DNA of 64,000 bases from contig JAIOPV010000188.1 in assembly GCA_021413735.1 (NCBI GenBank), forward strand, positions 1 through 64,000, written 5' to 3'. The notes under the pieces are model-generated. The model was not told where the DNA came from, did no database searches, and worked only from the letters and a program-made list of their open reading frames with translations. The first letter of the stretch is position 1. Each line of letters opens with the position of its first letter. Source of the stretch: Planctomycetota bacterium (lineage in GTDB: Bacteria > Planctomycetota > Planctomycetia > Gemmatales > Gemmataceae). Shown here piece after piece: positions 1 through 64,000 of the stretch. The translations under genes were made by a program, and so were the position numbers.

Positions 1-112
1 GGCAGCTATTTCACCACGGGCGATCATCCGCCAGCAGCTACGCCCCAAGGACTCACTCCTTCCTGATAAAAGGGTGGAGGTACTGGCTCTCCGTGAGCCG
101 TTCCCTCATTCC

Positions 113-835
113 TCATCCACGCTTCGTGACGCACAGCACCAGATCGACGACCCAGCATCCGCGAACGTGTACCTGCTTCTCGTCACGGCAATGGCACAGG
201 ATGTCGTCGTTGTCGCAGCCTACGTCTTGAAGAGCATCGGCGAGAATTGGCATCGCTGAGAAGTCCCGCGATTCGTAGATGTGCCGTGCGAGCGACAGCA
301 CGGTGTCACTGCCCCATGACGGATCGAGGGCAACCGGGCGGAATGGATTCCCGAAGATGTCGCGGAGAAGATCAGCTTGCAACAAGTATTCATCATGTTC
401 GGGCGGTGAATCGTTTGCCAGTGCGGCATCTTCGATCAGTTGTATTGTGACCTGGAACAAGTCCCCTCCGCCGAGAGATGCGGACGCCACCCCGACTCGA
501 CCCGCGTGAAATACATCGGGCACTTGCCCTGCTTCATCGAGTTCGCCATAAGCCGCTGTTGCCGCCGCACGCATGTCCCGTTTTGAGGCAATTCCGTCTG
601 CGTATGACTCTGCAAGGGCGACCGCAGACCGACAGGCTTCACCCGGCATATGGGGGATGCATCGCCTCGCGCACCCGCACATAAAAAGCCGCCACTTGCG
701 TCCTTGAATCTCTGATTCAAGGCACTCCAGCATGTCGCGAGGGTGCGTCTCGGTTTGCCACCAGAGTTCGCGGGAATCTGGGTCCAATCCGAACGGCGAT
801 TCGTCGCTCACTTGCGGTGCTCCGAGGTGCGTCAT
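113..835 (-). CDS. Gemmata-type paralog family protein, copy 1 (function unknown)
   Basis: A 240-residue soluble protein when begun at the internal ATG (MTHLGAPQ); a longer start at 940 would overlap the upstream paralog. The N-terminal third contains RKWRLFMCGCARR, the middle is helical and Ala-rich, and the C-terminal half carries LLRDIFGNPFRPV, PILADALQDVGC and HVRGCWVVDLVL. This arrangement matches a large paralog family that I recall from Gemmata-type genomes and that has no assigned function. The last residues (CVTKRG) differ from the usual ending. It lies 35 bases downstream of a second copy in the same direction, so the two probably form a tandem duplication and one transcription unit. 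Confidence 0.7.
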   Translation of the reverse strand: MTHLGAPQVSDESPFGLDPDSRELWWQTETHPRDMLECLESEIQGRKWRLFMCGCARRCIPHMPGEACRSAVALAESYADGIASKRDMRAAATAAYGELDEAGQVPDVFHAGRVGVASASLGGGDLFQVTIQLIEDAALANDSPPEHDEYLLQADLLRDIFGNPFRPVALDPSWGSDTVLSLARHIYESRDFSAMPILADALQDVGCDNDDILCHCRDEKQVHVRGCWVVDLVLCVTKRG

Positions 836-870
836 GAACGACCCCGCGTACTTCGTCCAAAACCGCTGTG

Positions 871-1554
871 TCACGCCTTTCCGAGCACCAAATCCACGAC
901 CCAACATCCACGGACGTGAACGCCGTTCGGTTCGCGGCAATGCGCCAGGATGTCATTGCTATTGCAGCCCGCATCTTGGAGAGCGTCGGCGAGGATCGGC
1001 ATTCGGTCGAATGCACGGTCTGCGTAGATGCCTTCGGCGAGTACGATGACGGTGGACGTGAGCCAAGAGGGTTCAATGACAACGGGATGGAAAGGGTTGC
1101 CGTAGATGTCACGAAGCAGAATGCACTGACTTTTCTCTTCCTCTTTGTACGCTTGACGAGCTTTCTTTTCTCGTTCTCTCGCTGTTGCAGCAGCACACAC
1201 AGCCTCTCGCAGCGACATGACATCACATGCTGCCGCACTGGAAGCACTGTATTCAGCGGTCTTCGGTATGCGATGGCGTCGAATGATAAACCCGCTTTGT
1301 TCCATTTCAGCAATGACAGACCTTGCCCCCTCCATTACGGCCCAGGACTCTTTTTCCGAAATTACATCGTCTGCCACATTCTCGATTGTCTTCACAGCCT
1401 GCCAACTACGCTTGTCCGGCATAAGAACAATGACTCTTCGGCAACAGGCAACGTAAAACAAACGATGCTTACGAGCAGTCGCAATGTCCTCTTCCTCTGT
1501 GTGGTTGAGGAGTTCTTCGATGGAATCACAAGTCAACCATTCCGCTGCTGTCAT
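871..1554 (-). CDS. Gemmata-type paralog family protein, copy 2 (function unknown)
   Basis: A 227-residue protein from the ATG of MTAAEWLTCDS. The reading frame continues upstream to 1734, but that part is compositionally unlike a protein and antisense to a GC-rich hairpin. It shares with the downstream copy the motifs HRLFYVACCRR, LLRDIYGNPFHPV, PILADALQDAGC and HVRGCWVVDLVLGKA. The middle contains an extra Lys/Glu/Arg-rich helical stretch (about residues 120-150). Base composition is more AT-rich than most of the window. No enzymatic motif is visible. The two copies are diverged, so the duplication is not recent. Confidence 0.72.
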   Translation of the reverse strand: MTAAEWLTCDSIEELLNHTEEEDIATARKHRLFYVACCRRVIVLMPDKRSWQAVKTIENVADDVISEKESWAVMEGARSVIAEMEQSGFIIRRHRIPKTAEYSASSAAACDVMSLREAVCAAATAREREKKARQAYKEEEKSQCILLRDIYGNPFHPVVIEPSWLTSTVIVLAEGIYADRAFDRMPILADALQDAGCNSNDILAHCREPNGVHVRGCWVVDLVLGKA

Positions 1555-1621
1555 CGCTCGCCCTCTGAACCGTTTTCGCCCGATTGTACACGATCCCGCC
1601 CGCGTCGCGCACTCCCCCACC

Positions 1622-1650
1622 ACCACGGGCCACGGGAGTAAACCCGTGGT
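1622..1650 (-). terminator. Hairpin downstream of the primase-like gene
   Basis: The arms ACCACGGG and CCCGTGGT pair around a short spacer, and an alternative inner pairing CCACGGG/CCCGTGG leaves a six-base loop. It lies 20 bases past the stop of the primase-like gene and 68 bases before the start of the next minus-strand gene. There is no strong T-run, so it may be a stabilising hairpin rather than a classical terminator. Confidence 0.35.
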
Positions 1651-1669
1651 TGCGATTTGCCGGCGCGCG

Positions 1670-4147
1670 TCACTCGGTCGGGTTGTCGAACAGCGTCGGC
1701 GTCGGTGCTGGTGGTGCTGGTGTTGGTGTGACAACCGGGGGCACGTCTGGCACGTGGGGCAGGATGATTTCGCCAGAGTCGAAGTGGTACGGGTCGCTGT
1801 TGTCGGCCATCATCAATTCCATGTCGCCCAGCACGGCCGCAACGTCGGGGATATACCCGTCAGGGTCGCGGGGGATTGCGTCCACATCGAATTTCGCCCA
1901 GATGACTGCCCGTTCGGCCCCGCCCTCGGTCATGCAGTCGGGAGCCGTTCCGACATGCAGGCCGTCCCGCACTTGTTCGAGCTTCAGCCCGACCGCCTTG
2001 AGCTTCGCCAAGACGGTTTTCGACTTTCGCCCACTCCATCCGTCGATCCGCTCGTGCTGCGAGGGGCGACGCTCGCGAGCCATTGCCCAGCACGTGGCCA
2101 TCCGAACGGGGCGTGGTTGTGGGTCGTCGGGAGCGATCACCACGACAGCGATAGCCGCGATAACCTCGGTGAAGGCGTCCACGTGCGTGATGGGTTCTGA
2201 TTTGGCGAACTTGACGGTCGCCACCAAGATGGCGTCTGTGTCGCCCACTTCAACGCAGACGTATTTCCCTTTGAGCCGTCGGACTGATCGCAGCCGTGAA
2301 CCAGTCGCCTCAATCCGGCTGCCGCGCCATACGTGGAGTTCGATACCGTCAGCCAGCGTTGACGATAAACGTTGACGGGCCAAGCTTGCCCACGTGAATC
2401 GGTTCTCTGGCCCACAGACGGGGCAGGGCCTCTTGTGGCACACCGTATCGACCAGAACTAGCTTGGTTGGGTCGTCCCGACGGCGAACGAGTTGCTGGCC
2501 CCAGTCTGGGCACTTGGTGTCAGTCCGGGGACGCAATGCCCGGACTGGGGCAAGATCGAGTGTGGGGGGGACAGGTTCGGCGACACTCTCATGTGTGCAA
2601 GAATCAGTCCCGTCAGATGTCCGCTTTGTTGCAACTGTATTAATTAAGAGAGAAGAAAGCGGACATTTTTCCGGGACTGATTCTTGCACAGGTTTGACTA
2701 TCAGTGAGGCACAAAACGACGCAAGTGATTTACGGATATCGTCTTCCGTCGTCTCGTCGTGTTCCGGCCCCAGGTAGTCGTGGTTTAGCCGACGTGGGAC
2801 GAACACGTCCGCAGTGTTGTGGGTGATGTCGGGGGCCAGCTTCGCAAGGAACTCCAGGCCGATGTGGTTCAAGTCGCCACGGCCGTACTTGTGGGCGTCG
2901 GGTACGCGGGCTTTGAGCCATGCCCGGACGTCCTTGTGGACTTGTGGGAATGGTGGGGGAAGTTTGGCGAGCCGTGCCCTCTCATGCTCAATCAGCCAAG
3001 TTTCGTACAGCCCGCCCATCGCGAGCCGCTGACGCTCAGTCAGTTGTGGTTCGGGTGCAGCCGGTAGCGTGTCCTTCGCGACTGGTGGTTTCCAGTTCGG
3101 GTCGTGTGGCATCATGCGGTGCCAGACGGGCATGCCCAGCCGGTCGGCCAGATGCTGTGCGATCTTTGCCGTCTTGGTGTTGGCGTATCCGCTGCGGTCG
3201 ATGTCACGAGTCAGAATGATGACGAACTTTTCCGGGATACGCTTCTGCATGATGGCGCGGCGAATGACCGCAGCCAGATAACTGGCCCCCGCTCCGGCCT
3301 GCCAGTATCCCAGGCACCCCAGGCCCATTGACCCCGATGCGGCACAGTCTGACCCACCCTCATCAATCAGTAGAGTCCGGGTCCGCGTGACATGCTCCTT
3401 CCAGCCCTTCGGAATCGTGATCCCACGCGGCCGATTGAATAACGCTTCCTTGTCCTTCTCGCTCCCCTCCGGCGGTCGCTGATTAGCCGACATGGGGGTA
3501 AGCAGCCCGTCGTCGGTGACCGTGATTTCTGGCCACGTCGAGTACCCTTTCTTCCATGTGAACTCGGCCGGTGAAACAAAGTCGTCGGGCATCACGCCCA
3601 CGCCGCAATCGGCCAAAGCCCACCAGCACACGCCGCCCATCTCACGGGCGATACGTTCGTGGTGTCTGCCGGCTTTGGCGTTCGTCAGGAACGCCTGAAG
3701 GGTAGCGTGGATGTTCTCACGCCACTGCGGGATTGCCTTCCCGTGGTCGGCTGGTGTGTGCGGGAGTGACACAAGTGGACGGGACGCAGCAGTTCGGCCG
3801 CGTGTGCTAGTGGGCAGCGTGATTCCGTACTTACCGGCGTAGTATGCCTGTGCCGCTTGCCAATCGGTGAACCGACCGTGATGCGCACAGTAGTGCCAGA
3901 TTCCGACACACTCGCCGCCATTGTGGTCGTACACCAAGCCGTTCTTGATGTTGATGCTTGTCGAGCTATTTTGCCCACGCCGGTCATGACTGGCCCACTC
4001 GCCAGTTGTTCGCCAACTGTCCGGCCAGTCGAGGCCATTCTCTTTCAGGATTCCGACGATGCCATCCGCGCCGGCTTTATCAAAGATCGCGCGATCTACT
4101 TGCCGCCACGGTGAGTTTGGGTTGCCGTCTGCCTTGGTGGACGCCAT
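1670..4147 (-). CDS. TOPRIM-domain primase-like protein of a mobile element
   Basis: An 825-residue protein from the ATG preceded by GGAG nine bases upstream (an in-frame start at 4204 lacks this). Around residues 270-350 the sequence LLIDEGGSDCAASGSMGLGC followed by a strand and ILTRDIDRSGYANTKTAK has the layout of a TOPRIM fold: an acidic residue, a helix, then a D-x-D motif. The N-terminal part has Trp/His-rich segments typical of primase-associated regions (VYDHNGGECVGIWHYCAHHG), and about residue 570 has CHKRPCPVC, a possible half zinc site. The C-terminus is Pro-rich. I see no Walker A motif, so a fused helicase is unlikely. Probable role: replication or mobilisation of the element. It ends the minus-strand gene run behind the promoter near 5722. 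Confidence 0.5.
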   Translation of the reverse strand: MASTKADGNPNSPWRQVDRAIFDKAGADGIVGILKENGLDWPDSWRTTGEWASHDRRGQNSSTSINIKNGLVYDHNGGECVGIWHYCAHHGRFTDWQAAQAYYAGKYGITLPTSTRGRTAASRPLVSLPHTPADHGKAIPQWRENIHATLQAFLTNAKAGRHHERIAREMGGVCWWALADCGVGVMPDDFVSPAEFTWKKGYSTWPEITVTDDGLLTPMSANQRPPEGSEKDKEALFNRPRGITIPKGWKEHVTRTRTLLIDEGGSDCAASGSMGLGCLGYWQAGAGASYLAAVIRRAIMQKRIPEKFVIILTRDIDRSGYANTKTAKIAQHLADRLGMPVWHRMMPHDPNWKPPVAKDTLPAAPEPQLTERQRLAMGGLYETWLIEHERARLAKLPPPFPQVHKDVRAWLKARVPDAHKYGRGDLNHIGLEFLAKLAPDITHNTADVFVPRRLNHDYLGPEHDETTEDDIRKSLASFCASLIVKPVQESVPEKCPLSSLLINTVATKRTSDGTDSCTHESVAEPVPPTLDLAPVRALRPRTDTKCPDWGQQLVRRRDDPTKLVLVDTVCHKRPCPVCGPENRFTWASLARQRLSSTLADGIELHVWRGSRIEATGSRLRSVRRLKGKYVCVEVGDTDAILVATVKFAKSEPITHVDAFTEVIAAIAVVVIAPDDPQPRPVRMATCWAMARERRPSQHERIDGWSGRKSKTVLAKLKAVGLKLEQVRDGLHVGTAPDCMTEGGAERAVIWAKFDVDAIPRDPDGYIPDVAAVLGDMELMMADNSDPYHFDSGEIILPHVPDVPPVVTPTPAPPAPTPTLFDNPTE

Positions 4148-4278
4148 GATGTGCTGACTCCGTTGCGATTGCTTTCGCCCGCTTTGGGTGGGTGGCGAAA
4201 GCAAGAATGATGTGACTTGGTTGGGCGGTTCGTTCTGACGCGGCTCGTGCTATGGTGGCACGAGCCGCGTCGCTCTAT

Positions 4279-4551
4279 CTATGCGGCTGCCAACCTCTCG
4301 GCGCGCGAGGTGCGAGCGGCCTCACGCCACCAGATCACAAACCGAATATGGTCTGCGATTTTGTCGCCACCGCACTCCCGCACAGCGTCAGAAATCACCA
4401 GCCACTGGGTCAGGTCGCTGGCGCGAGGCTCGAATTTTTGTACGACTGGATACAGTCGCCCCAGCATCTCGTGTGTTCGCTTGTCGAGGTGGTGCTGGTG
4501 GGCTATCCGATCACAGATTCGGTCGATGGGTTTTCGTTTTCGTTTTGGCAT
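4279..4551 (-). CDS. Small basic protein, unrecognised
   Basis: A 90-residue protein starting MPKRKRKPIDRICDRIAHQH. The N-terminus is strongly basic and the rest is predicted helical, with WLVISDAVRECGGDKIADHI and WWREAARTSRAERLAAA. It lies between the small HTH gene and the primase-like gene, on the same strand with short gaps, so it is probably co-transcribed. No family recognised; a nucleic-acid-binding accessory protein is a guess from charge alone. Confidence 0.5.
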   Translation of the reverse strand: MPKRKRKPIDRICDRIAHQHHLDKRTHEMLGRLYPVVQKFEPRASDLTQWLVISDAVRECGGDKIADHIRFVIWWREAARTSRAERLAAA

Positions 4552-4605
4552 AACTTCCCTTTCTTTTCGTGTCCGGGGCTGCTCACCCCGGCCGCGTCGT
4601 TTCGT

Positions 4606-4842
4606 TTAGCGGACTCGTTCGGCAGTGCGGGTGCGGCCATCCAGGTAAACCAGCCGTGCCTCTTCCTTGGCCAAGAAGTAGTCACGCACACGGTACACGG
4701 TCGCCGCTGACGCATGGTCCCAGCGGAACGAACCGTCGGGCATCCGTAATTTTGGGGTACAGAGTCCGTAGCGGACCCAGGCCCGCACCTTCTTGCGGTC
4801 AACGCCCAGGTCGGCGGTTGTCATCAGCGTTTCGTCATCCAT
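4606..4842 (-). CDS. Small helix-turn-helix protein (MerR/excisionase-like)
   Basis: A 78-residue protein. The start MDDETLMTTADLGVDRKK is chosen because AAGGAG lies seven bases upstream; the frame extends to 4977 without such a site and would abut the upstream stop. Residues 7-60 read as a helix-turn-helix with a wing: LMTTADLGVDRKKVRAWVRY, then GLCTPKLRMPDGSFRWDHAS and a helix VYRVRDYFLAKEEA. This resembles the DNA-binding half of MerR proteins and phage-type excisionases. Next to a serine integrase, a recombination directionality factor or a local repressor is plausible, but not shown. Confidence 0.55.
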   Translation of the reverse strand: MDDETLMTTADLGVDRKKVRAWVRYGLCTPKLRMPDGSFRWDHASAATVYRVRDYFLAKEEARLVYLDGRTRTAERVR

Positions 4843-4977
4843 TGGGATGCTCCTTGAGGCTGGCATGTCGTCACTGCCGACACTGTGTCCGTTCTGTTCC
4901 GGGATGTAAACCCACGGGTTGTGCAGCGTCAGGTAGAGCGCTGCACGATTGTGAAGATTTCGTGAAGGCGCGAACAC

Positions 4978-5586
4978 TCACACCAAACGCCCGGCCCGCC
5001 AATCCGCATACGCCTGCGGGAAGCGGCGTCCGTATTTCGACATCAAGTGCCGGACGAACTCTTCCTCCGCGACTTCGCTTCTCACGGCGACGGCCTCGCG
5101 GATCGCGTGGGAAATGGGTTCGCCGTCACGCTCCTGCAACCAATCGGCGACGACAAGCCAACCGGTGTTGTCGGTGTCTTTGACAAGCGGGATGTCCGGG
5201 TAGAGCCACGGGAGATTGTTGAGCAGGTGGTTGTTCAGTTGTGGGTTCGCGCGGATTTCGATTGCGAGGATCGAAACCAAAAAGTCGCGGTACTGCTTGG
5301 TGGTGATTTCAGACGACCCGAAATCAGCGGCCAATAGATGAGCCTGGGAGTGGCAATTAAGCCAAAAGCTATCGGTTCGTTTTTTGCTCGGCGTCTTGGC
5401 AAACAAGATTCGCGGCAGAACATCGAGCAGCAAATCGTATGAGGTACGGGGAAAGGGCGGGCTGGCATCTCGGCGGCGAGTGTCCCATTCACGATATAGC
5501 TGTTCGGAATTCTCGTTCTTCTGGGGCCAGTCGAGGCTATCCCACAGATTCTTGATGCTCGTGTAACTCGGCTTCCGAACGGCCAT
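4978..5586 (-). CDS. Element protein with TIGR02996-like segment
   Basis: A 202-residue soluble protein. Residues about 140-170 (DTDNTGWLVVADWLQERDGE followed by PISHAIREAV) resemble the short TIGR02996 repeat-companion motif (ADWLEERGD then a helix), which is abundant in Gemmata-type genomes. The N-terminal 130 residues are helical and unrecognised. It is the first gene downstream of the TATAAT promoter and palindrome at 5722-5741, with a leader of about 130 bases. Function unknown. Confidence 0.55.
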   Translation of the reverse strand: MAVRKPSYTSIKNLWDSLDWPQKNENSEQLYREWDTRRRDASPPFPRTSYDLLLDVLPRILFAKTPSKKRTDSFWLNCHSQAHLLAADFGSSEITTKQYRDFLVSILAIEIRANPQLNNHLLNNLPWLYPDIPLVKDTDNTGWLVVADWLQERDGEPISHAIREAVAVRSEVAEEEFVRHLMSKYGRRFPQAYADWRAGRLV

Positions 5587-5721
5587 CTCTCAAGCTCCTG
5601 CTGCTCTGTCCACCTATCCAGCCGATCACGTCGCCGGCTCTGCACAGTTACCTAGCTACCCTAGCGCGCCCTGAAACAAAGTCAAGTGTCTGGTTGTCTA
5701 TCCTATCTGACACTTGCCTTA

Positions 5722-5741
5722 ATTATACCCGGAATCCGGGT
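5722..5741 (-). promoter_or_regulatory. TATAAT promoter with abutting 15-base palindrome
   Basis: On the minus strand a perfect TATAAT (comp. 5722-5727) is immediately preceded by the palindrome ACCCGGATTCCGGGT (5727-5741; seven-base arms around one base). CTGACA lies further upstream but with a spacer that is too long for a standard -35. The palindrome occupies the spacer, where a repressor would block polymerase. It probably drives the 202-residue gene and the genes after it; the regulator could be the small HTH protein. Confidence 0.5.
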
Positions 5742-5780
5742 AAAGTGTACTTGTCAGAATGACATGAGTGCGAACGAAAC

Positions 5781-5805
5781 AGCCCGCGAGTTGGACTCGC
5801 GGGCT
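5781..5805. repeat. Perfect 10-bp stem hairpin, related to the recombinase terminator
   Basis: AGCCCGCGAG and CTCGCGGGCT pair around the loop TTGGA. The bases that follow (TGTGGCGTTGGCG) also follow the hairpin at 6148-6174, with only one or two changes, so the two are copies of one repeat about 370 bases apart. No strong T-run follows here. Confidence 0.55.
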
Positions 5806-6136
5806 GTGGCGTTGGCGCGATGGCTCGGCCAGTGTCACAAAAGAACACCAAGGACAGGTCTGACCATACGGCCGTTGCCGCGTGCTGAGTGGCGACCCGT
5901 CCATCTCACCGAAATGCTGCCCGTATAACGCCCTGTGCGACTTCCGGCTTCTGAGCGAACTCGGCATGGTGGTGGCGGCTCTGCTGCAACAGGTTCATCT
6001 GGGTGGCTGCATTCCCACTGTCCGGGAAATCGACCTGCATCTGCAAACATTTTGCTCCTGGTTTGTGGAAGGATTGTCTGCCCCCTTTCTGACGACCGAA
6101 GTCGGGGCTTTCATCCTCCAATCTGAAAGAATTGCC

Positions 6137-6174
6137 AAAAAATCATCAGCCCGTGAGTGTGACACTCGCAGGCT
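6137..6174 (-). terminator. Intrinsic terminator of the serine recombinase
   Basis: Read on the minus strand, a 13-bp stem with two mismatches (6148-6174) is followed by GATGA and a run of six T (complement of 6137-6142). It begins 16 bases after the recombinase stop codon. Confidence 0.7.
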
Positions 6175-6190
6175 GTGGTGTTGGCGTCGG

Positions 6191-8014
6191 TTACTTGTTT
6201 GGCGTGGGCAGCAGCGTCACCGTGCTGACTCCAAGTTTGCCCTTCACCAACGGCGTGCCGCTGAAGAGACACTCAATCACGGTCTTGCCTTCCTCGCCGG
6301 CCTCGTGCCGCACACCCATCACGCCCTCTTCCAGCATCGCCACGGCATTCGGTTCGTCGAGGCGAAGGGGCATCCACTCGAAGCCGCTGTCGCGAATCGA
6401 CACGCAGTTCAGCGTGCCGTTCGTGCCCTTGTAGGCGTGAAGGTACTCGGCGAAGTACGTCTGGGTGGCACCCGATTTGAAGCCCACAACCACATATGCC
6501 ATTCGCTGCTTGTCCAGCCCCATGAACACGCAGCGGATGCCGCTGATGCTGCGTCGCAGTGCGGCCTTCACTTTCGTTCGCATCTCGTCGGATGGGTCTT
6601 TCATCATCAGCCCCATCAGTGTCCGAGCTTCGCCCCACGCTTCGGCCACCGGGTTTGCGGCGTCGCGCTGGGCTGCGGCCAGTTCCTCGTGCAGCCCACG
6701 CAGGGTCAGGTTGATGCCGGCCAGCTTCGCGGCCACCGTGTCCACGATATCCTCGTCGTCCATTTTCTTTTCCCAGGCCGCTTTGAGCGACTTCTGCTTT
6801 TCAATTCTGCCCGCAATGGCCGCTACGTTCTTCGCCGCGTCGTTCTCGCCCTGGATGTCGGCAACCGTAACTTCGGTGAGTGCCGAGATAACCGCCGTCT
6901 CGAATGGTGCAGCCGGGAAGCTGGACCAGTGGCCACCGCGACCGCCTTTGGCATTTACGGGCACAATGATCGACGTGCGATTTTTCAGGTGCTTGTAAGT
7001 GAATGTTCCGCCGTTGCGGGCATCGGTCAGCAGGCCCGCGAAAAGGTTCACGTGCCGCCCGTGCCGGCCCGCACCTTTTCCGGCACGTGTCGTCAGCCCG
7101 GACTGGACGGCGTAGTAGTCCTGTTCGGAGATGATGGAAGGGTAATACCCCTTGATCGGGTCGCCGTCGGTCTTTCGTGTCTTGAGTCGGCCCGTGTGGG
7201 GTTGAAAGTATCCAATGGTTGCAGCCGAGCGAAGGATAAATCGAACGCCCGATTCGCTCCACGCCACTGGCCGATATTTCTTCTCGGCTTTCTTGACGCC
7301 GAGTTGGCCCGGCACGGGCATTTGTTTCTTGCCCAGCACGGGCACTTTTTCCGTGTTCATGATCTTTGCGATGGCACAGCAGCCTTTTCCCTCCAGGGCC
7401 AGTTTGAACAGCCGGCGCACTACGTTGGCTTTCTCTTCGTTTACGGTTGGTCGGTCACCCTTCTTTTCACCGCGAACCAGCCAGTGGGGCACCTGCATCG
7501 GGGTTGCTTCAAGACTGCGCGCCGCCTTCCGCTTGTTTGCCCAAGCGGCCCCGACCCGTTCCGATTTCATTTTCGATTCAGAGTGCCCACGCGAAAGCTC
7601 GAAAATCGTGAACATCAAATCTTGCACGTTGACCAGGTGCCGGAACTCCATGATCGTCGGCGACAATTGAACGATCACGATTCCCTTCCGGATGATCGAC
7701 AGGAACAGTTCCAAGCCAGTGCCGACGACTTCACGGGAAAGCCGGTCAAGGTTCTCGACGAGCAGGAACGAACCACGGGGCACGTACCCGGTTTCGACTT
7801 TCTGGAGGAAGCCCGCGAGTGCGTAGGTGTCCCAGTCGTCGCGGGTGAACCCGGAACGTCCGGCGTCGGTCATCTCAAGTGCGGTGTCAAGAATTACGTC
7901 GGGATGTGCTGCCAACCACGCTTCGCGGTTTTTGTTCTCAGTCTGGCGTCGGACGGAGTCGCCTTCAGCTTGTTCCGGGCTGCTGAATCTAATGTAGCTG
8001 TAGGCGGTTGGCAT
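6191..8014 (-). CDS. Large serine recombinase (integrase)
   Basis: A 607-residue protein from MPTAYSYIRFSS; earlier in-frame starts would overlap the attachment region. The resolvase domain (residues 1-160) has Y-I-R-F-S with Ser11 as the expected nucleophile, and LLVENLDRLSRE. A Recombinase domain (about 180-330) and a C-terminal helical region with a coiled-coil stretch follow. The zinc-ribbon position (LFAGLLTDARNGGTFTY) lacks all the usual cysteines. Its role would be site-specific integration and excision of the surrounding element through a Ser-DNA intermediate. It is the last gene before the truncated kinase and has its own terminator. Confidence 0.88.
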   Translation of the reverse strand: MPTAYSYIRFSSPEQAEGDSVRRQTENKNREAWLAAHPDVILDTALEMTDAGRSGFTRDDWDTYALAGFLQKVETGYVPRGSFLLVENLDRLSREVVGTGLELFLSIIRKGIVIVQLSPTIMEFRHLVNVQDLMFTIFELSRGHSESKMKSERVGAAWANKRKAARSLEATPMQVPHWLVRGEKKGDRPTVNEEKANVVRRLFKLALEGKGCCAIAKIMNTEKVPVLGKKQMPVPGQLGVKKAEKKYRPVAWSESGVRFILRSAATIGYFQPHTGRLKTRKTDGDPIKGYYPSIISEQDYYAVQSGLTTRAGKGAGRHGRHVNLFAGLLTDARNGGTFTYKHLKNRTSIIVPVNAKGGRGGHWSSFPAAPFETAVISALTEVTVADIQGENDAAKNVAAIAGRIEKQKSLKAAWEKKMDDEDIVDTVAAKLAGINLTLRGLHEELAAAQRDAANPVAEAWGEARTLMGLMMKDPSDEMRTKVKAALRRSISGIRCVFMGLDKQRMAYVVVGFKSGATQTYFAEYLHAYKGTNGTLNCVSIRDSGFEWMPLRLDEPNAVAMLEEGVMGVRHEAGEEGKTVIECLFSGTPLVKGKLGVSTVTLLPTPNK

Positions 8015-8086
8015 CGCGTCCCCAGGGATTTCGTGGTGAATCCCCAGTGTACGCGAATTGAAGTCTGATGCAACCAAATTCCGACA

Positions 8087-8101
8087 CTACCTCACGATGT
8101 A
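8087..8101. other. Candidate attachment site in the kinase gene
   Basis: The reading frame follows the kinase family through Tyr-Ile-Val (8093-8101) and departs at 8090-8092. The crossover dinucleotide of the integrase should lie within or next to these bases. The matching second site was not found in the window. Confidence 0.45.
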
Positions 8102-8365
8102 GGAGTGTCCCTCGGCTTCGCCGCAATCGAAGACCCGCACGATGCCCGAAGATTGCAGGCGAACGGCGAGGCGAGCTTCTCTGAGAAAGCGATCCGCGAC
8201 GCCTGGCTTGCGGGTGAGGTGGTCGTGCAGAAACTTCACGGCCACGTCGAGGTCGAGTTCGCGGTGGTGGGCTTTGTAGACGACTCCCATGCCGCCTTCA
8301 CCAATTCGCGACACGAGCTTGCACCGACCAACGGCTGCGAGTCGCGAAAAAGTGTCCTCGGTCAT
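8087..8365 (-). pseudogene. Ser/Thr protein kinase, N-terminal stub cut by integration
   Basis: Ninety-two residues of a PknB-type kinase: Gly-rich loop IGEGGMGVVYKA, beta-3 lysine in VAVKFL, helix C glutamate in FLREARLAVRLQ, and strand beta-5 GHSYIV. Then come Arg and a stop, exactly where family members read MEYV at the hinge. The catalytic loop (HRD), DFG and C-lobe are absent, so the product cannot be active. The start has AGGA ten bases upstream. It lies 42 bases after the SDR gene in the same direction and was probably the last gene of a CAP-SDR-kinase unit before the recombinase element entered. Confidence 0.8.
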
Positions 8366-8407
8366 GGTGAAAATCCTGTGCGTCTCGAGCGGTCGCGGCG
8401 TGCCGAT

Positions 8408-9088
8408 TCAGTTCACGGTAAGCGGTTTCCCGTTGTCCTTCTCGCTGAGATTCAGCAGAAATGGAGCGGCCTTCTTCGCCCATTGCGCCGGCGAGGGGAA
8501 ACTACTCGCGCCCTGACCCCACGCCTGCCGTAGCATGTCGGTGTCGATGATCCCCGGATTCAACGACACCGCAGCCATGCCACGCGGTAAGTCCTGAGCC
8601 AGCGCCAGCGTCAAGCCTTCGATCGCGTACTTCGTCGCGCAATACGGAGCGACACCCGGTGCCGTGCTCCGACCCCAACCGCTCGACAGGTTCACGATAA
8701 CGCCGGTGCCGCGTTCTACCATCGCCGGCACGAACGCCTTGATGACGTGAAACACGCCCTTCACGTTCACGTCGATCATGCTGTCGAATTCATCGGTAGC
8801 GACTTCCCACAGCGGCGCCGGCGTGTTCATCAGTGCCGCGTTGTTGATGAGCAGATCAGGCGGACCGAGTTTCGCCAGAACTTCAGCCGCCCAGCTTTGA
8901 ACGCTGCTGGTATCGGCCACATCCAGCGCCTCGAACAAGTGCGGACCGGGAAACGCGGCCCGCAGTTCCGCAACGTGCGACTCGCTGCGGCCGCAGCCCG
9001 CGATAGTGTGTCCACCCGCGACAAACGCCGGCAACAGAGCTCGCCCGAGTCCGCGCGTCACGCCCGTTAGAACGATCACTTTTGGCAT
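8408..9088 (-). CDS. Short-chain dehydrogenase/reductase
   Basis: A 226-residue Rossmann-fold oxidoreductase beginning MPKVIVLTGVTRGLGRALLP (NAD(P)-binding TGxxxGLG). The NNAAL motif follows at about residue 85, the catalytic Ser in VNLSSGWG, and YCATK supplies Tyr and Lys of the triad. PGIIDTDM is the usual substrate-loop entry. The longer upstream frame to 9184 runs into the CAP-domain gene and was rejected. The gap to the CAP gene is ten bases, so the two are probably one operon with the kinase stub. Substrate unknown. Confidence 0.85.
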   Translation of the reverse strand: MPKVIVLTGVTRGLGRALLPAFVAGGHTIAGCGRSESHVAELRAAFPGPHLFEALDVADTSSVQSWAAEVLAKLGPPDLLINNAALMNTPAPLWEVATDEFDSMIDVNVKGVFHVIKAFVPAMVERGTGVIVNLSSGWGRSTAPGVAPYCATKYAIEGLTLALAQDLPRGMAAVSLNPGIIDTDMLRQAWGQGASSFPSPAQWAKKAAPFLLNLSEKDNGKPLTVN

Positions 9089-9098
9089 CGCATCCTCG

Positions 9099-9602
9099 TC
9101 ACTTGCCCAATTTCGTGCCGAACACCTGCACCCAGTATCGTTCACCCTTCGCGTTCTTGGCGACTGCAACCCCGATCTCGGCATATTCCCCCAGAAGGAT
9201 GTTGTCCCTGTGCCCTTGCGACTTCATCCAACTGTCGAGCACTTCCGTCGGATTCTTCTGGTTCCAGGCGACATTTTCGCCGACGTAGCCGTAGTTGTAG
9301 CCCGTCGCCTTCACCCGATCAGCGGGTTTTTGGTCGTCGAGTTCATGGGCGAGTTTATCCTGCTTCGCCATGTTCTCAGCATGACCGCGAGCTGCGACCA
9401 TCAGCAACGGGTTCATTTTCAACGGTGGCAGGTCGGCCTTCTTGCGTTCCGCGTTCGTCAAGTCGATGACCCCTTGTTCGTCCTTGGTGAGTGCCACCTC
9501 GCCTTTCTTGACTTCCTTCTTCGGAACGGATTTGGGTGTTTGGCCTTCGGCGAACGACCCGAGTGCGAACAGGAACAGGATCGCGAAGAGTGGGCGAGTC
9601 AT
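9099..9602 (-). CDS. Secreted CAP/SCP-domain protein
   Basis: A 167-residue protein with an N-terminal signal peptide (MTRPLFAILFLFALGSFAEG) and then a Lys-rich linker. The CAP domain from about residue 45 has LTNAERKKADLPPL, ARGHAENMAKQDKLAHE, GENVAW, and SWMKSQGHRDNIL, followed by the terminal strand RYWVQVFGTKLG. His and Glu of the usual CAP cavity are present. The start has AGGAG seven bases upstream. It is the bacterial YkwD-type extracellular form; function in planctomycetes is unclear. Confidence 0.87.
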   Translation of the reverse strand: MTRPLFAILFLFALGSFAEGQTPKSVPKKEVKKGEVALTKDEQGVIDLTNAERKKADLPPLKMNPLLMVAARGHAENMAKQDKLAHELDDQKPADRVKATGYNYGYVGENVAWNQKNPTEVLDSWMKSQGHRDNILLGEYAEIGVAVAKNAKGERYWVQVFGTKLGK

Positions 9603-9769
9603 GGGTGAACTCCTGAAGGAATTGGAGAGACTGCCGCCCGATTGTCTGCCGTCGCACTCACGGAGGCAAGACTCTCCCGACACTCACTTTCGATTTTTTC
9701 TGTGCCAGAATTCCAATTGGATGGCTACCAAGCGATCGCCATCTTGCCGCAAAGGCGCACGTTATCACC
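9603..9769. other. Divergent spacer between the CAP gene and the first barrel gene
   Basis: Besides the conserved leader that begins at about 9770 (listed separately), no gene, strong hairpin or recognisable promoter was seen here. The start region of the CAP gene with its ribosome site lies at the left edge. Confidence 0.4.
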
Positions 9770-9921
9770 TTTCCCAAACTACCGGCACTTTTCGCCAAGT
9801 CACCACAACTGCCCGAATTGGCGACTCTGGCTAAATCCCTCCGAGTCCCCCGTCCGATATCTCAGGTAAGTTTGCTTCTACCTGCCCGCTCGGCGCGGGC
9901 GTTCTCACGGGGTAACTCGCC
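9770..9921 (+). repeat. Leader/promoter repeat, copy 1, before beta-barrel gene 1
   Basis: About 150 bases directly upstream of the ATG closely match the bases upstream of the second barrel gene (11301-11453). Shared blocks include CGCCAAGTCACCACAAC, GCTAAATCCCTCCGA, CCGTCCGATATCTCAGG and a hairpin GCCCGC/GCGGGC (9884-9889 with 9895-9900, five-base loop) 22 bases before the start codon. It probably carries the promoter and a structured 5-prime leader. Confidence 0.7.
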
Positions 9922-11169
9922 ATGCGCGCCGCTTTTCTGTCTTGTTCACTGTGTGTCCTGACCGCAGCGCAGGCGATGGCACAAAGCCCGCCTGCCACGC
10001 TGCCCCCGACGACCGCCCCGACAACGCCAGCAGTAACCACGGCCCCGGCGCTGCCGACATCCTCGGAAGTCATCCTCTCCGAAGTGACTGGGCAAGAGTC
10101 GCGTTCGGGGCGACCGTTCGCCATGGTTGGCCCGCGGGCATACGCGGCGGCCGACTACATGCTGTTCTGGTACACGCCGATGAACTGCCCGACGCTCGTG
10201 CAGACGATTCCGTCGGTTCTGGTGAACGACCCGGCTGCGGTTGCCGCCACCAACTTCCCGACAAAGTCGCAGGTTCACTACGACGGTGTCAGCGGCATCC
10301 GGCTCAATGGTGGGGTGAACTTCGATAAAACCGGAATCGACTTTGGCGGGTTCTTGCTGAACGAGCGAACGCTGACGACATCGCTCGCGAACAACGGCAC
10401 TCCGGTGTTCATTGGGCGGCCGTTCATCGACTCCACGACCGGCCAACCGACGACACTGAATATCTCGAACCCGAACCAATACATTGGCGGCGTTCGGTCG
10501 GAGATCACGAGCCAGATGTTCGGGTTTGAAGTGAACGCGAAGCGTTCGTGGTACACATTGCTGGCTGACGCGACATACCTGATCGGTGGCTTCCGCTACT
10601 TCGACCTTCAGGAAAGCATCGCGGTGAATTCGCTCTCCGTGTTCCCGACCGGCGATAGCGTTCGGATTGCCGATTCGGTTCGCACGCACAACTCGTTCTA
10701 CGGCGGCCAGATTGGGTTCACCTCTGTCATTGGCGGCTTCGCCCCTGGCTTCGGAGCGTCGTTCACGACCAAGTCGGGTATTGGTGGTGTGAACCAGCGA
10801 GTGGATCTTGTCGGCTCGAACACGATTCTCCAGGCTGGCACGCTGACCCAGGAATCGGGTGGCTTGTTCGCTCGCGGTCTGAACGCGGGTTCGTTCTCGC
10901 GTGGCCAGTTCGCCTACATGCAAGACCTCGACATCAAGCTGACGTATAACTTCACGTGCGCATTCCAGGTGTCGTTCGGTTACTCGCTGTTCTACATCAG
11001 CAGCATGGTGCGACCGGGCGATCAGGTTGACCCGGTCATCAACCCGAATCAGATCCGATTCACAAATGGAGGGATGCCGTCTGTCGTCGGACCGCAACCG
11101 GCCTTCCAGTGGCACGCCCACAGCTTCGTGGTGCAGGGCCTGACCTTCGGCGCACGCCTCGCGTATTAA
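9922..11169 (+). CDS. BBP7-type outer-membrane beta-barrel protein 1
   Basis: A 415-residue protein with a signal peptide (cleavage near AQAMAQ), a Pro/Thr-rich linker to about residue 60, and a body of alternating strands: YAAADYMLFWYTP, GVSGIRLNGGVNF, MFGFEVNAKRSWY, FRYFDLQES, SFYGGQIGFTS, and a terminal strand ending in FVVQGLTFGARLAY. The aromatic C-terminal residue and the inter-strand spacing are those of an outer-membrane barrel. This matches the putative beta-barrel porin-7 family known from planctomycetes. A paralog with the same leader follows, separated by two hairpins. Confidence 0.78.
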   Translation: MRAAFLSCSLCVLTAAQAMAQSPPATLPPTTAPTTPAVTTAPALPTSSEVILSEVTGQESRSGRPFAMVGPRAYAAADYMLFWYTPMNCPTLVQTIPSVLVNDPAAVAATNFPTKSQVHYDGVSGIRLNGGVNFDKTGIDFGGFLLNERTLTTSLANNGTPVFIGRPFIDSTTGQPTTLNISNPNQYIGGVRSEITSQMFGFEVNAKRSWYTLLADATYLIGGFRYFDLQESIAVNSLSVFPTGDSVRIADSVRTHNSFYGGQIGFTSVIGGFAPGFGASFTTKSGIGGVNQRVDLVGSNTILQAGTLTQESGGLFARGLNAGSFSRGQFAYMQDLDIKLTYNFTCAFQVSFGYSLFYISSMVRPGDQVDPVINPNQIRFTNGGMPSVVGPQPAFQWHAHSFVVQGLTFGARLAY

Positions 11170-11208
11170 TGTGCCGGGGAGCGTCAGTTCACCTTAACAA
11201 TCGAGAGG

Positions 11209-11239
11209 CGTGCTTCGATCTTCGGACGAAGCACGTTTT
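11209..11239 (+). terminator. Intrinsic terminator after beta-barrel gene 1
   Basis: CGTGCTTCG (11209-11217) pairs with CGAAGCACG (11227-11235), followed directly by TTTTG. A second stem CGAAGGTCGCCC/GGGCGACCTTCG lies just after it (11258-11269 with 11284-11295). Confidence 0.75.
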
Positions 11240-11300
11240 GTCGGTTTTCCAGCTCATCGAAGGTCGCCCCGTGCTTCCGCACCGGGCGACCTTCGTCGAC

Positions 11301-11453
11301 CTCTCCCGAACAACCGGCACCGTTCGCCAAGTCACCACAACCGCCTGAATTGGCGGTTCTCGCTAAATCCCTCCGACTGCGCCGTCCGATATCTCAGGCA
11401 AGATTGCTTCTTCCTGCCCGCTCGGCGCGGGCACCCTCACGGGATATCTCGCC
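11301..11453 (+). repeat. Leader/promoter repeat, copy 2, before beta-barrel gene 2
   Basis: This is the second copy of the conserved leader described at 9770-9921, with the same order of blocks and the same GCCCGC/GCGGGC hairpin (11416-11421 with 11427-11432). Its conservation exceeds that of the coding regions at many positions, suggesting recent duplication or selection on regulation. Confidence 0.7.
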
Positions 11454-12725
11454 ATGCGCGTCGCTCTCCTCACCTGCTCACTCTGCGTAATAACCGCAGC
11501 GCTGGCTTCGGCTCAAAGCCCGCCCGCGACGCTGCCAACGACAACACCTCCTGCGATGCCACCAGCCCTTGCAGGGGCCTCGGCAGTCCCCGTGGCTCCT
11601 CCCCCGACCCTGTCTGAAGCGACGCTGACCGATCTGACGAGCGACGGCGTCTCCAGTACAGGGCGACCTTTCAGCATGTCATGCCCCCGCATGTGGGCCA
11701 ACGCTGACTACCTGCTGTTCTGGTACACGCCGATGAATACGCCAACATTGATCCGCACCATCCCCGCAGTGCAGGCGAATGATCCCAATGCGACCGGAAC
11801 CAGTATGTTTCCGACAAAGTCGCAAGTTCACTACGACAATGTCAGCGGCGTGCGTCTGAACGTCGGTTACAACTTTGACACGATCGGCTTCGATGCGTCC
11901 GGCTTCATCCTTCAGCGAAAGTCGCTTTCGACCTCGCAGTTCAGCGATGGGTCGTTCCTTGCCATTGCCCAGCCGTATATCCCTGCTGGTACTGGGACCA
12001 CCACGGATCTGCTTTCCTCGCGTCCGAATCCGGGTGGCTACAGTGGGGGAGTGAATGCTGCGATCAGTAGTCAGATTTTTGGGTTTGAAGCCAACGTACG
12101 CCGGGCTTGGTTCACGTTCATGAGTGACTCAACTAACATCATCGGTGGCTTCCGGTACTTCGATCTTCAGGAAAATCTCTCGATCACCTCGGTTTCACGA
12201 TTTCCGAGTGGCGCTCTCCAATCCAACTCCGATGCGATCCAAACTCACAACTCGTTCTATGGCGGTCAAATTGGTTTTAGCACCGTCTACGGCGGCACGG
12301 AACCAGGCATCGGGTTCACGTTCACGACCAAGTCCGGCATCGGCGATGTGCATCAGCGAGTTGATCTGGTTGGGTCGAACGCTGTTGCTGTGGGTGGGGT
12401 TCCCTCCGTCGAAGCGGGTGGGCTGTATGTTCGCGGATTGAACGCGGGCAGCTTCTCTCGCGACAAGTTTGGCTTCATGCAGGATATCGACCTGAAGTTG
12501 ACTTATAACTTCACCAAGGCGTTCCAGGTTTCGTTCGGCTACTCGATGTTTTACCTGAGTAGTGTCGCACGACCTGGCAACCAGCTCGACCCGGTGGTGA
12601 ACGACCAGAACATCCGATTCGTGGCAGTGCAGACGCCGAGCAATTCGCCGCAACCGGTCTTCGCCTGGCACACCCATAGCTTCGTGCTGCAGGGTCTGAC
12701 CTTCGGTGCCCGCCTTGCGTACTAA
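11454..12725 (+). CDS. BBP7-type outer-membrane beta-barrel protein 2
   Basis: A 423-residue paralog of the preceding gene with the same architecture: signal peptide MRVALLTCSLCVITAALASA, Pro/Ala/Thr linker, then strands including WANADYLLFWYTP, NVSGVRLNVGYNF, IFGFEANVRRAWF, FRYFDLQENLS and the terminal FVLQGLTFGARLAY. Many strand sequences are nearly identical to copy 1, while loop regions differ (for example residues 160-200). This pattern fits surface loops under diversifying change. Likely role: outer-membrane or surface barrel; transport substrate unknown. Confidence 0.78.
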   Translation: MRVALLTCSLCVITAALASAQSPPATLPTTTPPAMPPALAGASAVPVAPPPTLSEATLTDLTSDGVSSTGRPFSMSCPRMWANADYLLFWYTPMNTPTLIRTIPAVQANDPNATGTSMFPTKSQVHYDNVSGVRLNVGYNFDTIGFDASGFILQRKSLSTSQFSDGSFLAIAQPYIPAGTGTTTDLLSSRPNPGGYSGGVNAAISSQIFGFEANVRRAWFTFMSDSTNIIGGFRYFDLQENLSITSVSRFPSGALQSNSDAIQTHNSFYGGQIGFSTVYGGTEPGIGFTFTTKSGIGDVHQRVDLVGSNAVAVGGVPSVEAGGLYVRGLNAGSFSRDKFGFMQDIDLKLTYNFTKAFQVSFGYSMFYLSSVARPGNQLDPVVNDQNIRFVAVQTPSNSPQPVFAWHTHSFVLQGLTFGARLAY

Positions 12726-12736
12726 TGTGAATGGTT

Positions 12737-12797
12737 GGTTAGCCGCGACCGAAGGGAGCGTGTGAGGTTTTCACGCTCCCTTCGGTCGCGGCTAACC
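12737..12797. terminator. Perfect 26-bp inverted repeat between barrel gene 2 and PfkB gene
   Basis: The left arm 12737-12762 and right arm 12772-12797 are exact reverse complements around the loop TGAGGTTTT. The core AGCCGCGACCGAAGGGAGCG recurs with one change in the hairpin at 17404-17443. It begins 11 bases after the stop codon and ends 20 bases before the next start, so it probably ends barrel-gene transcription; it lacks a long T-run. Confidence 0.7.
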
Positions 12798-12817
12798 TCA
12801 TTGGATCGGAATACTCC

Positions 12818-13867
12818 ATGCTCACCACTGAACTGATCGAACACATCCTCACGACAATCCCCGGTCGCACGGTTGGCGTGCTGGGTGATCTCTTTCTCGA
12901 CCGTTACCTTGACATTGACGCGGCCCGGAATGAGCCATCGGTTGAGACAGGTCTGACGGCATATCAGGTGACGCGAGTGCGAGCGTATCCTGGGGCCGCC
13001 GGCACGGTGATGAACAACCTCGCGGCGCTGGGTGTCGGGCGCATTTATCCCATCGCCTACATCGGCGACGACGGCGAAGGCTACGAGCTTCGGCAGGCGT
13101 TGAAGCTGTTGCCGGGGGTGGAGCAGGGCGGTGTGTTCTCGGTGCCGGACAGACGCACCCCAACGTATACGAAGCCGATGCTGAACGAGGCTGGCACGTC
13201 GAAGGAACTGAATCGCCTCGACATCAAGAACCGTGTGCCGACCGCTTCGCACGTCGAAGAGCACATCATCGAACTGCTCGACGAAGCGTGGCCGCAGCTC
13301 GACGCGCTGATTGTGTTGGATCAGGTGAGCGAGGTTGATTGCGGCGTCGTGACGAAGCGAGTGCGTGAGCGCCTTGCGGAACTGGGAGCAATTGATCCGC
13401 AGAAGTTCGTGCTGGCCGACAGCCGCGAACAGATCGGATTGTTTCGCAACGTGTGCGCGAAACCGAACGAGAACGAGTGCATCAAGCAGATGCGTGCTGG
13501 GCAGCACGCACATCGATTCAACGACCGACTTTCGGCTGGCCCCATCATGGAGATGGCGGTCCAGTTGAACCGAGCAGTCTTTGCCACGCTTGGGGAACGT
13601 GGGATTCACGTCGCGGTCTCCAATCTCCCCGTCGAACTTCGTGAGCAAACAGTAGCTGCCTATCCTGTCTCCGGGCCGATCGACATTTGCGGGGCAGGGG
13701 ATAGTACCTCGGCGGGGATCACGTCGGCAATGGTGTCGGGGCTGACTCACGAGCAGGCCGCGGCGTTCGGCAACCTCGTGGCGTCGATCACGATTCAGCA
13801 GATTGGAGTGACAGGTACGGCACCGCCAGAAAAGGTGCGGGCACGCTGGCGCGAAGTGAATGGTTAA
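12818..13867 (+). CDS. PfkB-family sugar kinase (RfaE1/HldE-domain-like)
   Basis: A 349-residue ribokinase-fold protein. VGVLGDLFLDRYLDI at residue 18 corresponds to the first strand of heptose-7-phosphate kinases, PGAAGTVMNNLAALGV to the GGA(A/G)NVA substrate motif, and DICGAGDSTSAGI at about residue 290 to the DTxGAGD anion hole, whose Asp is the catalytic base. It would phosphorylate a sugar with ATP in the cytoplasm. Compared with bifunctional HldE it lacks the nucleotidyltransferase half. The insert from 215 to 245 is longer than in ribokinases. Possible role: activated heptose for LPS or glycans; substrate not proven. Confidence 0.78.
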   Translation: MLTTELIEHILTTIPGRTVGVLGDLFLDRYLDIDAARNEPSVETGLTAYQVTRVRAYPGAAGTVMNNLAALGVGRIYPIAYIGDDGEGYELRQALKLLPGVEQGGVFSVPDRRTPTYTKPMLNEAGTSKELNRLDIKNRVPTASHVEEHIIELLDEAWPQLDALIVLDQVSEVDCGVVTKRVRERLAELGAIDPQKFVLADSREQIGLFRNVCAKPNENECIKQMRAGQHAHRFNDRLSAGPIMEMAVQLNRAVFATLGERGIHVAVSNLPVELREQTVAAYPVSGPIDICGAGDSTSAGITSAMVSGLTHEQAAAFGNLVASITIQQIGVTGTAPPEKVRARWREVNG

Positions 13868-13883
13868 CGGAGTGGGCGTTGTT

Positions 13884-13947
13884 TGTCAGAGCCCGAGCGC
13901 CAAGCGAGGGACGAGCTTGTTCCTCGCTTGGCGCTCGGGCTCTGACA
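13884..13947. terminator. Perfect 26-bp inverted repeat between convergent genes
   Basis: Arms 13884-13909 and 13922-13947 are exact reverse complements around a 12-base loop. It occupies the gap between the stop of the PfkB gene (plus) and the stop of the FtsX-like permease (minus), so it can terminate both. Confidence 0.75.
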
Positions 13948-13951
13948 GTTT

Positions 13952-16660
13952 TCACTCGTATTGCAACGCATCCGGAATGCGTGTCTGAATCGCTCGCCAC
14001 GCGGGCAGCAACCCCGCCAACGTCGCCGTCAGGATCGACAGCCCGCCGATGCCGAGCGCCTGCTTCCACGGGAACACGACGTCGAACACGAAGCCCGATT
14101 CGTCCACCATCACCACCTTCAACACGTACCACTCCATCGGCATTCCAATCAGGATGCCCAACACCGTGCCGAACACGCCGAGCAGCATCGCCTCGGCCAT
14201 CACCGAACGCAGCACTTGTCCAGGCGTCGCACCAATCGCGAGCAACAACCCGAGTTCACGCTTGCGTTGCAACACCGAGATCAGCAGTGCCGTCACGACG
14301 CCGAGAGCCGCGACCACGCCGACGACGAGCTGCTGAAGATACGCCAACAAATAGATGCGGTTGATGAGTTCCGAAAGGAACTTCCGCAGGGCGTCGCGAT
14401 CCGTGACGAACAAGCCCTTCTTCGCGGCGAACAGTTCCAACCCCGGATCGTGAGCGGGCGTTCCATTACGGCTCGACTTCAAGAAGACGTGGCACATATC
14501 AATCAGGTCGTCGCCGAACAACTCGGCGTAGCGGGTGCGGTCCATGAAGATGGTGCCGCGACTCCATGAGTAATCCAGCACGGTGCCGACAACCCGCAGG
14601 CTGACCTTCCCCGTGGGTCCGGGCAACGTGATGATGTCGCCCATACTCACGTTGTGCCGACGGGCGAAGTTCTCACTGACCAGCACATCGTTTGTGCCGG
14701 GCAGCGGCAGGAACTTCTCCAAATCGGGTAATCCCTTGGGAACGCGGTCGCGGGTCGCCGTCGCATAATCAACGGCATCCATCGCAATGAGGCAAACGAC
14801 CGTGCCGTTGTACTCGGGCCGTGAGTAGCGAATCGTCATAACACGATCGACTTCGGGAAGTGCCCGCAGATCGCGAGCCACGCTTGAAGCCATCGGTGAG
14901 TTCGAACTGTTCGCAGCCGTCATGTTCCCGCTGAAGACGAAGTGATCCGCTTGCACGACCTGTGCGATCCACGTAACGACAGGTTCCTCATTGCTGCGTC
15001 CGACGCCGGCGGTTTGGAACATCAACGCAACGCCTGCACCGAGCGCCCCGATCACAACCCCTGTGCGGCCGGGCGCTCGCGAGAGGTTGTCGAACGCGAG
15101 CCTGACCGAGATGGGGCAGGTGAGACGCACGAGCGGATGGAACACCGTCACGAGCAGACTCACGGCGATCGGTGCTGCAAGCAACATCCCGACGAGCGTG
15201 GCCATCATGCCGCCGATGCCGCCGATACGAGCGGGAAGGTCGTTGCGGAACAAGATCAGCGTGATGCCGCCACCGATGAGGCCAAGGCACGTCAATCGGT
15301 GAACCAGTCGCCAACTTCCCTTTGTGCCGGTGGCACTGCGACGCACGACGTGAGCGGGATCGGCGCTGGCAGCTTGAATGGCAGGAACGAGAGCCGCGAA
15401 CACAGCCGTCAGCACGCCGGCGACCATCGCAACCGCTGCGGATTCCCACGACAACCGCGTCGGGTTCACGTCTGGGTTCAGGAACATCGATTCCAGTTCG
15501 ACCCGAAGTTGCGAGATCGCGGCTTCCGCCAGCAGCATTCCGAGAGGCACGCCTGCGATCGCGCCGATGAATCCCAGAACAGCAGCCATGCCCGCGAACA
15601 GCGCGACGATCTGCCCGCGAGTCGCGCCAACCGACCGCAGGATTCCAATGTCCGGGCGGCGTTCCGCAACGGTAACCGCCATCGCGTTGTAGACCAGGAA
15701 AAGCCCGACGATCATCGCACCCGCGGCACACACGAGGAACCCTATCTGAATGCCTGACACGACTTCCTGTGTGCTGCGTCGTTGCGTTTCGGGCGTGCGA
15801 ACAGCGGCACGTTTCGCCACGACACGATTCGCTGCAGCTTCAACTGCGTCGCGATCAGCACCGGGCTCGAGGAACAGGTCGATGCGGTTGGCCCGTTTGG
15901 GAGATTCGCGTTCAGCCAGTGCTTCCCCTGGTCCGCCGAGAAAGGCCGAGACGGGAAGGAGAGGGCGAATCACGCGGGTCGCGTCGCCGATGCTCATGCC
16001 GACGAAGTTCTTGCCGAGCGGCGCGAGCGGCGAATCCTTGTCGAACTCGATGACGCCGATCGGCAAGCATTCGTAATCCCGCGTCGCGTGGCGAACGATG
16101 AACGGCTTATCGGCTCCGCGTTGCCGCAGCCATTCCTCGTAGATCGGCTGCGACACGATCACGGGCCGGCCCGGAATCTTGTCCCATAGCTGTGCGGCCT
16201 TTGTGAGATCAGCACCGGCGAGTGCCCACAGAACGCTGCCGATCTGTTGCCTTGGACCGTCCGGCAACATCTTGATCTTCGCCTTCAGCGGATTCTCTTC
16301 AGAGAGAAGCTGCGTGCTGACTTCCGCCCCGATGAGGACTGCAATTCGGCCGTCGAGGTCGGGCAACGAAACGCGATCGTAGACGAGCGGCTGAACGGAT
16401 TTCAGGCCAGGAACGTGAGCAGAACGTAGTTCATCAACGAGCGAAAGATGAACGCCGAATTCGCCGTTGGACACGTACAGTTCGGCGCTGGCACCGGGTG
16501 TGGTAGTGTCTTGTGCGGCGTATTCGATGCACTGATTCAGAATGCGTGCAGAGATGAGCGTGGCGACGCCCAGCGCGATGCTGGCAACGATCAGCAGCCC
16601 GCGGTCCCACCGTTGGAGCAGGTAACGCAGACTCAGCACCCGGTAAACCGACGGGACCAT
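13952..16660 (-). CDS. ABC exporter permease with two FtsX domains
   Basis: A 902-residue inner-membrane protein. The first transmembrane segment is near residues 20-40, a periplasmic domain runs to about 300, and a three-helix FtsX block with VAERRPDIGILRSVGATRGQ lies at about 305-430. More membrane helices follow at about 455-560, then a second extracytoplasmic domain, and a final FtsX block with LQRKRELGLLLAIGATPGQV near 790. This is the fused layout of LolC/MacB-type transporters of the MacB-FtsX family, which act on lipids, lipoproteins or peptides without taking substrate through the pore. Its ATPase lies 36 bases upstream. Substrate unknown. Confidence 0.88.
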   Translation of the reverse strand: MVPSVYRVLSLRYLLQRWDRGLLIVASIALGVATLISARILNQCIEYAAQDTTTPGASAELYVSNGEFGVHLSLVDELRSAHVPGLKSVQPLVYDRVSLPDLDGRIAVLIGAEVSTQLLSEENPLKAKIKMLPDGPRQQIGSVLWALAGADLTKAAQLWDKIPGRPVIVSQPIYEEWLRQRGADKPFIVRHATRDYECLPIGVIEFDKDSPLAPLGKNFVGMSIGDATRVIRPLLPVSAFLGGPGEALAERESPKRANRIDLFLEPGADRDAVEAAANRVVAKRAAVRTPETQRRSTQEVVSGIQIGFLVCAAGAMIVGLFLVYNAMAVTVAERRPDIGILRSVGATRGQIVALFAGMAAVLGFIGAIAGVPLGMLLAEAAISQLRVELESMFLNPDVNPTRLSWESAAVAMVAGVLTAVFAALVPAIQAASADPAHVVRRSATGTKGSWRLVHRLTCLGLIGGGITLILFRNDLPARIGGIGGMMATLVGMLLAAPIAVSLLVTVFHPLVRLTCPISVRLAFDNLSRAPGRTGVVIGALGAGVALMFQTAGVGRSNEEPVVTWIAQVVQADHFVFSGNMTAANSSNSPMASSVARDLRALPEVDRVMTIRYSRPEYNGTVVCLIAMDAVDYATATRDRVPKGLPDLEKFLPLPGTNDVLVSENFARRHNVSMGDIITLPGPTGKVSLRVVGTVLDYSWSRGTIFMDRTRYAELFGDDLIDMCHVFLKSSRNGTPAHDPGLELFAAKKGLFVTDRDALRKFLSELINRIYLLAYLQQLVVGVVAALGVVTALLISVLQRKRELGLLLAIGATPGQVLRSVMAEAMLLGVFGTVLGILIGMPMEWYVLKVVMVDESGFVFDVVFPWKQALGIGGLSILTATLAGLLPAWRAIQTRIPDALQYE

Positions 16661-16696
16661 CCTAGCTCTCCGGCAACTTGTTTCGCGACCAAAGAA

Positions 16697-17380
16697 CTAC
16701 CGTCGGACTGGCTCGTCGGATTCGAGCAGGCCATCGCGAATCTTCACGAGGCGGGTGCCGTAGGATGCGCCATTCGGGTCGTGCGTCACCATGATGACAG
16801 CTCGCTTGCCCGGTTCTGGTAGCTTCGACAGCAGCGTCAGGATTTCGCGGCTCGTCGTGGTGTCGAGGTTGCCGGTGGGTTCGTCGCACAGCACAGCTTC
16901 CGGGTCGGCGATGAGTGCCCGCGCAACTGCGACACGCTGCATTTCGCCGCCGGACATTTCATCGGGGAAGTGATCCGCACGGTGACCGAGGTTCACCCGT
17001 TCGAGGCACTCCGCGGCACGCACAAGAGATGCACGCCTGCCGGTGTTGCCGAGCAGCAATGGCAACGCGACGTTCTCCGCAGCGGTGAGCGTCGGCAGCA
17101 GATTGAACGCCTGAAACACGAATCCGATGCGATCGCGGCGCAATAACGAGCGTTGCCGATCAGACATCGTTTGCAGGTCTTGGCCGTGGAACACAGCTCG
17201 GCCACCACTCGGCGTATCGAGGGCACCCATGAGGTGCATGAGGGTCGATTTGCCGGAGCCGGACGGCCCCATGATCGTGACGAACTCGCCAGTGTTCACG
17301 CGAAGTGTGACGCCTCGCACGGCGTTCACAATTCGCCGACCCTGTTCGTAGGATTTCGTGGCGTCAATGAGTTCGAGCAT
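16697..17380 (-). CDS. ABC transporter ATP-binding protein (LolD/MacB type)
   Basis: A 227-residue ATPase starting MLELIDATKSYEQGRR, with GGAG eight bases upstream. Walker A GPSGSGKST, Q-loop in FVFQAFNLLPTLTAAEN, signature MSGGEMQRVAVARAL, Walker B AVLCDEPTGNLD and H-loop VTHDP are all intact. The LLPTLTA and NLD motifs are typical of the LolD/FtsE/MacB subfamily. It is coupled to the 902-residue FtsX-type permease directly downstream. Confidence 0.93.
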   Translation of the reverse strand: MLELIDATKSYEQGRRIVNAVRGVTLRVNTGEFVTIMGPSGSGKSTLMHLMGALDTPSGGRAVFHGQDLQTMSDRQRSLLRRDRIGFVFQAFNLLPTLTAAENVALPLLLGNTGRRASLVRAAECLERVNLGHRADHFPDEMSGGEMQRVAVARALIADPEAVLCDEPTGNLDTTTSREILTLLSKLPEPGKRAVIMVTHDPNGASYGTRLVKIRDGLLESDEPVRR

Positions 17381-17403
17381 AATCACTCCATCGAACAACC
17401 GCA

Positions 17404-17443
17404 TAGCCGCGACCCAAGGGAGCGTTCCCTTGGGTCGCGGCTA
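17404..17443. terminator. 18-bp stem hairpin sharing its core with the one at 12737
   Basis: Arms 17404-17421 and 17426-17443 pair perfectly around GCGT. The left arm reads TAGCCGCGACCCAAGGGA, one base different from the hairpin between the barrel and PfkB genes. It lies between the stop of EttA and the start of the ABC ATPase gene, both minus strand, so it would terminate ettA transcription. Confidence 0.65.
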
Positions 17444-17460
17444 CGCAATGTACCCAGCTT

Positions 17461-19131
17461 CTATCCATGAAGTTTCCGAAACTTGATGCGGTGCGGGATA
17501 TCGGCGGCGGCACCCAGTCGCGTTTTCTTTTGCTCCTCATACACCGCGAAGTTCCCCTCACACCAGACCACCTTGCTGTCGCCCTCGAAAGCCAAGATGT
17601 GTGTCGCGATGCGGTCGAGGAACCACCGGTCGTGCGAAATCACCACTGCACAGCCGCCGAAGTTCGTGAGTGCTTCTTCCAAAGCTCGCAGCGTATCGAC
17701 GTCCAAGTCGTTTGTCGGCTCATCCAGTAACAGCAAATTGCCGCCACTGCGCAACAGCTTCGCGAGGTGAATTCGGTTTCGCTCGCCACCAGAACAGTCG
17801 CCAACTCGCTTCTGCTGATCCGGTCCCTTGAAGTTGAACCGGGCACAGTAACCACGACTCGCCACCCGCTGCTTCCCGAGCATGATGTAGTCGGTGCCGC
17901 CTGTGATCTCCTCGAAGATGCTGTTCGTTGCGACCAACGCATCACGGTTCTGATCGACGTGCGCGACCTTCACCGTCGTTCCGATCGTGAGCTTTCCGCC
18001 GTCTGGCGTTTCCTGACCGGCGATCATCTTGAACAGCGTCGTCTTGCCCGCACCGTTCGGACCGATGATCCCGACAATGCCGCCCTTCGGCAAATTGAAC
18101 GTCAGGTCGTCGTATAGCAGGATATCGCCGTAGCCCTTCTGCACGCCCTCGGCACGCACGACGAGATCACCCAACGGCGGCCCAGCCGGAATCTGGATGA
18201 GCAGTTCCTTGTCATCATCGTCGATCACCTGTTCTTGCAACTTGTCGATCGCCGCGAGCCGAGCCTTGCTTTTCGCCATTCGTGCACGCGGCGAGCTGCG
18301 TGCCCATTCCAGTTCGCGTTCGAGCTGCTTCTGACGGCCGGATTCCTGCTTCTCCTCGACTGCCATTCGCTTCTGCTTCGCTTCCATCCAGCCGGAGTAG
18401 TTGCCCGAGAACGGATAACCGCGGCTCGCGTGAAGTTCCAGAATCCACTTGGCGACGTTGTCGAGGAAGTAGCGGTCGTGCGTGACAGCGACGACAGCTC
18501 CCTTGTACTCCGACAGGTAGTGTTCGAGCCATTCGACGCTCTCGGCGTCCAAGTGGTTAGTAGGCTCGTCGAGGATGAGCAGGTCGTGCTGTTGAAGCAG
18601 CGTCTTGCAAAGTGCAACGCGCCGCCGTTCGCCACCGGAGAGTCGTTCGACGGGTGCTTCTGAAGGCGGGAGCCGCATGGCGTCCATCGCCATTTCGAGC
18701 GTGCGGTCAATTTCGTAGGCGTTGGTTGCGTCGATCTGTGTTTGCACGCGTTCCATCTCGTTCGACAGCTTCTCGAACTTCTTCTCGTCGGCGGTGCCCA
18801 TCTCCTCGCCGATTTCTTCCTGTCGCCGCAAGAGCGCACGGATGTGCGCGACCGCTTCCTCGATGTTCTCGATGACGGTCTTGCCGGGCGTGAGATGGGG
18901 TTCCTGGGGCACATAGCCGATCGTGGCACTGGCGTGCGGTCGCGCCTCGCCCATGAAATCCTTGTCCACGCCTGCCATGATCTTCAGAAGCGTCGACTTG
19001 CCGGAGCCGTTCGATCCAATGACTCCGATCTTCGCTCCGGGGAGGAAGTTCAGGTTGATATCCTTCAGAATCTCCCGCTTCCCGTAGTGCTTCGTCAGGT
19101 TGCGGATGTTGTAAATGTAATAGTCGCTCAT
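17461..19131 (-). CDS. ettA: Energy-dependent translational throttle protein EttA (ABC-F)
   Basis: A 556-residue ABC-F ATPase, the same length as E. coli EttA (555). Start [20 protein letters not shown] has GAGGAG just upstream. It has two ABC domains: Walker [10 protein letters not shown] and GPNGAGKTT, signatures [11 protein letters not shown] and [11 protein letters not shown], Walker B ends LDEPTNHLD and LDEPTNDLD, with the charged interdomain linker (P-tRNA interaction motif) between about 245 and 305. The stretch [17 protein letters not shown] is diagnostic for EttA. It binds the ribosomal E site and gates entry into elongation according to ATP/ADP ratio. Confidence 0.95.
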
Positions 19132-19217
19132 GAACTCCTCGTGCGGGACACAGATCGGTGTGGTGATTTTACGAGAGTGATGTGAGAGATGGAGCGCGAC
19201 TTGCGGGGAATCGTGGT

Positions 19218-19250
19218 CACTTGCGGCTTCGCACCGCGAAGCCGCAAGTG
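19218..19250. repeat. 15-bp stem hairpin upstream of ettA
   Basis: CACTTGCGGCTTCGC (19218-19232) pairs with 19236-19250 around ACC. It lies between the stop of the lipoprotein gene (19262) and the start of ettA (19131), both minus strand, so it probably terminates the lipoprotein transcript. No clear T-run. Confidence 0.55.
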
Positions 19251-19261
19251 GCGACAACTCA

Positions 19262-20083
19262 CTACTTCGGTTGCTCGAATCGCGATGGGTCGATCGACTC
19301 CGGGAACTCCCAGATCGGTTCGGTGAACCGCTCGACGACCGCGTCGCCCTGAGTCAATTCGATCTTCGTCGGAAGCAGGAAACCACCAGTGGATTTGTGA
19401 TCGCTCATCGTGAAAAACTTCGGGGTTCGCACGCCGTTCTCTAATGGGGCGTATTCGTTCCGCACGGGCAAACCGGAGCCTTTATCGAAGGTCACTTGAT
19501 AGATCGGCAAATCCGATAGCGAGATCTTCACTGACGTTCCCATTGCGGTTTTCGTCGGACTGAACACGATCGCTTTCGGATCGGCCAATGGCAAGCCTAA
19601 CAGCATCCAGTGGCACGCGGTTAGATCGTTTCGCATGAGGCGTCCGACATCGACCGGGGCCATCTGCACCAAGGTCAGCCCGTATTTGTTCCAGCCCTGC
19701 GGACCACGGAGTGTGAACGTCTGGACGAATTCCTTATAGTCGTATTTAACGAGCGCGAACTCAGGCCACACGGTTTCAATCGTGCAAACCATCTTGACCA
19801 TCGCGCTGCCTGGGCCTTGGCGTTGATTCTCACCTTGATAGGCGACTTTCGCAGTCTTCGCCTTGCTGAGTCGCGTTGGATCGTTCTCCGTGATCGCTTT
19901 GATGGCGCGTTCCACGACCGCTTTCGCTTCCGGGTCCGAAGTGGTTGGCGTGGTGTTCTGGTCGCCCTTCGGCCCGGAGACATCTTTCGGGCGTATCACG
20001 GCATCTGGGAGTTCCTTCCCCGGGCCGCACCCGATGACCACAGCAGCCAACAGAATGACTACAAATACGCTGAGACGCCGCAT
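19262..20083 (-). CDS. Lipoprotein, LolA-like/outer-membrane lipoprotein-sorting type
   Basis: A 273-residue lipoprotein. The signal sequence [20 protein letters not shown] ends in a lipobox with Cys19. After a Pro/Thr linker comes an alpha/beta body with strands such as [48 protein letters not shown] and [16 protein letters not shown]. This order resembles planctomycete proteins with a LolA-like half-barrel, but similarity is weak. Strong ribosome site GGGAGG. It is divergent from the aldo/keto reductase. Role unknown. Confidence 0.6.
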
Positions 20084-20171
20084 CCTGCCTCCCTTCAGTT
20101 AGGGATGTTGTACCGCAGCAGGGCAGGCAGGTGAAGGGGAACGACTTTGTTCACCCAAGTTGGAGGAGCTG

Positions 20172-21023
20172 ATGTCCGACCGACCCCTGTCCGTCGAGGG
20201 AGTCCAGGTTCCTCGCTTCCTGTACGGAACTGCCTGGAAGGAGGAACAGACGCAACGGTTGACGGAACTCGCTCTGCGTCAGGGTTTCCGTGGCATCGAC
20301 ACAGCGAACCAACGTCGCCATTACCACGAAGCCGCTGTCGGGCAAGCCATCGCCACTGTGATCGGAAGGGGAATCGTCACCCGCGACGATCTGTTCTTGC
20401 AAACCAAGTTCACATTCCAGGCGTCACAGGATCATCGTTTGCCTTACGATCTTGAAGCACCCATTTCGGTTCAGGTCGAGCAATCTTTCGCCAGCTCACT
20501 CGAACATCTGGGCATCCAGATGATCGACTCCTTTGTGTTGCACGGTCCGTCCGAACGGAAGGGACTGACCGCAACAGACTGGGAAGCGTGGCGTGCGATG
20601 GAAACGATTCACGACAGTGGCCGCGTTCGCTTGCTGGGCGTCAGCAACATCAACCTCGAACAACTTCAATCTCTCTGCCAAGGAGCGCGAGTTCGACCCC
20701 GATTCGTTCAGAATCGGTGTTACGCCAATCGCGGCTGGGATCGAAACATTCGGGCCTTCTGCGCTGCCAACGGACTGGTTTATCAGGGCTTCTCTCTGCT
20801 GACGGGTAACCAGCAACTCCTCACCCATCCCGAACTGATTATGATCGCCGAACGCCACGATCGGACAGTCAGCGAGATCATCTTTCGGTTCGCTCTCGAT
20901 GTCGGCATGATTGTCCTGACGGGAACCAACAACTCCGAGCACATGCAGGCCGACCTTGCAGTGTTCGATTTCGTGCTTGACCCCAAGGATGTCGCGAGGA
21001 TCGAAAGATTGGCTGAGTTGTGA
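20172..21023 (+). CDS. Aldo/keto reductase
   Basis: A 283-residue NADPH-dependent oxidoreductase beginning MSDRPLSVEGVQVPR; GGAGGAG lies just upstream, and an in-frame TTG at 20160 is part of it. The catalytic tetrad can be placed: Asp in GIDTAN, Tyr in RRHYHE, Lys in LQTKFTF and His in SFVLHGP. GVSNINLEQL and FRFALDVGMIVLTGT, with VRLLGVSN, form the cofactor-binding half. The Tyr sits in an unusual NQRRHYHE context instead of the usual AxxYG. Small carbonyl compounds are likely substrates. Confidence 0.88.
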   Translation: MSDRPLSVEGVQVPRFLYGTAWKEEQTQRLTELALRQGFRGIDTANQRRHYHEAAVGQAIATVIGRGIVTRDDLFLQTKFTFQASQDHRLPYDLEAPISVQVEQSFASSLEHLGIQMIDSFVLHGPSERKGLTATDWEAWRAMETIHDSGRVRLLGVSNINLEQLQSLCQGARVRPRFVQNRCYANRGWDRNIRAFCAANGLVYQGFSLLTGNQQLLTHPELIMIAERHDRTVSEIIFRFALDVGMIVLTGTNNSEHMQADLAVFDFVLDPKDVARIERLAEL

Positions 21024-21500
21024 TGGAACCGATCGCGGGAAACCCGTCTCCGCATGGCGTCCAGTGAAGTATGTGTGCAAGGATTGACCAGGCACAGACC
21101 GAATCGTGTCGAAGAGTCCAGCAACGAGCCAGCGAGAAGGGGAGGGTTGAACGCCAATTGTCAGGGATTCCGCCCGTCATCTTGGAACGGGTGCGGTTAT
21201 CTCTGTTTCTGCGTGCTTTTTGCTTGCTCCCTGAGTGCGTTGGTGCTCTAGTTTCTCAAGATATTGGGGGCGGGGACGCTTCTCACAGGAGTCGTTGTCT
21301 CTCGCAATCTGCGTTCTTGCCACAACCATCCCACCGTAATTTGGATCTGCTGTGCCTCCCCTGCACAGCAATCTCCTGAGTTCACCAGGATTTCACCGAA
21401 CAGTAGTTCTTTCATTCTCGCGTGGTGACTGCACGGACTTCCCGCTGGTGGGCGTGGTTCGGCTTACTTTTCCATTTTCTCATGTGAAAGAGGACTCGGG
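21024..21500. other. 477-base intergenic region, no gene seen
   Basis: No frame here has a convincing start, family match or hairpin terminator. It separates the aldo/keto reductase from the first DUF1559 gene and presumably holds that gene's promoter; I could not place -35 and -10 boxes with confidence. Confidence 0.4.
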
Positions 21501-22439
21501 ATGAAACGACAGTTCCCTCGGAGGTGGGCAGGGTTCACGTTGATTGAGTTGTTGGTTGTGATCGCCATCATCGCTATCTTGATCGGTCTGTTGCTCCCGG
21601 CTGTCCAGAAGGTTCGCGAAGCCGCCGCTCGGATGAGTTGCCAGAACAACATCAAACAGCTCGGCATCGCCATGCACAGTTATCAGGACATCTACAAGCA
21701 ACTTCCGCCAGGCAACGGTTACGGTGGGCCAACTCCTCTCCGGCGGAGTTGGACGGTACTCTTACTACCCTACATTGAGCAGGGTGCCATCTTCACCAAG
21801 ATCGACTTGACCAAACAGCAGATCGATAGCACGGTAAATGCCTCGGGTGTGAGCAACCTCTCGCTGATCCAGACCAATTTGAAAGCTGTCTTGTGTCCCT
21901 CCGACAGTAGTGCGGCAACTCCACTAACCCGAACCGACAATGCGAGTTCCCTCACTCTGGCCCTGACGAACTATACAAGCAACGTCGGCGATCACCGCAA
22001 TGGCACCGGGACTGGTTACGGTCCATTTCCGGATACAGGTTGGTATGACTACGGCAACAGCTCGGACACGGCCGCAAAGACCCGGGGAGTGATTACGCGA
22101 TACGGATATGCAGCATCGTTTGCGGAGATCACCGATGGGTTGTCGAACACATTCCTCGTCGGGGAAGTTGTGCCTGCGTGGTGCGTTTGGCAGGATTGGG
22201 GCCATCAGAGTTTCGCGACCACCGCCTACCCAATCAACTGGCGGAACAAGGATCTCGCGGCAGGGACATTGTCTCCGAGTAACCCAAGTGAGACGATCAC
22301 CTTCCGCAGTAAACACACCGGAGGAGCGAATTTCATGTTCGGGGATGGCGCAGTCCGATTTCTGACGGACGGGATCGACTACCCGACCTTCCGGGGTTTG
22401 GCTTCGCGTGCCGGCGGTGAAACCGTCTCTCCTCCCTGA
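21501..22439 (+). CDS. DUF1559 prepilin-like protein 1
   Basis: A 312-residue protein. Residues 1-45 form a type IV pilin-like leader and helix: basic MKRQFPRRWAG, cleavage expected before [15 protein letters not shown], then [16 protein letters not shown]. The C-terminal DUF1559 body has MHSYQDIYKQLPPG, LLPYIEQGAIF, CPSD, DGLSNTFLVGE and the terminal SKHTGGANFMFGDGAVRFL (the H-x9-DG motif). These proteins are processed by prepilin peptidase and are thought to sit at the cell surface or periplasm. A small lipoprotein gene follows 13 bases later. Confidence 0.93.
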   Translation: MKRQFPRRWAGFTLIELLVVIAIIAILIGLLLPAVQKVREAAARMSCQNNIKQLGIAMHSYQDIYKQLPPGNGYGGPTPLRRSWTVLLLPYIEQGAIFTKIDLTKQQIDSTVNASGVSNLSLIQTNLKAVLCPSDSSAATPLTRTDNASSLTLALTNYTSNVGDHRNGTGTGYGPFPDTGWYDYGNSSDTAAKTRGVITRYGYAASFAEITDGLSNTFLVGEVVPAWCVWQDWGHQSFATTAYPINWRNKDLAAGTLSPSNPSETITFRSKHTGGANFMFGDGAVRFLTDGIDYPTFRGLASRAGGETVSPP

Positions 22440-22452
22440 CCCGAGAGAATAC

Positions 22453-22839
22453 ATGACCCGTTTGCGAATGGCCTGGGCCAGTGTTTTGTTTGTGTTCGTC
22501 GCCGGGTGCAGCGGTCCGGGTATCGCGCCCGTCGAAGGAACGGTAACGTACAAGGGCGAACCGTTGAAGGATGGAACGATCCTGTTCCATCCGGAGAAGG
22601 GGCGCCCGGCAGCCGGTAAGATTCGGGATGGGAAGATCGTCGAGGTGACGACTGAAACGCTCAACGATGGGGTGCCCGTTGGTTCGGTTCGCGTGGCTAT
22701 CCAGGCGATCACGAATCCGGACAAAATGGACGCCCCGCACAAGTCTCTGATACCCGAGAAGTACGGCGACCCCGACAAGTCCGAACTGACAGCCGATATC
22801 AAGCCCGGCAAGAACGATTTGAAGTTCGAATTGAAGTGA
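22453..22839 (+). CDS. Small lipoprotein with transthyretin-like/regulatory domain
   Basis: A 128-residue lipoprotein; signal MTRLRMAWASVLFVFVAGCS with the lipobox Cys at 19. The rest is a compact beta sandwich with VEGTVTYKGEPLKDGTILFH, ending KPGKNDLKFELK; this is the carboxypeptidase-regulatory/transthyretin-like fold often placed after DUF1559 genes in planctomycetes. It lies 13 bases after DUF1559 gene 1, so the two form an operon. Probable partner of the pilin-like protein; function unknown. Confidence 0.78.
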   Translation: MTRLRMAWASVLFVFVAGCSGPGIAPVEGTVTYKGEPLKDGTILFHPEKGRPAAGKIRDGKIVEVTTETLNDGVPVGSVRVAIQAITNPDKMDAPHKSLIPEKYGDPDKSELTADIKPGKNDLKFELK

Positions 22840-22860
22840 ATGCTGTGTCAGTCATGAATC

Positions 22861-22880
22861 CGGCGGGGACGACCCCGCCG
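22861..22880 (+). terminator. Hairpin after the DUF1559-lipoprotein pair
   Basis: CGGCGGGG and CCCCGCCG pair around ACGA, 22 bases after the lipoprotein stop. No T-run follows. Confidence 0.45.
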
Positions 22881-23033
22881 TGCCGATCTCAGTCTGAGGC
22901 GGAAATATCGGCGAAGGGACATTCAGGTCTGCCACTTGGCTGGTGATCCTCGAACGACCTCTCGCAGTCCCACAGAGTCACATTGCGGTCGATCCGCCCG
23001 TCGCCCCCGTCGCTCGTGCGATTCCCTGAGTCA

Positions 23034-23960
23034 TCAGTCACCCCCAGTCGAAGCAAGTGTCGCACGGAGTGCCGTGGCGAATTCGTCAATCGCAGGGTGG
23101 TGGATTACGCCGACCCGACGTACCAAATAGATCGGTGCCCGACCAAGTTCGTTCGACATCACTCGTTCGACGAGTTCGGGGTTGTTTGCCTGCCCCGCCC
23201 GTCCGAGCAAAAGTGCGGCCCCAAATCCCATCGTAACACATCGTCGGAGCACGGAAGCTTGCCGCGCACTGACCCACTGCGTTTGGTGTTCGTCCAACCG
23301 CTCGGCGGCGAGGGCGGCGGGATTCGGGAAGTCGTTGAGATTCGCGCGAGGAAACAGGAGTGGGTACTTCGAGAGATCCTTCACCCGAACGATCCGCCGA
23401 GTCGCCAGCGGGTGGTCGGGCCTCATCACGAGCAGCACGTCGAGGTCGTACCACCGAGTGCAGGTCAGCCGCGGGAATACGGCCGGGTTGGACGCGGCTG
23501 GCGTAAAGCCGAGTTCGGCCTGTCCCGCATCGACAGCCGGAGCCACCTCGTTCGTCTCCATTTCCAGCAGGGTGAAGCGGGTATTGGGTTGTTGTTTCAC
23601 GAACTCGGCGACAGCGGGCACAATCTCTTCTGCGAGCATTCGAGGCGATGCCGCGATCGTGATCCGAACCTCCGCAGCCTCGAGCATCTCTGCGAGGCGA
23701 CTTGGTAGCGACTCGACGTTCGTCAATCCCGCCGACGCAATCGGGTATAGGGCTCGACCAGCTTCGTTCGGGATTGTCCCACGGCGGTTCGTGATGAAGA
23801 GTGTCTGGCCAATCCTCTTCTCGAACGCGTGCACGAGTTTCCAGACTGTTGGCTGGGCAAGCCCCAGGTGTTCGGCAGCGGCCGCGAGTGATCCGAGTCG
23901 AACCGTCTGACAGAAGGCCCGGAGTTGAGCCAGGGAAAGATCCTTGTAAGCAGGCGGCAT
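23034..23960 (-). CDS. LysR-family transcriptional regulator
   Basis: A 308-residue regulator. The N-terminal winged helix-turn-helix (residues 5-65) reads LSLAQLRAFCQTVRLGSLAA, AEHLGLAQPTVWKLVHAFEK, RIGQTLFITNRRG. The effector domain (about 90-295) begins VRITIAASPRML and has the two alpha/beta lobes of the family. AAGGAG lies upstream of the start. It is transcribed away from a DUF1559 gene, and a palindrome with the LysR T-N11-A form lies 22 bases upstream of its start (23983-23997), so autoregulation is likely. The effector is unknown. Confidence 0.9.
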   Translation of the reverse strand: MPPAYKDLSLAQLRAFCQTVRLGSLAAAAEHLGLAQPTVWKLVHAFEKRIGQTLFITNRRGTIPNEAGRALYPIASAGLTNVESLPSRLAEMLEAAEVRITIAASPRMLAEEIVPAVAEFVKQQPNTRFTLLEMETNEVAPAVDAGQAELGFTPAASNPAVFPRLTCTRWYDLDVLLVMRPDHPLATRRIVRVKDLSKYPLLFPRANLNDFPNPAALAAERLDEHQTQWVSARQASVLRRCVTMGFGAALLLGRAGQANNPELVERVMSNELGRAPIYLVRRVGVIHHPAIDEFATALRATLASTGGD

Positions 23961-23982
23961 GAGTGTCTCCTTCGGATGTGGA

Positions 23983-23997
23983 ATAGCCTCAGGCTAT
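23983..23997. promoter_or_regulatory. LysR box ATAG-N7-CTAT
   Basis: ATAGCCTCAGGCTAT is a perfect palindrome with seven-base arms and fits T-N11-A. A further half site CAGGCTATC recurs at 24022-24030. Both lie in the divergent space between the LysR gene and the DUF1559 gene. Confidence 0.6.
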
Positions 23998-24174
23998 CGC
24001 AGTGAGACACTTTTTGTACTACAGGCTATCTTGCTCGGAACCCCCAACTTGAAGTATTGTGACCTCACACTCCCAACTCGTATTTGTTGGGCTCATCGCT
24101 TTGTTGGTTGCGGAGTGGTGGTTTCGATTGCGTTCTCTCCCTCTCTCGGTTCATCTACCTTCCGGGTATCCATC

Positions 24175-25194
24175 ATGTTCCAAAATCGACCGCATCGTCG
24201 CGCCTTCACGCTCATTGAATTGCTGGTTGTTATCGCGATCATCGCCATTCTGATCGGGCTTCTCCTGCCCGCAGTTCAGAAGGTCCGCGAATCCGCCGCA
24301 CGCATGAAATGCTCCAACAACATGAAGCAACTGGCTCTCGCGGTTCACAACTACGAAAGCTCCAACCTCGTGCTGCCACCAGCAGGCAGAGGGTACGGTT
24401 GGTGCAGCAGCGACGCAGGTGGTACCGGCGACAAAATCATTCTGAATATGAGCGGTTGGGTCTTGGTACTGCCATTCATGGAGCAAAGCGCGCTCTTCAG
24501 CAAGTTGAAACTGGATCAAGCATTCTCCAACGAGAACACGGGCTATTGCTGCGGTTTCACCGGAAATCTGAACGGAACACTCGCTGGCGATGCGAGCACG
24601 AATGGGAATGGTGCCTTGATGGCGACGCAGATCGCAGGCTTCAATTGCCCGAGCGATCCCGCAGTCCGCGATGAGCCAGCGAGTGGAGCATACGGCCCCG
24701 GCGGAGCGCTGAAAGGAACCCTCGTCAACTACGATTTTATCGCATCGCGGTACGATTCTGGTCTTGTGGTTCCGCCTGTCGGCAATAGCGGATGCAACTA
24801 CTGGAAGCGATCCTCGCCGGGTGTCCGCTATATGTTCGGAGAGAACAGCACCACCAAAATGCAAGATATCAAGGACGGCACGAGCAACACGTTCATGCTC
24901 GGCGAACAGACGGTGTTGACCGCGAATGGCGAAAGCAATCCGTGGGGCTACCGCGGTTGGGTGATGACGGGCGTCGATCCCACAGGCGGCATCAACGTCT
25001 GGGCCGTTGTCAGCGGGGTACCCCAGGTTGGAAACCTCGCCAGTTGGGGTCAGGCTGGGAGCCTGCACACGGGCAACGGCTGCAACTTCGCGATGGGCGA
25101 CGGCTCCGTCCGCTTCGTTCGTGCCGCCATCGGAAGTACCGCTTTGCAACAAACCTGCATCATGGCTGATGGTTCAAACCCGGTCATCGACTAA
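24175..25194 (+). CDS. DUF1559 prepilin-like protein 2
   Basis: A 339-residue protein beginning [18 protein letters not shown]; the frame extends upstream to 23959 but that part reads through the regulatory region. The pilin-like helix is followed by VQKVRESAARMKCSNN, VHNYESSNLVLPPAG, VLPFMEQSALF, CPSDPAVRDE, DGTSNTFMLGE and the terminal SLHTGNGCNFAMGDGSVRFV. The residue before the processing site is Ala rather than Gly. A lipoprotein gene follows after 69 bases. It has the same cassette layout as at 21501. Confidence 0.92.
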   Translation: MFQNRPHRRAFTLIELLVVIAIIAILIGLLLPAVQKVRESAARMKCSNNMKQLALAVHNYESSNLVLPPAGRGYGWCSSDAGGTGDKIILNMSGWVLVLPFMEQSALFSKLKLDQAFSNENTGYCCGFTGNLNGTLAGDASTNGNGALMATQIAGFNCPSDPAVRDEPASGAYGPGGALKGTLVNYDFIASRYDSGLVVPPVGNSGCNYWKRSSPGVRYMFGENSTTKMQDIKDGTSNTFMLGEQTVLTANGESNPWGYRGWVMTGVDPTGGINVWAVVSGVPQVGNLASWGQAGSLHTGNGCNFAMGDGSVRFVRAAIGSTALQQTCIMADGSNPVID

Positions 25195-25263
25195 CTCGCC
25201 AACCCAGAGGAATTGACGCATTCGCCCCATTTATTCATACCGATGGCACGAAAGGTCGAACTG

Positions 25264-25713
25264 ATGCACCACAGATTGTGGGTGTGCATGCTTGCGGGTT
25301 TGCTGGGAATCGTTGGGTGTCGCACTGCGGATGTTGATGAAGGACTCCTCACGACTGCCGGCAACGTCAAGGTTGATGGTGAAGCCGCACCAAACGCGAC
25401 CGTGACGTTCATTCCACAGGGGAACACCGCAGGGCACGGAGGCACCGGAACCACGGACGCGACCGGGCACTATCAACTCACGAGTCCGTACGGCAAGACC
25501 GGGCTTCCGCCTGGTGAATACAAGGTAACCGTGAGCCGTCGGTTGAACCGCGATGGTTCGCCGCCCGACCCCAAAGAAATGCCGATTGAGTCGCAAGCCC
25601 GAGAAACCCTGCCCACGAAGTACAGCGACAAAGACAAAACCGAACTGAGGGTCACCCTCACCGCAGACGAGAAGCGATCATTCGACTTCGATCTGAAGGT
25701 GAAGAAGAAGTAA
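25264..25713 (+). CDS. Small lipoprotein, partner of DUF1559 gene 2
   Basis: A 149-residue lipoprotein starting MHHRLWVCMLAGLLGIVGCR, with the lipobox Cys at 19; two upstream in-frame ATG codons would lengthen the signal without a ribosome site. The mature part is a transthyretin-like sandwich: TAGNVKVDGEAAPNATVTFI, TTDATGHYQLTSPYG, LPPGEYKVTVSRR. The C-terminal tail KRSFDFDLKVKKK parallels the other two cassette lipoproteins. Same operon as the DUF1559 gene. Confidence 0.75.
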   Translation: MHHRLWVCMLAGLLGIVGCRTADVDEGLLTTAGNVKVDGEAAPNATVTFIPQGNTAGHGGTGTTDATGHYQLTSPYGKTGLPPGEYKVTVSRRLNRDGSPPDPKEMPIESQARETLPTKYSDKDKTELRVTLTADEKRSFDFDLKVKKK

Positions 25714-25738
25714 CGCGAACGGAAGCGAACGAATTGTG

Positions 25739-25764
25739 CTGGGCGGGTCACCTGACCCGCCCAG
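25739..25764 (+). terminator. 12-bp stem hairpin after lipoprotein gene
   Basis: CTGGGCGGGTCA pairs with TGACCCGCCCAG with two bases between the arms, 26 bases after the lipoprotein stop. The following bases (TTGCGTATTTGG) are moderately T-rich. Confidence 0.6.
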
Positions 25765-25891
25765 TTGCGTATTTGGTGCGAGTCTGAGTGGCGATCTCCG
25801 CCCTGGAAGCAGCGAAGAGTGTCGCGACTCGATGCTGCGTTGATAGAATGCGACCAGTTCCGAGGCTGTCGGCCCGAAACCCGAGGTTCAC

Positions 25892-27298
25892 ATGCCGCGT
25901 TCACTCGTCATCGTTGCGCTTCTGCTTATCGCCAGCCCTGCGTTCGCACAATCGGCGAAACCCGCACTGCGAGCTGGTGCATTCGCACAAGATGTCACGC
26001 CTGAGAAGTTCCCCATTTCCGTGAACGGCGGCCTCGCTGACCGTCTGGCGAAATCGGCGAACGACCCGCTCCATGCTCGTTGTCTCGTTCTCGACGACGG
26101 CAAAACGAAGCTCGCGATCGTGGTTGTCGATAGCTGCATGATCCCCAAGGAGTTGATGGATGCAGCCAAGGCAATCGCCGAAAAGAAGACGGGCATACCA
26201 GCCGGGAACATGCTCATCTCGGCGACGCACACGCACACCGCACCCACGGTTGGGGGCGTCTTCCAGAGCGATCCCGATTCCGGGTACATCGCGTTCCTCA
26301 CTGAGAAGATCGCGGCCGGAATTGAGAAAGCCCATGGGAACCTTGGGCCTGCGAAAGCCGCGTGGGTCGTGGGCAGCGAACCGAATCAGGTCTTCAACCG
26401 ACGCTGGAAGATGAAGGACGGTGTGCTGAACCCCGACCCGTTTGGCGGCACGTCCGACAAGGCGAAGACGAACCCGGGACGACTCAGCCCTGATATTGTC
26501 GAGCCGGTCGGGCCGACTGATCCGAGTGTCACCGTGTTGTCACTGCGCACGGCAGACGACAAGCCGCTCGCTCTATTCGCGAACTATTCGTTGCATTACG
26601 TGGGCGACCTGCCGGCACTCTCGGCCGACTATTTCGGCGTGTTTGCGGAAGTGATCGGGCAAAAGCTCAAGGCTGGGCCGGGCTTCGTCGCGATGATGTC
26701 GAACGGCACGAGTGGCGACGTAAACAACGTCAACTTCAAGGAAGCCGCCGCGAAGACGAAGCCGGGCGAACGTTGTCGCCTTGTTGCAGAAGCCGTCGCC
26801 GACGCTGCCATGAAGGCTCTGGAGAAGGCCGAGTATCATTCCGATGTGCAGCTCCAAAGCGCTGGCACGATCATCGAGTTGCCGGTGCGCAAGCCGACGC
26901 CAGACGAGGTGAAGCGAGCCGAGGGCATTCTGGAGAAGGCCAAGGGCCGCGAGTTGAAGGGGTTCGAGGAGGTATACGCCCGCGAAACGGCGAAGTTGAC
27001 GGCCTACCCGGATACCGTGAAGGTTCCGTTGCAGGTGTTCCGCGTCGGTGACCTGGCGATCGCCTCGATTCCGTGCGAGGTGTTCACGGAGATTGGGTTG
27101 TCGCTCAAGAAGACGAGTCCTTTCAAGCCGACGTGTGTGGTGTCACTGGCGAACGGTTACTTCGGCTACCTGCCAACGCCGGCCCAGCATGCGCTCGGCG
27201 GCTACGAAACATGGCGAGCGCGATCGAGCTTCCTGGGCGTGAAGTCATCGGAAGAGATTGAGAAGGGGCTTGGAGCGTTGCTGAAGCAGTTGAAGTAA
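25892..27298 (+). CDS. Secreted neutral/alkaline ceramidase-like protein
   Basis: A 468-residue protein with signal peptide MPRSLVIVALLLIASPAFAQ. The body begins LRAGAFAQDVTPEKFPISVN, has LSADYFGVFAEVIG and the His-rich LISATHTHTAPTVGG, and carries NYSLHYVGDLP and MSNGTSGDVNNVNF. These are the zinc-binding and active-site segments of the N-terminal domain of neutral ceramidases. Family length is usually above 600 with a C-terminal Ig-like domain, absent here. Planctomycete genomes carry many such proteins; hydrolysis of an amide-linked lipid or another substrate is plausible. The next gene begins five bases later. Confidence 0.82.
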   Translation: MPRSLVIVALLLIASPAFAQSAKPALRAGAFAQDVTPEKFPISVNGGLADRLAKSANDPLHARCLVLDDGKTKLAIVVVDSCMIPKELMDAAKAIAEKKTGIPAGNMLISATHTHTAPTVGGVFQSDPDSGYIAFLTEKIAAGIEKAHGNLGPAKAAWVVGSEPNQVFNRRWKMKDGVLNPDPFGGTSDKAKTNPGRLSPDIVEPVGPTDPSVTVLSLRTADDKPLALFANYSLHYVGDLPALSADYFGVFAEVIGQKLKAGPGFVAMMSNGTSGDVNNVNFKEAAAKTKPGERCRLVAEAVADAAMKALEKAEYHSDVQLQSAGTIIELPVRKPTPDEVKRAEGILEKAKGRELKGFEEVYARETAKLTAYPDTVKVPLQVFRVGDLAIASIPCEVFTEIGLSLKKTSPFKPTCVVSLANGYFGYLPTPAQHALGGYETWRARSSFLGVKSSEEIEKGLGALLKQLK

Positions 27299-27303
27299 AG
27301 CCT

Positions 27304-29598
27304 ATGAATCCCGTTCTCGATGCTGCGTTGCGATCATGGCCGTTCGAGCCGTGGCTGACGGTGAACGTGCTCGTTGCCGCATGCGTCTACCTTCGCGGCT
27401 GGCGAGTCTACCATCGTCGTGATCCTGAACGCTGGCACTATGGCCGGCTCGCCGCGTTCCTCGGCGGGCTGGCGTCCGTCTTCGTGGCGCTGGCCTCGCC
27501 ACTGGAACCGTTCACGTCGTTGCTGCTGTCGGTTCACATGGTGCAGCACTTGCTGCTCGTGATGGTCGCGCCGCTGTTGATCTGGCTCGGCGCTCCGCTC
27601 CTTCCGATGATTCGCGGTCTGCCGGAACCTGTGCGAACGTACTGGATCGCGCCGCTGTTCAATGTGGCGTGGTTGCGGCGTCTGGTCGTGTGGCTCGCGC
27701 ATCCAGTGAGTGCGTTGGTGTTGTTCGTCGTGGCAACCTGGGTGTGGCACACGCCGAGCCTGTATGATCTCGCGCTGCGAGCACCGGGTTGGCACTACGT
27801 TCAGCATGCGTGCTTCCTCGTTTCTGGGTTGCTGTTCTGGTTCCCGGTTGTGCGGCCATATCCCGTGCGCGTCACTTGGCCTGTGTGGTTCCTGTTCCCG
27901 TATTTGATCCTCGCGGACCTCTCAAACACTGCACTCTCGGCGCTCCTCACGTTCTCGGATCGCGTGCTGTATCTGCACTACGCCAGCGTGCCGCGTATCG
28001 GTAGCGGGTCGGCGCTTTCCGATCAGGCGGCCGCGGGCGTATTCATGTGGGTGCCGGGTTCGATCGCCTATCTTCTGCCGTTGTTCGCCATCGGTCTGCG
28101 CTTGCTGTTCGGCGAGAGTGATCTCAAACCCGACTCGAAGACGCCGCTTGTCAACGGGCGGGTTTCGCTTCCGCTGCTTGGTGAATCGCCATCCGATCGC
28201 CGGTTCGACCTGTTGCGTATGCCGATCATCGGACCGTTCTTGCGGTGGCGATATAGCCGACAAACACTGCAATTGCCGATGTTGCTGCTCGCTGTCGCCG
28301 TCGTGATGGATGGCTTCACGGGTCCAGAAGTGGGCCCGATGAATCTCGCGGGCGTGCTGCCGTGGGTTCACTGGCGTGGGCTGCTCATCATCGGGCTGCT
28401 CATCGCGGGGAACGTGTTCTGCACGGCGTGTCCGTTCATGTTGCCGCGCACGATCGCGAGGCGATTCCTGCCAGCGGAGATGAACTGGCCACGACGCCTC
28501 CGCGGGAAGTGGCTCGCGATCGGCCTCCTGGTGACGTTCTTCACTGCTTACGAAGCGTTCTCGCTGTGGGACAACCCGCGACTCACGGCGTGGATCATCG
28601 TTGGGTATTTCGTCGCTGCGTTTGCCGTGGATGGGCTGTTCCGGGGTGCAGCGTTCTGCAAATATGTCTGCCCCATCGGTCAGTTCAACTTCGTGCAGTC
28701 GCTCGCGTCGCCGCTGGAAATCGCTGTGCGTGACCCGGCGATTTGTTCCGCGTGCAAGACGAAAGATTGTATTCGCGGTCGTGACGGCATTCCCGGCTGT
28801 GAGCTTAACCTGGCGCAACCACGCAAGCACGGAAACATGGATTGCACGGCATGTCTCGATTGCGTTCACGCTTGCCCGCACGACAACATTGGCATCCTCG
28901 CGACTCCTCCGGGGCGCGGGCTTTCTGACGATCCGTTTCGCTCAGGAGTCGGGCGATTCGGTCAGCGGCCCGACATCGCAGCGCTGGTGATGGTATTGGT
29001 GTTCGCAGCCTTCACGAACGCTGCGGGCATGGTCGGGCCTGTTCTGGAGTGGGAAGAAACGACACGCCAACAGCTCGGGCTTGCCTCGACTTTGTGGCTC
29101 ATCGTCGCGGTGAATGTGCTGTCGATGTTGGTGGCTCCGCTGCTGTTCGTGTGGTTGGCAGCGAGCGGGAGCCGCCTGTGGGGCAGAGTGCCGCATTCAA
29201 CGCTCACGGTGGCGAACCGCTTCGCGTTCGCGTTCGTGCCACTTGGGTTCGCGATGTGGTTGGCCCATTACGGATACCACCTCGCCACCACTTACGAGGC
29301 GGCCTGGCCAGTCACACAGCGATTCGCCATCGACCATGGATGGAACGCTCTTGGGGTGCCACTGTGGGTGTGCGGTTGTTGCGAAGTCGCGGGGACCTGG
29401 CTACCAAAAACGGAAATCGTGATCCTCGACTTTGGGCTGCTCTGGACACTGTACCTCGCGCATCACATAGCCCGCAACATGACTCCCAGTGGACGAGCGT
29501 TTCGAGCGTTCGTGCCGTGGGCGTTGCTCGCGGTCATGCTGTTCGTTGTGGGAGTTTGGATTGTGCTGGAACCAATGCAGATGCGTGGCTCGCAATGA
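27304..29598 (+). CDS. CtaG-like membrane protein fused to 4Fe-4S polyferredoxin
   Basis: A 764-residue polytopic protein. Residues 1-285 match the CtaG family of caa3 cytochrome oxidase assembly: HMVQHLLLVMVAPLLIWLGA, VWHTPSLYDLAL, HYVQHACFLVSGLLFWFPVV. Residues 330-620 resemble NapH/CcoG membrane ferredoxins: FCTACPFMLPR, FCKYVCPIGQFNF, ICSACKTKDCIRG and DCTACLDCVHACPHDN, which gives two cluster motifs. Four more membrane helices follow, with another CGCCEV. I count about 14-15 membrane segments. Inferred role: electron transfer plus copper handling in oxidase maturation. The gap to the ceramidase-like gene is five bases. Confidence 0.82.
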   Translation: MNPVLDAALRSWPFEPWLTVNVLVAACVYLRGWRVYHRRDPERWHYGRLAAFLGGLASVFVALASPLEPFTSLLLSVHMVQHLLLVMVAPLLIWLGAPLLPMIRGLPEPVRTYWIAPLFNVAWLRRLVVWLAHPVSALVLFVVATWVWHTPSLYDLALRAPGWHYVQHACFLVSGLLFWFPVVRPYPVRVTWPVWFLFPYLILADLSNTALSALLTFSDRVLYLHYASVPRIGSGSALSDQAAAGVFMWVPGSIAYLLPLFAIGLRLLFGESDLKPDSKTPLVNGRVSLPLLGESPSDRRFDLLRMPIIGPFLRWRYSRQTLQLPMLLLAVAVVMDGFTGPEVGPMNLAGVLPWVHWRGLLIIGLLIAGNVFCTACPFMLPRTIARRFLPAEMNWPRRLRGKWLAIGLLVTFFTAYEAFSLWDNPRLTAWIIVGYFVAAFAVDGLFRGAAFCKYVCPIGQFNFVQSLASPLEIAVRDPAICSACKTKDCIRGRDGIPGCELNLAQPRKHGNMDCTACLDCVHACPHDNIGILATPPGRGLSDDPFRSGVGRFGQRPDIAALVMVLVFAAFTNAAGMVGPVLEWEETTRQQLGLASTLWLIVAVNVLSMLVAPLLFVWLAASGSRLWGRVPHSTLTVANRFAFAFVPLGFAMWLAHYGYHLATTYEAAWPVTQRFAIDHGWNALGVPLWVCGCCEVAGTWLPKTEIVILDFGLLWTLYLAHHIARNMTPSGRAFRAFVPWALLAVMLFVVGVWIVLEPMQMRGSQ

Positions 29599-29655
29599 GC
29601 AACCCATAAGATGACCGTGCAAGCGCCAATTGAGTTCCCCGAGTGAAATGAGTCC

Positions 29656-30438
29656 ATGCCAACGATTCTTGATCGCATTGTCGAAACGAAGCGCCGCGAG
29701 ATCGCCACGGCAAAACTTGCCGTGACCGAAAAAGACCTTGAGAGACAGGTTGCGAACTCCGCGCCGACCCGAAATTTTGCCGAGGCGATTCGCCAGCCAG
29801 GGTGGATCATGGTCATTGCGGAAGTCAAGAAAGCGTCGCCATCGGCAGGGATCATCCGGACCGACTTCGATCCCGTTGCCATCGCGAAGACGTATCAGCA
29901 GCACGGTGCAGCCGCGATCAGCGTGTTAACCGACACCGAGTATTTCCAGGGGAATCTCAGTTACCTCACGGCGATTCATGCAGCAGTCGACTGCCCCGTA
30001 CTCCGGAAGGACTTCATCCTCGAACGCTACCAGTTGCTCGAAGCGCGTGCAGCGGGGGCTGATGCGGTATTGCTCATCGCGGAGTGTCTGCCCGGCGACC
30101 AGCTCGCGACGCTTCATCGGCAGGCCACAGCACTCGGGCTTCACACACTGATCGAACTTCACGATGCCGATCAGTTGCCCCGCGTACTCGATTCAGGTGG
30201 CCCGATCCTCGGGATCAACAACCGCGATCTGCGGACGTTTACGACGCGAGTCGAACACACACTGGAACTGCTACCGAAGATCCCAGCGGATCGCACTGTG
30301 GTGAGCGAAAGCGGCATCACGACGCACGCAGATTTGGTACGGCTTGGCTCGGCCGGCGCACGGGCTGTGCTCGTCGGCGAATCGCTCATGCGGTCACCCG
30401 ACATCGGGGCTGCGCTCAACGCCCTTCGCGGAGAATAG
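29656..30438 (+). CDS. trpC: Indole-3-glycerol phosphate synthase
   Basis: A 260-residue TIM-barrel enzyme, normal length for single-domain TrpC. It converts CdRP (carboxyphenylamino-deoxyribulose phosphate) to indole-3-glycerol phosphate in tryptophan synthesis. Motifs: MPTILDRIVETKRREI, IAEVKKASPSAGII (catalytic Lys), SVLTDTEYFQG, CPVLRKDFILERYQ (second Lys), LIECLP-like AECLPGDQL, GINNRDLRTF and VSESGI. No other trp genes are adjacent, as is common in planctomycetes. The next gene begins 10 bases later, so trpC is co-transcribed with the permease and eutC. Confidence 0.95.
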   Translation: MPTILDRIVETKRREIATAKLAVTEKDLERQVANSAPTRNFAEAIRQPGWIMVIAEVKKASPSAGIIRTDFDPVAIAKTYQQHGAAAISVLTDTEYFQGNLSYLTAIHAAVDCPVLRKDFILERYQLLEARAAGADAVLLIAECLPGDQLATLHRQATALGLHTLIELHDADQLPRVLDSGGPILGINNRDLRTFTTRVEHTLELLPKIPADRTVVSESGITTHADLVRLGSAGARAVLVGESLMRSPDIGAALNALRGE

Positions 30439-30448
30439 CGAAAGTCGC

Positions 30449-31987
30449 ATGAACACTCCCACCGGTTCAGACGAGTCCGATGACGTTCGCACGCTCCACA
30501 AGTTGGGGTATGCCCAGGAACTTTCGCGCGTGCTGGGCGGGTTCTCGAACTTCGCCATCTCGATGTCGATCATCTGCATCCTGGCTGGCGGCATTACGTC
30601 ATTTCACGTCGGTTACTGTTCGGTCGGTGGTGCGGCCATCGGCCTTGGGTGGCCATTGGTATGCCTATTTTCGCTGTGCGTCGCGGCGACGATGGGGCAA
30701 ATCGCGTCGGCGTTTCCGACTGCCGGCGGCCTCTATCACTGGGCGGCCATTCTCGGCGGGCGTGGCTGGGGTTGGACGACTGCGTGGTTTAACCTCGCCG
30801 GCTTGGTAACCGTGTTGGCCAGCATCAACGTCGGCACGTATCGCTTCGCGTTGAGTGCGTTCTACCCAGACGCCAAGCCAGATCCAATGACGCAGTTCGT
30901 GGTAGTCCTGCTGCTCACAGTGTCGCAAGCGATCGTCAATCACCGTGGCATCCGCGTAACGCAGATCCTCACGGATTTCAGCGGTTACTGGATTCTGTTG
31001 ATTGCAGCCGTGCTCACCTTGTCGCTGTTCGCGGCAGCTCCGAGCCACGAGTTCTCCCGCCTGTGGACGTTCACGAACTACAGCGGGTTGCCGTCCGAAG
31101 GTTTACCCGTGTGGCCTCAGCATGAATCGCTCGTGTGGCTCTTCGCCCTCGGATTTCTTCTCCCCGCGTACACGATCACTGGCTTCGATGCTTCAGCGCA
31201 CGTGTCCGAAGAAACGGCAGGTGCAGCGCAGAACGTACCCCGAGGAATCGTGCGGTCCGTGTTGGTGTCGGGGCTGTTCGGATGGCTGATGCTGTGTGCG
31301 ATTGTGCTGGCGATGCGTGACCCCGCTGCAGTGGCAGAGAAGGGCGACGGCGCTTTCGTCTTCACCCTCGGGGATGTGCTGCCGAGCTGGTATTCGGCGG
31401 TGCTGTTGGGTTGCCTTGTGATCGCGCAATACCTGTGCGGGCTGGCGACCGTCACGTCTGCGTCGCGGATGATGTTCGCGTTCGCTCGTGACGGCGGCCT
31501 GCCAGCGTCGCATTGGGTTCGGACTGTGTCGCCGCGATTCCGCACGCCGGCTGTGGCGATCTGGGCCGTGTCTCTCGCGTCGATTCTGTTCACGGTGTAT
31601 GCCGAAGTGTTCGAGACGATCATCGCGGTATGCGTGATCTTCCTCTACATCTCGTATGTGTTACCCACGGCAATCGGTCTGGTGGCGTATGGCCGTTGGT
31701 GGAATGAAATGGGACCGTGGACCCTGGGCCGCTGGTTTCGGCCGCTAGCGGTTGTGAGCATCCTCGGGTGTGCTGGCCTCATCGTGATTGGGATGCAACC
31801 GCCGAACGATAAGGCGGCGGTGGTTGTGGGTGGAATGATTGTTGTTCTGGGTGTGTTGTGGTTCGCGGTGGCGAAACACACTTTCCCCGGACCACCGCAT
31901 GGCGTCCTCACAACAGCCCAGCAGGAAGCCATCCGAGCCGCGGAAGTCGCCGTTCACGAGGCTCCTTCAATTGAGGCAAAACCGTGA
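30449..31987 (+). CDS. APC-family amine/amino-acid permease (choline/GABA-permease type)
   Basis: A 512-residue membrane protein beginning MNTPTGSDESDDVRTLHKLG (an upstream frame to 30344 overlaps trpC). Twelve membrane helices. The first two carry SNFAISMSIICILAGGITSF and the GLGWPLVCLFSLCV stretch, then SAFPTAGGLYHWAAILGG: this is the amino acid/choline transporter subfamily of APC permeases that includes yeast Hnm1 and Uga4. GFDASAHVSEET and SRMMFAFARDGGLP are conserved there. Translation is coupled to eutC by a GTGA overlap, so ethanolamine is the likely substrate. Confidence 0.85.
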   Translation: MNTPTGSDESDDVRTLHKLGYAQELSRVLGGFSNFAISMSIICILAGGITSFHVGYCSVGGAAIGLGWPLVCLFSLCVAATMGQIASAFPTAGGLYHWAAILGGRGWGWTTAWFNLAGLVTVLASINVGTYRFALSAFYPDAKPDPMTQFVVVLLLTVSQAIVNHRGIRVTQILTDFSGYWILLIAAVLTLSLFAAAPSHEFSRLWTFTNYSGLPSEGLPVWPQHESLVWLFALGFLLPAYTITGFDASAHVSEETAGAAQNVPRGIVRSVLVSGLFGWLMLCAIVLAMRDPAAVAEKGDGAFVFTLGDVLPSWYSAVLLGCLVIAQYLCGLATVTSASRMMFAFARDGGLPASHWVRTVSPRFRTPAVAIWAVSLASILFTVYAEVFETIIAVCVIFLYISYVLPTAIGLVAYGRWWNEMGPWTLGRWFRPLAVVSILGCAGLIVIGMQPPNDKAAVVVGGMIVVLGVLWFAVAKHTFPGPPHGVLTTAQQEAIRAAEVAVHEAPSIEAKP

Positions 31988-32754
31988 GTGACAACGCACT
32001 GTCACCGACGCCTGACCTCGGCGAGTTGGCCCGCGATCACACACCGGCGCGAGTGTTGGTTGGTCGTGCTGGACCGGCGTATCGCACGGCGACATCACTG
32101 AGATTGCGAGAGGATCACGCGGCAGCACGCGACGCTGTTCGTGCTGAAGTCGATCTGCAACGCGACTTCGGATCCGAGAGTATTGCTGGCTTTGGTCTGT
32201 TCGAGGTGCGAACGCGGGCGGGGTCGAAGGGCGAGTATCTGCTGCGTCCCGATCTCGGTCGGCGACTCGATGACGAAGCCCGCGAGCGGTTGCGTTCTGA
32301 ATGCCCCGTCAGTGCGGATTTGCAGGTTGTCATCGGTGACGGACTTTCGGCAACAGCAGTGGGAACGCAGGCTCCGGGCTTGCTCGCGGAATTGCGAACT
32401 GCTGCCACTTCACGGGGTTGGTCGTTTGGTCGGCCGTTCTTGGTGCGCTATAGCCGCGTCGGTGTGATGAACGATGTGGGCGACTTGCTGAATCCGACCG
32501 TAGTGGTGCTTCTGATTGGCGAGCGACCGGGGTTGGCGACCGCCGAAAGCCTCTCGGCGTATTTGGCGTTCCGACCGCGAGCCGGCCACACGGACGCCGA
32601 CCGCAACCAGATATCGAAAATTCATGCGAGGGGAGTCAGCCTTGAAGAAGCGACACGTCGTGTGGTTACCCTCGCGGATCAATTCCGCCGCGAGGGTTGC
32701 AGCGGAGTCACCGTGAAGGAAGAGTTCACGCAAGTCGCAGTGCTTCCGGGTTGA
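31984..32754 (+). CDS. eutC: Ethanolamine ammonia-lyase small subunit
   Basis: A 256-residue protein with a GTG start overlapping the permease stop (GTGA). It matches EutC: LREDHAAARDAVRAEVDLQR near residue 40, SECPVSADLQVVIGDGLSAT, GRPFLVRYSRVGVMNDVGD, LLIGERPGLATAESLSAYL, and the closing RNQISKIHARGVSLEEA. EutC with EutB and adenosylcobalamin converts ethanolamine to acetaldehyde and ammonia. The large subunit gene eutB is normally adjacent; here the next gene is on the other strand and unrelated. The overlap with an ethanolamine-type permease supports use of ethanolamine as nitrogen or carbon source. Confidence 0.9.
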   Translation: MSDNALSPTPDLGELARDHTPARVLVGRAGPAYRTATSLRLREDHAAARDAVRAEVDLQRDFGSESIAGFGLFEVRTRAGSKGEYLLRPDLGRRLDDEARERLRSECPVSADLQVVIGDGLSATAVGTQAPGLLAELRTAATSRGWSFGRPFLVRYSRVGVMNDVGDLLNPTVVVLLIGERPGLATAESLSAYLAFRPRAGHTDADRNQISKIHARGVSLEEATRRVVTLADQFRREGCSGVTVKEEFTQVAVLPG

Positions 32755-32759
32755 TGGGG

Positions 32760-33614
32760 TCATTCCGACTTGAGCAGTTCATCCCACGTCTTCACGTCGA
32801 GCAATCGCTCGCTGAGTGTTTCCAAGAGTGTCAGATCAGCGATGCTGTTGATGTTGGCTTCATGCTCTGGGCTTGGCGCGCCGAATTTTTTCCGTCCTTG
32901 GCGAAGCACGACCGCACGCGCTTCTTGCACGCGGCCCTCGGCGCGGCCATCCTCAAGAAACATCTTGAAGGGGGCAATCTCGCGGATGTCGGGGTAACGC
33001 TTGAGCAGATCTTTCGAAATCACGTCGCCGTACCTCATGGTTAGAAGGACACTGATCGCAGCGAACATCCGGTCGGTTCTTGCTGGATCGGCCTCGCGGT
33101 TCTCACGTTCGACGCTACGACGAAGAACCTCTGCAACATCTGCCGTGCCGAGATTCGCGACCGGTGCCAGCGGCGTAAGTGCCAATGGTCCAGTCAGCAG
33201 CGCTTCCGCTGAAGCCTCCCACAGCCTTACCACAGTATAGCCGAATTCCCACGCCGGACCGAACGGTGGCGTCACGGGAAATCGCCCGTTATACGCCGTA
33301 GAGTTCGCACTTTCTCGCATCACGACCAGGACCGACGCGACCGGGCACTTGTGCTTCTCCTGAAGCAGAGCGTTGTATTTCAGGAGTTGCGGCGGTGCTG
33401 CGGTATCGCTCCAAGATTGGAACTCCACATCAAGTATCCACGGCGGGTCGTCGGCGATCCATACCACCTTGTCGGCAGCGGTCGTGACCGTGGACAGTTC
33501 CGAGTCGATCAGTGATACCGCATTTGCTGGGCACACCACGCCGAGAAACGCGACCCACGCGGCGGGGTCGAGTTCCAACAAATCCTTTCCAACCGCGTCG
33601 TATGGTTTGCTCAT
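32760..33614 (-). CDS. Rpn/PD-(D/E)XK nuclease-like protein with DUF4351 domain
   Basis: A 284-residue protein. The N-terminal 150 residues resemble transposase-derived Rpn nucleases: NAVSLIDSELSTVTTAADKVV then ILDVEFQSWSD, a D...E-x-Q pattern of the PD-(D/E)XK fold, and LLKYNALLQEKH. The C-terminus has the charged DGRAEGRVQEAR and the DUF4351 helix pair FGAPSPEHEANINSIADLTL, LETLSERLLDVKTWDELL. Such proteins are abundant and often paralogous; DNA cleavage is a family property, not shown here. It begins eight bases after the PQQ-propeller gene stop, so the two may be co-transcribed. Confidence 0.72.
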   Translation of the reverse strand: MSKPYDAVGKDLLELDPAAWVAFLGVVCPANAVSLIDSELSTVTTAADKVVWIADDPPWILDVEFQSWSDTAAPPQLLKYNALLQEKHKCPVASVLVVMRESANSTAYNGRFPVTPPFGPAWEFGYTVVRLWEASAEALLTGPLALTPLAPVANLGTADVAEVLRRSVERENREADPARTDRMFAAISVLLTMRYGDVISKDLLKRYPDIREIAPFKMFLEDGRAEGRVQEARAVVLRQGRKKFGAPSPEHEANINSIADLTLLETLSERLLDVKTWDELLKSE

Positions 33615-33622
33615 CGGTCAAC

Positions 33623-34897
33623 TCACTCCTTCTTCCCGATGCAATACAGCATCTCCTGTCTCTTGCCGTTTACCTGCGACGCGACCCGCATATAGATTCG
33701 GTCGCCGCAGATCGTAGGCGTTGCGAATGCATCGTCGCCCAGCTTGTTCACTGAGATCGGAGTGAAGCCTTCAGGGGTCGCCTTGAAGACAAACGTCTTG
33801 CCCGCTTCGTTCGTGGCGAAGACTGTATCTCCCACAAACACCGGCGACGCACTGAACGTGCCGTCGAGCCGTTCTTTCCACAGTTCTTTGCCGGTGTCGC
33901 AACGCCAGCACATTGCCACCCCTTCATCCAGCACTGCGTAGAGATGATCCTCACGCACCACCATCGACGGCACATACACCCGCGTCTTGTTCTCCCAAAC
34001 CACCTTGCCAGAACCGTCTGTTGCAACTGCCGCGACGTGGTTCTTCGGATAGCCGCCGCTGGTGAACACGACCTTGCCATCGGTCACCGCTGAGGTCACG
34101 CATTCCGTCGTCGAACCCTTCGTTTCCCAGATCTTCTTGCCGGTCAGCGGATCGAGGCTCGTCACGAGTTCGCAACCCGACAGAAAGAGTTGATCGCGTC
34201 CGTCGGCCTTCAGGATGATCGGCGAGACGTAGTTCGGGAACTTCGGTCGCTCGTGACTCCACACCAGTTTGCCGGTGGCACGATCGAGAGCGGCGATAAG
34301 CCCGCCGCCCTTGTTGTCGGCCGACACAATCACGAGCGAGCCATACAACGCTGGCGATGAACCGAACCCCTGGTGCAGCACATAATCACTGATCTTCGTT
34401 TGCCAGACTTGCTTGCCGTCGAGGTCGAGTGCGGTCGTAGTGATGGCTCCCGCATTCAGGAAGTTCACGAACACTCGCTTCCCATCACAGGCGATCGTGC
34501 AAGAGGCGAGCGAGCTCTTCACATTGCCCTTCACGAAGCCGCCACGATGCACCACCGTCTCCCAGAGTGGCTTCCCGGTTGTGCGGTCGAAGCACAGCAC
34601 CGATTGTGTTTCGTTGTCGTGATCCGCAGTTGCCAGGAAGATGCGATCGCCCACCACGCTTGGCGAGCCATGCCCACGGCCCGGAACCGGTGATTTCCAG
34701 AGGACGTTTTCCGTAGCACTCCACTTCAATGGCGGGTTCTGCTTCGGAGCGATGCCCGTGCGGTCCGGGCCACGCCACCATGCCCAGTCAGTTGGTGCGA
34801 CCGCGATCGGTTCGGCTTTCGAGGGCTTCGGTTCGTCGGCACATCCCACAACCGGGAAGAGGAAGACGCAGAGGAGTGCAGGAAGGATGCGGGTCAT
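33623..34897 (-). CDS. PQQ-like beta-propeller lipoprotein
   Basis: A 424-residue secreted lipoprotein: MTRILPALLCVFLFPVVGCA, with CCGGAG upstream. WAWWRGPDRTGIAPKQNPPL opens the propeller, as in many planctomycete PQQ-binding-like proteins. Repeats with the W-docking motif follow: LCFDRTTGKPLWE, ALDRATGKLVWSHE, SLDPLTGKKIWE, CDTGKELWKE, roughly seven blades. It is similar in layout to BamB, but no catalytic quinoprotein residues are evident. Likely periplasmic or cell-surface scaffold. Divergent from the giant helicase gene. Confidence 0.82.
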   Translation of the reverse strand: MTRILPALLCVFLFPVVGCADEPKPSKAEPIAVAPTDWAWWRGPDRTGIAPKQNPPLKWSATENVLWKSPVPGRGHGSPSVVGDRIFLATADHDNETQSVLCFDRTTGKPLWETVVHRGGFVKGNVKSSLASCTIACDGKRVFVNFLNAGAITTTALDLDGKQVWQTKISDYVLHQGFGSSPALYGSLVIVSADNKGGGLIAALDRATGKLVWSHERPKFPNYVSPIILKADGRDQLFLSGCELVTSLDPLTGKKIWETKGSTTECVTSAVTDGKVVFTSGGYPKNHVAAVATDGSGKVVWENKTRVYVPSMVVREDHLYAVLDEGVAMCWRCDTGKELWKERLDGTFSASPVFVGDTVFATNEAGKTFVFKATPEGFTPISVNKLGDDAFATPTICGDRIYMRVASQVNGKRQEMLYCIGKKE

Positions 34898-35059
34898 TGG
34901 AGGCTCCGGAATGTGATGGCGAACGGCGGGAGGACGGCATGATACCCGGAGTGCGCTCATGCGAATAGGCTGCGTTTTCCACGAACGAGTGAAGAGCTGT
35001 TGTTTCCGGAGTGGCTCGTGTCCGTTACTCTGACGCAGTCACCCTTGGGGAAACCGACG

Positions 35060-38000
35060 ATGCCGTTCGACCCAGATGCTCGCCTTGCCGAGTGGCGCAA
35101 GAGCCTGCTCGACATCACCAAACGCAATCGGCTGATTAAGTTCGCCGCCGGCCGCATCGGCGGAGTTTATCTCCTTCATCCGAGTGCATCGCAGTTGTGG
35201 AAGAGCCTCGTGAGCGAAGGCGAATCACTCACGTTCGCCTGGAAACGCGAGATTCTCGGGCTGCCTCCGGAAGTGTTCGATGCCGACACGCTCGGAGCGG
35301 ACTTTGATCCGAACAGCGAGACAAGTGCCTCCGCGGCTGCTGAGATCGCGAGCGAACTGACGCAGTTGTGCCTCCGCTCACCGCACCTTCGCAAAGATCA
35401 ACTGCTTACCGAATTCAACGATCGGCAGCTCGTCGCTCGCCTCACGCGGTTGTTTCGCAGCGCAAAGGAAGGGCAGAGCGATCACGGGGTGACCACGCTG
35501 TACGCGGCATTCGGCTTCCTCCGCTGGTTCGAGAGCCAAGATTCCGAGGAAGAAGTGCTGTCGCCGTTGCTGCTGGTTCCGGTGCGGCTCGAACGCGAAA
35601 CGGTGGAATCAGCGTTCACGCTGCACGCTGAGGAAGACGAAATCATCCCGAATCATTGCCTCGCGGAGTTGCTGCAAACGCAGTTCAGGATCAAGTTGCC
35701 GACGGCTACCGAATCTCCCCTCGATCCGGAGAACACAGACTGCCTGGCGAACTATCTCAAAGCGGTGACCGAGAAGGTGAAGCACGTCCCGCGCTGGGGA
35801 GTGGTCGAATCGGCAGCGATTGGCGTCTTCAACTTCCAGAAGCTCGCCATGTGGGAAGACCTTGGCCGCAACGCCGAGCGTGTGAAGGCTCACTTATTGT
35901 GCCGAGCCATTGCGGGTGACAGTGCGGTGTCACTAAAGCCGCCCGCCGATTTGCCTGCCGCGAGTGACCTCGATCGCGTGGTGCCCCCACAAGCTGCACT
36001 GCACATTCTCGATGCGGATAGCAGTCAGCACGAAGCGATTGAAGCCGTGAAGCGTGGCGCGAATCTCGTTATGGATGGGCCACCGGGTACGGGGAAGAGC
36101 CAGACCATCGCGAACATGATCGCAGCGGCGCTCGCGGCCGGGAAAACCGTGTTGTTCGTGAGCGAGAAGACCGCCGCGTTGGAAGTCGTGAAGCGACGCC
36201 TTGATCGCTGCGGCATGGGCGATTTCTGCCTTGAACTGCACAGCGCCAAATCCAACAAGAAGACCGTTCTCGCGGAGTTGGGCCGCACGCTTGAGATCAC
36301 GCCAACGGGCATTCCCGACAACTCCGCTCAACTGAATGAACTCAGCGAAACACGCACGAAACTCAACGAGTTCGTGACCGAGTTGCACGCTGTGCGAGCC
36401 ACGTTGGGGTGGAGTGCGTTTCGCGTTCACGGCGAACTCGCGAAACTCGGTGGCGCTGGCCGTTCACGGGTCGCGATCACCGATGTGTTCGCACGCGATG
36501 CGGAGTACGTTCGGCGAGGAGCTGCGATTCTCACGGGGTTAGCGGACTCGCGTTCCGTTCTCGAAGAACCGGGCGGGCATCCGTGGCGCGGTTGCAAGAT
36601 CACGACTTACACGCACGGTGCGGCAGACGAAGCCAAGTTCACACTGACGCAACTCGCGACTGCGGTTCCCGCTGTCGAAGCGGTGGCTCGCGAACTGGCG
36701 GAATGCGGCGCCGGTGAGTTGCCGTTCACCATCCGAAGCTGGCGAGCCGCCGAGGCCGATGGTCAGCGCATTCTCGCCACGCCGCTGTTTCCAGCCGGGT
36801 GGTTCCATGATGATCCTCGCGTGACGGCCGATGCGATCATCGCGTTGGATGCTGCCACACGCACGGCTCGCGAACTCACCCCGAAGTTGCCTGAGTTCGA
36901 GCCTGCCGCTGTTCGCAGATTCGCGAATCCCGCTGAACTGGAATGGAAGCCGGAGCGCGAGCGATTGACCGCCGCACTCTCGGCGCGTGAACGACATGCA
37001 ACATTGGTTCAAGTGGATAACACGCTTCGGATGCTTCAACGGCAGGTTAAGGCCATTGAGGCTGTCGCGTGCGAGGTGAATGCCCATCTTCGCTTGCCGA
37101 TGCGTGCGTTCGGACAACTCGGTGAAATCCCAGCGCTCGCGAGTCGAGTGGCAAGCGGTTCACCAATCCCGCTGACTTGGTGTGATGCGCCAAAGCGATC
37201 GGAGCTGATTGCTGTGGTGGCGGGGGCCGCTGAAGATGTTCGCGCGGCCCAGGCAGACAAGGCGAAACTGGTGACGAAATTATCAGCGGTTGCGTTCGCA
37301 CCAGAATCCGCTGATTTCGTGCGTGAAGCCGCGACCGCTGCGAGTTCCGGGTGGCGCATCCTCCCTTGGTCGGGATGGGTCAAACTGCGAAAGCAGATCG
37401 GGGCGTGGTATGTGGCAGGTCCACCCGACGACGCAACGAGTCGCGCCGATCTCGCGGTGCTGGCGGCATTCCATCGCCGAACAGCCGCTGCGAAGCACGT
37501 CGCCACGGTCTACGCGAAGGAACTGTTTTTCGATTCGAGCGGGGCGGCAGCTTGGGACGCGACTGCAAACGGGCTTCGAGATGTCGCGACGCTGGAGACA
37601 TGGAAAGCTGCATCGGACTTGAAGACGATCGCTGGCGTTGGTGGCTCGCTTGACCGGAAAGCACTTGCGAGTGTCGCTGAGCGATTAACTGAGGTGACGG
37701 TAGTATTCGCGGCGAGTTGGTCGGCACTGCTTCGTGATTTCGCTATTGGAGAGCGAGCCGGCATTCTCTCGCAGTCACCCGCTGAATTGCTTGCGTTTCT
37801 CGAAGCGGAAGCGTTGGCAACCGGGAACGAAATCGCTGTGCTTGGTCGAGTGGTTCCGCTTCTCGCTGTTGGGAAAGACGTGCCAGCCGCAGCACTTCCC
37901 GAACGCCTCAGTAGTCTCCGGCAACTTGTCGAAGCTCGCGCCCGGATCACGACCGCTTCCGCTGTGCTTGGAGACAGCCGCACACCAGAAGCTCTGGAAG

Positions 38001-40324
38001 CGACCGATCATGCTTCGGATGCAGAGAAGGTCCAAGCGCTGCTCGCGTTCCTGTCCGTTTGGGCGCGACCAATCACCCCACAACTCGCCGCAACACTCTG
38101 CGAATCTTCACGCCGCGAGCAGTTGCGAACCGCACTGACACATAGCGAAACGGCTCACAAGGACTTCGATAAGGCGTGGAGTCGGGTCACTGCCGAGTTG
38201 TTCGAGGTTAATGGTCGTGTGTCCACCAACATCGTGTTGGAGGATACGCTGCTCGCGGAGTTGGCGAAGTGGGCTTCGGCTCGTGCGGCCGACACAGAAC
38301 GCCTCGCGGAATGGACACGATTTCTTCAAGTGGAACATGACGCGGCAGCGTTTGGGATCACTGCCGTTCTCGATGAAGTGAAAGCCGGCGAGTTCCCGGC
38401 GACGGGTGCGGCCGATGCGTTCCGTGCTCGTTTCTACAGACTGTGGCTCGATGCTCTCCACCAACAGGTGTCAGCACTCGCCGCATTCGCCACCGACACG
38501 CACGAACGCAGCATCGAGCGGTTCGCGGAACTCGACCGGCTCGCGATTCGCAATACTCCAGATCGTGTGCGAGGGCAGATGTTCACAGACACGGCACGCC
38601 CACGCAACCGCGACGGTGCTCCGGATAGTTCTGAGCTTGGAGTTCTGCTTCGCGAAGTCAACAAGAAGCGGCGACACTTGCCGTTGCGAGACCTCTTCCG
38701 CCAAATTCCAACGATTCTACCGCGACTCAAGCCGTGCCTGATGATGAGCCCACTCGCGGTCAGCACTTACCTCGACACACCTGAACTCAGTTTCGATCTC
38801 GTTATCTTCGACGAGGCATCGCAGGTGCGTCCGCATGACGCTGTGTGCGCCATCTATCGCGGCAAGCAACTTGTAGTCGGCGGTGATCCGAGACAACTTC
38901 CGCCGACGGATTTCTTCAACCGAGCTGGCGACGAATCCGATGACGCCGACGATCCCTCGGCGGGCTACGAGAGTCTTCTCGATGTGTGCGTGGCGCTCGG
39001 GTTGCCACGCAAGCGGTTGCGATGGCACTACCGCAGTCGCCGTGAAGGGCTGATCGCGTTCTCGAATCGGTACATCTACGAAAGTCGGTTGGTCACGTTT
39101 CCGAGTGCGGATGAAGCCACAAGTCGGGCGGTCACGTTCGTGAAAGTTACGGATGGTCGCTTCAGCGACGGCGTGAATCCAGTCGAAGCGAAGCAAGTCG
39201 CGGCTCTCGTGCTGGAACACGCACGGACGCAACCCGACCGCAGCCTCGGCGTGATCGCGTTCAGCCAGCGACAGCAAGACCGCATCCTCGATGAACTCGA
39301 AGTTCTGCGTCGGCAGAACGCCGAAACGGAACCGTTCTTCGCCGATGATCGGCAAGATCCGTTCTTCGTCAAGAACCTTGAAAACGTGCAGGGCGATGAG
39401 CGCGACGTGATCTTGTTGAGCGTCGGCTATGGTCCGGATGACACAGGCAAAGTCGCGATGCGCTTTGGGCCGTTGAATCGCACGGGTGGCGAGCGTCGCC
39501 TGAATGTCGCGGTGACGCGGGCACGCTTGGGAATGGTGGTTGTGTCGTCGATGACTGCAGCCGACATTGACTTGTCGCGCACGAGTGCCGAGGGCGCGAA
39601 GATGCTCAAGGCGTTTCTCGATTACGCCGAGCGTGGACCCGTGGCGCTTGCTGAAGCGATCACGGAAGTGAATCGTCGCAGTGCGGACTCGCCATTCGAG
39701 CAGGAGGTTGGCGACGAACTCACGCGACGCGGCCTGACCATTCACCGGCAAGTTGGCTGTGGGGGGTATCTCATCGACATGGCAATTACGGATCCGCAAC
39801 TCGGCGGCAAGTATCTGCTCGGCGTCGAATGCGACGGTGCGACGTATCACTCCGCAGCCACGGCCCGTGACCGCGACCGACTCCGGCAGTCGATTCTTGA
39901 GGGGCTTGGTTGGCGGCTCATTCGTGTGTGGTCGTCCGATTGGGTGCGTGATCGAGACAAACAAGTGCGTCGTATTCTCGCGGCTCTCGAAGCGGCCAAG
40001 AAGCCCAGACCTGAAGCGCGCCGCGAAGATCCGGTTCCTGCTCCTGCGGGGAACTCGAAGGCAGTAACAACACTCACACCGGAATACGACAACATCGAGG
40101 TGGTTCCGGAGCCAGCAATCGGAGAGGCAATCAGTGCCATTCTGCTGGAGTTCGGTTCGATGAACGCGGAAGACCTGATCGTGGCAGTGTCGAAGCGTCT
40201 CGGCTTCAAGCGAACGGGACCGAAGATTCGCGAACGGATCACGGATGCGGTGAATGTTCGCGTATCCGGAAATCAGATTGGGGTGGGCGACGATGGCCGC
40301 GTGAGGCTCGTGAAAGCCCAATGA
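35060..40324 (+). CDS. Giant SF1 helicase (DUF4011 ... AAA_11/AAA_12 ... nuclease ... DUF3320)
   Basis: A 1754-residue protein starting MPFDPDARLAEWRKSLLDIT. The DUF4011 domain (RNRLIKF) opens it. Walker A GPPGTGKSQT is near residue 338 and Walker B VIFDEASQVRP near 1247, separated by a 900-residue mostly helical insertion. Helicase motifs GDPRQLPPTDFF, YRSRREGLIAFSN, VQGDERDVILLSVGYG and NVAVTRAR follow. At about 1541-1640 lies a DUF559/Vsr-like nuclease: ELTRRGLTIHRQVGCGGYLI then GVECDGATYH, WRLIRVWSSDW. DUF3320 closes it. Known: this architecture (COG1112) is frequent in defence islands; related helicases occur in the Mokosh system. A four-base ATGA overlap couples it to a hydrolase. Confidence 0.85.
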   Translation: MPFDPDARLAEWRKSLLDITKRNRLIKFAAGRIGGVYLLHPSASQLWKSLVSEGESLTFAWKREILGLPPEVFDADTLGADFDPNSETSASAAAEIASELTQLCLRSPHLRKDQLLTEFNDRQLVARLTRLFRSAKEGQSDHGVTTLYAAFGFLRWFESQDSEEEVLSPLLLVPVRLERETVESAFTLHAEEDEIIPNHCLAELLQTQFRIKLPTATESPLDPENTDCLANYLKAVTEKVKHVPRWGVVESAAIGVFNFQKLAMWEDLGRNAERVKAHLLCRAIAGDSAVSLKPPADLPAASDLDRVVPPQAALHILDADSSQHEAIEAVKRGANLVMDGPPGTGKSQTIANMIAAALAAGKTVLFVSEKTAALEVVKRRLDRCGMGDFCLELHSAKSNKKTVLAELGRTLEITPTGIPDNSAQLNELSETRTKLNEFVTELHAVRATLGWSAFRVHGELAKLGGAGRSRVAITDVFARDAEYVRRGAAILTGLADSRSVLEEPGGHPWRGCKITTYTHGAADEAKFTLTQLATAVPAVEAVARELAECGAGELPFTIRSWRAAEADGQRILATPLFPAGWFHDDPRVTADAIIALDAATRTARELTPKLPEFEPAAVRRFANPAELEWKPERERLTAALSARERHATLVQVDNTLRMLQRQVKAIEAVACEVNAHLRLPMRAFGQLGEIPALASRVASGSPIPLTWCDAPKRSELIAVVAGAAEDVRAAQADKAKLVTKLSAVAFAPESADFVREAATAASSGWRILPWSGWVKLRKQIGAWYVAGPPDDATSRADLAVLAAFHRRTAAAKHVATVYAKELFFDSSGAAAWDATANGLRDVATLETWKAASDLKTIAGVGGSLDRKALASVAERLTEVTVVFAASWSALLRDFAIGERAGILSQSPAELLAFLEAEALATGNEIAVLGRVVPLLAVGKDVPAAALPERLSSLRQLVEARARITTASAVLGDSRTPEALEATDHASDAEKVQALLAFLSVWARPITPQLAATLCESSRREQLRTALTHSETAHKDFDKAWSRVTAELFEVNGRVSTNIVLEDTLLAELAKWASARAADTERLAEWTRFLQVEHDAAAFGITAVLDEVKAGEFPATGAADAFRARFYRLWLDALHQQVSALAAFATDTHERSIERFAELDRLAIRNTPDRVRGQMFTDTARPRNRDGAPDSSELGVLLREVNKKRRHLPLRDLFRQIPTILPRLKPCLMMSPLAVSTYLDTPELSFDLVIFDEASQVRPHDAVCAIYRGKQLVVGGDPRQLPPTDFFNRAGDESDDADDPSAGYESLLDVCVALGLPRKRLRWHYRSRREGLIAFSNRYIYESRLVTFPSADEATSRAVTFVKVTDGRFSDGVNPVEAKQVAALVLEHARTQPDRSLGVIAFSQRQQDRILDELEVLRRQNAETEPFFADDRQDPFFVKNLENVQGDERDVILLSVGYGPDDTGKVAMRFGPLNRTGGERRLNVAVTRARLGMVVVSSMTAADIDLSRTSAEGAKMLKAFLDYAERGPVALAEAITEVNRRSADSPFEQEVGDELTRRGLTIHRQVGCGGYLIDMAITDPQLGGKYLLGVECDGATYHSAATARDRDRLRQSILEGLGWRLIRVWSSDWVRDRDKQVRRILAALEAAKKPRPEARREDPVPAPAGNSKAVTTLTPEYDNIEVVPEPAIGEAISAILLEFGSMNAEDLIVAVSKRLGFKRTGPKIRERITDAVNVRVSGNQIGVGDDGRVRLVKAQ

Positions 40325-41061
40325 AGTTATCCCTCCACGATGAGCCGCTGCCAGCGAAGTGTCCGGTTGTGTATCTTCCTGGGGTCGATGGCACCGGGCG
40401 GTTGCTGCATCGCCAAACCGGACTCGCTGAACGGTTCACGCTGCGTTGTGTGAACTATCCGCAGGACGATCGGCACACATACGCCGATCTCGTTTCTCTG
40501 GGCGTGAAACAACTCGAAGAGACCGGGCCAGGCGTGGTGCTTGCCGAATCGTTCGGCGGCGCGGTCGGGCTAATGATCGCCCTCGCACGCCCCGAACTCG
40601 TGCGGCGGTTAGTGCTGGTGAACACATTCGCGTGGTATCCGCGACGGCTGTTCATCGGAGTGATGGGCTTGGTCGGGCCGTGGTTGCCGAACTCGCCGAG
40701 CCATCCAGCGACACGCGACGTTCGCGGCTTGTTCTTCTTCGGCCCACGCATCTCGAAGGCCGAACAAGATGCGTGGTGGGATCGAACCGCCGACGTGCCG
40801 ATGCGAGCGTATGGGCATCGCTTCCGGATGATCGCCGAGTTGGATCTGCGTCCGCGACTTCCCGAGATCAACATTCCTGCGCTTGTGTTCACGTCGCCGA
40901 ACGATTGGGTTGTGCCCGCGACGGCGGGGAGATTGCTTGCGAAGCGATTGCCGCGTGCGAGACGAATTGGCCAACCGGTGGGACACGCGGCGATGATCGA
41001 TCCGCGTGTGGATGTTGCCGCGTGGCTGGAAAAGAGCGACTACTGGGCCGCCGTGAATTGA
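40321..41061 (+). CDS. Alpha/beta hydrolase
   Basis: A 246-residue protein overlapping the helicase stop by four bases. VVYLPGVDGTGRLL carries the oxyanion region, ESFGGAVGLMIAL the nucleophile elbow (Ser in E-S-F-G-G), SPNDWVVP the acid and VGHAAMIDP the base His, all in order and spacing of the fold. A cap region runs from about 120 to 175. The substrate is unknown. Its coupling to the helicase may be incidental or may mark a two-gene unit. Its last 22 bases overlap the 3-prime end of luxC on the other strand. Confidence 0.82.
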   Translation: MKLSLHDEPLPAKCPVVYLPGVDGTGRLLHRQTGLAERFTLRCVNYPQDDRHTYADLVSLGVKQLEETGPGVVLAESFGGAVGLMIALARPELVRRLVLVNTFAWYPRRLFIGVMGLVGPWLPNSPSHPATRDVRGLFFFGPRISKAEQDAWWDRTADVPMRAYGHRFRMIAELDLRPRLPEINIPALVFTSPNDWVVPATAGRLLAKRLPRARRIGQPVGHAAMIDPRVDVAAWLEKSDYWAAVN

Positions 41062-42458
41062 CGCGCGATCGCCGCGACAGATTCCGCATCGCGATCTGGA
41101 AACGTCAGTGGCCCCACACCGAGATCGACGCTCACCAACTTCACGAGCCGTCGAAGTGCGTACTCCCCTTCGTGCGGCAACCCGATGACGCGAGCCGATG
41201 CGGAACCGGGTGCTGTGATTTGCGTCAGACCACTTTCAACGAGGCGATCCACGGTAGAAGCCCAGCGTTCCGGCGGCGCAGCCAGAACCGCAGTTTGCAG
41301 GTAATCGCGCAGCGGGTGCAACACTTCCGGAAGTTTCGCCGCATCGCGGAAAGGAACAACCAGCACCGTGCGAGCGCCGAGCGGAATGTCAGCGGGGATC
41401 GCTGGCACGACGAGCACCGTGTGCGACATCGACCCAAGCGGGGCGTGAACCTCCGCTGAACCGGACCACCATGCCAGCTCGCGGAACGACAGCACTTCAG
41501 CCTTCTCGTCAAGCGTCAACGCTCGCGGTGGAAGGGTCGCGCCAACTCGCTCAAGATCTTCGTTCAGACGCTCAGCAACGAGACTGGGAAGCGTTCCCGA
41601 ACTGTCCGCATCTTCCACGAGCAACACGCGGGGCGAACTACACGCACGCTGTTCCCACAGGGCGACGTCCCATGCCAACGCCGGGATTGTCGCGTCGAGA
41701 TTGCTGCCATCGAGGACAACACCGACACCGAGCCGCGGGCCGTAATGGATCACGCGACCGCGACACTTCGCCTGCGGATACGCCGCCATCGCAGACGCAC
41801 CACCCCACACGACAACGGCGTCTGATTCGGCTCGCACGATCGCGTTGACTTCTTCCTGACTGCTGTTCCACCCTTCCACCGCGACTGACTCGGACAAAAC
41901 CCCTTCGGGATCGGCTTCTCGAAGTGATGACAGAAACAAGTGAGTGAATCCGCTGTCTTCGCTGCTCAGTTTCAAGATGCAGGGGTTGCGTGTGAGCAGC
42001 GATTGTGCGATCGCGACCACGCCACCAAGGAAGACGTTCCCAGCGAGTATGTGAGTGACAACTCCAAGCGGATAGCCCTTTACGAACCCGGCTCCGAATG
42101 CGTCTGGCTCCCACGTTTCCAGTAGGTCGGCACGGCCGAGTTCGCGCTGAAGTTCGGCGGTGAGAATTTCTGCCCGCATTCCGACTGATAGGCTTGAGAG
42201 CGCTCGTTCAACAGCGGAATGTGAGAACACGCCTCTCGACCCGGATACGCGGGCGAGGTACTCGCATGCATTCTTGAAGTGTTCAGTGTCAGGTGCCCAC
42301 ATCGCCGAGAGGCGAGCTAGAGGCGCGAGCAGCGCAGCACGGGGCAACACGGCCAGTCGCGGAGCGGCTCGCCGCAACCGAGTGTAGATGCTCCGGATGT
42401 TGTCCCGAATCCAAGCGAGTTCAGCCTGAACGTCTTCGGAGGAGGCTGGACGCCCCAT
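41040..42458 (-). CDS. LuxC-family acyl-CoA reductase
   Basis: A 472-residue NADPH-dependent fatty acyl reductase, starting MGRPASSEDVQAELAW with GAGG seven bases upstream. The N-terminal helical part ends near residue 95; then VKGYPLGVVTHILAGNVFLG and CILKLSSEDSGF line the cofactor site, VVVWGGASAM and GPRLGVGVV follow, and the acyl-accepting Cys is in WEQRACSSPRVLLVE. LuxC reduces an activated fatty acid to the aldehyde. Only two bases separate it from the LuxE-like stop, so they are translated together. No luxA or luxB is near. Confidence 0.9.
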   Translation of the reverse strand: MGRPASSEDVQAELAWIRDNIRSIYTRLRRAAPRLAVLPRAALLAPLARLSAMWAPDTEHFKNACEYLARVSGSRGVFSHSAVERALSSLSVGMRAEILTAELQRELGRADLLETWEPDAFGAGFVKGYPLGVVTHILAGNVFLGGVVAIAQSLLTRNPCILKLSSEDSGFTHLFLSSLREADPEGVLSESVAVEGWNSSQEEVNAIVRAESDAVVVWGGASAMAAYPQAKCRGRVIHYGPRLGVGVVLDGSNLDATIPALAWDVALWEQRACSSPRVLLVEDADSSGTLPSLVAERLNEDLERVGATLPPRALTLDEKAEVLSFRELAWWSGSAEVHAPLGSMSHTVLVVPAIPADIPLGARTVLVVPFRDAAKLPEVLHPLRDYLQTAVLAAPPERWASTVDRLVESGLTQITAPGSASARVIGLPHEGEYALRRLVKLVSVDLGVGPLTFPDRDAESVAAIARQFTAAQ

Positions 42459-42460
42459 GT

Positions 42461-43531
42461 TCACCTCACGGCTTCGCCAATTTTCATGGCGCAAGTTTCA
42501 AAGCGAGCAGCGGTCACGCGGCCTTTCGGAATGATGGACGCAGCGGCCCGACCGCATGGACACCAGTTCCGGATCTGCGCCATGTCGGTCGTCAGGATCT
42601 TCACGAGCGGATAGCTCAGCGTCAGCGGGCACGTCAGTTGCAACAACCCATTCTCGTTCTCGGGGGTGGGTTTCATCGTTTCGGGATCAACTGCTTCCGC
42701 ACGGCACCAGGCCGGCACATGGTAGCTGCCGCGTTCGCATTCCACGAAAACCGCCGGGCACTCGCTCAAGCCGTACATATCTCGTATCGCGTCGTCGGGG
42801 ATACCGAAGAATGCAGCGGCTTGCGTTCGGAATTCCTTGCGATCGAGAGCCAGACCAGGAAGGAACGACTTCCACCCGCCGCCCGTGAGAATGCGACTGC
42901 CTGCGGGAAGCGGAAACGATGTGCGACCGAGTTTCGACATTCCTTGCATCATCGCCGTGATGAGCGCCGGGTAGCCGACTAGCACCACGGGACCGCGTGC
43001 GATGGACTGTGCGAACAGGGTAGGGGCTTGCTCCGCGAGGAACAGCGGACCGGTCGGCGTCATGCGAGCGAGGTAGTGAATGGCCTTCACCTGCGGCACC
43101 GACTTCAACACCGCGTCGATCACCACGGAGCCAGCCATCTGCGTTGTGGCTGGGTCCATCAGGAAGCACAGAGCGGTTACGTCGCCATCAAGTAAACCGA
43201 GGGCCGCGTAACTCTGTCGCATTGCCCGAACGCGGTAGTCCCAGCTCTGTTCATCGAGCGGCGTGAGGCTCGGCTTGCCCGTGGTTCCCGAGCTGGTCAG
43301 CGTGCGTGCGACCACCATCTCCGCCGGAAGTGGGAACGGATAGCTCTTAAACACGGGAAGGAAGATCGCAGGCAGCGGATCATTGCCGCGAGCCGCGAGG
43401 AACTCGGCATAACGCGGGAAGCGGTCGCGTAGTGATCGGACGCAGTGAGCCGTGGCGCCGGCGAAGAGATCATCCGGGGGCGAATCGAACGCTGGCAATT
43501 CAAGCAATCGCTCGATGGGATTGGGGTTCAT
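42461..43531 (-). CDS. LuxE-like acyl-protein synthetase
   Basis: A 356-residue adenylate-forming enzyme starting MNPNPIERLLELP; GGAG is eight bases upstream, while longer in-frame starts lack it. Motifs: TLTSSGTTGKPS (ATP-binding P-loop of the family), SYAALGLLDGD, GYPALITAM, RILTGGGWK, MYGLSECPAVFVECE and a C-terminal RNWCPCGR. LuxE activates a fatty acid as acyl-AMP and passes it through its own Cys to LuxC. It pairs with the downstream reductase to make a fatty acid reductase complex, giving a long-chain aldehyde or alcohol. Confidence 0.88.
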   Translation of the reverse strand: MNPNPIERLLELPAFDSPPDDLFAGATAHCVRSLRDRFPRYAEFLAARGNDPLPAIFLPVFKSYPFPLPAEMVVARTLTSSGTTGKPSLTPLDEQSWDYRVRAMRQSYAALGLLDGDVTALCFLMDPATTQMAGSVVIDAVLKSVPQVKAIHYLARMTPTGPLFLAEQAPTLFAQSIARGPVVLVGYPALITAMMQGMSKLGRTSFPLPAGSRILTGGGWKSFLPGLALDRKEFRTQAAAFFGIPDDAIRDMYGLSECPAVFVECERGSYHVPAWCRAEAVDPETMKPTPENENGLLQLTCPLTLSYPLVKILTTDMAQIRNWCPCGRAAASIIPKGRVTAARFETCAMKIGEAVR

Positions 43532-43652
43532 TCCGGACTCCATGACCAGAACCAAGATCGCATAACGAAGCCGTTCGCGCGAACTGTTGCGGGGTCGCCT
43601 TGTCAATCTTGCGACACAAGAGCACAATCCGACATCCCAGAAGAGGTAACGA

Positions 43653-44435
43653 ATGAAGACGAAGGCCGACATCGTGCTGGACTGGTTGCCCCGCTACACC
43701 GGGCGGCCACTGAATCAGTTCGGGCGATACATCCTCCTCACGAACTTCGCCCATTATGTGGAGCTGTTCGCAGAGCGGTTCGGCGTCGATATCATGGGTC
43801 GCGATCGACCGATGCAATCCGCCACCGCTAATAACCTAACGATACTGAACTTCGGCATGGGCAGCGCGATGGCTGCGACGGTCATGGATTTGCTCGTCGC
43901 TGTCGAACCGAAAGCCGTGCTGTTTCTCGGTAAGTGCGGTGGCCTCAAGAAGACGACAGTTGGCGACTTCATCCTGCCGATCGCCGCGATCCGTGGCGAA
44001 GGAACGAGCAACGATTATCTTCCGCCAGAGATTCCGGCGTTGCCGTCGTTTCGCCTGCAAGCGGCGCTGATGGCCGCGATCAACCGCCAGAACCTCGACT
44101 ACTGGACTGGGACGGTCTACACGACCAACCGCCGAGTGTGGGAGCACGACGAGAAGTTCAAGAACTACCTGCGAGAAATACGCGCGAGCGCAATCGACAT
44201 GGAGACGGCGACCGTCTTTGTGGTCGGCTTCGTGAACCACATTCCGAAAGGCGCTCTCCTCTTGGTATCAGACAATCCCATGACACCCGAAGGCGTGAAG
44301 ACCTCGCTATCGGATGCCACGGTGACTGAGAAGTATGTTCGTCTGCATCTCGATATAGGGATTGATACTCTAATCGAGTTGCGCGATTCGGGTGAGTCGA
44401 TCAAGCACATGCGGTTCGAGGAACGACCCGGGTAA
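43653..44435 (+). CDS. amn: AMP nucleosidase (short form)
   Basis: A 260-residue enzyme of the nucleoside phosphorylase fold, starting MKTKADIVLDWLPRYTGRPL with GAGG upstream. NNLTILNFGMGSAMAA, AVLFLGKCGGLKKTTVGDFI, IRGEGTSNDYLPPEIPALPS and ASAIDMETATVFVVGF (the Glu that holds ribose) are characteristic of the short AMP nucleosidase-like form of about 260 residues known from Bacteroidetes and others, without the extra N-terminal domain of E. coli Amn. It splits AMP to adenine and ribose 5-phosphate. The MBL-fold gene follows 29 bases later. Confidence 0.88.
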   Translation: MKTKADIVLDWLPRYTGRPLNQFGRYILLTNFAHYVELFAERFGVDIMGRDRPMQSATANNLTILNFGMGSAMAATVMDLLVAVEPKAVLFLGKCGGLKKTTVGDFILPIAAIRGEGTSNDYLPPEIPALPSFRLQAALMAAINRQNLDYWTGTVYTTNRRVWEHDEKFKNYLREIRASAIDMETATVFVVGFVNHIPKGALLLVSDNPMTPEGVKTSLSDATVTEKYVRLHLDIGIDTLIELRDSGESIKHMRFEERPG

Positions 44436-44464
44436 TAAATCTGAATCAAAAATGAGAAGTCAAC

Positions 44465-45466
44465 ATGCCGCTTTCATTTCGCGTTCTGGGTGGGTTTGGT
44501 GAAGATAACGCGCTGTATGTGACAGTCGATACTGGTCAGCGCATCTCGCGGCTCATGTTCGATTGCGGCGATGGGTGCCCGCACTCGCTTGAAACGGGCG
44601 ACCTCCTCGCGATGGATCACCTGTTCTTCTCACACTTCCACATGGATCATATATCGGGGTTCGATCTGTTCTTTCGGGTAAACTTCGACCGAGATGAACC
44701 ACCTGTGAATGTATGGGTACCGCCTGGCGGAACGGATGTTCTTCATCATCGGTTTCAAGGATATCAGTGGAATCTCGTCGGCAGTAAACAGCGAGGAACA
44801 TGGGACGTTCATGAAGTGGCCACCGAGCACATTCGCACGACGCGGTTTTACGCCCGAGAAGCATTTCGTACTGCCCATCCGCAGGGCGAGCGACCACGCA
44901 AGCCGGTGATTGTCGCAGGCGATGGATTCACAGTTGAGGCGCACCAACTCGTTCACGGTTGCGTATCGCTGGGTTACGTTGTGCGCGAGCTGCCGCGGGT
45001 GAACGTGGATACCGCGAAGATGGCAGCACGCGGCTTTGCGCCTGGGCCGTGGGTCAAGCGGCTTCGAGGGCCAGCGGCAACCTCAAGCGAGGTGGTGGCG
45101 ATCAATGGAACTGAGCATTCGGTCGCGGGGTTGCGGTCGGAGTTGCTCGTGACCACACACGGCGATTCAGTTGCATACCTCACTGATTTTCGGATGAATG
45201 TGGCGACAGCGGAGTATCTTGCAGAGCATCTTCATGGAGTAACAAACGTGGTGTGTGAGAGCCAGTACCGTGAAGCGGATCTGCAACTGGCCGAGGACGC
45301 AATGCACTCGACTGCAAGCGAAGTTGCAAAGTTCGCATCTCGTGCGGGGATTGGTCGTCTCATCTTGTTCCATGTTTCGCCACGATATCTGCCGGATGGT
45401 CTCGGCGGATTATTGGTCGAAGCGCGGACGATATTCGCCAATACGTCGTTCCCGGACGGGTGGTGA
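44465..45466 (+). CDS. MBL-fold metallohydrolase (RNase Z-like)
   Basis: A 333-residue metallo-beta-lactamase-fold protein. Metal motif SHFHMDHISGFD near residue 57 supplies His-x-His-x-Asp-His, VHGCVSLGYVV the next His, VAYLTDFRMN the bridging Asp, and ILFHVSPRY the last His. This resembles the RNase Z/ElaC branch, but the length and inserts differ from a tRNA 3-prime nuclease, so the substrate is left open. Its start has a weak ribosome site. Confidence 0.75.
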   Translation: MPLSFRVLGGFGEDNALYVTVDTGQRISRLMFDCGDGCPHSLETGDLLAMDHLFFSHFHMDHISGFDLFFRVNFDRDEPPVNVWVPPGGTDVLHHRFQGYQWNLVGSKQRGTWDVHEVATEHIRTTRFYAREAFRTAHPQGERPRKPVIVAGDGFTVEAHQLVHGCVSLGYVVRELPRVNVDTAKMAARGFAPGPWVKRLRGPAATSSEVVAINGTEHSVAGLRSELLVTTHGDSVAYLTDFRMNVATAEYLAEHLHGVTNVVCESQYREADLQLAEDAMHSTASEVAKFASRAGIGRLILFHVSPRYLPDGLGGLLVEARTIFANTSFPDGW

Positions 45467-45684
45467 AATTGCTACTGAATTGTATTCAGAGGCAATCTAA
45501 AATTCGGAACCAACTTCGTTGCCGAGTGTTTGTGGATTTCGCGGAATGGAAAACATGCGGAGTGAATTGCGGATAAACCAATCAGCAGCCGGCTGCGTAC
45601 GATTGTTACAGAGGAATTACCTTGCCACTGATACACTCTCCAGTAGGTTAGGAATTATCACCCGCTTACTAACTGGAGGCACCC

Positions 45685-46089
45685 ATGGCAAAAGCCAAAC
45701 CAGAGGCTACAGCAGAACCCAAAAGCAACCCTGGTATCATCCTCGAAATCGTGAAGAAGATTGGAAAAGATGGTGTCAGCGAGCAAGCTGTCCGCGATAT
45801 TCTGAAGAAGGACTACAAGGATATCGACCTCTCAGAATCCACGATCAAACAATACACTTACACCGCACGCAAGACTCTGGGCTGGGTAAAAACTCGGGGC
45901 GGAGTGGCAGGCTCGTCACGAGACGCCGGTGACCCGACACTGACGGATTTGATGAGTGCCCGAAAAGTGGCGGAAGATGTCGGAATGAGCCCGGCGAAAC
46001 TGCTGGAGTTGGTCGAAAAGCTCAATAAGTTTGGCGATCTTCACACGCTCACGACCTGCCTTGATGCTCTTGTCGAATTGAGTGACTGA
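45685..46089 (+). CDS. Small predicted DNA-binding protein, unrecognised
   Basis: A 134-residue protein with GGAGG seven bases upstream of MAKAKPEATAEPKSN. After a charged disordered tail, residues 18-65 read as a winged helix: GIILEIVKKIGKDGVSEQAV, RDILKKDYKDIDLSESTIKQ, YTYTARKTLGWV. The second half (LTDLMSARKVAEDVGMSPAK, then a helix) is also helical. No family recognised. It stands alone, with an intrinsic terminator directly after it. Confidence 0.6.
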   Translation: MAKAKPEATAEPKSNPGIILEIVKKIGKDGVSEQAVRDILKKDYKDIDLSESTIKQYTYTARKTLGWVKTRGGVAGSSRDAGDPTLTDLMSARKVAEDVGMSPAKLLELVEKLNKFGDLHTLTTCLDALVELSD

Positions 46090-46103
46090 CCTGACGTTTT
46101 GAT

Positions 46104-46134
46104 CGTGCCCGCCGAAGCGGGCACGTTCCATTTT
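46104..46134 (+). terminator. Intrinsic terminator after the small DNA-binding gene
   Basis: CGTGCCCGC (46104-46112) pairs with GCGGGCACG (46117-46125) around CGAA, followed by TTCCATTTT. It also faces the 3-prime end of the minus-strand SDR gene. Confidence 0.75.
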
Positions 46135-46137
46135 CGG

Positions 46138-46893
46138 TCACAGCCGGATGCCGCCGGACACGTCGAGCCACGTTCCGGTGACCCAGCGTGAATCGTCGGA
46201 TGCCAGGAACGCTGCGGCATCTGCGATATCATCGACTTCCCCAATGCGGCGCATCGCTGTCACAGCGATTTCCTGCTTCTCCTCTTCCTTCGTTTTGCCG
46301 CTCTTTTCGCTGTTCATGTCTGTCCGTGTCGAACCGGGCGCGAGCACATTCACGCGAATGCCTTTCGGTCCCAGCTCGGCAGCCAACACGCGAGTCATCA
46401 CGTCGATTGCTCCCTTCGTCGCCGAGTACACCACCGCACCGGGGTATGCCATCCGGCTAATCGCGCTGCCGACGTTAATGATAGACCCGCCCGCCGTCAT
46501 CAGTTCGGCCGCGTATTTCACACAAAGTAGATATCCGCGGACGTTCACGTTGAAGTGTGCGTCGATAGACTCAGCAGTCACATCTGGCAGAAAGGTTCGC
46601 TGCATAATCGCAGCATTGTTGACGAGGATATCCAGCTTTCCGAATGCCTTTGTGGTCGCCGCGAACATCGGCGGGATATCGCTTGGTGTGCCGACGTCCG
46701 CTTTCACGGCGATGGCTGCCCCGCCGGCCTTCACGATGCCAGCAACGACTTCGTTCGCCTCCTTCTCGCTCCTCGAATAGTTGACAACGACCTTCGCGCC
46801 GTCCTTTGCGAAGCGAGTCGCGATGGCAGCACCAATGCCCCGCGAGGCGCCAGTAATGAGGGCGACTTTTCCAGCGAGATGTTTGTCAGACAT
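46138..46893 (-). CDS. Short-chain dehydrogenase/reductase (FabG-like)
   Basis: A 251-residue classical SDR starting MSDKHLAGKVALITGASRGI, GGAG upstream. TGASRGIG, NNAAIMQRT, the catalytic Ser in INVGSAI, YSATK for Tyr and Lys, and PGSTRTDMN are in order. The C-terminus VTGTWLDVSGGIRL matches the 3-oxoacyl reductase-like group. It is divergent from the Fae-like gene, with 145 bases between the starts. Substrate not clear; FabG itself would usually sit in a fab operon. Confidence 0.87.
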   Translation of the reverse strand: MSDKHLAGKVALITGASRGIGAAIATRFAKDGAKVVVNYSRSEKEANEVVAGIVKAGGAAIAVKADVGTPSDIPPMFAATTKAFGKLDILVNNAAIMQRTFLPDVTAESIDAHFNVNVRGYLLCVKYAAELMTAGGSIINVGSAISRMAYPGAVVYSATKGAIDVMTRVLAAELGPKGIRVNVLAPGSTRTDMNSEKSGKTKEEEKQEIAVTAMRRIGEVDDIADAAAFLASDDSRWVTGTWLDVSGGIRL

Positions 46894-47038
46894 GGAGACT
46901 CCGTTTAGGTGATGTTGCGAACCGTTCACACAGACAAACCTATTGTTGGCGGGCACTCATCGTCATCCTCTTTGTGGAACCCGAACCGCAGTTCTGTATT
47001 TCTGACTTCCGACACTCAACTCAGCAACGAGGTTTCAC

Positions 47039-47593
47039 ATGGCAGAGCGAATCGGTATGCGAACGGGCGAAGCGCTCGTCGAAGGCGACAAGGATTATCT
47101 TTGCGCTGAGCCTGAGATCGTGATCGGCGAGTTGGACGGGCCGGTTGGTGTTGCGCTTGCCACACTCGTCGGCGATCAGGTGAAGGGTCACACCCGTGTG
47201 TTCGCGATTCTGAACAGCGACGTGCAGGTGAAGCCCGCCACGCTGATGGTGTCAAAGGTCACCGTGAAGGACGCACGTTATACGGGCATCCTGATGGGAA
47301 CGGTTCAGGCTGGGATCGCTCACGGCGTGCTCGATGCGGTGCGGGCTGGCGATATTCCGAAGGAGAAGGCGAACGAGATCGGCATCATCTACTCGGTGTG
47401 GCTCGACCCAAGCATCCTGAATGTTCCCGAAGGTGAGGTCGATCATGCGGCACTCTTCAAGGTGAACCGCGAAGCCACGGCAAAGGTGATTCGCAAAGCG
47501 ATGAAGCACGAACCGACAATCGACTGGCTCCTTGAAAACCAGGACAACGTGACGCACTACTTCCACCAACTCGGGCTCGAAGGGAAGCTGTGA
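47039..47593 (+). CDS. Formaldehyde-activating enzyme homolog (Fae-like)
   Basis: A 184-residue protein starting MAERIGMRTGEALVEGD, GAGG upstream. VKPATLMVSKVTVKDARYTG, then TVQAGIAHGVLDAV, follow the Fae core (PNTLMxNKVTIKDARQ and GPAQHGVAMAVQDAV). Fae condenses formaldehyde with tetrahydromethanopterin. In Fae the segment AHIDLIIG holds the proposed catalytic His; here the aligned segment reads AEPEIVIG, with Glu24 at that place. The C-terminal part KHEPTIDWLLENQDNVTHYF is longer than usual. So it is a divergent Fae paralog and may have another activity. Confidence 0.8.
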   Translation: MAERIGMRTGEALVEGDKDYLCAEPEIVIGELDGPVGVALATLVGDQVKGHTRVFAILNSDVQVKPATLMVSKVTVKDARYTGILMGTVQAGIAHGVLDAVRAGDIPKEKANEIGIIYSVWLDPSILNVPEGEVDHAALFKVNREATAKVIRKAMKHEPTIDWLLENQDNVTHYFHQLGLEGKL

Positions 47594-47602
47594 CGCTTGG
47601 CA

Positions 47603-47671
47603 GGCCGCCACGGAGGGCGGCCCCTACAAGAGAAATGCCTTGTTTTGTAGGGGCCGCCCTCCGTGGCGGCC
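47603..47671. terminator. 27-bp perfect inverted repeat between Fae-like and SDR genes
   Basis: Arms 47603-47629 and 47645-47671 are exact reverse complements around a 15-base loop. It fills the space between the two convergent stop codons and can end both transcripts. Confidence 0.75.
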
Positions 47672-47684
47672 CGAGCCTTTTGAA

Positions 47685-48476
47685 TCAGTGGCGCTCAGCC
47701 TCTGTGACAGGTCGCAGAGCCATTTGTTGAGCATCGAGACCGCCATCGACATTGAAGACGCTGCCGGTGGAATAGCTCGCTCGGTCACTCGCAAGGAAGA
47801 CGTACCACCACGCGACGTCTTCAACAGTCGCGATGCGGCGAACCGGAATCTGCGCGATCACGGCCTCTCGCTCGGCAGGGCTCGACTTCAAACCGAAGTC
47901 GGTGAGCGGCGTTTCCACAAGCCCGGGTGCAATCGCGGCGGTTGTGAAACCGTGTGGGGCGAGTTCCACAGCGAGTTGCCGACACAGAGCGTTGACCGCG
48001 CCCTTGCTCGCGTCGTAGAGCGTGTGCAGCGGTTCGGAACGTGTCCCGTTGAGCGATGTGCTGAACAAGATGCGGCCGCCGCGTTTCGCCGCGACCGCTC
48101 GCCGCACGACCTCGCGACTGATCGCCACGGGAATCCACACGTTGAGCCTGAAGACGAAGTCGAAGTGCTCACGGGTGATCTGGTCGAGCGGGGGCTCTTT
48201 ATAGGTGCCGAGGTTGTTCACGAGGATGTCGATGCCGCCGAACGCGGCCCAGGCTTCCGCCACGAGGCGTTCGGGTTCGCCGTCCTTGAGCAAGTCGGCC
48301 TGTATGTATCGAGTGTGTGCGTAATCGCTGAGGAGTCGCTGCACTTCGGGGCACTTCGTGAGTGGTTTCTCGGACGTCACGACGACCTTCGCCCCGCTTG
48401 CCGCGAATGCCTGTGCGACGCCAAGCCCGATCCCCTGGCTGCTGCCCGTCACGAGCGCCGACTTCCCGCCCAACAT
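47685..48476 (-). CDS. Short-chain dehydrogenase/reductase
   Basis: A 263-residue SDR starting MLGGKSALVTGSSQGIGLGV. NNLGTYKEPP, Ser in FSTSLNGT, YDASKGAVNAL (Tyr and Lys), and APGLVETPL give the classical layout. The C-terminus SVFNVDGGLDAQ is that of the usual fold. It is convergent with the Fae-like gene and divergent from the SMP-30-like gene. Substrate unknown; the pair of SDRs flanking Fae may handle small carbonyls. Confidence 0.86.
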   Translation of the reverse strand: MLGGKSALVTGSSQGIGLGVAQAFAASGAKVVVTSEKPLTKCPEVQRLLSDYAHTRYIQADLLKDGEPERLVAEAWAAFGGIDILVNNLGTYKEPPLDQITREHFDFVFRLNVWIPVAISREVVRRAVAAKRGGRILFSTSLNGTRSEPLHTLYDASKGAVNALCRQLAVELAPHGFTTAAIAPGLVETPLTDFGLKSSPAEREAVIAQIPVRRIATVEDVAWWYVFLASDRASYSTGSVFNVDGGLDAQQMALRPVTEAERH

Positions 48477-48544
48477 CGCTGATCCCCGTCTGGTGAATGC
48501 TCCGCGTTCTGGATACGTTACGGGAACCGCTACGGAGAACCACG

Positions 48545-49498
48545 ATGAGAAGCACCGAAGCCAGCGTGTTGTTTGAACTCGATGAGTATGACGGGTACTT
48601 GCCCGAAGGCCCGCGTGAGGCGGATATTCTCGGAACTCGACGGATCGTGTGGGTGAACATCCAGGACGGTGTGAACTCGAAATTCGGTGGGATCTTCAAC
48701 GGGTCTGAGAAGGGACACGGCTCGATCAAGACCGATGGAAGGCCGGGGTTTCACATGCCCATTGCGGGTGGGAATCGTCTGCTCGTGGGGATCGAGAAAG
48801 ACCTGAAAGTCTTCACGTTCGGGAAGGCCACGTTCTCCAAAGCGCTGGCCACGATTCCCGACAACAACTCGCGAACGATCATCAACGATGGCGAGGTCGT
48901 ACCCGGCGGCAAGGCGATCGTGTTTGGCACGAAAGACACGCAATTCAAGGAGCAAATCGCGAACCTGTACCTCTACACGGTCGATGACAACCGGGTGTCA
49001 CTGCTCGCGGACAAGCAACTCTGCTCCAACGGCAAGGTGATTCGCACTGACGAACGCGGGCTGATTCTGTTCGACATCGACACGCCGAAGCGGAACGTTG
49101 TGCGGTATCGGCTCGACATCGCGGCACGTACTGCGACACCTGACGGTGTCGCGCTCGACCTCGCGGACCAAGCCGGCTTCCCCGATGGCATGTGCGATTG
49201 CGGCGACGGCACCGTCATCATCGCGTTCTACAATCCGGACTTCGCGGAAGCCGGGAAAGCCATTCGCTTCAGTCTCAGTACGGGGAAGGCCGTCGAAGAA
49301 TGGACGACACCGGGGTCGCCTCGTGTGACCTGTCCGCTGTTGGTGAAACGACCCGATGGCGTGAAGCTCATCCTCACGACCGCGACGGAAGGCATGCCCG
49401 CGGAGTTGCGGGCGAAGTGTCCGAATGCGGGTTGCCTCTTCATCGCAGACACGCAACTCGAGTCCTGTCCGGAACCCGAGTTGCTGCGAATGCCGTGA
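48545..49498 (+). CDS. SMP-30/gluconolactonase-like beta-propeller protein
   Basis: A 317-residue protein from MRSTEASVLFELDEYDGYLP (GGAG upstream; the frame runs back to 48497). FLPEGP-like YLPEGPREADILG with IVWVNIQDG, and PDGMCDCGDGTVIIAFYNP correspond to the two metal-site strands of SMP-30/gluconolactonase propellers. The Glu in PEGP and Asp in PDGM are the expected metal ligands. It would hydrolyse sugar lactones or similar esters. Its stop lies three bases from the convergent stop of the next gene. Confidence 0.75.
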   Translation: MRSTEASVLFELDEYDGYLPEGPREADILGTRRIVWVNIQDGVNSKFGGIFNGSEKGHGSIKTDGRPGFHMPIAGGNRLLVGIEKDLKVFTFGKATFSKALATIPDNNSRTIINDGEVVPGGKAIVFGTKDTQFKEQIANLYLYTVDDNRVSLLADKQLCSNGKVIRTDERGLILFDIDTPKRNVVRYRLDIAARTATPDGVALDLADQAGFPDGMCDCGDGTVIIAFYNPDFAEAGKAIRFSLSTGKAVEEWTTPGSPRVTCPLLVKRPDGVKLILTTATEGMPAELRAKCPNAGCLFIADTQLESCPEPELLRMP

Positions 49499-49501
49499 AA
49501 G

Positions 49502-51724
49502 CTATTTCCCCGTCGTGTTAATCGTCAGGAACACCGAGCCGACGACCTTGCGGTTCTCCGTCGTCAGCAGGTTGTAGCCGACCTGCATCTGCATCACGGG
49601 CTGCAACTTCTCGAAGCGTAACTCCACGGTCTGAGCATCGAGCAGTTTCACTGATTGCGGCGCGAACTCGTCCTGTCCTTCGGCGTTCGGGTCCGACACC
49701 TTCCAGCGTCGCGAGCCGTACTCGCCGCTCCAGCGATAGTTCCACCATGCGGCCTTGGAGTTGTCGCTCTTTTCCACAGACTTCGCATCAAGCGGATTGC
49801 TGAACGTCAGGCGGATCGTGTTGCCCTCCACTGCCATCTTCACCGGCACATCGAGCGGCTTGCCGGTGTACCGCACGCGCTGCAAACAGCCGTCGGCCTG
49901 TGCTGACGTTTGCCAGCCGTTCAGCCCGCACACATACAAGTTGCCATCCGGGCCGAAGCGACCACGGCACACGCCCGACAGGAACTTCAGCCCAAGATCG
50001 ACGGCGCCACCCTGTGACACCCCGTTGTCACAGACTTGTCGCAACAGCACGAACGGCTTGCAACGGCCGTACGAGAAGTGCAACGGTAATCCCGCCAGCG
50101 GGCCGAATGTCTTCTCGGGTACCCACGTCTGCCCGCCGGCTGAGTTATCGACTTCACGCGGCAGCCAGCACAGCGGTGGGTCGTAGGTCTTCGGCGGTTC
50201 CTTGCGGTGATGCGCTCGCATGTCGCCGTAGAAGCCGCCTTGCTTGTACTCGTCAATTCGCGTCGCCGGCATCCAGTTCCCTTCTTGATCAGCCCCCGTG
50301 AGAATGCCCGTCGGCGACATACCCATGCCGATCGGGTGACGGAACCCCGTGCTGAAGATTTCGGACTTGCTGCCGTCCTTGCTGACGCGAATCAGTGAGC
50401 CGCCGCTGGGCGTGTCGGTGTCGCCGGTCTTGAAGAAGTAAAAGTTGCCTTGCGGGTCGGTTTCGAGGCAGGTGTCGTAGGAGTGTTCGCCGCTGCCGGT
50501 GTCCCAGGCGTTGCTGATGCACTCGTAGAAATCGGCCTCGCCGTCGTTGTTCAGATCGTGCAGCCGCGTGAGTTGCCCGCGTTCGATCACGACCACTTTC
50601 CCATCGACCACCTTCAGCCCGAGGGCATGATACAACCCCGTGGCGAAGCGCTGCCAGGAACAGGTGCCGGCCTTCTCGTCGACGGTGACGAGCCAGACGT
50701 CGCCGTGACAGGTACACATCGCGATGCGGCCGTCGGGCAGGAAGTCGAGCCCGGTGCAGAAGAACAACGCCCCATGTGGGTTCTTGTACGGGATGGTGAG
50801 CGTGTCGATGGCGAACGCACCGGACTCTTCACCACGAATCAGTTTCGTCACGATCGGCTCACCCCAGCGCTTCGGGCCACCCTTGGTGAGCGTTGAAATG
50901 TCGATTGCCGCCTCTTTCGCGGCATTGGGTTTGAGCCCGTACGTTGCTTGCCAACTTTGTGGCTTATCCGAAGGGGAAAACACCCAATGAATCCCGAATT
51001 TCTGTTGTACTTCACCGTCGCCAGAAAATTCCATCTCTCCTCTAAACACCGCCACTGAGGTCCGAAGTGTGTTCTTTCCCGGCGTGACCCAGAGTTGCCG
51101 GGTGATGTTGGATGGTTCAGTCGGCCCCGCTCCGTAACTTTCGAGTACAGGGGTGCTCCCCACGTCATATTTGAAGATCACGCGGTCGCCGTGAAGGTAA
51201 TGACCGCGATAGCGTGCCCATTTTTCAGGAAGTGGTGCGGTGAAGCGCTTTGTGTCCGCCCCCCAGTTGCCATCCGGATCCGCCCAACCCGGACCCGCGC
51301 CTACCGCATATCGCATCTCGCCTTTCGGCGTCGGCGTGTTAAGCAACCCGAAGCGGCGGTCGCTGTGATTCAGATAGCCGCCGGTCCACGCGGCTGTCAG
51401 ACGCATCGTGCTGCGGTCGAAGACTACGCCAGCGTCGCCCTTCTCGCCGAGCTTCACCACCGTCGCCTTGTAGACCATCGACTGCTCTTTGCCGAGCGGA
51501 TACTTCATCGTGCAGTTTAACGCGGGGCCGGTGTTCATCGTGCGAAATCGCGGGTCGATCCAGTCCTTGTCGGTCGCCTTCTCCCACGGCTCCGCTTTCC
51601 CCGTCGCGGGGCGAGGAGTCCAATCCGCGAGCGCGGGGTCGATGCCCGGAGGCAATGGGGTATGTGGTTGTGGTGCGATCTCTGGCGGTGCCGCAAGGAC
51701 TGACACGAGAAGCGCGATCAACAT
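49502..51724 (-). CDS. Secreted DUF6797-type protein with sorbosone-dehydrogenase-like propeller
   Basis: A 740-residue protein. Signal peptide MLIALLVSVLAAPPEIA; residues about 30-260 form an N-terminal jelly-roll-like region (WTPRPATGKAEPWEKATDKD, FRTMNTGPALNCTMKYP) as in DUF6797 proteins of planctomycetes and verrucomicrobia. From about 300 a propeller follows: FFCTGLDFLPDGRIAMCTCH, ALGLKVVDGKVVVIERG, LNNDGEADFYECIS and GFRHPIGMGMSP, as in PQQ-type glucose/sorbosone dehydrogenases. No heme c motif seen. Likely extracytoplasmic sugar oxidation or binding. Confidence 0.78.
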   Translation of the reverse strand: MLIALLVSVLAAPPEIAPQPHTPLPPGIDPALADWTPRPATGKAEPWEKATDKDWIDPRFRTMNTGPALNCTMKYPLGKEQSMVYKATVVKLGEKGDAGVVFDRSTMRLTAAWTGGYLNHSDRRFGLLNTPTPKGEMRYAVGAGPGWADPDGNWGADTKRFTAPLPEKWARYRGHYLHGDRVIFKYDVGSTPVLESYGAGPTEPSNITRQLWVTPGKNTLRTSVAVFRGEMEFSGDGEVQQKFGIHWVFSPSDKPQSWQATYGLKPNAAKEAAIDISTLTKGGPKRWGEPIVTKLIRGEESGAFAIDTLTIPYKNPHGALFFCTGLDFLPDGRIAMCTCHGDVWLVTVDEKAGTCSWQRFATGLYHALGLKVVDGKVVVIERGQLTRLHDLNNDGEADFYECISNAWDTGSGEHSYDTCLETDPQGNFYFFKTGDTDTPSGGSLIRVSKDGSKSEIFSTGFRHPIGMGMSPTGILTGADQEGNWMPATRIDEYKQGGFYGDMRAHHRKEPPKTYDPPLCWLPREVDNSAGGQTWVPEKTFGPLAGLPLHFSYGRCKPFVLLRQVCDNGVSQGGAVDLGLKFLSGVCRGRFGPDGNLYVCGLNGWQTSAQADGCLQRVRYTGKPLDVPVKMAVEGNTIRLTFSNPLDAKSVEKSDNSKAAWWNYRWSGEYGSRRWKVSDPNAEGQDEFAPQSVKLLDAQTVELRFEKLQPVMQMQVGYNLLTTENRKVVGSVFLTINTTGK

Positions 51725-51937
51725 GGTGGCTGCTCAGTACGGGGGTGAGGTTGCGTTATAGCTTCGTCCCCGACGTTGGGCGTTGCAATCGGAAAGAGTT
51801 GAAGCAATTTCGCACACGATTCGCATTATTGAGCTTCAGGCGTGCGTCGCTATGATAAGATTTTGATGGGGAAGTACTCACAACCCCAAAATGATCGGGT
51901 TCCGCCATCCATCAGACTCAGGTTTGAGGTACATACG

Positions 51938-52969
51938 ATGTCGCCCTCTTCCCGACGGAAACGTGCATTCACGCTGATCGAATTGTTAGTCGTGATTGCG
52001 ATCATCGCGATTCTGATCGGGCTTCTCCTGCCGGCTGTGCAGAAGGTTCGCGAAGCAGCAGCCCGCGTGAAGTGTACCAACAACATCAAACAGGTCGCCC
52101 TCGCCTGCCACGCCTACGCGGACAGCACCGGGGGTCTGCCTCCGGCGTGCATCATGCCGGAATATGATGAAAACCCCTATCGAAACGATGCTAACTTCAC
52201 AATCGGACCAAATTGGGCAGTTCTGATCCTTCCGTTCATCGAGCAAGGGAATCTTTACAACCAGTACGCCGCAAGCATCAACCTACACTTGGCTGGTAAG
52301 TCGATTGACGCGAACTGGAAAGGGATTCGGGCAAACGTCGTTCCTGCTTACCTTTGCCCGAGCGACCCGTTCAACCAAGCCGAGTACATCTCGCACCCGA
52401 GCGGCAGCATTGGTGCCGTCAGCAACTGGAAACGCGGCAACTACGGCGCGAACGTTGGGCCGTCGCACCAACTCAACTTGCACCAGAACCAGGCGGCACC
52501 AGTCAACGGCCCGTGGGGTTACGTCGGTCGTGGACCGTTCACGATGGTGGTGGGCACCTACTCACGCCGTGGTCTCGGCATTCAAGGTATCCCCGACGGC
52601 AGCTCAAATACGATTCTGATTAACGAACTCCGAGCAGCACTCGTTCAGACCGATCCTCGTGGTGTCTGGGCCTTCGGCTTGGCTGCATCGAGTTTGACGG
52701 TTGGCAATGCGATGGGTGACTGCACAAACCCGAATGATCTTTGGGTTCAGTCGGATGATGTGCGCGACGCGACGGCCGATGGCCCCCACAGCATGGGAGC
52801 CTGCGTGGGCTGCAACAACAATCAGGGTCAGGCTCGCAGCTTGCACACCGGTGGAGTGAACGCGGCGATGGCCGATGGAAGCGTCCGCTTCATCAAGAAT
52901 GAGATTTCCCAACAGGCTTGGTGGATCATCCAGGGTTCTCACGACGGCCAAGTGAACACTTATAACTGA
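51938..52969 (+). CDS. DUF1559 prepilin-like protein 3
   Basis: A 343-residue protein starting [24 protein letters not shown] nine bases upstream; the frame runs back to 51842. The pilin helix is followed by [81 protein letters not shown]. Unlike the other three, it has no lipoprotein partner; a strong terminator follows directly. The residue before the processing site is Ala. Confidence 0.92.
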   Translation: MSPSSRRKRAFTLIELLVVIAIIAILIGLLLPAVQKVREAAARVKCTNNIKQVALACHAYADSTGGLPPACIMPEYDENPYRNDANFTIGPNWAVLILPFIEQGNLYNQYAASINLHLAGKSIDANWKGIRANVVPAYLCPSDPFNQAEYISHPSGSIGAVSNWKRGNYGANVGPSHQLNLHQNQAAPVNGPWGYVGRGPFTMVVGTYSRRGLGIQGIPDGSSNTILINELRAALVQTDPRGVWAFGLAASSLTVGNAMGDCTNPNDLWVQSDDVRDATADGPHSMGACVGCNNNQGQARSLHTGGVNAAMADGSVRFIKNEISQQAWWIIQGSHDGQVNTYN

Positions 52970-52993
52970 TCGCGAGTCGCCTATTCAAAATGC

Positions 52994-53041
52994 AGAAGTC
53001 CTGGCGCTCGGATCGTCCGAACGCCAGGACTTCTTGCTTTT
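52994..53041. terminator. Terminator between DUF1559 gene 3 and the convergent gene
   Basis: AGAAGTCCTGGCG (52994-53006) pairs with CGCCAGGACTTCT (53022-53034), with a small inner stem TCGGA/TCCGA in the loop, then TGCTTTT. It serves both convergent genes. Confidence 0.8.
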
Positions 53042-53055
53042 CAGTGTCGCAAATC

Positions 53056-54240
53056 TCATGGCAATTTCGGCAGACGGGCGAGAGCCGCCTTCGCGTCGGT
53101 CGAACACTCGGGAGCCAGTTTCCCCTCGGCAATCTCAGCAAGCAGCGTGCGAGCATCGGGGGTCGCGGCCCGTTCCAACACGCGCACAACACGCGACAGA
53201 CAGGCCGCCTTTCCCACAGGAGCGACACCCGCTGCGCCCCCGCCGAGTTGCTTCATGATGATGCGAACACGGAAGCGAACCTCGTCGCTCGTCGTGGTCC
53301 TTCCTGCTTCGCGAACCGCATCCACGACGGGTGCGCCGAGTTTGATAAGTTCTTCCGTTGCGGTCTGGCGGGTCTCGAAGCTGTCGGAGTCGAGATCGCG
53401 AATCAGCTTGTAAATCTGCCCACTCCCGTCCTTGGCTGTAACATCGGCGAGGCGTTCGCGGATGAACCCGACCTGATCCGTGGAAGTTGCCAGGAACAGA
53501 CGCAACGCTGCTGATGCCTTCTTCGCGTCGAGAGCGAGCAGGTCTGCCCAGAGTGCATCCCGTTCCTTGCCCTCAAGAGAAGTCTTTGGTTTCACCTTTC
53601 CCAGAGCGGCGTCGGTTGCCTTGTCGAGATCTTCCACCGTGCGACCGAGCAGCATGTGATCGTACAACGCCGCCGTGCCGTCGAGCGCGGTCAGCGCAAT
53701 GCCGCTGAGCGTGGAAGCACCACCATCCTTGAATAAGTCGCAAGTCACGAGTTCCCATTCGACAGGCAGTTTCTCCGAAACGGAGATCGCGGGTTGCCAG
53801 GCGAACACGTTCCGGCCAGCGAAATATCTCTGGTGCCACGACTTCGCGGGGTCGTGAAGTTGAATCATGATTCCCGTGCCGCCCACCTTCTTCCAGGCGA
53901 ACCGTAGATAACGGAACTCGCCAGGATCTTTCGGCTTCTCGACGATCCGGAAGTTCCATCCCGGAATGCGACTGCAGTAGCGTTGGTTCGGCGTGATGCG
54001 AATTGCCTCGACGCCAGCGAACACATCACGGTCTTCGCGAGTGATGATTCCGAGATCGCCGCCGCCATCGTTGTTCAGCACGGGCAGAATTGGTCCGACG
54101 CTATCATCGAGCAATTCGAGAACGGGGCCGTCCGCTTTTGGCGCGACATACGCGACGGGCGGCTGCGCCTTGGCATTGCTGCCGACATCCGGGATCACCG
54201 CAAGTAGACCGAGTGCGATCACTACTGCGAGACGACGCAT
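53056..54240 (-). CDS. Secreted planctomycete protein with HEAT-like repeats
   Basis: A 394-residue protein from MRRLAVVIALGLLAVIPDVG (signal peptide, cleaved near NAKAQ). The N-terminal 200 residues include a carbohydrate-binding-like jelly roll: GWNFRIVEKPKDPGEFRYLR, FAWKKVGGTGIMIQLHD, WELVTCDLFKDGG. The C-terminal third has HEAT-like helices: IRDLDSDSFETRQTATEELI and GAPVVDAVREAGRT. This combination is one I recall from Gemmata-type genomes; function unknown. It is divergent from the ars operon. Confidence 0.62.
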   Translation of the reverse strand: MRRLAVVIALGLLAVIPDVGSNAKAQPPVAYVAPKADGPVLELLDDSVGPILPVLNNDGGGDLGIITREDRDVFAGVEAIRITPNQRYCSRIPGWNFRIVEKPKDPGEFRYLRFAWKKVGGTGIMIQLHDPAKSWHQRYFAGRNVFAWQPAISVSEKLPVEWELVTCDLFKDGGASTLSGIALTALDGTAALYDHMLLGRTVEDLDKATDAALGKVKPKTSLEGKERDALWADLLALDAKKASAALRLFLATSTDQVGFIRERLADVTAKDGSGQIYKLIRDLDSDSFETRQTATEELIKLGAPVVDAVREAGRTTTSDEVRFRVRIIMKQLGGGAAGVAPVGKAACLSRVVRVLERAATPDARTLLAEIAEGKLAPECSTDAKAALARLPKLP

Positions 54241-54340
54241 GAGACCCCCCTGCGAACGAGTGTGCCAATTATCCGCGAACTTCGCGGGGAAGGGCAGTGG
54301 AATCCGCACTCGCCGCTTCGAGGTGACCTTGTCGAACAGT

Positions 54341-54360
54341 ATTACACCGAATAGTGTAAT
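54341..54360 (+). promoter_or_regulatory. ArsR operator of the arsenic operon
   Basis: ATTACAC and GTGTAAT are perfect seven-base arms around CGAATA, ending 18 bases before the arsR start codon. This is the standard layout of an ArsR/SmtB operator overlapping the promoter, so the repressor controls its own operon. Confidence 0.8.
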
Positions 54361-54378
54361 CGTGGATTAGGAGCCACG

Positions 54379-54777
54379 ATGAAGTCAAAACCACTGAAGC
54401 GAGTTGACGCGGATTGCTGCACCAAGCCCGCGTTAAAGGAGCGTCCGCTGCTGTCACCAATTCAGGCTGGTGGCCTGGCTGCAGTGTTCAAGGTACTCGC
54501 GAACGACACCCGGCTTCGCCTCCTGCACGCTCTGGTGCGGGCGGACGAACTGTGCGTAACGGATCTTGCCGCGTCTGTCGGAATGAAGCCGCAAGCCGTG
54601 TCGAATCAGCTTCAGCGGCTCTCGGATCTCGGCATCCTCACATCACGACGTGACGGCAATAACATCCACTATCGGCTAGTCGATCTGTGTGTGCGGTCGT
54701 TGCTCGATCAGGGGTTGTGCCTCATGGAAGAAGTGAGCGATCGAAGCCGTGGACTTCGTGGGACGTGCGACCAATGA
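54379..54777 (+). CDS. arsR: ArsR/SmtB-family metalloregulator
   Basis: A 132-residue winged-helix repressor. The core reads LAAVFKVLANDTRLRLLHAL, VRADELCVTDLAASVGMKPQ, AVSNQLQRLSDLGILTSRRD and NNIHYRLVD. Candidate metal ligands: Cys pair in VDADCCTKP at the N-terminus, one Cys in ELCVTDL (ArsR of E. coli has two there), and two near the end in DLCVRSLLDQGLCLMEE. The last site resembles CmtR/SmtB-type C-terminal sensing. Arsenite is the likely inducer given the operon. The operator lies just upstream. Confidence 0.9.
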   Translation: MKSKPLKRVDADCCTKPALKERPLLSPIQAGGLAAVFKVLANDTRLRLLHALVRADELCVTDLAASVGMKPQAVSNQLQRLSDLGILTSRRDGNNIHYRLVDLCVRSLLDQGLCLMEEVSDRSRGLRGTCDQ

Positions 54778-54788
54778 AGGAACAAGGA

Positions 54789-55466
54789 ATGCGGAAACTG
54801 ACTGCCGAGATGTTTGGCACGTTCGCGCTGGTCTTCGCGGGAACGGGAGCCATCATCATCAACGACGTGAGCGGCGGCACGGTGTCGCACGTCGGGATCG
54901 CGTTCACGTTTGGGTTGATCGTCCTGGCGATGATCTATTCCATTGGCGATGTCTCGGGTTGCCATCTGAACCCCGCCGTGACGCTCGGATTCTTCGTCTC
55001 CAATCGCTTCGAGGGCCGTCTGGTTCTCCCGTACATCGGGAGTCAGTGCCTTGGTGCGTTGCTCGCGAGTTTCACCCTCCGTGCGATGTTTCCAGCACAC
55101 GCGACACTCGGCGCAACAGTTCCGGCCGGTGATGCGATGCAGTCATTTGTGCTGGAGTTCATGCTCACGCTGATTCTGATGTTCGTGATCCTCAGTGTCT
55201 CCGTCGGCTCAAAAGAGAAAGGCGTACTGGCGGGCGTGGCGATTGGGTCGGTGATCGCTCTTGAAGCGATGTTCGCGGGTCCGATCAGTGGGGCGTCGAT
55301 GAACCCGGCTCGTTCGCTGGCACCGGCTCTCGTCTCGCTTCACCTGGAGAGTTTGTGGATCTACCTCGCGGCTCCGGTTCTCGGTGCGTGTGTCAGTGTC
55401 TTCGCTTGTCGTTGTGTGCAAGATCCCGGGTGTTGTTGTCGCCGCGAATGTGAAATGAAAACGTGA
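54789..55466 (+). CDS. Aquaporin/MIP channel of the arsenic operon (AqpS-like)
   Basis: A 225-residue membrane channel with six helices starting MRKLTAEMFGTFALVFAGTG; AAGGA is nine bases upstream. NPA motifs are NPAVTLGF at residue 61 and MNPARSLAP near 185. The C-terminal cytoplasmic tail is unusual: CRCVQDPGCCCRRECEMKT has six Cys in 19 residues. In ars operons such channels (AqpS) let arsenite leave the cell after ArsC reduction, in place of ArsB or ACR3. No ArsB or ACR3 is present here. The Cys tail could bind arsenite. Confidence 0.88.
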   Translation: MRKLTAEMFGTFALVFAGTGAIIINDVSGGTVSHVGIAFTFGLIVLAMIYSIGDVSGCHLNPAVTLGFFVSNRFEGRLVLPYIGSQCLGALLASFTLRAMFPAHATLGATVPAGDAMQSFVLEFMLTLILMFVILSVSVGSKEKGVLAGVAIGSVIALEAMFAGPISGASMNPARSLAPALVSLHLESLWIYLAAPVLGACVSVFACRCVQDPGCCCRRECEMKT

Positions 55467-55511
55467 CCGTTCAGCGGTAGCCAAGATCACCATTATTTTG
55501 AGGTACAAAAC

Positions 55512-55967
55512 GTGACGCTCGACACCTTCTTGAAAGTTCTCTCAGCGAACCCTGCGGTGGCGGTGCATCTGATGCTGCCGGACCTGAGTTTCGTACCGGC
55601 GCACTTCCACATCACCGAAGTCGGACGGGTTCATAAGGACTTTATCGACTGCGGAGGCACGATTCGCTCCACGACTGCGTGCGTCTTGCAAGTGTGGGTC
55701 GCACAGGACTTCGACCACCGGCTCGATACCACGAAACTGGCCATGGTGATGCAACTCGCGGCTCCGCTGCTGAAGTCAACCGATCTGTCAGTCGAAGTCG
55801 AATACGAGAATGAAACCGTGTCGCTGTTCCATGTCGCTGCTGCCGAAGTGACACCCTCGGGAATTCTGTTCCATCTCGGCACAAAGCACACGGCGTGCTT
55901 GGCCCCAGATCAGTGCGGCGTTGGCGCAGTCGCGAAGCCCGGTTGCGCGGCACCCGGTTGCTGCTGA
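55512..55967 (+). CDS. DUF6428 protein with cysteine-rich tail
   Basis: A 151-residue soluble protein with a GTG start (GAGG upstream). LMLPDLSFVPAHFHITEVGR, DFIDCGGTIRSTTACVLQVW and DHRLDTTKLAMVMQLAAPLL are the motifs of DUF6428, a family I recall next to arsR/arsC genes in many bacteria; its role is not known. The last 23 residues carry five Cys (CLAPDQCG ... PGCAAPGCC), parallel to the tail of the upstream channel. It may bind arsenite or a metal. Confidence 0.8.
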   Translation: MTLDTFLKVLSANPAVAVHLMLPDLSFVPAHFHITEVGRVHKDFIDCGGTIRSTTACVLQVWVAQDFDHRLDTTKLAMVMQLAAPLLKSTDLSVEVEYENETVSLFHVAAAEVTPSGILFHLGTKHTACLAPDQCGVGAVAKPGCAAPGCC

Positions 55968-56000
55968 CTCTTTGGCTTTAGATCTCTTTCAGGAGTAACG

Positions 56001-56402
56001 ATGGAACCGCTCAAAAGCGTGCTGTTCGTCTGCGTCGAGAACTCGAATCGTAGTCAGATGGCCGAGGCGTTCGCACGCATCCACGGAGTCGGTAAGGTCG
56101 CGGCATTTAGCGCTGGTTCGCGTCCATCGGGGCGCGTGAACCCGAAGGCCATCGCAGCAATGCAGGACCTCGGCTACGACCTGACCACCCACACCTCGAA
56201 GGGCCTGGATGCCTTCAATGGAAAAGAAATCGAGGTCGCAGTGACGATGGGTTGCGGCGATGAGTGCCCGCTGGTTCTCGCGAAGCAACGTGTCGATTGG
56301 AAGATTCCCGATCCCCGAGACATGACGCCCGAGCAGTTCAAGGAAGTGCGTGATCTGATCGAAACGAAGGTGAAGGAACTGATTGCATCGCTCGGTACCT
56401 AG
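56001..56402 (+). CDS. arsC: Thioredoxin-coupled arsenate reductase
   Basis: A 133-residue LMW-phosphatase-fold enzyme. The P-loop C11VENSNRSQ binds arsenate; Cys85 and Cys89 in MGCGDECP are the resolving pair of the thioredoxin-type relay; Asp in IPDPRDM is the general acid. It reduces As(V) to As(III). It ends the ars operon (arsR, channel, DUF6428, arsC) and stops 15 bases before the convergent CRTAC1 gene. Confidence 0.93.
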   Translation: MEPLKSVLFVCVENSNRSQMAEAFARIHGVGKVAAFSAGSRPSGRVNPKAIAAMQDLGYDLTTHTSKGLDAFNGKEIEVAVTMGCGDECPLVLAKQRVDWKIPDPRDMTPEQFKEVRDLIETKVKELIASLGT

Positions 56403-56417
56403 GAAATCGCAGTGGTG

Positions 56418-58217
56418 TCACGGTGTGGGTGGGGTGCGAGCTGCTGCTGGTACGCCCTCGCGGAGTTCCCAAGAAGCGCCAGGCTCCAAGCCCTCCCACG
56501 ACTGCGTTTCGCCCCACGACCAGCGCACCGTCACTCGTTTAACCCGACCCGCCGAGCCGAGGCCGAACAGGATCCGCGGGTCGCTCGCCGAGAGGTAACC
56601 GCCGCCGCCCTTCACGAAGCGCGTGAGTCGTCGCCTTTCCCCTTCAAGGGTCACCGTTGAACCCACCACGTCACGATTGCCCTTGCCGACAAGTTTGATG
56701 CCGAGCCACGGGTTCCCTGAGTCGCACTCGTTGTGCAACACAACTGTCGGGCTGTTGGTGTGGTTGATGACGATGTCCGGGCGACCATCGTTATCCAGAT
56801 CGCCGATTGCCACACCGCGACCAATTGCAGCGGTGTCGAAGAACGGACCGCCGCGTGTGCCGATGTCGCGGAAGAATCGCCGACCGTCAGACTCGACGTT
56901 CTGCAACAAGACCGGCCGTTGTTTCTGCGTGCTCGCTGCCGGGTGACGCAAGACGTGACCGTTCGCGACAACAAGGTCTTCCCAGCCGTCGTTATCGACA
57001 TCAACAAAGCCCGTTCCGAATCCGACGCGTGACATGCCGATCGCCGCGACTCCCGCGGGGCGCGAGCGGTGGTCAAAGGTTTCACGGCCAAGGTTGTGGT
57101 AGAGCGCGTGCAGTTCGCCCTGAAAATTCGTGACCCAGATCGCGGGGCGACCGCTGCCGTCGTAATCCCCGACATCAACGCCCATGCTGCCGTTGTACCG
57201 GCTCGTGTCATCGACCGCGACGCCCGCACGCAAGCCAAACTCTTCAAGCTTCAATTCACCCGGTTGCTTGTTTCGGTTGAGGTAAAGGAAGTTGTTGGTC
57301 GCGTCGTTGCCGACGTAGATGTCGGGGCGGCCGTCGTTGTTGACATCGGCGAGCACCACGCCCAACCCGCAACCTTCAGCTTTGAATCCGTGTTCCGCCG
57401 AGATGTTGCGGAAACCCTTTCCTTCGTCGTTGTGAAACAGAGCGTGAACGAGGGGCTTGAATCGCTGCGGCGGGCACACGTCACGCGGATTACCCGGAAC
57501 TGCGGACGTACACACCGGGTTGTTTTTGTCGAACGACCAATCGACATAATGACACACATACAGATCGGGAAAACCGTCGCCATCAAGATCGGCCCAACCC
57601 GCGCTCGTGCTCCACGAGTCGTCTCGCGGACCAAGCTTCTCGCCAACCTCAACAAACTTGCGACCGCCTTTGCCGTTTAGCTCATTGTGAAACAGCGCGA
57701 TTCGACCGTATCCCGTGACAAGCAAATCGGGGAAGCCGTCGCGGTCGTAATCCGCGACGGCAACGCCGTGCGTGTACCACCACGGACCGACAAGTTCGAA
57801 CGATGCCGTGGCGTCCTCGAACTTCATGCCGCCGAGGTTCCGGTACAGTTTGCACGGGCTTCCCTTGAGCGTCGTTTTGTCGGCTCCGTCGAAATAACCG
57901 CCACCGATCAGGAAGATGTCGAGACGCCCATCGCCGTCGAAATCCAGCAGCGCAACGCCGCCGCCGAGCGATTCGAGGATCGTGAACTGATCTGCTTCTT
58001 CGCCGTTGCGACAGATCATTCGGACACCACATGATTCGGTCACATCGCGGAACCACGCGGGGCCGGTTGGCGTGAGTTCGCCCTTCGGTGGGTTGGCTGC
58101 TGTCTGCTTCGCTTGCTGTGCGTCACGAGTGAACCAATACCCCGCGGCTCCGCAAGCCATGGCAATCACAAGCGCGAAGAGCCAGATTCGACCGCTGGGA
58201 GAGGACATCAGGGGCAT
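56418..58217 (-). CDS. CRTAC1-type FG-GAP/VCBS repeat protein
   Basis: A 599-residue secreted or membrane-anchored protein: MPLMSSPSGRIWLFALVIAM with one N-terminal helix. Calcium-binding repeats with D-x-D-x-D-G follow: LLDFDGDGRLDIFLI, VADYDRDGFPDLLV, WADLDGDGFPDLYVC, LADVNNDGRPDIYVG, FVDVDNDGWEDLVV, IGDLDNDGRPDIVI. The C-terminal GKGNRDVVGSTVTL and VTVRWSWGETQSWEGL are the ASPIC/UnbV domain. This is a beta-propeller adhesion-type protein; it follows the TPR gene by six bases. Confidence 0.9.
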   Translation of the reverse strand: MPLMSSPSGRIWLFALVIAMACGAAGYWFTRDAQQAKQTAANPPKGELTPTGPAWFRDVTESCGVRMICRNGEEADQFTILESLGGGVALLDFDGDGRLDIFLIGGGYFDGADKTTLKGSPCKLYRNLGGMKFEDATASFELVGPWWYTHGVAVADYDRDGFPDLLVTGYGRIALFHNELNGKGGRKFVEVGEKLGPRDDSWSTSAGWADLDGDGFPDLYVCHYVDWSFDKNNPVCTSAVPGNPRDVCPPQRFKPLVHALFHNDEGKGFRNISAEHGFKAEGCGLGVVLADVNNDGRPDIYVGNDATNNFLYLNRNKQPGELKLEEFGLRAGVAVDDTSRYNGSMGVDVGDYDGSGRPAIWVTNFQGELHALYHNLGRETFDHRSRPAGVAAIGMSRVGFGTGFVDVDNDGWEDLVVANGHVLRHPAASTQKQRPVLLQNVESDGRRFFRDIGTRGGPFFDTAAIGRGVAIGDLDNDGRPDIVINHTNSPTVVLHNECDSGNPWLGIKLVGKGNRDVVGSTVTLEGERRRLTRFVKGGGGYLSASDPRILFGLGSAGRVKRVTVRWSWGETQSWEGLEPGASWELREGVPAAARTPPTP

Positions 58218-58223
58218 CCGGTT

Positions 58224-59381
58224 TCAGGGTTGCGTCGGCGACGATTCGAGTTTCTTCTGCTGGTCGGCCAGCATTGACTCGGCTCGCTTGCGATAGCGTT
58301 CCGCCTCGTCTGGGTGGTTGGCGAGTTGATGATAACGGCTGGCGGTGAGAATGACGGGCAGCGCGTCCGGTGCGAGTTCCAGCATCCGCGTGACGAGCGG
58401 CGTGGCTTCTTCGACCTTGCCGGCGTCGAGTGCGAGGTTGGCGAGTTCGAGCAGCACCGAGGGGTCATTCGGGCGTGCGGCACGTAATTCCGTGAGGAGT
58501 CGCTGCGAGTCTTGCGTGCGACCGAGCATTCGATATGTCCGGGCAAGTCCGAAGCGGATCAAGTAGCTCTCGGGTTCGCGTGCGAGGAGTGTTTCGAGAT
58601 GTCGGGCCGCTTCTGGCGGCGAATCCTGAGCCACGGCCATCGCGAGATGCCATCGCGCCTCGAAGTGGTTGGGGTCGAGTTCGAGTGCCTCCCGTAGCGA
58701 AGCGATACCTTTCGTGTGTTCGTTCTCGAAGACCTGAATGCGGCCTCGCCACACAAGCCCCTGAACCGTGTCGGCCTTTCCGGTGCGAAGTCGCAGCCAG
58801 AGATCGACAGCCCGATGCAACTTCGCGACGCCCGCGACCTCGGCCTTCTGTGCGTTCATCTCGGAATCGGAACGTGGTGCCAATACCCTTAATCGCCCCT
58901 CAAGATACGCCTCCATCACGAGCGGCGTTTCGGCTAACTCGGGGCGGTCAATATGACGTACAAATTGTGCGTCAGCTTCCGCTGCGTCGCCTTGTTGAAC
59001 TTTGATGAGGCTATATTCCTGGGTCAGCGGTTCGGTTCTTCCCGACTTTCGTTCGCTGATCTTGAGGCGTTCAAACGCGACCGCGAAATCACCAGCTCGC
59101 CGTGCCGTCTGTGCCGCGAGAAGATTCGCCTCGGTATCATCCGGGTTCTCGTTTAAGCTCGCCGAGAGAAAGGTCATTGCTGTTTGGAAATCTCGTCGAT
59201 CCAACGCCTCGCGGGCCGGTTGCAACGGATCAGGCCGCAGCACCGACCACGCGACCCAGGCCAACCCGCAGACCACGAGAACCACAACCAGAGCGAGCAG
59301 GCGTTTCCAGTTCCGCGACGACGGAGACGCGGCAGTGAGCGAAGCGGGGGCGGCTTGGCTTGGCGGTTTCCGGGATCGCAT
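58224..59381 (-). CDS. Membrane-anchored TPR protein
   Basis: A 385-residue protein starting MRSRKPPSQAAPASLTAASP, one membrane helix (LLALVVVLVVCGLAWVAW) near residue 28, then tetratricopeptide-like helix pairs: AREALDRRDFQTAMTFL, EANLLAAQTARRAGDFAVAF, GIASLREALELDPNHFEARW, LLARLELAPDALP-type segments. A frame to 59615 exists but covers the divergent promoter region and was rejected. It precedes the CRTAC1 gene by six bases. The pair is common in planctomycetes; a scaffold for export or surface assembly is plausible. Confidence 0.82.
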   Translation of the reverse strand: MRSRKPPSQAAPASLTAASPSSRNWKRLLALVVVLVVCGLAWVAWSVLRPDPLQPAREALDRRDFQTAMTFLSASLNENPDDTEANLLAAQTARRAGDFAVAFERLKISERKSGRTEPLTQEYSLIKVQQGDAAEADAQFVRHIDRPELAETPLVMEAYLEGRLRVLAPRSDSEMNAQKAEVAGVAKLHRAVDLWLRLRTGKADTVQGLVWRGRIQVFENEHTKGIASLREALELDPNHFEARWHLAMAVAQDSPPEAARHLETLLAREPESYLIRFGLARTYRMLGRTQDSQRLLTELRAARPNDPSVLLELANLALDAGKVEEATPLVTRMLELAPDALPVILTASRYHQLANHPDEAERYRKRAESMLADQQKKLESSPTQP

Positions 59382-59680
59382 CAGAGGAGTTCCGGCAGAA
59401 CGGGATTCGGCGATCCCGAAACCCCAGTGTAGGCGGCATCCTGAGGGGGAACAAGTCGGCTGCGGGCTATGCCGATTCGCCTGGCAGTTGGTTCCACATT
59501 TCCGGAAGAAAAGATATCGCGGACATTTATCCGCAATTGTACACTGGGCTTGAGAGCCATTGTCATGGGGGTCTGCATCCATCTCGTACAGTTCAGACAA
59601 TGATGTTTCCAACATCTATCCAAAGACGAATGTGCGGATAGAGAACACATATTATTCTCCCTAAATGTGAAGGATCGTGT
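59382..59680. other. Divergent 299-base region, no gene
   Basis: It holds the start regions of the TPR gene (minus) and DUF1559 gene 4 (plus). A T-rich stretch at 59639-59665 with TATTATTCTCCC may carry the promoter of the DUF1559 gene, but no boxes were placed with confidence. Confidence 0.35.
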
Positions 59681-60733
59681 ATGAGTGTCCGACATCTCAA
59701 GCGTGGTTTCACATTAATTGAATTGCTGGTGGTGATCGCCATTATTGCGATTCTGATCGGCTTGTTGCTGCCTGCCGTTCAGAAGGTTCGCGAAGCCGCC
59801 GCGCGTGCCAAGTGCTCCAACAATTTGAAGCAACTCGGAATCGGTCTTCATGCTGCGCACGATACGCTGGGGCGATTTATGCCAGGCGGTGCGATGGACC
59901 AACCACCATTCGGAGCCGAGCCGTCAAACGTTGCCACTGGCTCTCGCTGGGGAAGCAGTTGGATGGTGTACATGCTCCCCTACATCGAGCAAGGAACCAT
60001 TTACTCGAAGTGGCAATTCAACAGCAGTTCGGGTGCTTTCAATAACCCAAACAACGTTCTGGTAAGCAACGTGCTCATCCAGACCTACGCATGTCCCTCC
60101 TCGCCATTGCCGAGATTTCCCGCAACCAATCAATCTCAGGGAAAGGCAATGATCGCATCATACGTCGGTGTATCCGGTGCGATTCCGGGTTTGATCCCTG
60201 GGTACACAGAGACTCGGTTCAACGATCTCACGTGTGGCGGGAAGATTGGCGGCGGCGGTGTGCTGATCCCGAACGGCGTGCTCACCATGGGCTCAATCAC
60301 AGACGGCACGAGCAACACGTTGGTGTTCAGCGAGCAAAGCGATTTCATCAAAGACACCACCGGCACAAAGCAACCGTGGAATGCCTCTCTCCTGTGGGGT
60401 TGGTATCTCGGGGTGAAAAGCACGGGCATCCCGCCGACCTTCGTGAATGACGGCGGTGACAATCGCGAGCCGAATCTGACGACGATCCGCTACCAATTGA
60501 ACTACACCCCGGCGGCTGGATGGGCGAACGATATCCCGAATACCGGTGTTGGTTCGGGACCGCCTACCGGGAACTGCGTGGGAGCGAACACCCCGCTCAA
60601 CTCGACGCACACCGGCGGCGTGAACGCAACGTTTGCTGATGGGTCGGTCCGCTACTTGACCAATGGAACGACGCTTGCTGTCCTCGCTCAACTCGCCACT
60701 CGCGATGATGGTCAACCCGTAACTCTACCTTGA
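59681..60733 (+). CDS. DUF1559 prepilin-like protein 4
   Basis: A 350-residue protein starting [20 protein letters not shown] with Gly before the processing site. [66 protein letters not shown] and the terminal [19 protein letters not shown] give the complete DUF1559 architecture. A small lipoprotein gene follows about 100 bases later. Confidence 0.93.
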
Positions 60734-60834
60734 CCGGCCCCACAGACTTTGAACAGATCAATCTTTCCGGCAGAGGTGAACATCGGTGTTCGCCTCTGCC
60801 GTCCGCATCCACACAACAGTTCTTGGAGGTTCGG

Positions 60835-61242
60835 ATGTTTCCGCTTCGGTGGCTCGTGCGACTTGGTGCCGTTGCTCTGATGCTGGGTGCAGTCCTCGGT
60901 TGCGGGAGCGATCCGGCACCCAAAACGTATCCGGTTCAGGGAAGCGTGACGCTCGACAAGAAGCCACTTGAGAAGGGCACAATCTATTTCAAGATTGTGC
61001 AGACCGGGGATCTTGCTTCGTTTGAAATCAAGGATGGCGAGTTCAGCGGGAAACTTCCCGAAGGCGAACGCCGTGTCGAGATTGTCTCGATGGTGTCAAA
61101 AGGCGTGAAGGACTTCAACGGCATGAAGGGCGAAGTGACTGAGAACGTGATTCCCCCCGATTACAACGTGAACAGCAAACTCACTGCGACTGTCACACGA
61201 GACGGCCCGAACAAGTTCACGTTCGACGTGAAAAGCAAATAA
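60835..61242 (+). CDS. Small lipoprotein, partner of DUF1559 gene 4
   Basis: A 135-residue lipoprotein with GGAGG upstream of MFPLRWLVRLGAVALMLGAV; lipobox VLGCG. The mature part starts YPVQGSVTLDKKPLEKGTIY and ends KFTFDVKSK, the same transthyretin-like plan as the lipoproteins at 22453 and 25264. It completes the third DUF1559-lipoprotein cassette of the window. Confidence 0.76.
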   Translation: MFPLRWLVRLGAVALMLGAVLGCGSDPAPKTYPVQGSVTLDKKPLEKGTIYFKIVQTGDLASFEIKDGEFSGKLPEGERRVEIVSMVSKGVKDFNGMKGEVTENVIPPDYNVNSKLTATVTRDGPNKFTFDVKSK

Positions 61243-61336
61243 CAGCGATTGTGCTGCAACTCGTCGTCCGGTTGGCGGGTAGGTAGGTTAGCGGCCTGCT
61301 CACCCTGAAGCCGACAGCGATTGATGCGAGGTTGCC

Positions 61337-63205
61337 GTGCCACGACGATGCTACATCACTTCCGTCGGCCAGTTCTTGCCCGGTGAACCCGTCAGCAACG
61401 ACCAGATCGAAGCACGCCTCGGACAGATCGGCAGCAAGCCCTCCGCACTTCGCGAACGTGTGCTGCGCCAAAACAAAATTGAGCAGCGCTATTATGCGAT
61501 CGACGATCAGCAACGCACCGTGACGAGCAACGCTCGCATGGCAGCGGAAGCTGTTCGTGCTGCTATCGCGAACAGCACCGTCGATCTCAAAGACATCGAC
61601 TTGCTGGTTGCGGCGACATCACAGGGCGATCTGCCGTTGCCGGGGTTCGCCAGCATGGTGCAGGGCGAACTCCAGATGCCAACGTGCGAAATCGCCACGC
61701 TGCACGGCATCTGTGCGAGTAGTGTCGTCGCGTTGCGGCACGCTGCCCTCGCTGTCGGCTCGGGTGAAGTTAAGACAGCCGTATGCGTCGCCAGCGAGTT
61801 CGCGAGTCGGCTCTTAAAAGCATCGCGATTTCGGGCACAGGGCGACGGCGACGAGAAGCGATTGCCATTCGAGACGGAGTTTCTGCGCTGGATGCTTTCC
61901 GACGGGGCGGGGGCATTGCTCATCAGCGATACGCCAGCGCCGCGTGGGTTGTCGCTCGAAGTTGAGTCGATCACGCTGAAGTCGCATGCGGGGCGGTTTC
62001 CGCCGTGCATGTTCGTCGGCAACAAGGACGAAGTTCACGCAACTCCGTCGGTGGGCTGGCTCGATCATCTCAGTTATGAATCCGCTTCTGCGTCAGGCGC
62101 GATCAACCTTCACCAAACCACGGCGCTGCTGAACGATGTCGTGCGGTTGTGTGTGAATGGCGTCTTCGAGTTGATCGAAGATGGCAAGATCGACCCGAAG
62201 GGCATCGACTGGTGGCTGACGCATTACTCGTCGCATCTGTTCCGCGAGCAAGCATACGAACTGTTCGTGCGTGGCGGGCTGACCATCGACCAGAGCCGTG
62301 TGTTCACGAACCTGTACACGACCGGTAACGTCGGCTCGGCATCGTTCCCGTTGATGCTCGGCGACTTGTTCCGCAGCGGCAAACTGAAACCGGGTGAACG
62401 CATCCTGGGTATCGTTCCCGAGAGTGGGCGGTTCCTGTTCGGGTATGTCGTGCTGCGGGTCGTGGGTAGCGAACCGCACGACACCGAGATGCCGCACATT
62501 GCGACTGTCTCGGAGCCGCCGGACATCAAGACGAGCGGTGCCCCGATCGAGGAATCGCTGGTTCGGCAACTCGCATCTGTGTGGACCGACTTCGAGAGCA
62601 GGCTGAATCAGGTTCCGATTGTCGCGAAGATGTATCAGCATCGAATGACGTTGCAGGATTATCGTGATCTTCTGTTCAACTTGCGTCAGCAGGTGATCGA
62701 CGGCTCGCGGTGGATTTCGCGTGCTGCCTCGAACGTGACCCGCGAACACTTTCCGATACGGTCGGCGTTCATCGGGCATTCGCGCGACGAACACCGCGAT
62801 TTCGAGATGATCGAACGCGATTACGTCTCGGTTGGTGGCGATGTCGATGTGATTCGCAATGGCGAGAAGAACGTCGGCAGCACGGCGCTTTCGGAATACA
62901 TCCTGAGTAGGGCGAGTCGCGAGAACCCGTTCGATCTCATCGGGGCGATGTTCATTATCGAGGGGCTTGGTCGGCGGGTCGCGGCGCGATGGGCCGAGCA
63001 GATTCGCCTGCAATTGCACTTGGAGCCAAAGCAGGTATCGTTCCTGACGTATCACTCCGCGAGCGACGATGTCCACTTTGAACGCCTCGACGCGGCTGTG
63101 CAATCGGGCGTTCTCACCGACAAACTCGTGCCCGAAATCGTGAAAGCCGCCAAGGTGGTGGCGAGGCTGTACGTCCTGCAACTCGAAGAGATCGGGAACT
63201 TCTGA
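61337..63205 (+). CDS. StlD/DarB-like ketosynthase fused to heme-oxygenase-like domain
   Basis: A 622-residue protein with a GTG start (GAGG upstream). Residues 1-380 form a FabH-type thiolase fold: C126 in LHGICASSV, His296 (or 300) in WWLTHYSSH, Asn331 in TGNVGSAS. The segments KPSALRERVLRQNKIEQRYY and LRWMLSDGAGALL fit the StlD/DarB group of ketosynthases that build cyclohexanedione or dialkylresorcinol. Residues about 400-622 are all-helical and carry E542 and H573-x3-D577-x2-H580, the ligand pattern of heme-oxygenase-like dimetal oxygenases (CADD/UndA). Which substrate is used is open. A second gene starts one base after its stop. Confidence 0.72.
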   Translation: MPRRCYITSVGQFLPGEPVSNDQIEARLGQIGSKPSALRERVLRQNKIEQRYYAIDDQQRTVTSNARMAAEAVRAAIANSTVDLKDIDLLVAATSQGDLPLPGFASMVQGELQMPTCEIATLHGICASSVVALRHAALAVGSGEVKTAVCVASEFASRLLKASRFRAQGDGDEKRLPFETEFLRWMLSDGAGALLISDTPAPRGLSLEVESITLKSHAGRFPPCMFVGNKDEVHATPSVGWLDHLSYESASASGAINLHQTTALLNDVVRLCVNGVFELIEDGKIDPKGIDWWLTHYSSHLFREQAYELFVRGGLTIDQSRVFTNLYTTGNVGSASFPLMLGDLFRSGKLKPGERILGIVPESGRFLFGYVVLRVVGSEPHDTEMPHIATVSEPPDIKTSGAPIEESLVRQLASVWTDFESRLNQVPIVAKMYQHRMTLQDYRDLLFNLRQQVIDGSRWISRAASNVTREHFPIRSAFIGHSRDEHRDFEMIERDYVSVGGDVDVIRNGEKNVGSTALSEYILSRASRENPFDLIGAMFIIEGLGRRVAARWAEQIRLQLHLEPKQVSFLTYHSASDDVHFERLDAAVQSGVLTDKLVPEIVKAAKVVARLYVLQLEEIGNF

Positions 63206-63206
63206 G

Positions 63207-64000
63207 ATGCCGCCCACAGATGCCATCGACCGACTGAAAAGCGTGAACCACAACCCACAGGACCCGAACCCGTGGCTGGCGCTTTATCTCGACACGAGCA
63301 TCGCGCTTCACGAAACCGCCAAGGCGAATTTCCTGATTGATGTCGGCTCGCGGTCGCGGCAATACTTCTTCCCGCTGATCCGACCGCTGTGCCGATTGGG
63401 GATCGCGTTCAACAAGGTGCTGAAGACGTTCTTGCCGAACTTCCTTACGTCGTCGTGGTTGCTGCATCACTCGATTCATCTCGGCCTGAAGTGGTTCGTG
63501 TCGCCGTATGCGAACTATCTCGTGATGCGGCACTTCCACATCGGCACGGAGTTGCTTCAGTTCGTTGCGGGCAACGCGAAGGGCGTGAAGATGGAGTTCA
63601 AAGGACTCCGCCCCGAGAAACTGAAGGACTTGGTCAACAACGTGTTCCTCGATCACGATCTGAACATTTACAACTTCGTGATCGAGATCAACCGCCAGCT
63701 CCACGAGCAGAATCGCGACCTCGAACCGAAGGACGAACTCGATTTCAGTTGCATCACGGATGGCGACTTCCCGATTGAAGAGATGCCGCGAGGGTGGTTC
63801 AACTTCATCGACCTCGAAGCCGCGATTGAGATTTACACGCCGATGTATCAGCTCTTGCTGACCGATAGCGACTTCTGGCGTGCGTGCAACTCGCTGCAAC
63901 TCGACGAAACAATTGCCCTCTACGCGACGACGCTCATCAACGATCACAAGTTTCTTGGCCTCGTCAACAATCGCCATCCGATTGTTCCGGAATCGACGTT
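63207..64000 (+). CDS. Unrecognised gene coupled to the ketosynthase, runs off the window
   Basis: Open from ATG, one base after the ketosynthase stop, through the window end: at least 264 codons, 3-prime end not seen. It starts MPPTDAIDRLKSVNHNPQDP. Three or four hydrophobic helices occur (FFPLIRPLCRLGIAFNKVL, FLTSSWLLHHSIHLGLKWFV) and it is rich in His and acidic pairs: HHSIH, RHFHIGTELLQF, LDHDLNIYNFVIEINRQL, DHKFLG. Such spacing recalls membrane metal enzymes (desaturase-like) but no consensus is complete. The tight coupling suggests it acts on the ketosynthase product. Confidence 0.72.
   Translation, partial: MPPTDAIDRLKSVNHNPQDPNPWLALYLDTSIALHETAKANFLIDVGSRSRQYFFPLIRPLCRLGIAFNKVLKTFLPNFLTSSWLLHHSIHLGLKWFVSPYANYLVMRHFHIGTELLQFVAGNAKGVKMEFKGLRPEKLKDLVNNVFLDHDLNIYNFVIEINRQLHEQNRDLEPKDELDFSCITDGDFPIEEMPRGWFNFIDLEAAIEIYTPMYQLLLTDSDFWRACNSLQLDETIALYATTLINDHKFLGLVNNRHPIVPEST

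Follow-up and report, generated by a model that had tools for sequence, protein, structure and literature searches.

The window analysed here is the whole stretch of 64,000 bases that forms positions 1-64000 of a 161,377-base contig, from a genome of 9.8 Mb in 293 contigs. At its right-hand end two genes are predicted, which encode three parts: a ketosynthase (KS) of the StlD/DarB type with an intact catalytic triad, a heme-oxygenase-like dimetal domain (HDO) fused to it and, directly after, a protein of the Pfam family DUF6999 (Table 1). A reading of this DNA from the sequence alone had proposed the fusion, and the open reading frame (ORF) proved to be real, with a match to the NCBIfam StlD/DarB model and with Pfam Haem_oxygenas_2 above its cut-off. 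The next gene had also been placed correctly one base on: the TGA of the fusion ORF is followed by a single base and then by the ATG of the DUF6999 gene at 63207. An AF2 model of the fused protein, with 15 sequences in the alignment, reached a mean pLDDT of 80.8 and a pTM of 0.60, and the linker between the two domains sits near the split site of the unfused homologues.

Table 1. Predicted features of the KS-HDO/DUF6999 locus (positions in the window).
Feature	Positions	Strand	Evidence
KS-HDO fusion CDS, GTG start, 622 aa	61337..63205	+	ORF, Pfam, NCBIfam, 15-row alignment A1, AF2 model
StlD/DarB-type ketosynthase domain, residues 1-377	61337..62467	+	NCBIfam NF005293; StlD structures 5gk2/5gk0, Z 46
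Catalytic Cys126	61712..61714	+	Aligns with StlD; kept in 49/49 loci with a KS match
Catalytic His296, equivalent to StlD His302	62222..62224	+	Alignment to 5gk0; kept in 49/49
Catalytic Asn331	62327..62329	+	Aligns with StlD; kept in 49/49 loci with a KS match
Variable linker, about residues 378-402	62468..62542	+	Variable A1 columns; pLDDT <50 at 381-391
All-helical HDO-like domain (Haem_oxygenas_2), residues ~403-622	62543..63202	+	Pfam PF14518; 3dde profile match; AF2 helices
Helix alpha1 motif H481-x3-E485-x2-D488, Asp488 replacing the canonical His	62777..62800	+	Each residue 49/49
Glu542, alpha2 ligand by alignment	62960..62962	+	49/49 loci with an HDO match
Alpha3 ligands H573-x3-D577-x2-H580 by alignment	63053..63076	+	Each 49/49
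DUF6999 (PF22523) CDS, 5' part	63207..64000	+	Gene ends outside the window, at contig position 64115; 302 aa in total

Residues 6-376 of the KS matched the NCBIfam model NF005293 (StlD/DarB) with an E value of 6.3e-110 and 367.8 bits. As this score lies under the curated cut-off of 450 bits, the domain is called StlD/DarB-type here and not a proven member of the family, and its reaction may therefore differ from that of StlD/DarB. The kinship put forward by the sequence-only reading is nevertheless well supported by comparison of sequences and models. StlD/DarB models were the top scorers among the best 25 NCBIfam matches listed, and a sequence search against solved structures placed StlD first (E 4e-71) and FabH-type enzymes next (5e-17). 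In a structure search with the AF2 model, the two best solved matches were both StlD, with Z of 46.3 and 46.0 over 359 residues, an rmsd of 2.2 and 37% identity, whereas the other 48 of the best 50 matches listed had a Z of 36.6 or less.

The complete thiolase-fold triad that had been proposed (C126, H296 or H300, and N331) stood in its Cys, its Asn and H296. In contrast, H300 was rejected as the catalytic His, being a His in only 42/49 loci and lying opposite a Glu in StlD, whose His302, the residue mutated in structure 5gk2, aligns with H296. All such counts refer to 50 loci, one per genome, with a KS in 49 (the contig of locus L071 stops before its KS) and an HDO in 49 (L067 has none). Compared with the StlD/DarB ketosynthases, the window KS shares the KS fold, the Cys-His-Asn triad and, in 5gk0/5gk2, the closest structure, and it differs in its score under the NCBIfam cut-off, in being fused to or paired with an HDO and in having a DUF6999 partner. 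A phage search gave one weak match, to the KS part.

The HDO-like domain was detected with Pfam Haem_oxygenas_2 (PF14518) over residues 490-612, at 32.3 bits (cut-off 28.9). When a profile of 13 HDO domains was searched against the PDB, the sole significant relative was 3dde (E 1e-8), an uncharacterised TENA/THI-4 protein of heme-oxygenase-like fold. The region 403-617 was modelled as helical, and the rows of the structure search with the whole model were taken up by KS matches. The H573-x3-D577-x2-H580 and E542 motif singled out from the sequence is borne out, each residue being kept in all 49 loci with an HDO match. The assignment to the CADD/UndA type of HDO holds for the alpha2/alpha3 motif and fails for the first helix, which carries the pair E-x2-D and not E-x2-H.

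The general HDO motif has been given as E-H-E-H-(D/E)-H (PMC11363339), which the set aligned here (E485, D488 instead of His, E542, H573, D577 and H580) does not match. The window domain resembles the HDOs described in the sources consulted (UndA, CADD, AetD and SznF; ligands in PMC11363339 and PMC10654658) in its Haem_oxygenas_2 match, its alpha2 Glu and its alpha3 H-x3-D-x2-H, and differs from them in its fusion to, or pairing with, a ketosynthase and in its alpha1 helix, where AetD, for example, has D76-x2-H79, with H72 ahead of it, followed by E140 and H172-x3-E176-x2-H179 (PMC10654658). In 3dde, Glu residues are found at E485 and E542 and the H-x3-D-x2-H at H573/D577/H580, whereas a His occupies the position at which the HDOs of the loci studied here have Asp488. 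The invariant His481 lies one turn ahead of E485 and is aligned with a His of 3dde; it may stand in for the missing alpha1 His. Two further residues, H486 and E493, were each kept in 48/49 loci.

Because the first-helix His is absent, metal binding by this HDO is putative. The domain could instead be a non-catalytic or metal-free partner, comparable to PqqC and TenA, which have the same fold and for which metal is reported as not needed (PMC11363339), and the presence of Asp488 in 49/49 loci at the position of the canonical alpha1 His of 3dde agrees with such a role. However, all seven ligand-type residues (H481, E485, D488, E542, H573, D577 and H580) are kept in 49/49 loci, even in the L071 domain, which is only 29% identical, and they would hardly be kept if metal binding had been lost. 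A non-catalytic or metal-free HDO is considered very unlikely.

The downstream protein, which had been described as belonging to no known family, is a member of PF22523 (DUF6999), with 347.6 bits for the part within the window and 388.9 bits for the whole gene against a cut-off of 27. It had also been called His-rich and membrane-like: the His content is 4.6% (14/302), and the membrane part of the description did not hold, as the 19-residue Kyte-Doolittle maximum in the window protein was 1.11, with no stretch above 1.6. A membrane protein is therefore unsupported for this copy; a myxobacterial copy (L059) has weakly hydrophobic stretches with a maximum of 1.92, so attachment is possible.

An AF2 model of the Gemmata orthologue (L004) was nearly all helical, with a mean pLDDT of 82.8 and a pTM of 0.83. 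Compared with solved structures, its best VIA-align Z was 4.7 and Foldseek gave no match at E ≤0.001, which is not proof of a new fold. Invariant residues include D29, R51, R108 and H109 (46/46), and H150, D151 and D202 were present in 45/45 aligned sequences. Since no confident fold match was obtained, the role of DUF6999 is a guess: it may perhaps be a carrier, a redox partner or a further enzyme. A DUF6999 gene above the cut-off was also found in Caulobacter vibrioides.

KS, HDO and DUF6999 were found together in six phyla (Planctomycetota, Verrucomicrobiota, Cyanobacteria, Myxococcota, Actinomycetota and that of Pseudoalteromonas), the named strains belonging to Gemmata, Limnoglobus, Cellulomonas and Pseudoalteromonas. 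The nearest relatives of the KS-HDO protein that were found are those of Gemmata (83% identity) and Limnoglobus (80%). In a genome scan that detects close relatives only, KS and HDO matches were present in 19/19 loci and DUF6999 was the next gene in 18, the contig of the other one (L017) ending first. Of the 50 loci, 45 carry a same-strand DUF6999 gene downstream, 38 of them within 190 bases; it lies beyond a desaturase gene in L058, L059, L062, L096 and L097, and at 643 and 1205 bases in L064 and L093, respectively. As for the other five loci, L017, L083 and L084 are at contig ends, L070 has an adjacent DUF6999 gene on the opposite strand, and in L082 the genes are unlinked. In the genome of the latter (G739), a single contig carries the KS, HDO and desaturase genes at 2.23 Mb and the DUF6999 gene at 5.98 Mb, 3.75 Mb away, yet the genome has kept both.

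The presence of both proteins was also followed in sets of genomes. DUF6999 was detected in 22/195 genomes of the phylum of a Myxococcales MAG (21 above the cut-off), in 7/244 cyanobacteria, in 5/102 genomes of the window's own order and in 3/296 Actinomycetota, all three above the cut-off; the entry genome is counted in every set. Above the cut-off, it was also found in 1/294 genomes sampled from the window's phylum, namely the window's own, and in 1/240 Verrucomicrobiota, the entry genome. The HDO profile, at E 1e-15, was positive in 19/195, 8/244 and 6/102 genomes of the first three of these sets. Among 541 genomes searched for both, 31 carried both, two the HDO only, two DUF6999 only and 506 neither, so that 31/33 HDO-positive and 31/33 DUF6999-positive genomes have the two together. 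These counts overstate independence, because linked genes are inherited as an operon, the genomes are related and each set was entered via a known carrier; the Fisher values calculated from them do not count as independent evidence either. The HDO-only genomes are G500, with a partial match, and G331, whose 60-bit match is probably to another HDO family; DUF6999 only was found in G831 and, as a fragment, in G728, and G781, with a DUF6999 match under the cut-off, was excluded from the count. Within the window's own genus, DUF6999 is present in 4 of the 19 genomes listed; therefore, the three parts are an accessory trait.

The KS and the HDO are separate adjacent ORFs in a Myxococcales locus (L020), in Cellulomonas (L021) and in Pseudoalteromonas (L037). 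In the one plasmid record found, pTHAF3_a of Pseudoalteromonas, three consecutive genes are annotated as 'beta-ketoacyl-ACP synthase III', 'iron-containing redox enzyme family protein' and, in the case of the DUF6999 match, hypothetical protein. Such split neighbours beside the fused form are Rosetta-stone evidence for coupling of the KS and the HDO.

In a tree of 42 KS+HDO rows, 35 fused and seven split, the 16 rows of Planctomycetota were on one side of a branch (83/64), with one row labelled Rickettsiales. Cyanobacteria (seven rows, 100/99), Actinomycetota (three, 100/100) and Verrucomicrobiota (two, 100/100) were each on one side of a branch, and the 13 Myxococcota rows need four changes. 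In a tree of 43 KS rows, 34 of the 35 fused rows formed one clade (96/89), and the remaining one, L068, grouped with L067 and with the unfused actinobacterial forms, on a long branch of unsure placement. As this placement makes two changes necessary for the fused rows, the fusion may have arisen once and been split again later, or may have arisen twice.

The coupling of the KS, the HDO and the downstream gene, which had been proposed from the sequence alone, is thus strongly supported by genome comparison. In most genomes the genes could have been inherited together on a single DNA segment, which would account for their joint presence, as expected if DUF6999 and KS-HDO were chance neighbours with no functional link. 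Nevertheless, the same order and strand are kept in 45/50 loci from six phyla and both genes were retained in G739 when unlinked, which makes chance extremely improbable. We estimate at about 95% the probability that KS, HDO and DUF6999 form a module, and a shared pathway is very likely because the trio is fixed, fusions occur and the genes are retained when unlinked. In L067, the KS and DUF6999 are kept and no HDO was detected in the genome, possibly incomplete, at E 1e-15, and a P450 gene is adjacent. This locus fits an exchangeable oxidase, with the P450 in place of the HDO, and places DUF6999 with the KS.

The pair had been taken for the left edge of a pathway, with the sequence to the right of 64000 as the place to look for the rest of a cluster. 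The four ORFs to the right of the pair matched, in Pfam, a FAD_binding_4 oxidase, an Fe-S/CCG protein, an FmdA-type amidase (formamidase) and, encoded on the opposite strand, a mannosyltransferase of the PMT family, and no aromatase or ACP was named among these four. A larger cluster to the right was rejected, since these genes look unrelated and, in the 39 neighbourhoods compared, none recurs except the FmdA-type gene, in one other locus. Farther right, an integrase and conjugation-type ORFs were seen by eye among the ORFs up to 80000. Among the scanned neighbours of the window pair, Pfam gave neither an ACP nor a ligase or an aromatase.

A FA_desaturase gene adjoins the module on the same strand in 13/50 loci (L013-L015, L058, L059, L062, L068, L069, L082, L083, L084, L096 and L097); it was assigned to PF00487 by Pfam in four of the 13 and is cut by the contig end in L083 and L084. 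No Gemmata-type locus among the 50 has one. A second neighbour, the cluster c2 protein, is a membrane protein of about 190 aa with invariant His and Glu (alignment A5), adjoins the module in 11/50 loci and gave no Pfam match for two members. This His-rich membrane protein was rejected as a fourth core part and is regarded as accessory, as it was found in 6/38 DUF6999-bearing genomes searched, two of the six weakly (144 bits), and was not matched in the genome of the window. An MMPL-type transporter is near the module in L069 and L067, the latter also with a thioesterase besides the P450. None of these (desaturase, c2 protein, MMPL transporter, P450 or thioesterase) was seen beside the window pair.

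Of the lipid or aromatic pigment pathway of the sequence-only reading, a lipid product is plausible, the desaturase genes being consistent with acyl chains, and nothing observed pointed to an aromatic pigment. To our knowledge, no product has been assigned to any member of the module.

StlD and DarB join two acyl thioesters and cyclise them to a 2,5-dialkylcyclohexane-1,3-dione. Because the KS is kin to these enzymes, a cyclohexanedione-type product is suggested. The KS would condense two acyl thioesters derived from fatty acids, one of them a beta-ketoacyl unit and the other an acyl or enoyl unit, and would cyclise the condensed chains to the same type of dione. The tethered HDO, with O2 and a dimetal centre of altered ligands, would oxidise the KS product in place by aromatising, hydroxylating or cleaving it, thus filling the oxidative step held by DarA in dialkylresorcinol pathways; DUF6999 would be a helical protein accompanying the KS, and in other lineages the fatty-acid desaturase would join. 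A table on a DAR cluster lists DarB as the cyclase and DarA as the aromatase (PMC3949708), and no DarA-like aromatase was named among the locus neighbours scanned with Pfam. This specific chemistry, in which the KS would make a ring and the HDO oxidise it, appears quite possible, at somewhat below even odds.

Alternatively, the KS could be OleA-like, with a head-to-head condensation to an open-chain beta-keto acid, and the HDO could act as UndA does, releasing a long-chain alkene or ketone by oxidative decarboxylation. OleA is among the structural matches of the model, UndA is an HDO that decarboxylates fatty acids (PMC13108848) and the desaturase genes suggest acyl chains, but OleA (Z 34.8, 19% identity) is far more distant from the window KS than StlD and the NCBIfam ranking also favours StlD/DarB, so this route is judged unlikely. 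The order of the steps could also be the reverse, with the HDO supplying the KS with an unsaturated or oxidised acyl chain for condensation. According to the source just cited, the substrates of characterised HDOs are mostly fatty acids or amino acids, and the reactions include desaturation and C-C cleavage (PMC13108848). However, L067 indicates that the KS may work without an HDO, and 13/50 loci have a separate desaturase; an HDO acting first is therefore distinctly unlikely.

Returning to ring formation by the KS followed by oxidation, a broader and more tentative proposal is that the module works as a self-contained cyclase and oxygenase in the synthesis of a lipid class not yet described. 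A dialkyl ring would be formed by the KS and oxidised, within one polypeptide, by the HDO, whose dimetal site would have a new set of ligands (Asp488 instead of the alpha1 His, with His481 possibly taking the place of the latter). DUF6999 would be a new helical protein, either catalytic or a carrier, required for this product across the six phyla.

Among the matches listed, the titles and abstract openings of open-licence PMC literature held no description of the KS-HDO fusion or of DUF6999. Through the module, this orphan Pfam family and a branch of HDOs as yet unassigned are connected with ketosynthases of a family whose chemistry is known, so that both can be tested through the expression of one or two genes. 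HDOs with undetermined or unusual metal motifs have been regarded as a likely source of new chemistry (PMC11363339). As presented in its source, a type III PKS operon (PMC10896814) resembles the module in being a short operon of planctomycetes and cyanobacteria with a condensing enzyme and an oxidoreductase, and differs from it in having chalcone-synthase Pfam domains and an FAD oxidoreductase, whereas the module has an StlD-type KS, an HDO and DUF6999.

Membrane proteins of one family, about 190 aa long and rich in His, adjoined the module at 11 of the 50 loci compared (L010, L011, L013-L015, L019, L020, L022, L037, L069 and L070). In the alignment of ten of these (A5), the motifs CHR, HExxAHxD and ExHxH were invariant, a pattern that we take to be reminiscent of membrane diiron enzymes. 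Two members scanned against Pfam and one scanned against NCBIfam gave zero matches, and a profile of the family had no significant match in the PDB.

One of these loci, L010, lies on a contig labelled as a Rickettsiales MAG. However, its KS-HDO protein branched with those of the Pirellulaceae loci L009 and L019 (support 99/95), and the contig is probably a misbinned planctomycete one.

Departures from the KS-HDO-DUF6999 arrangement were also detected. In genome G831 (locus L067), DUF6999 was kept alongside a StlD/DarB KS scoring 442.5 bits, just under the cut-off of 450, without any match in the HDO profile search; P450, thioesterase and MMPL transporter genes adjoin the pair. In G728 (locus L072), a genome of the myxobacterial set, the HDO profile search gave no match and DUF6999 was present as a fragment only, an apparent loss of the module.

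Within single domains, the HDO of Limnoglobus roseus, a complete genome, ended ten residues short of its usual end, and the DUF6999 of a MAG (L006) was split, which may reflect assembly error or decay.

On the window contig itself, genes named by eye from their translations, without searches, look like a small arsenic-resistance operon, and ORFs right of the window, likewise read by eye, look like the start of an integrated conjugative element at about 69650.

Coordinates of irregular module copies and of other genes on contig C137
Feature	Position	Content	Basis
Limnoglobus roseus HDO domain	L005 9822-9824 (stop); G344:C1:6467972-6468667	stop in frame	
MAG DUF6999	L006 9866-10822	broken across two frames	
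G728 DUF6999 fragment	L072 9405-9720	62 profile positions	
Arsenic-resistance-like operon	window 54379-56402	ArsR-like regulator, aquaporin-like channel, 151 aa protein, ArsC-like reductase	translations by eye
Putative conjugative element genes	L002 9651-18321 (contig C137 about 69650-78320)	integrase-like, VirD4/TraG-like and ParB-like ORFs	ORFs by eye
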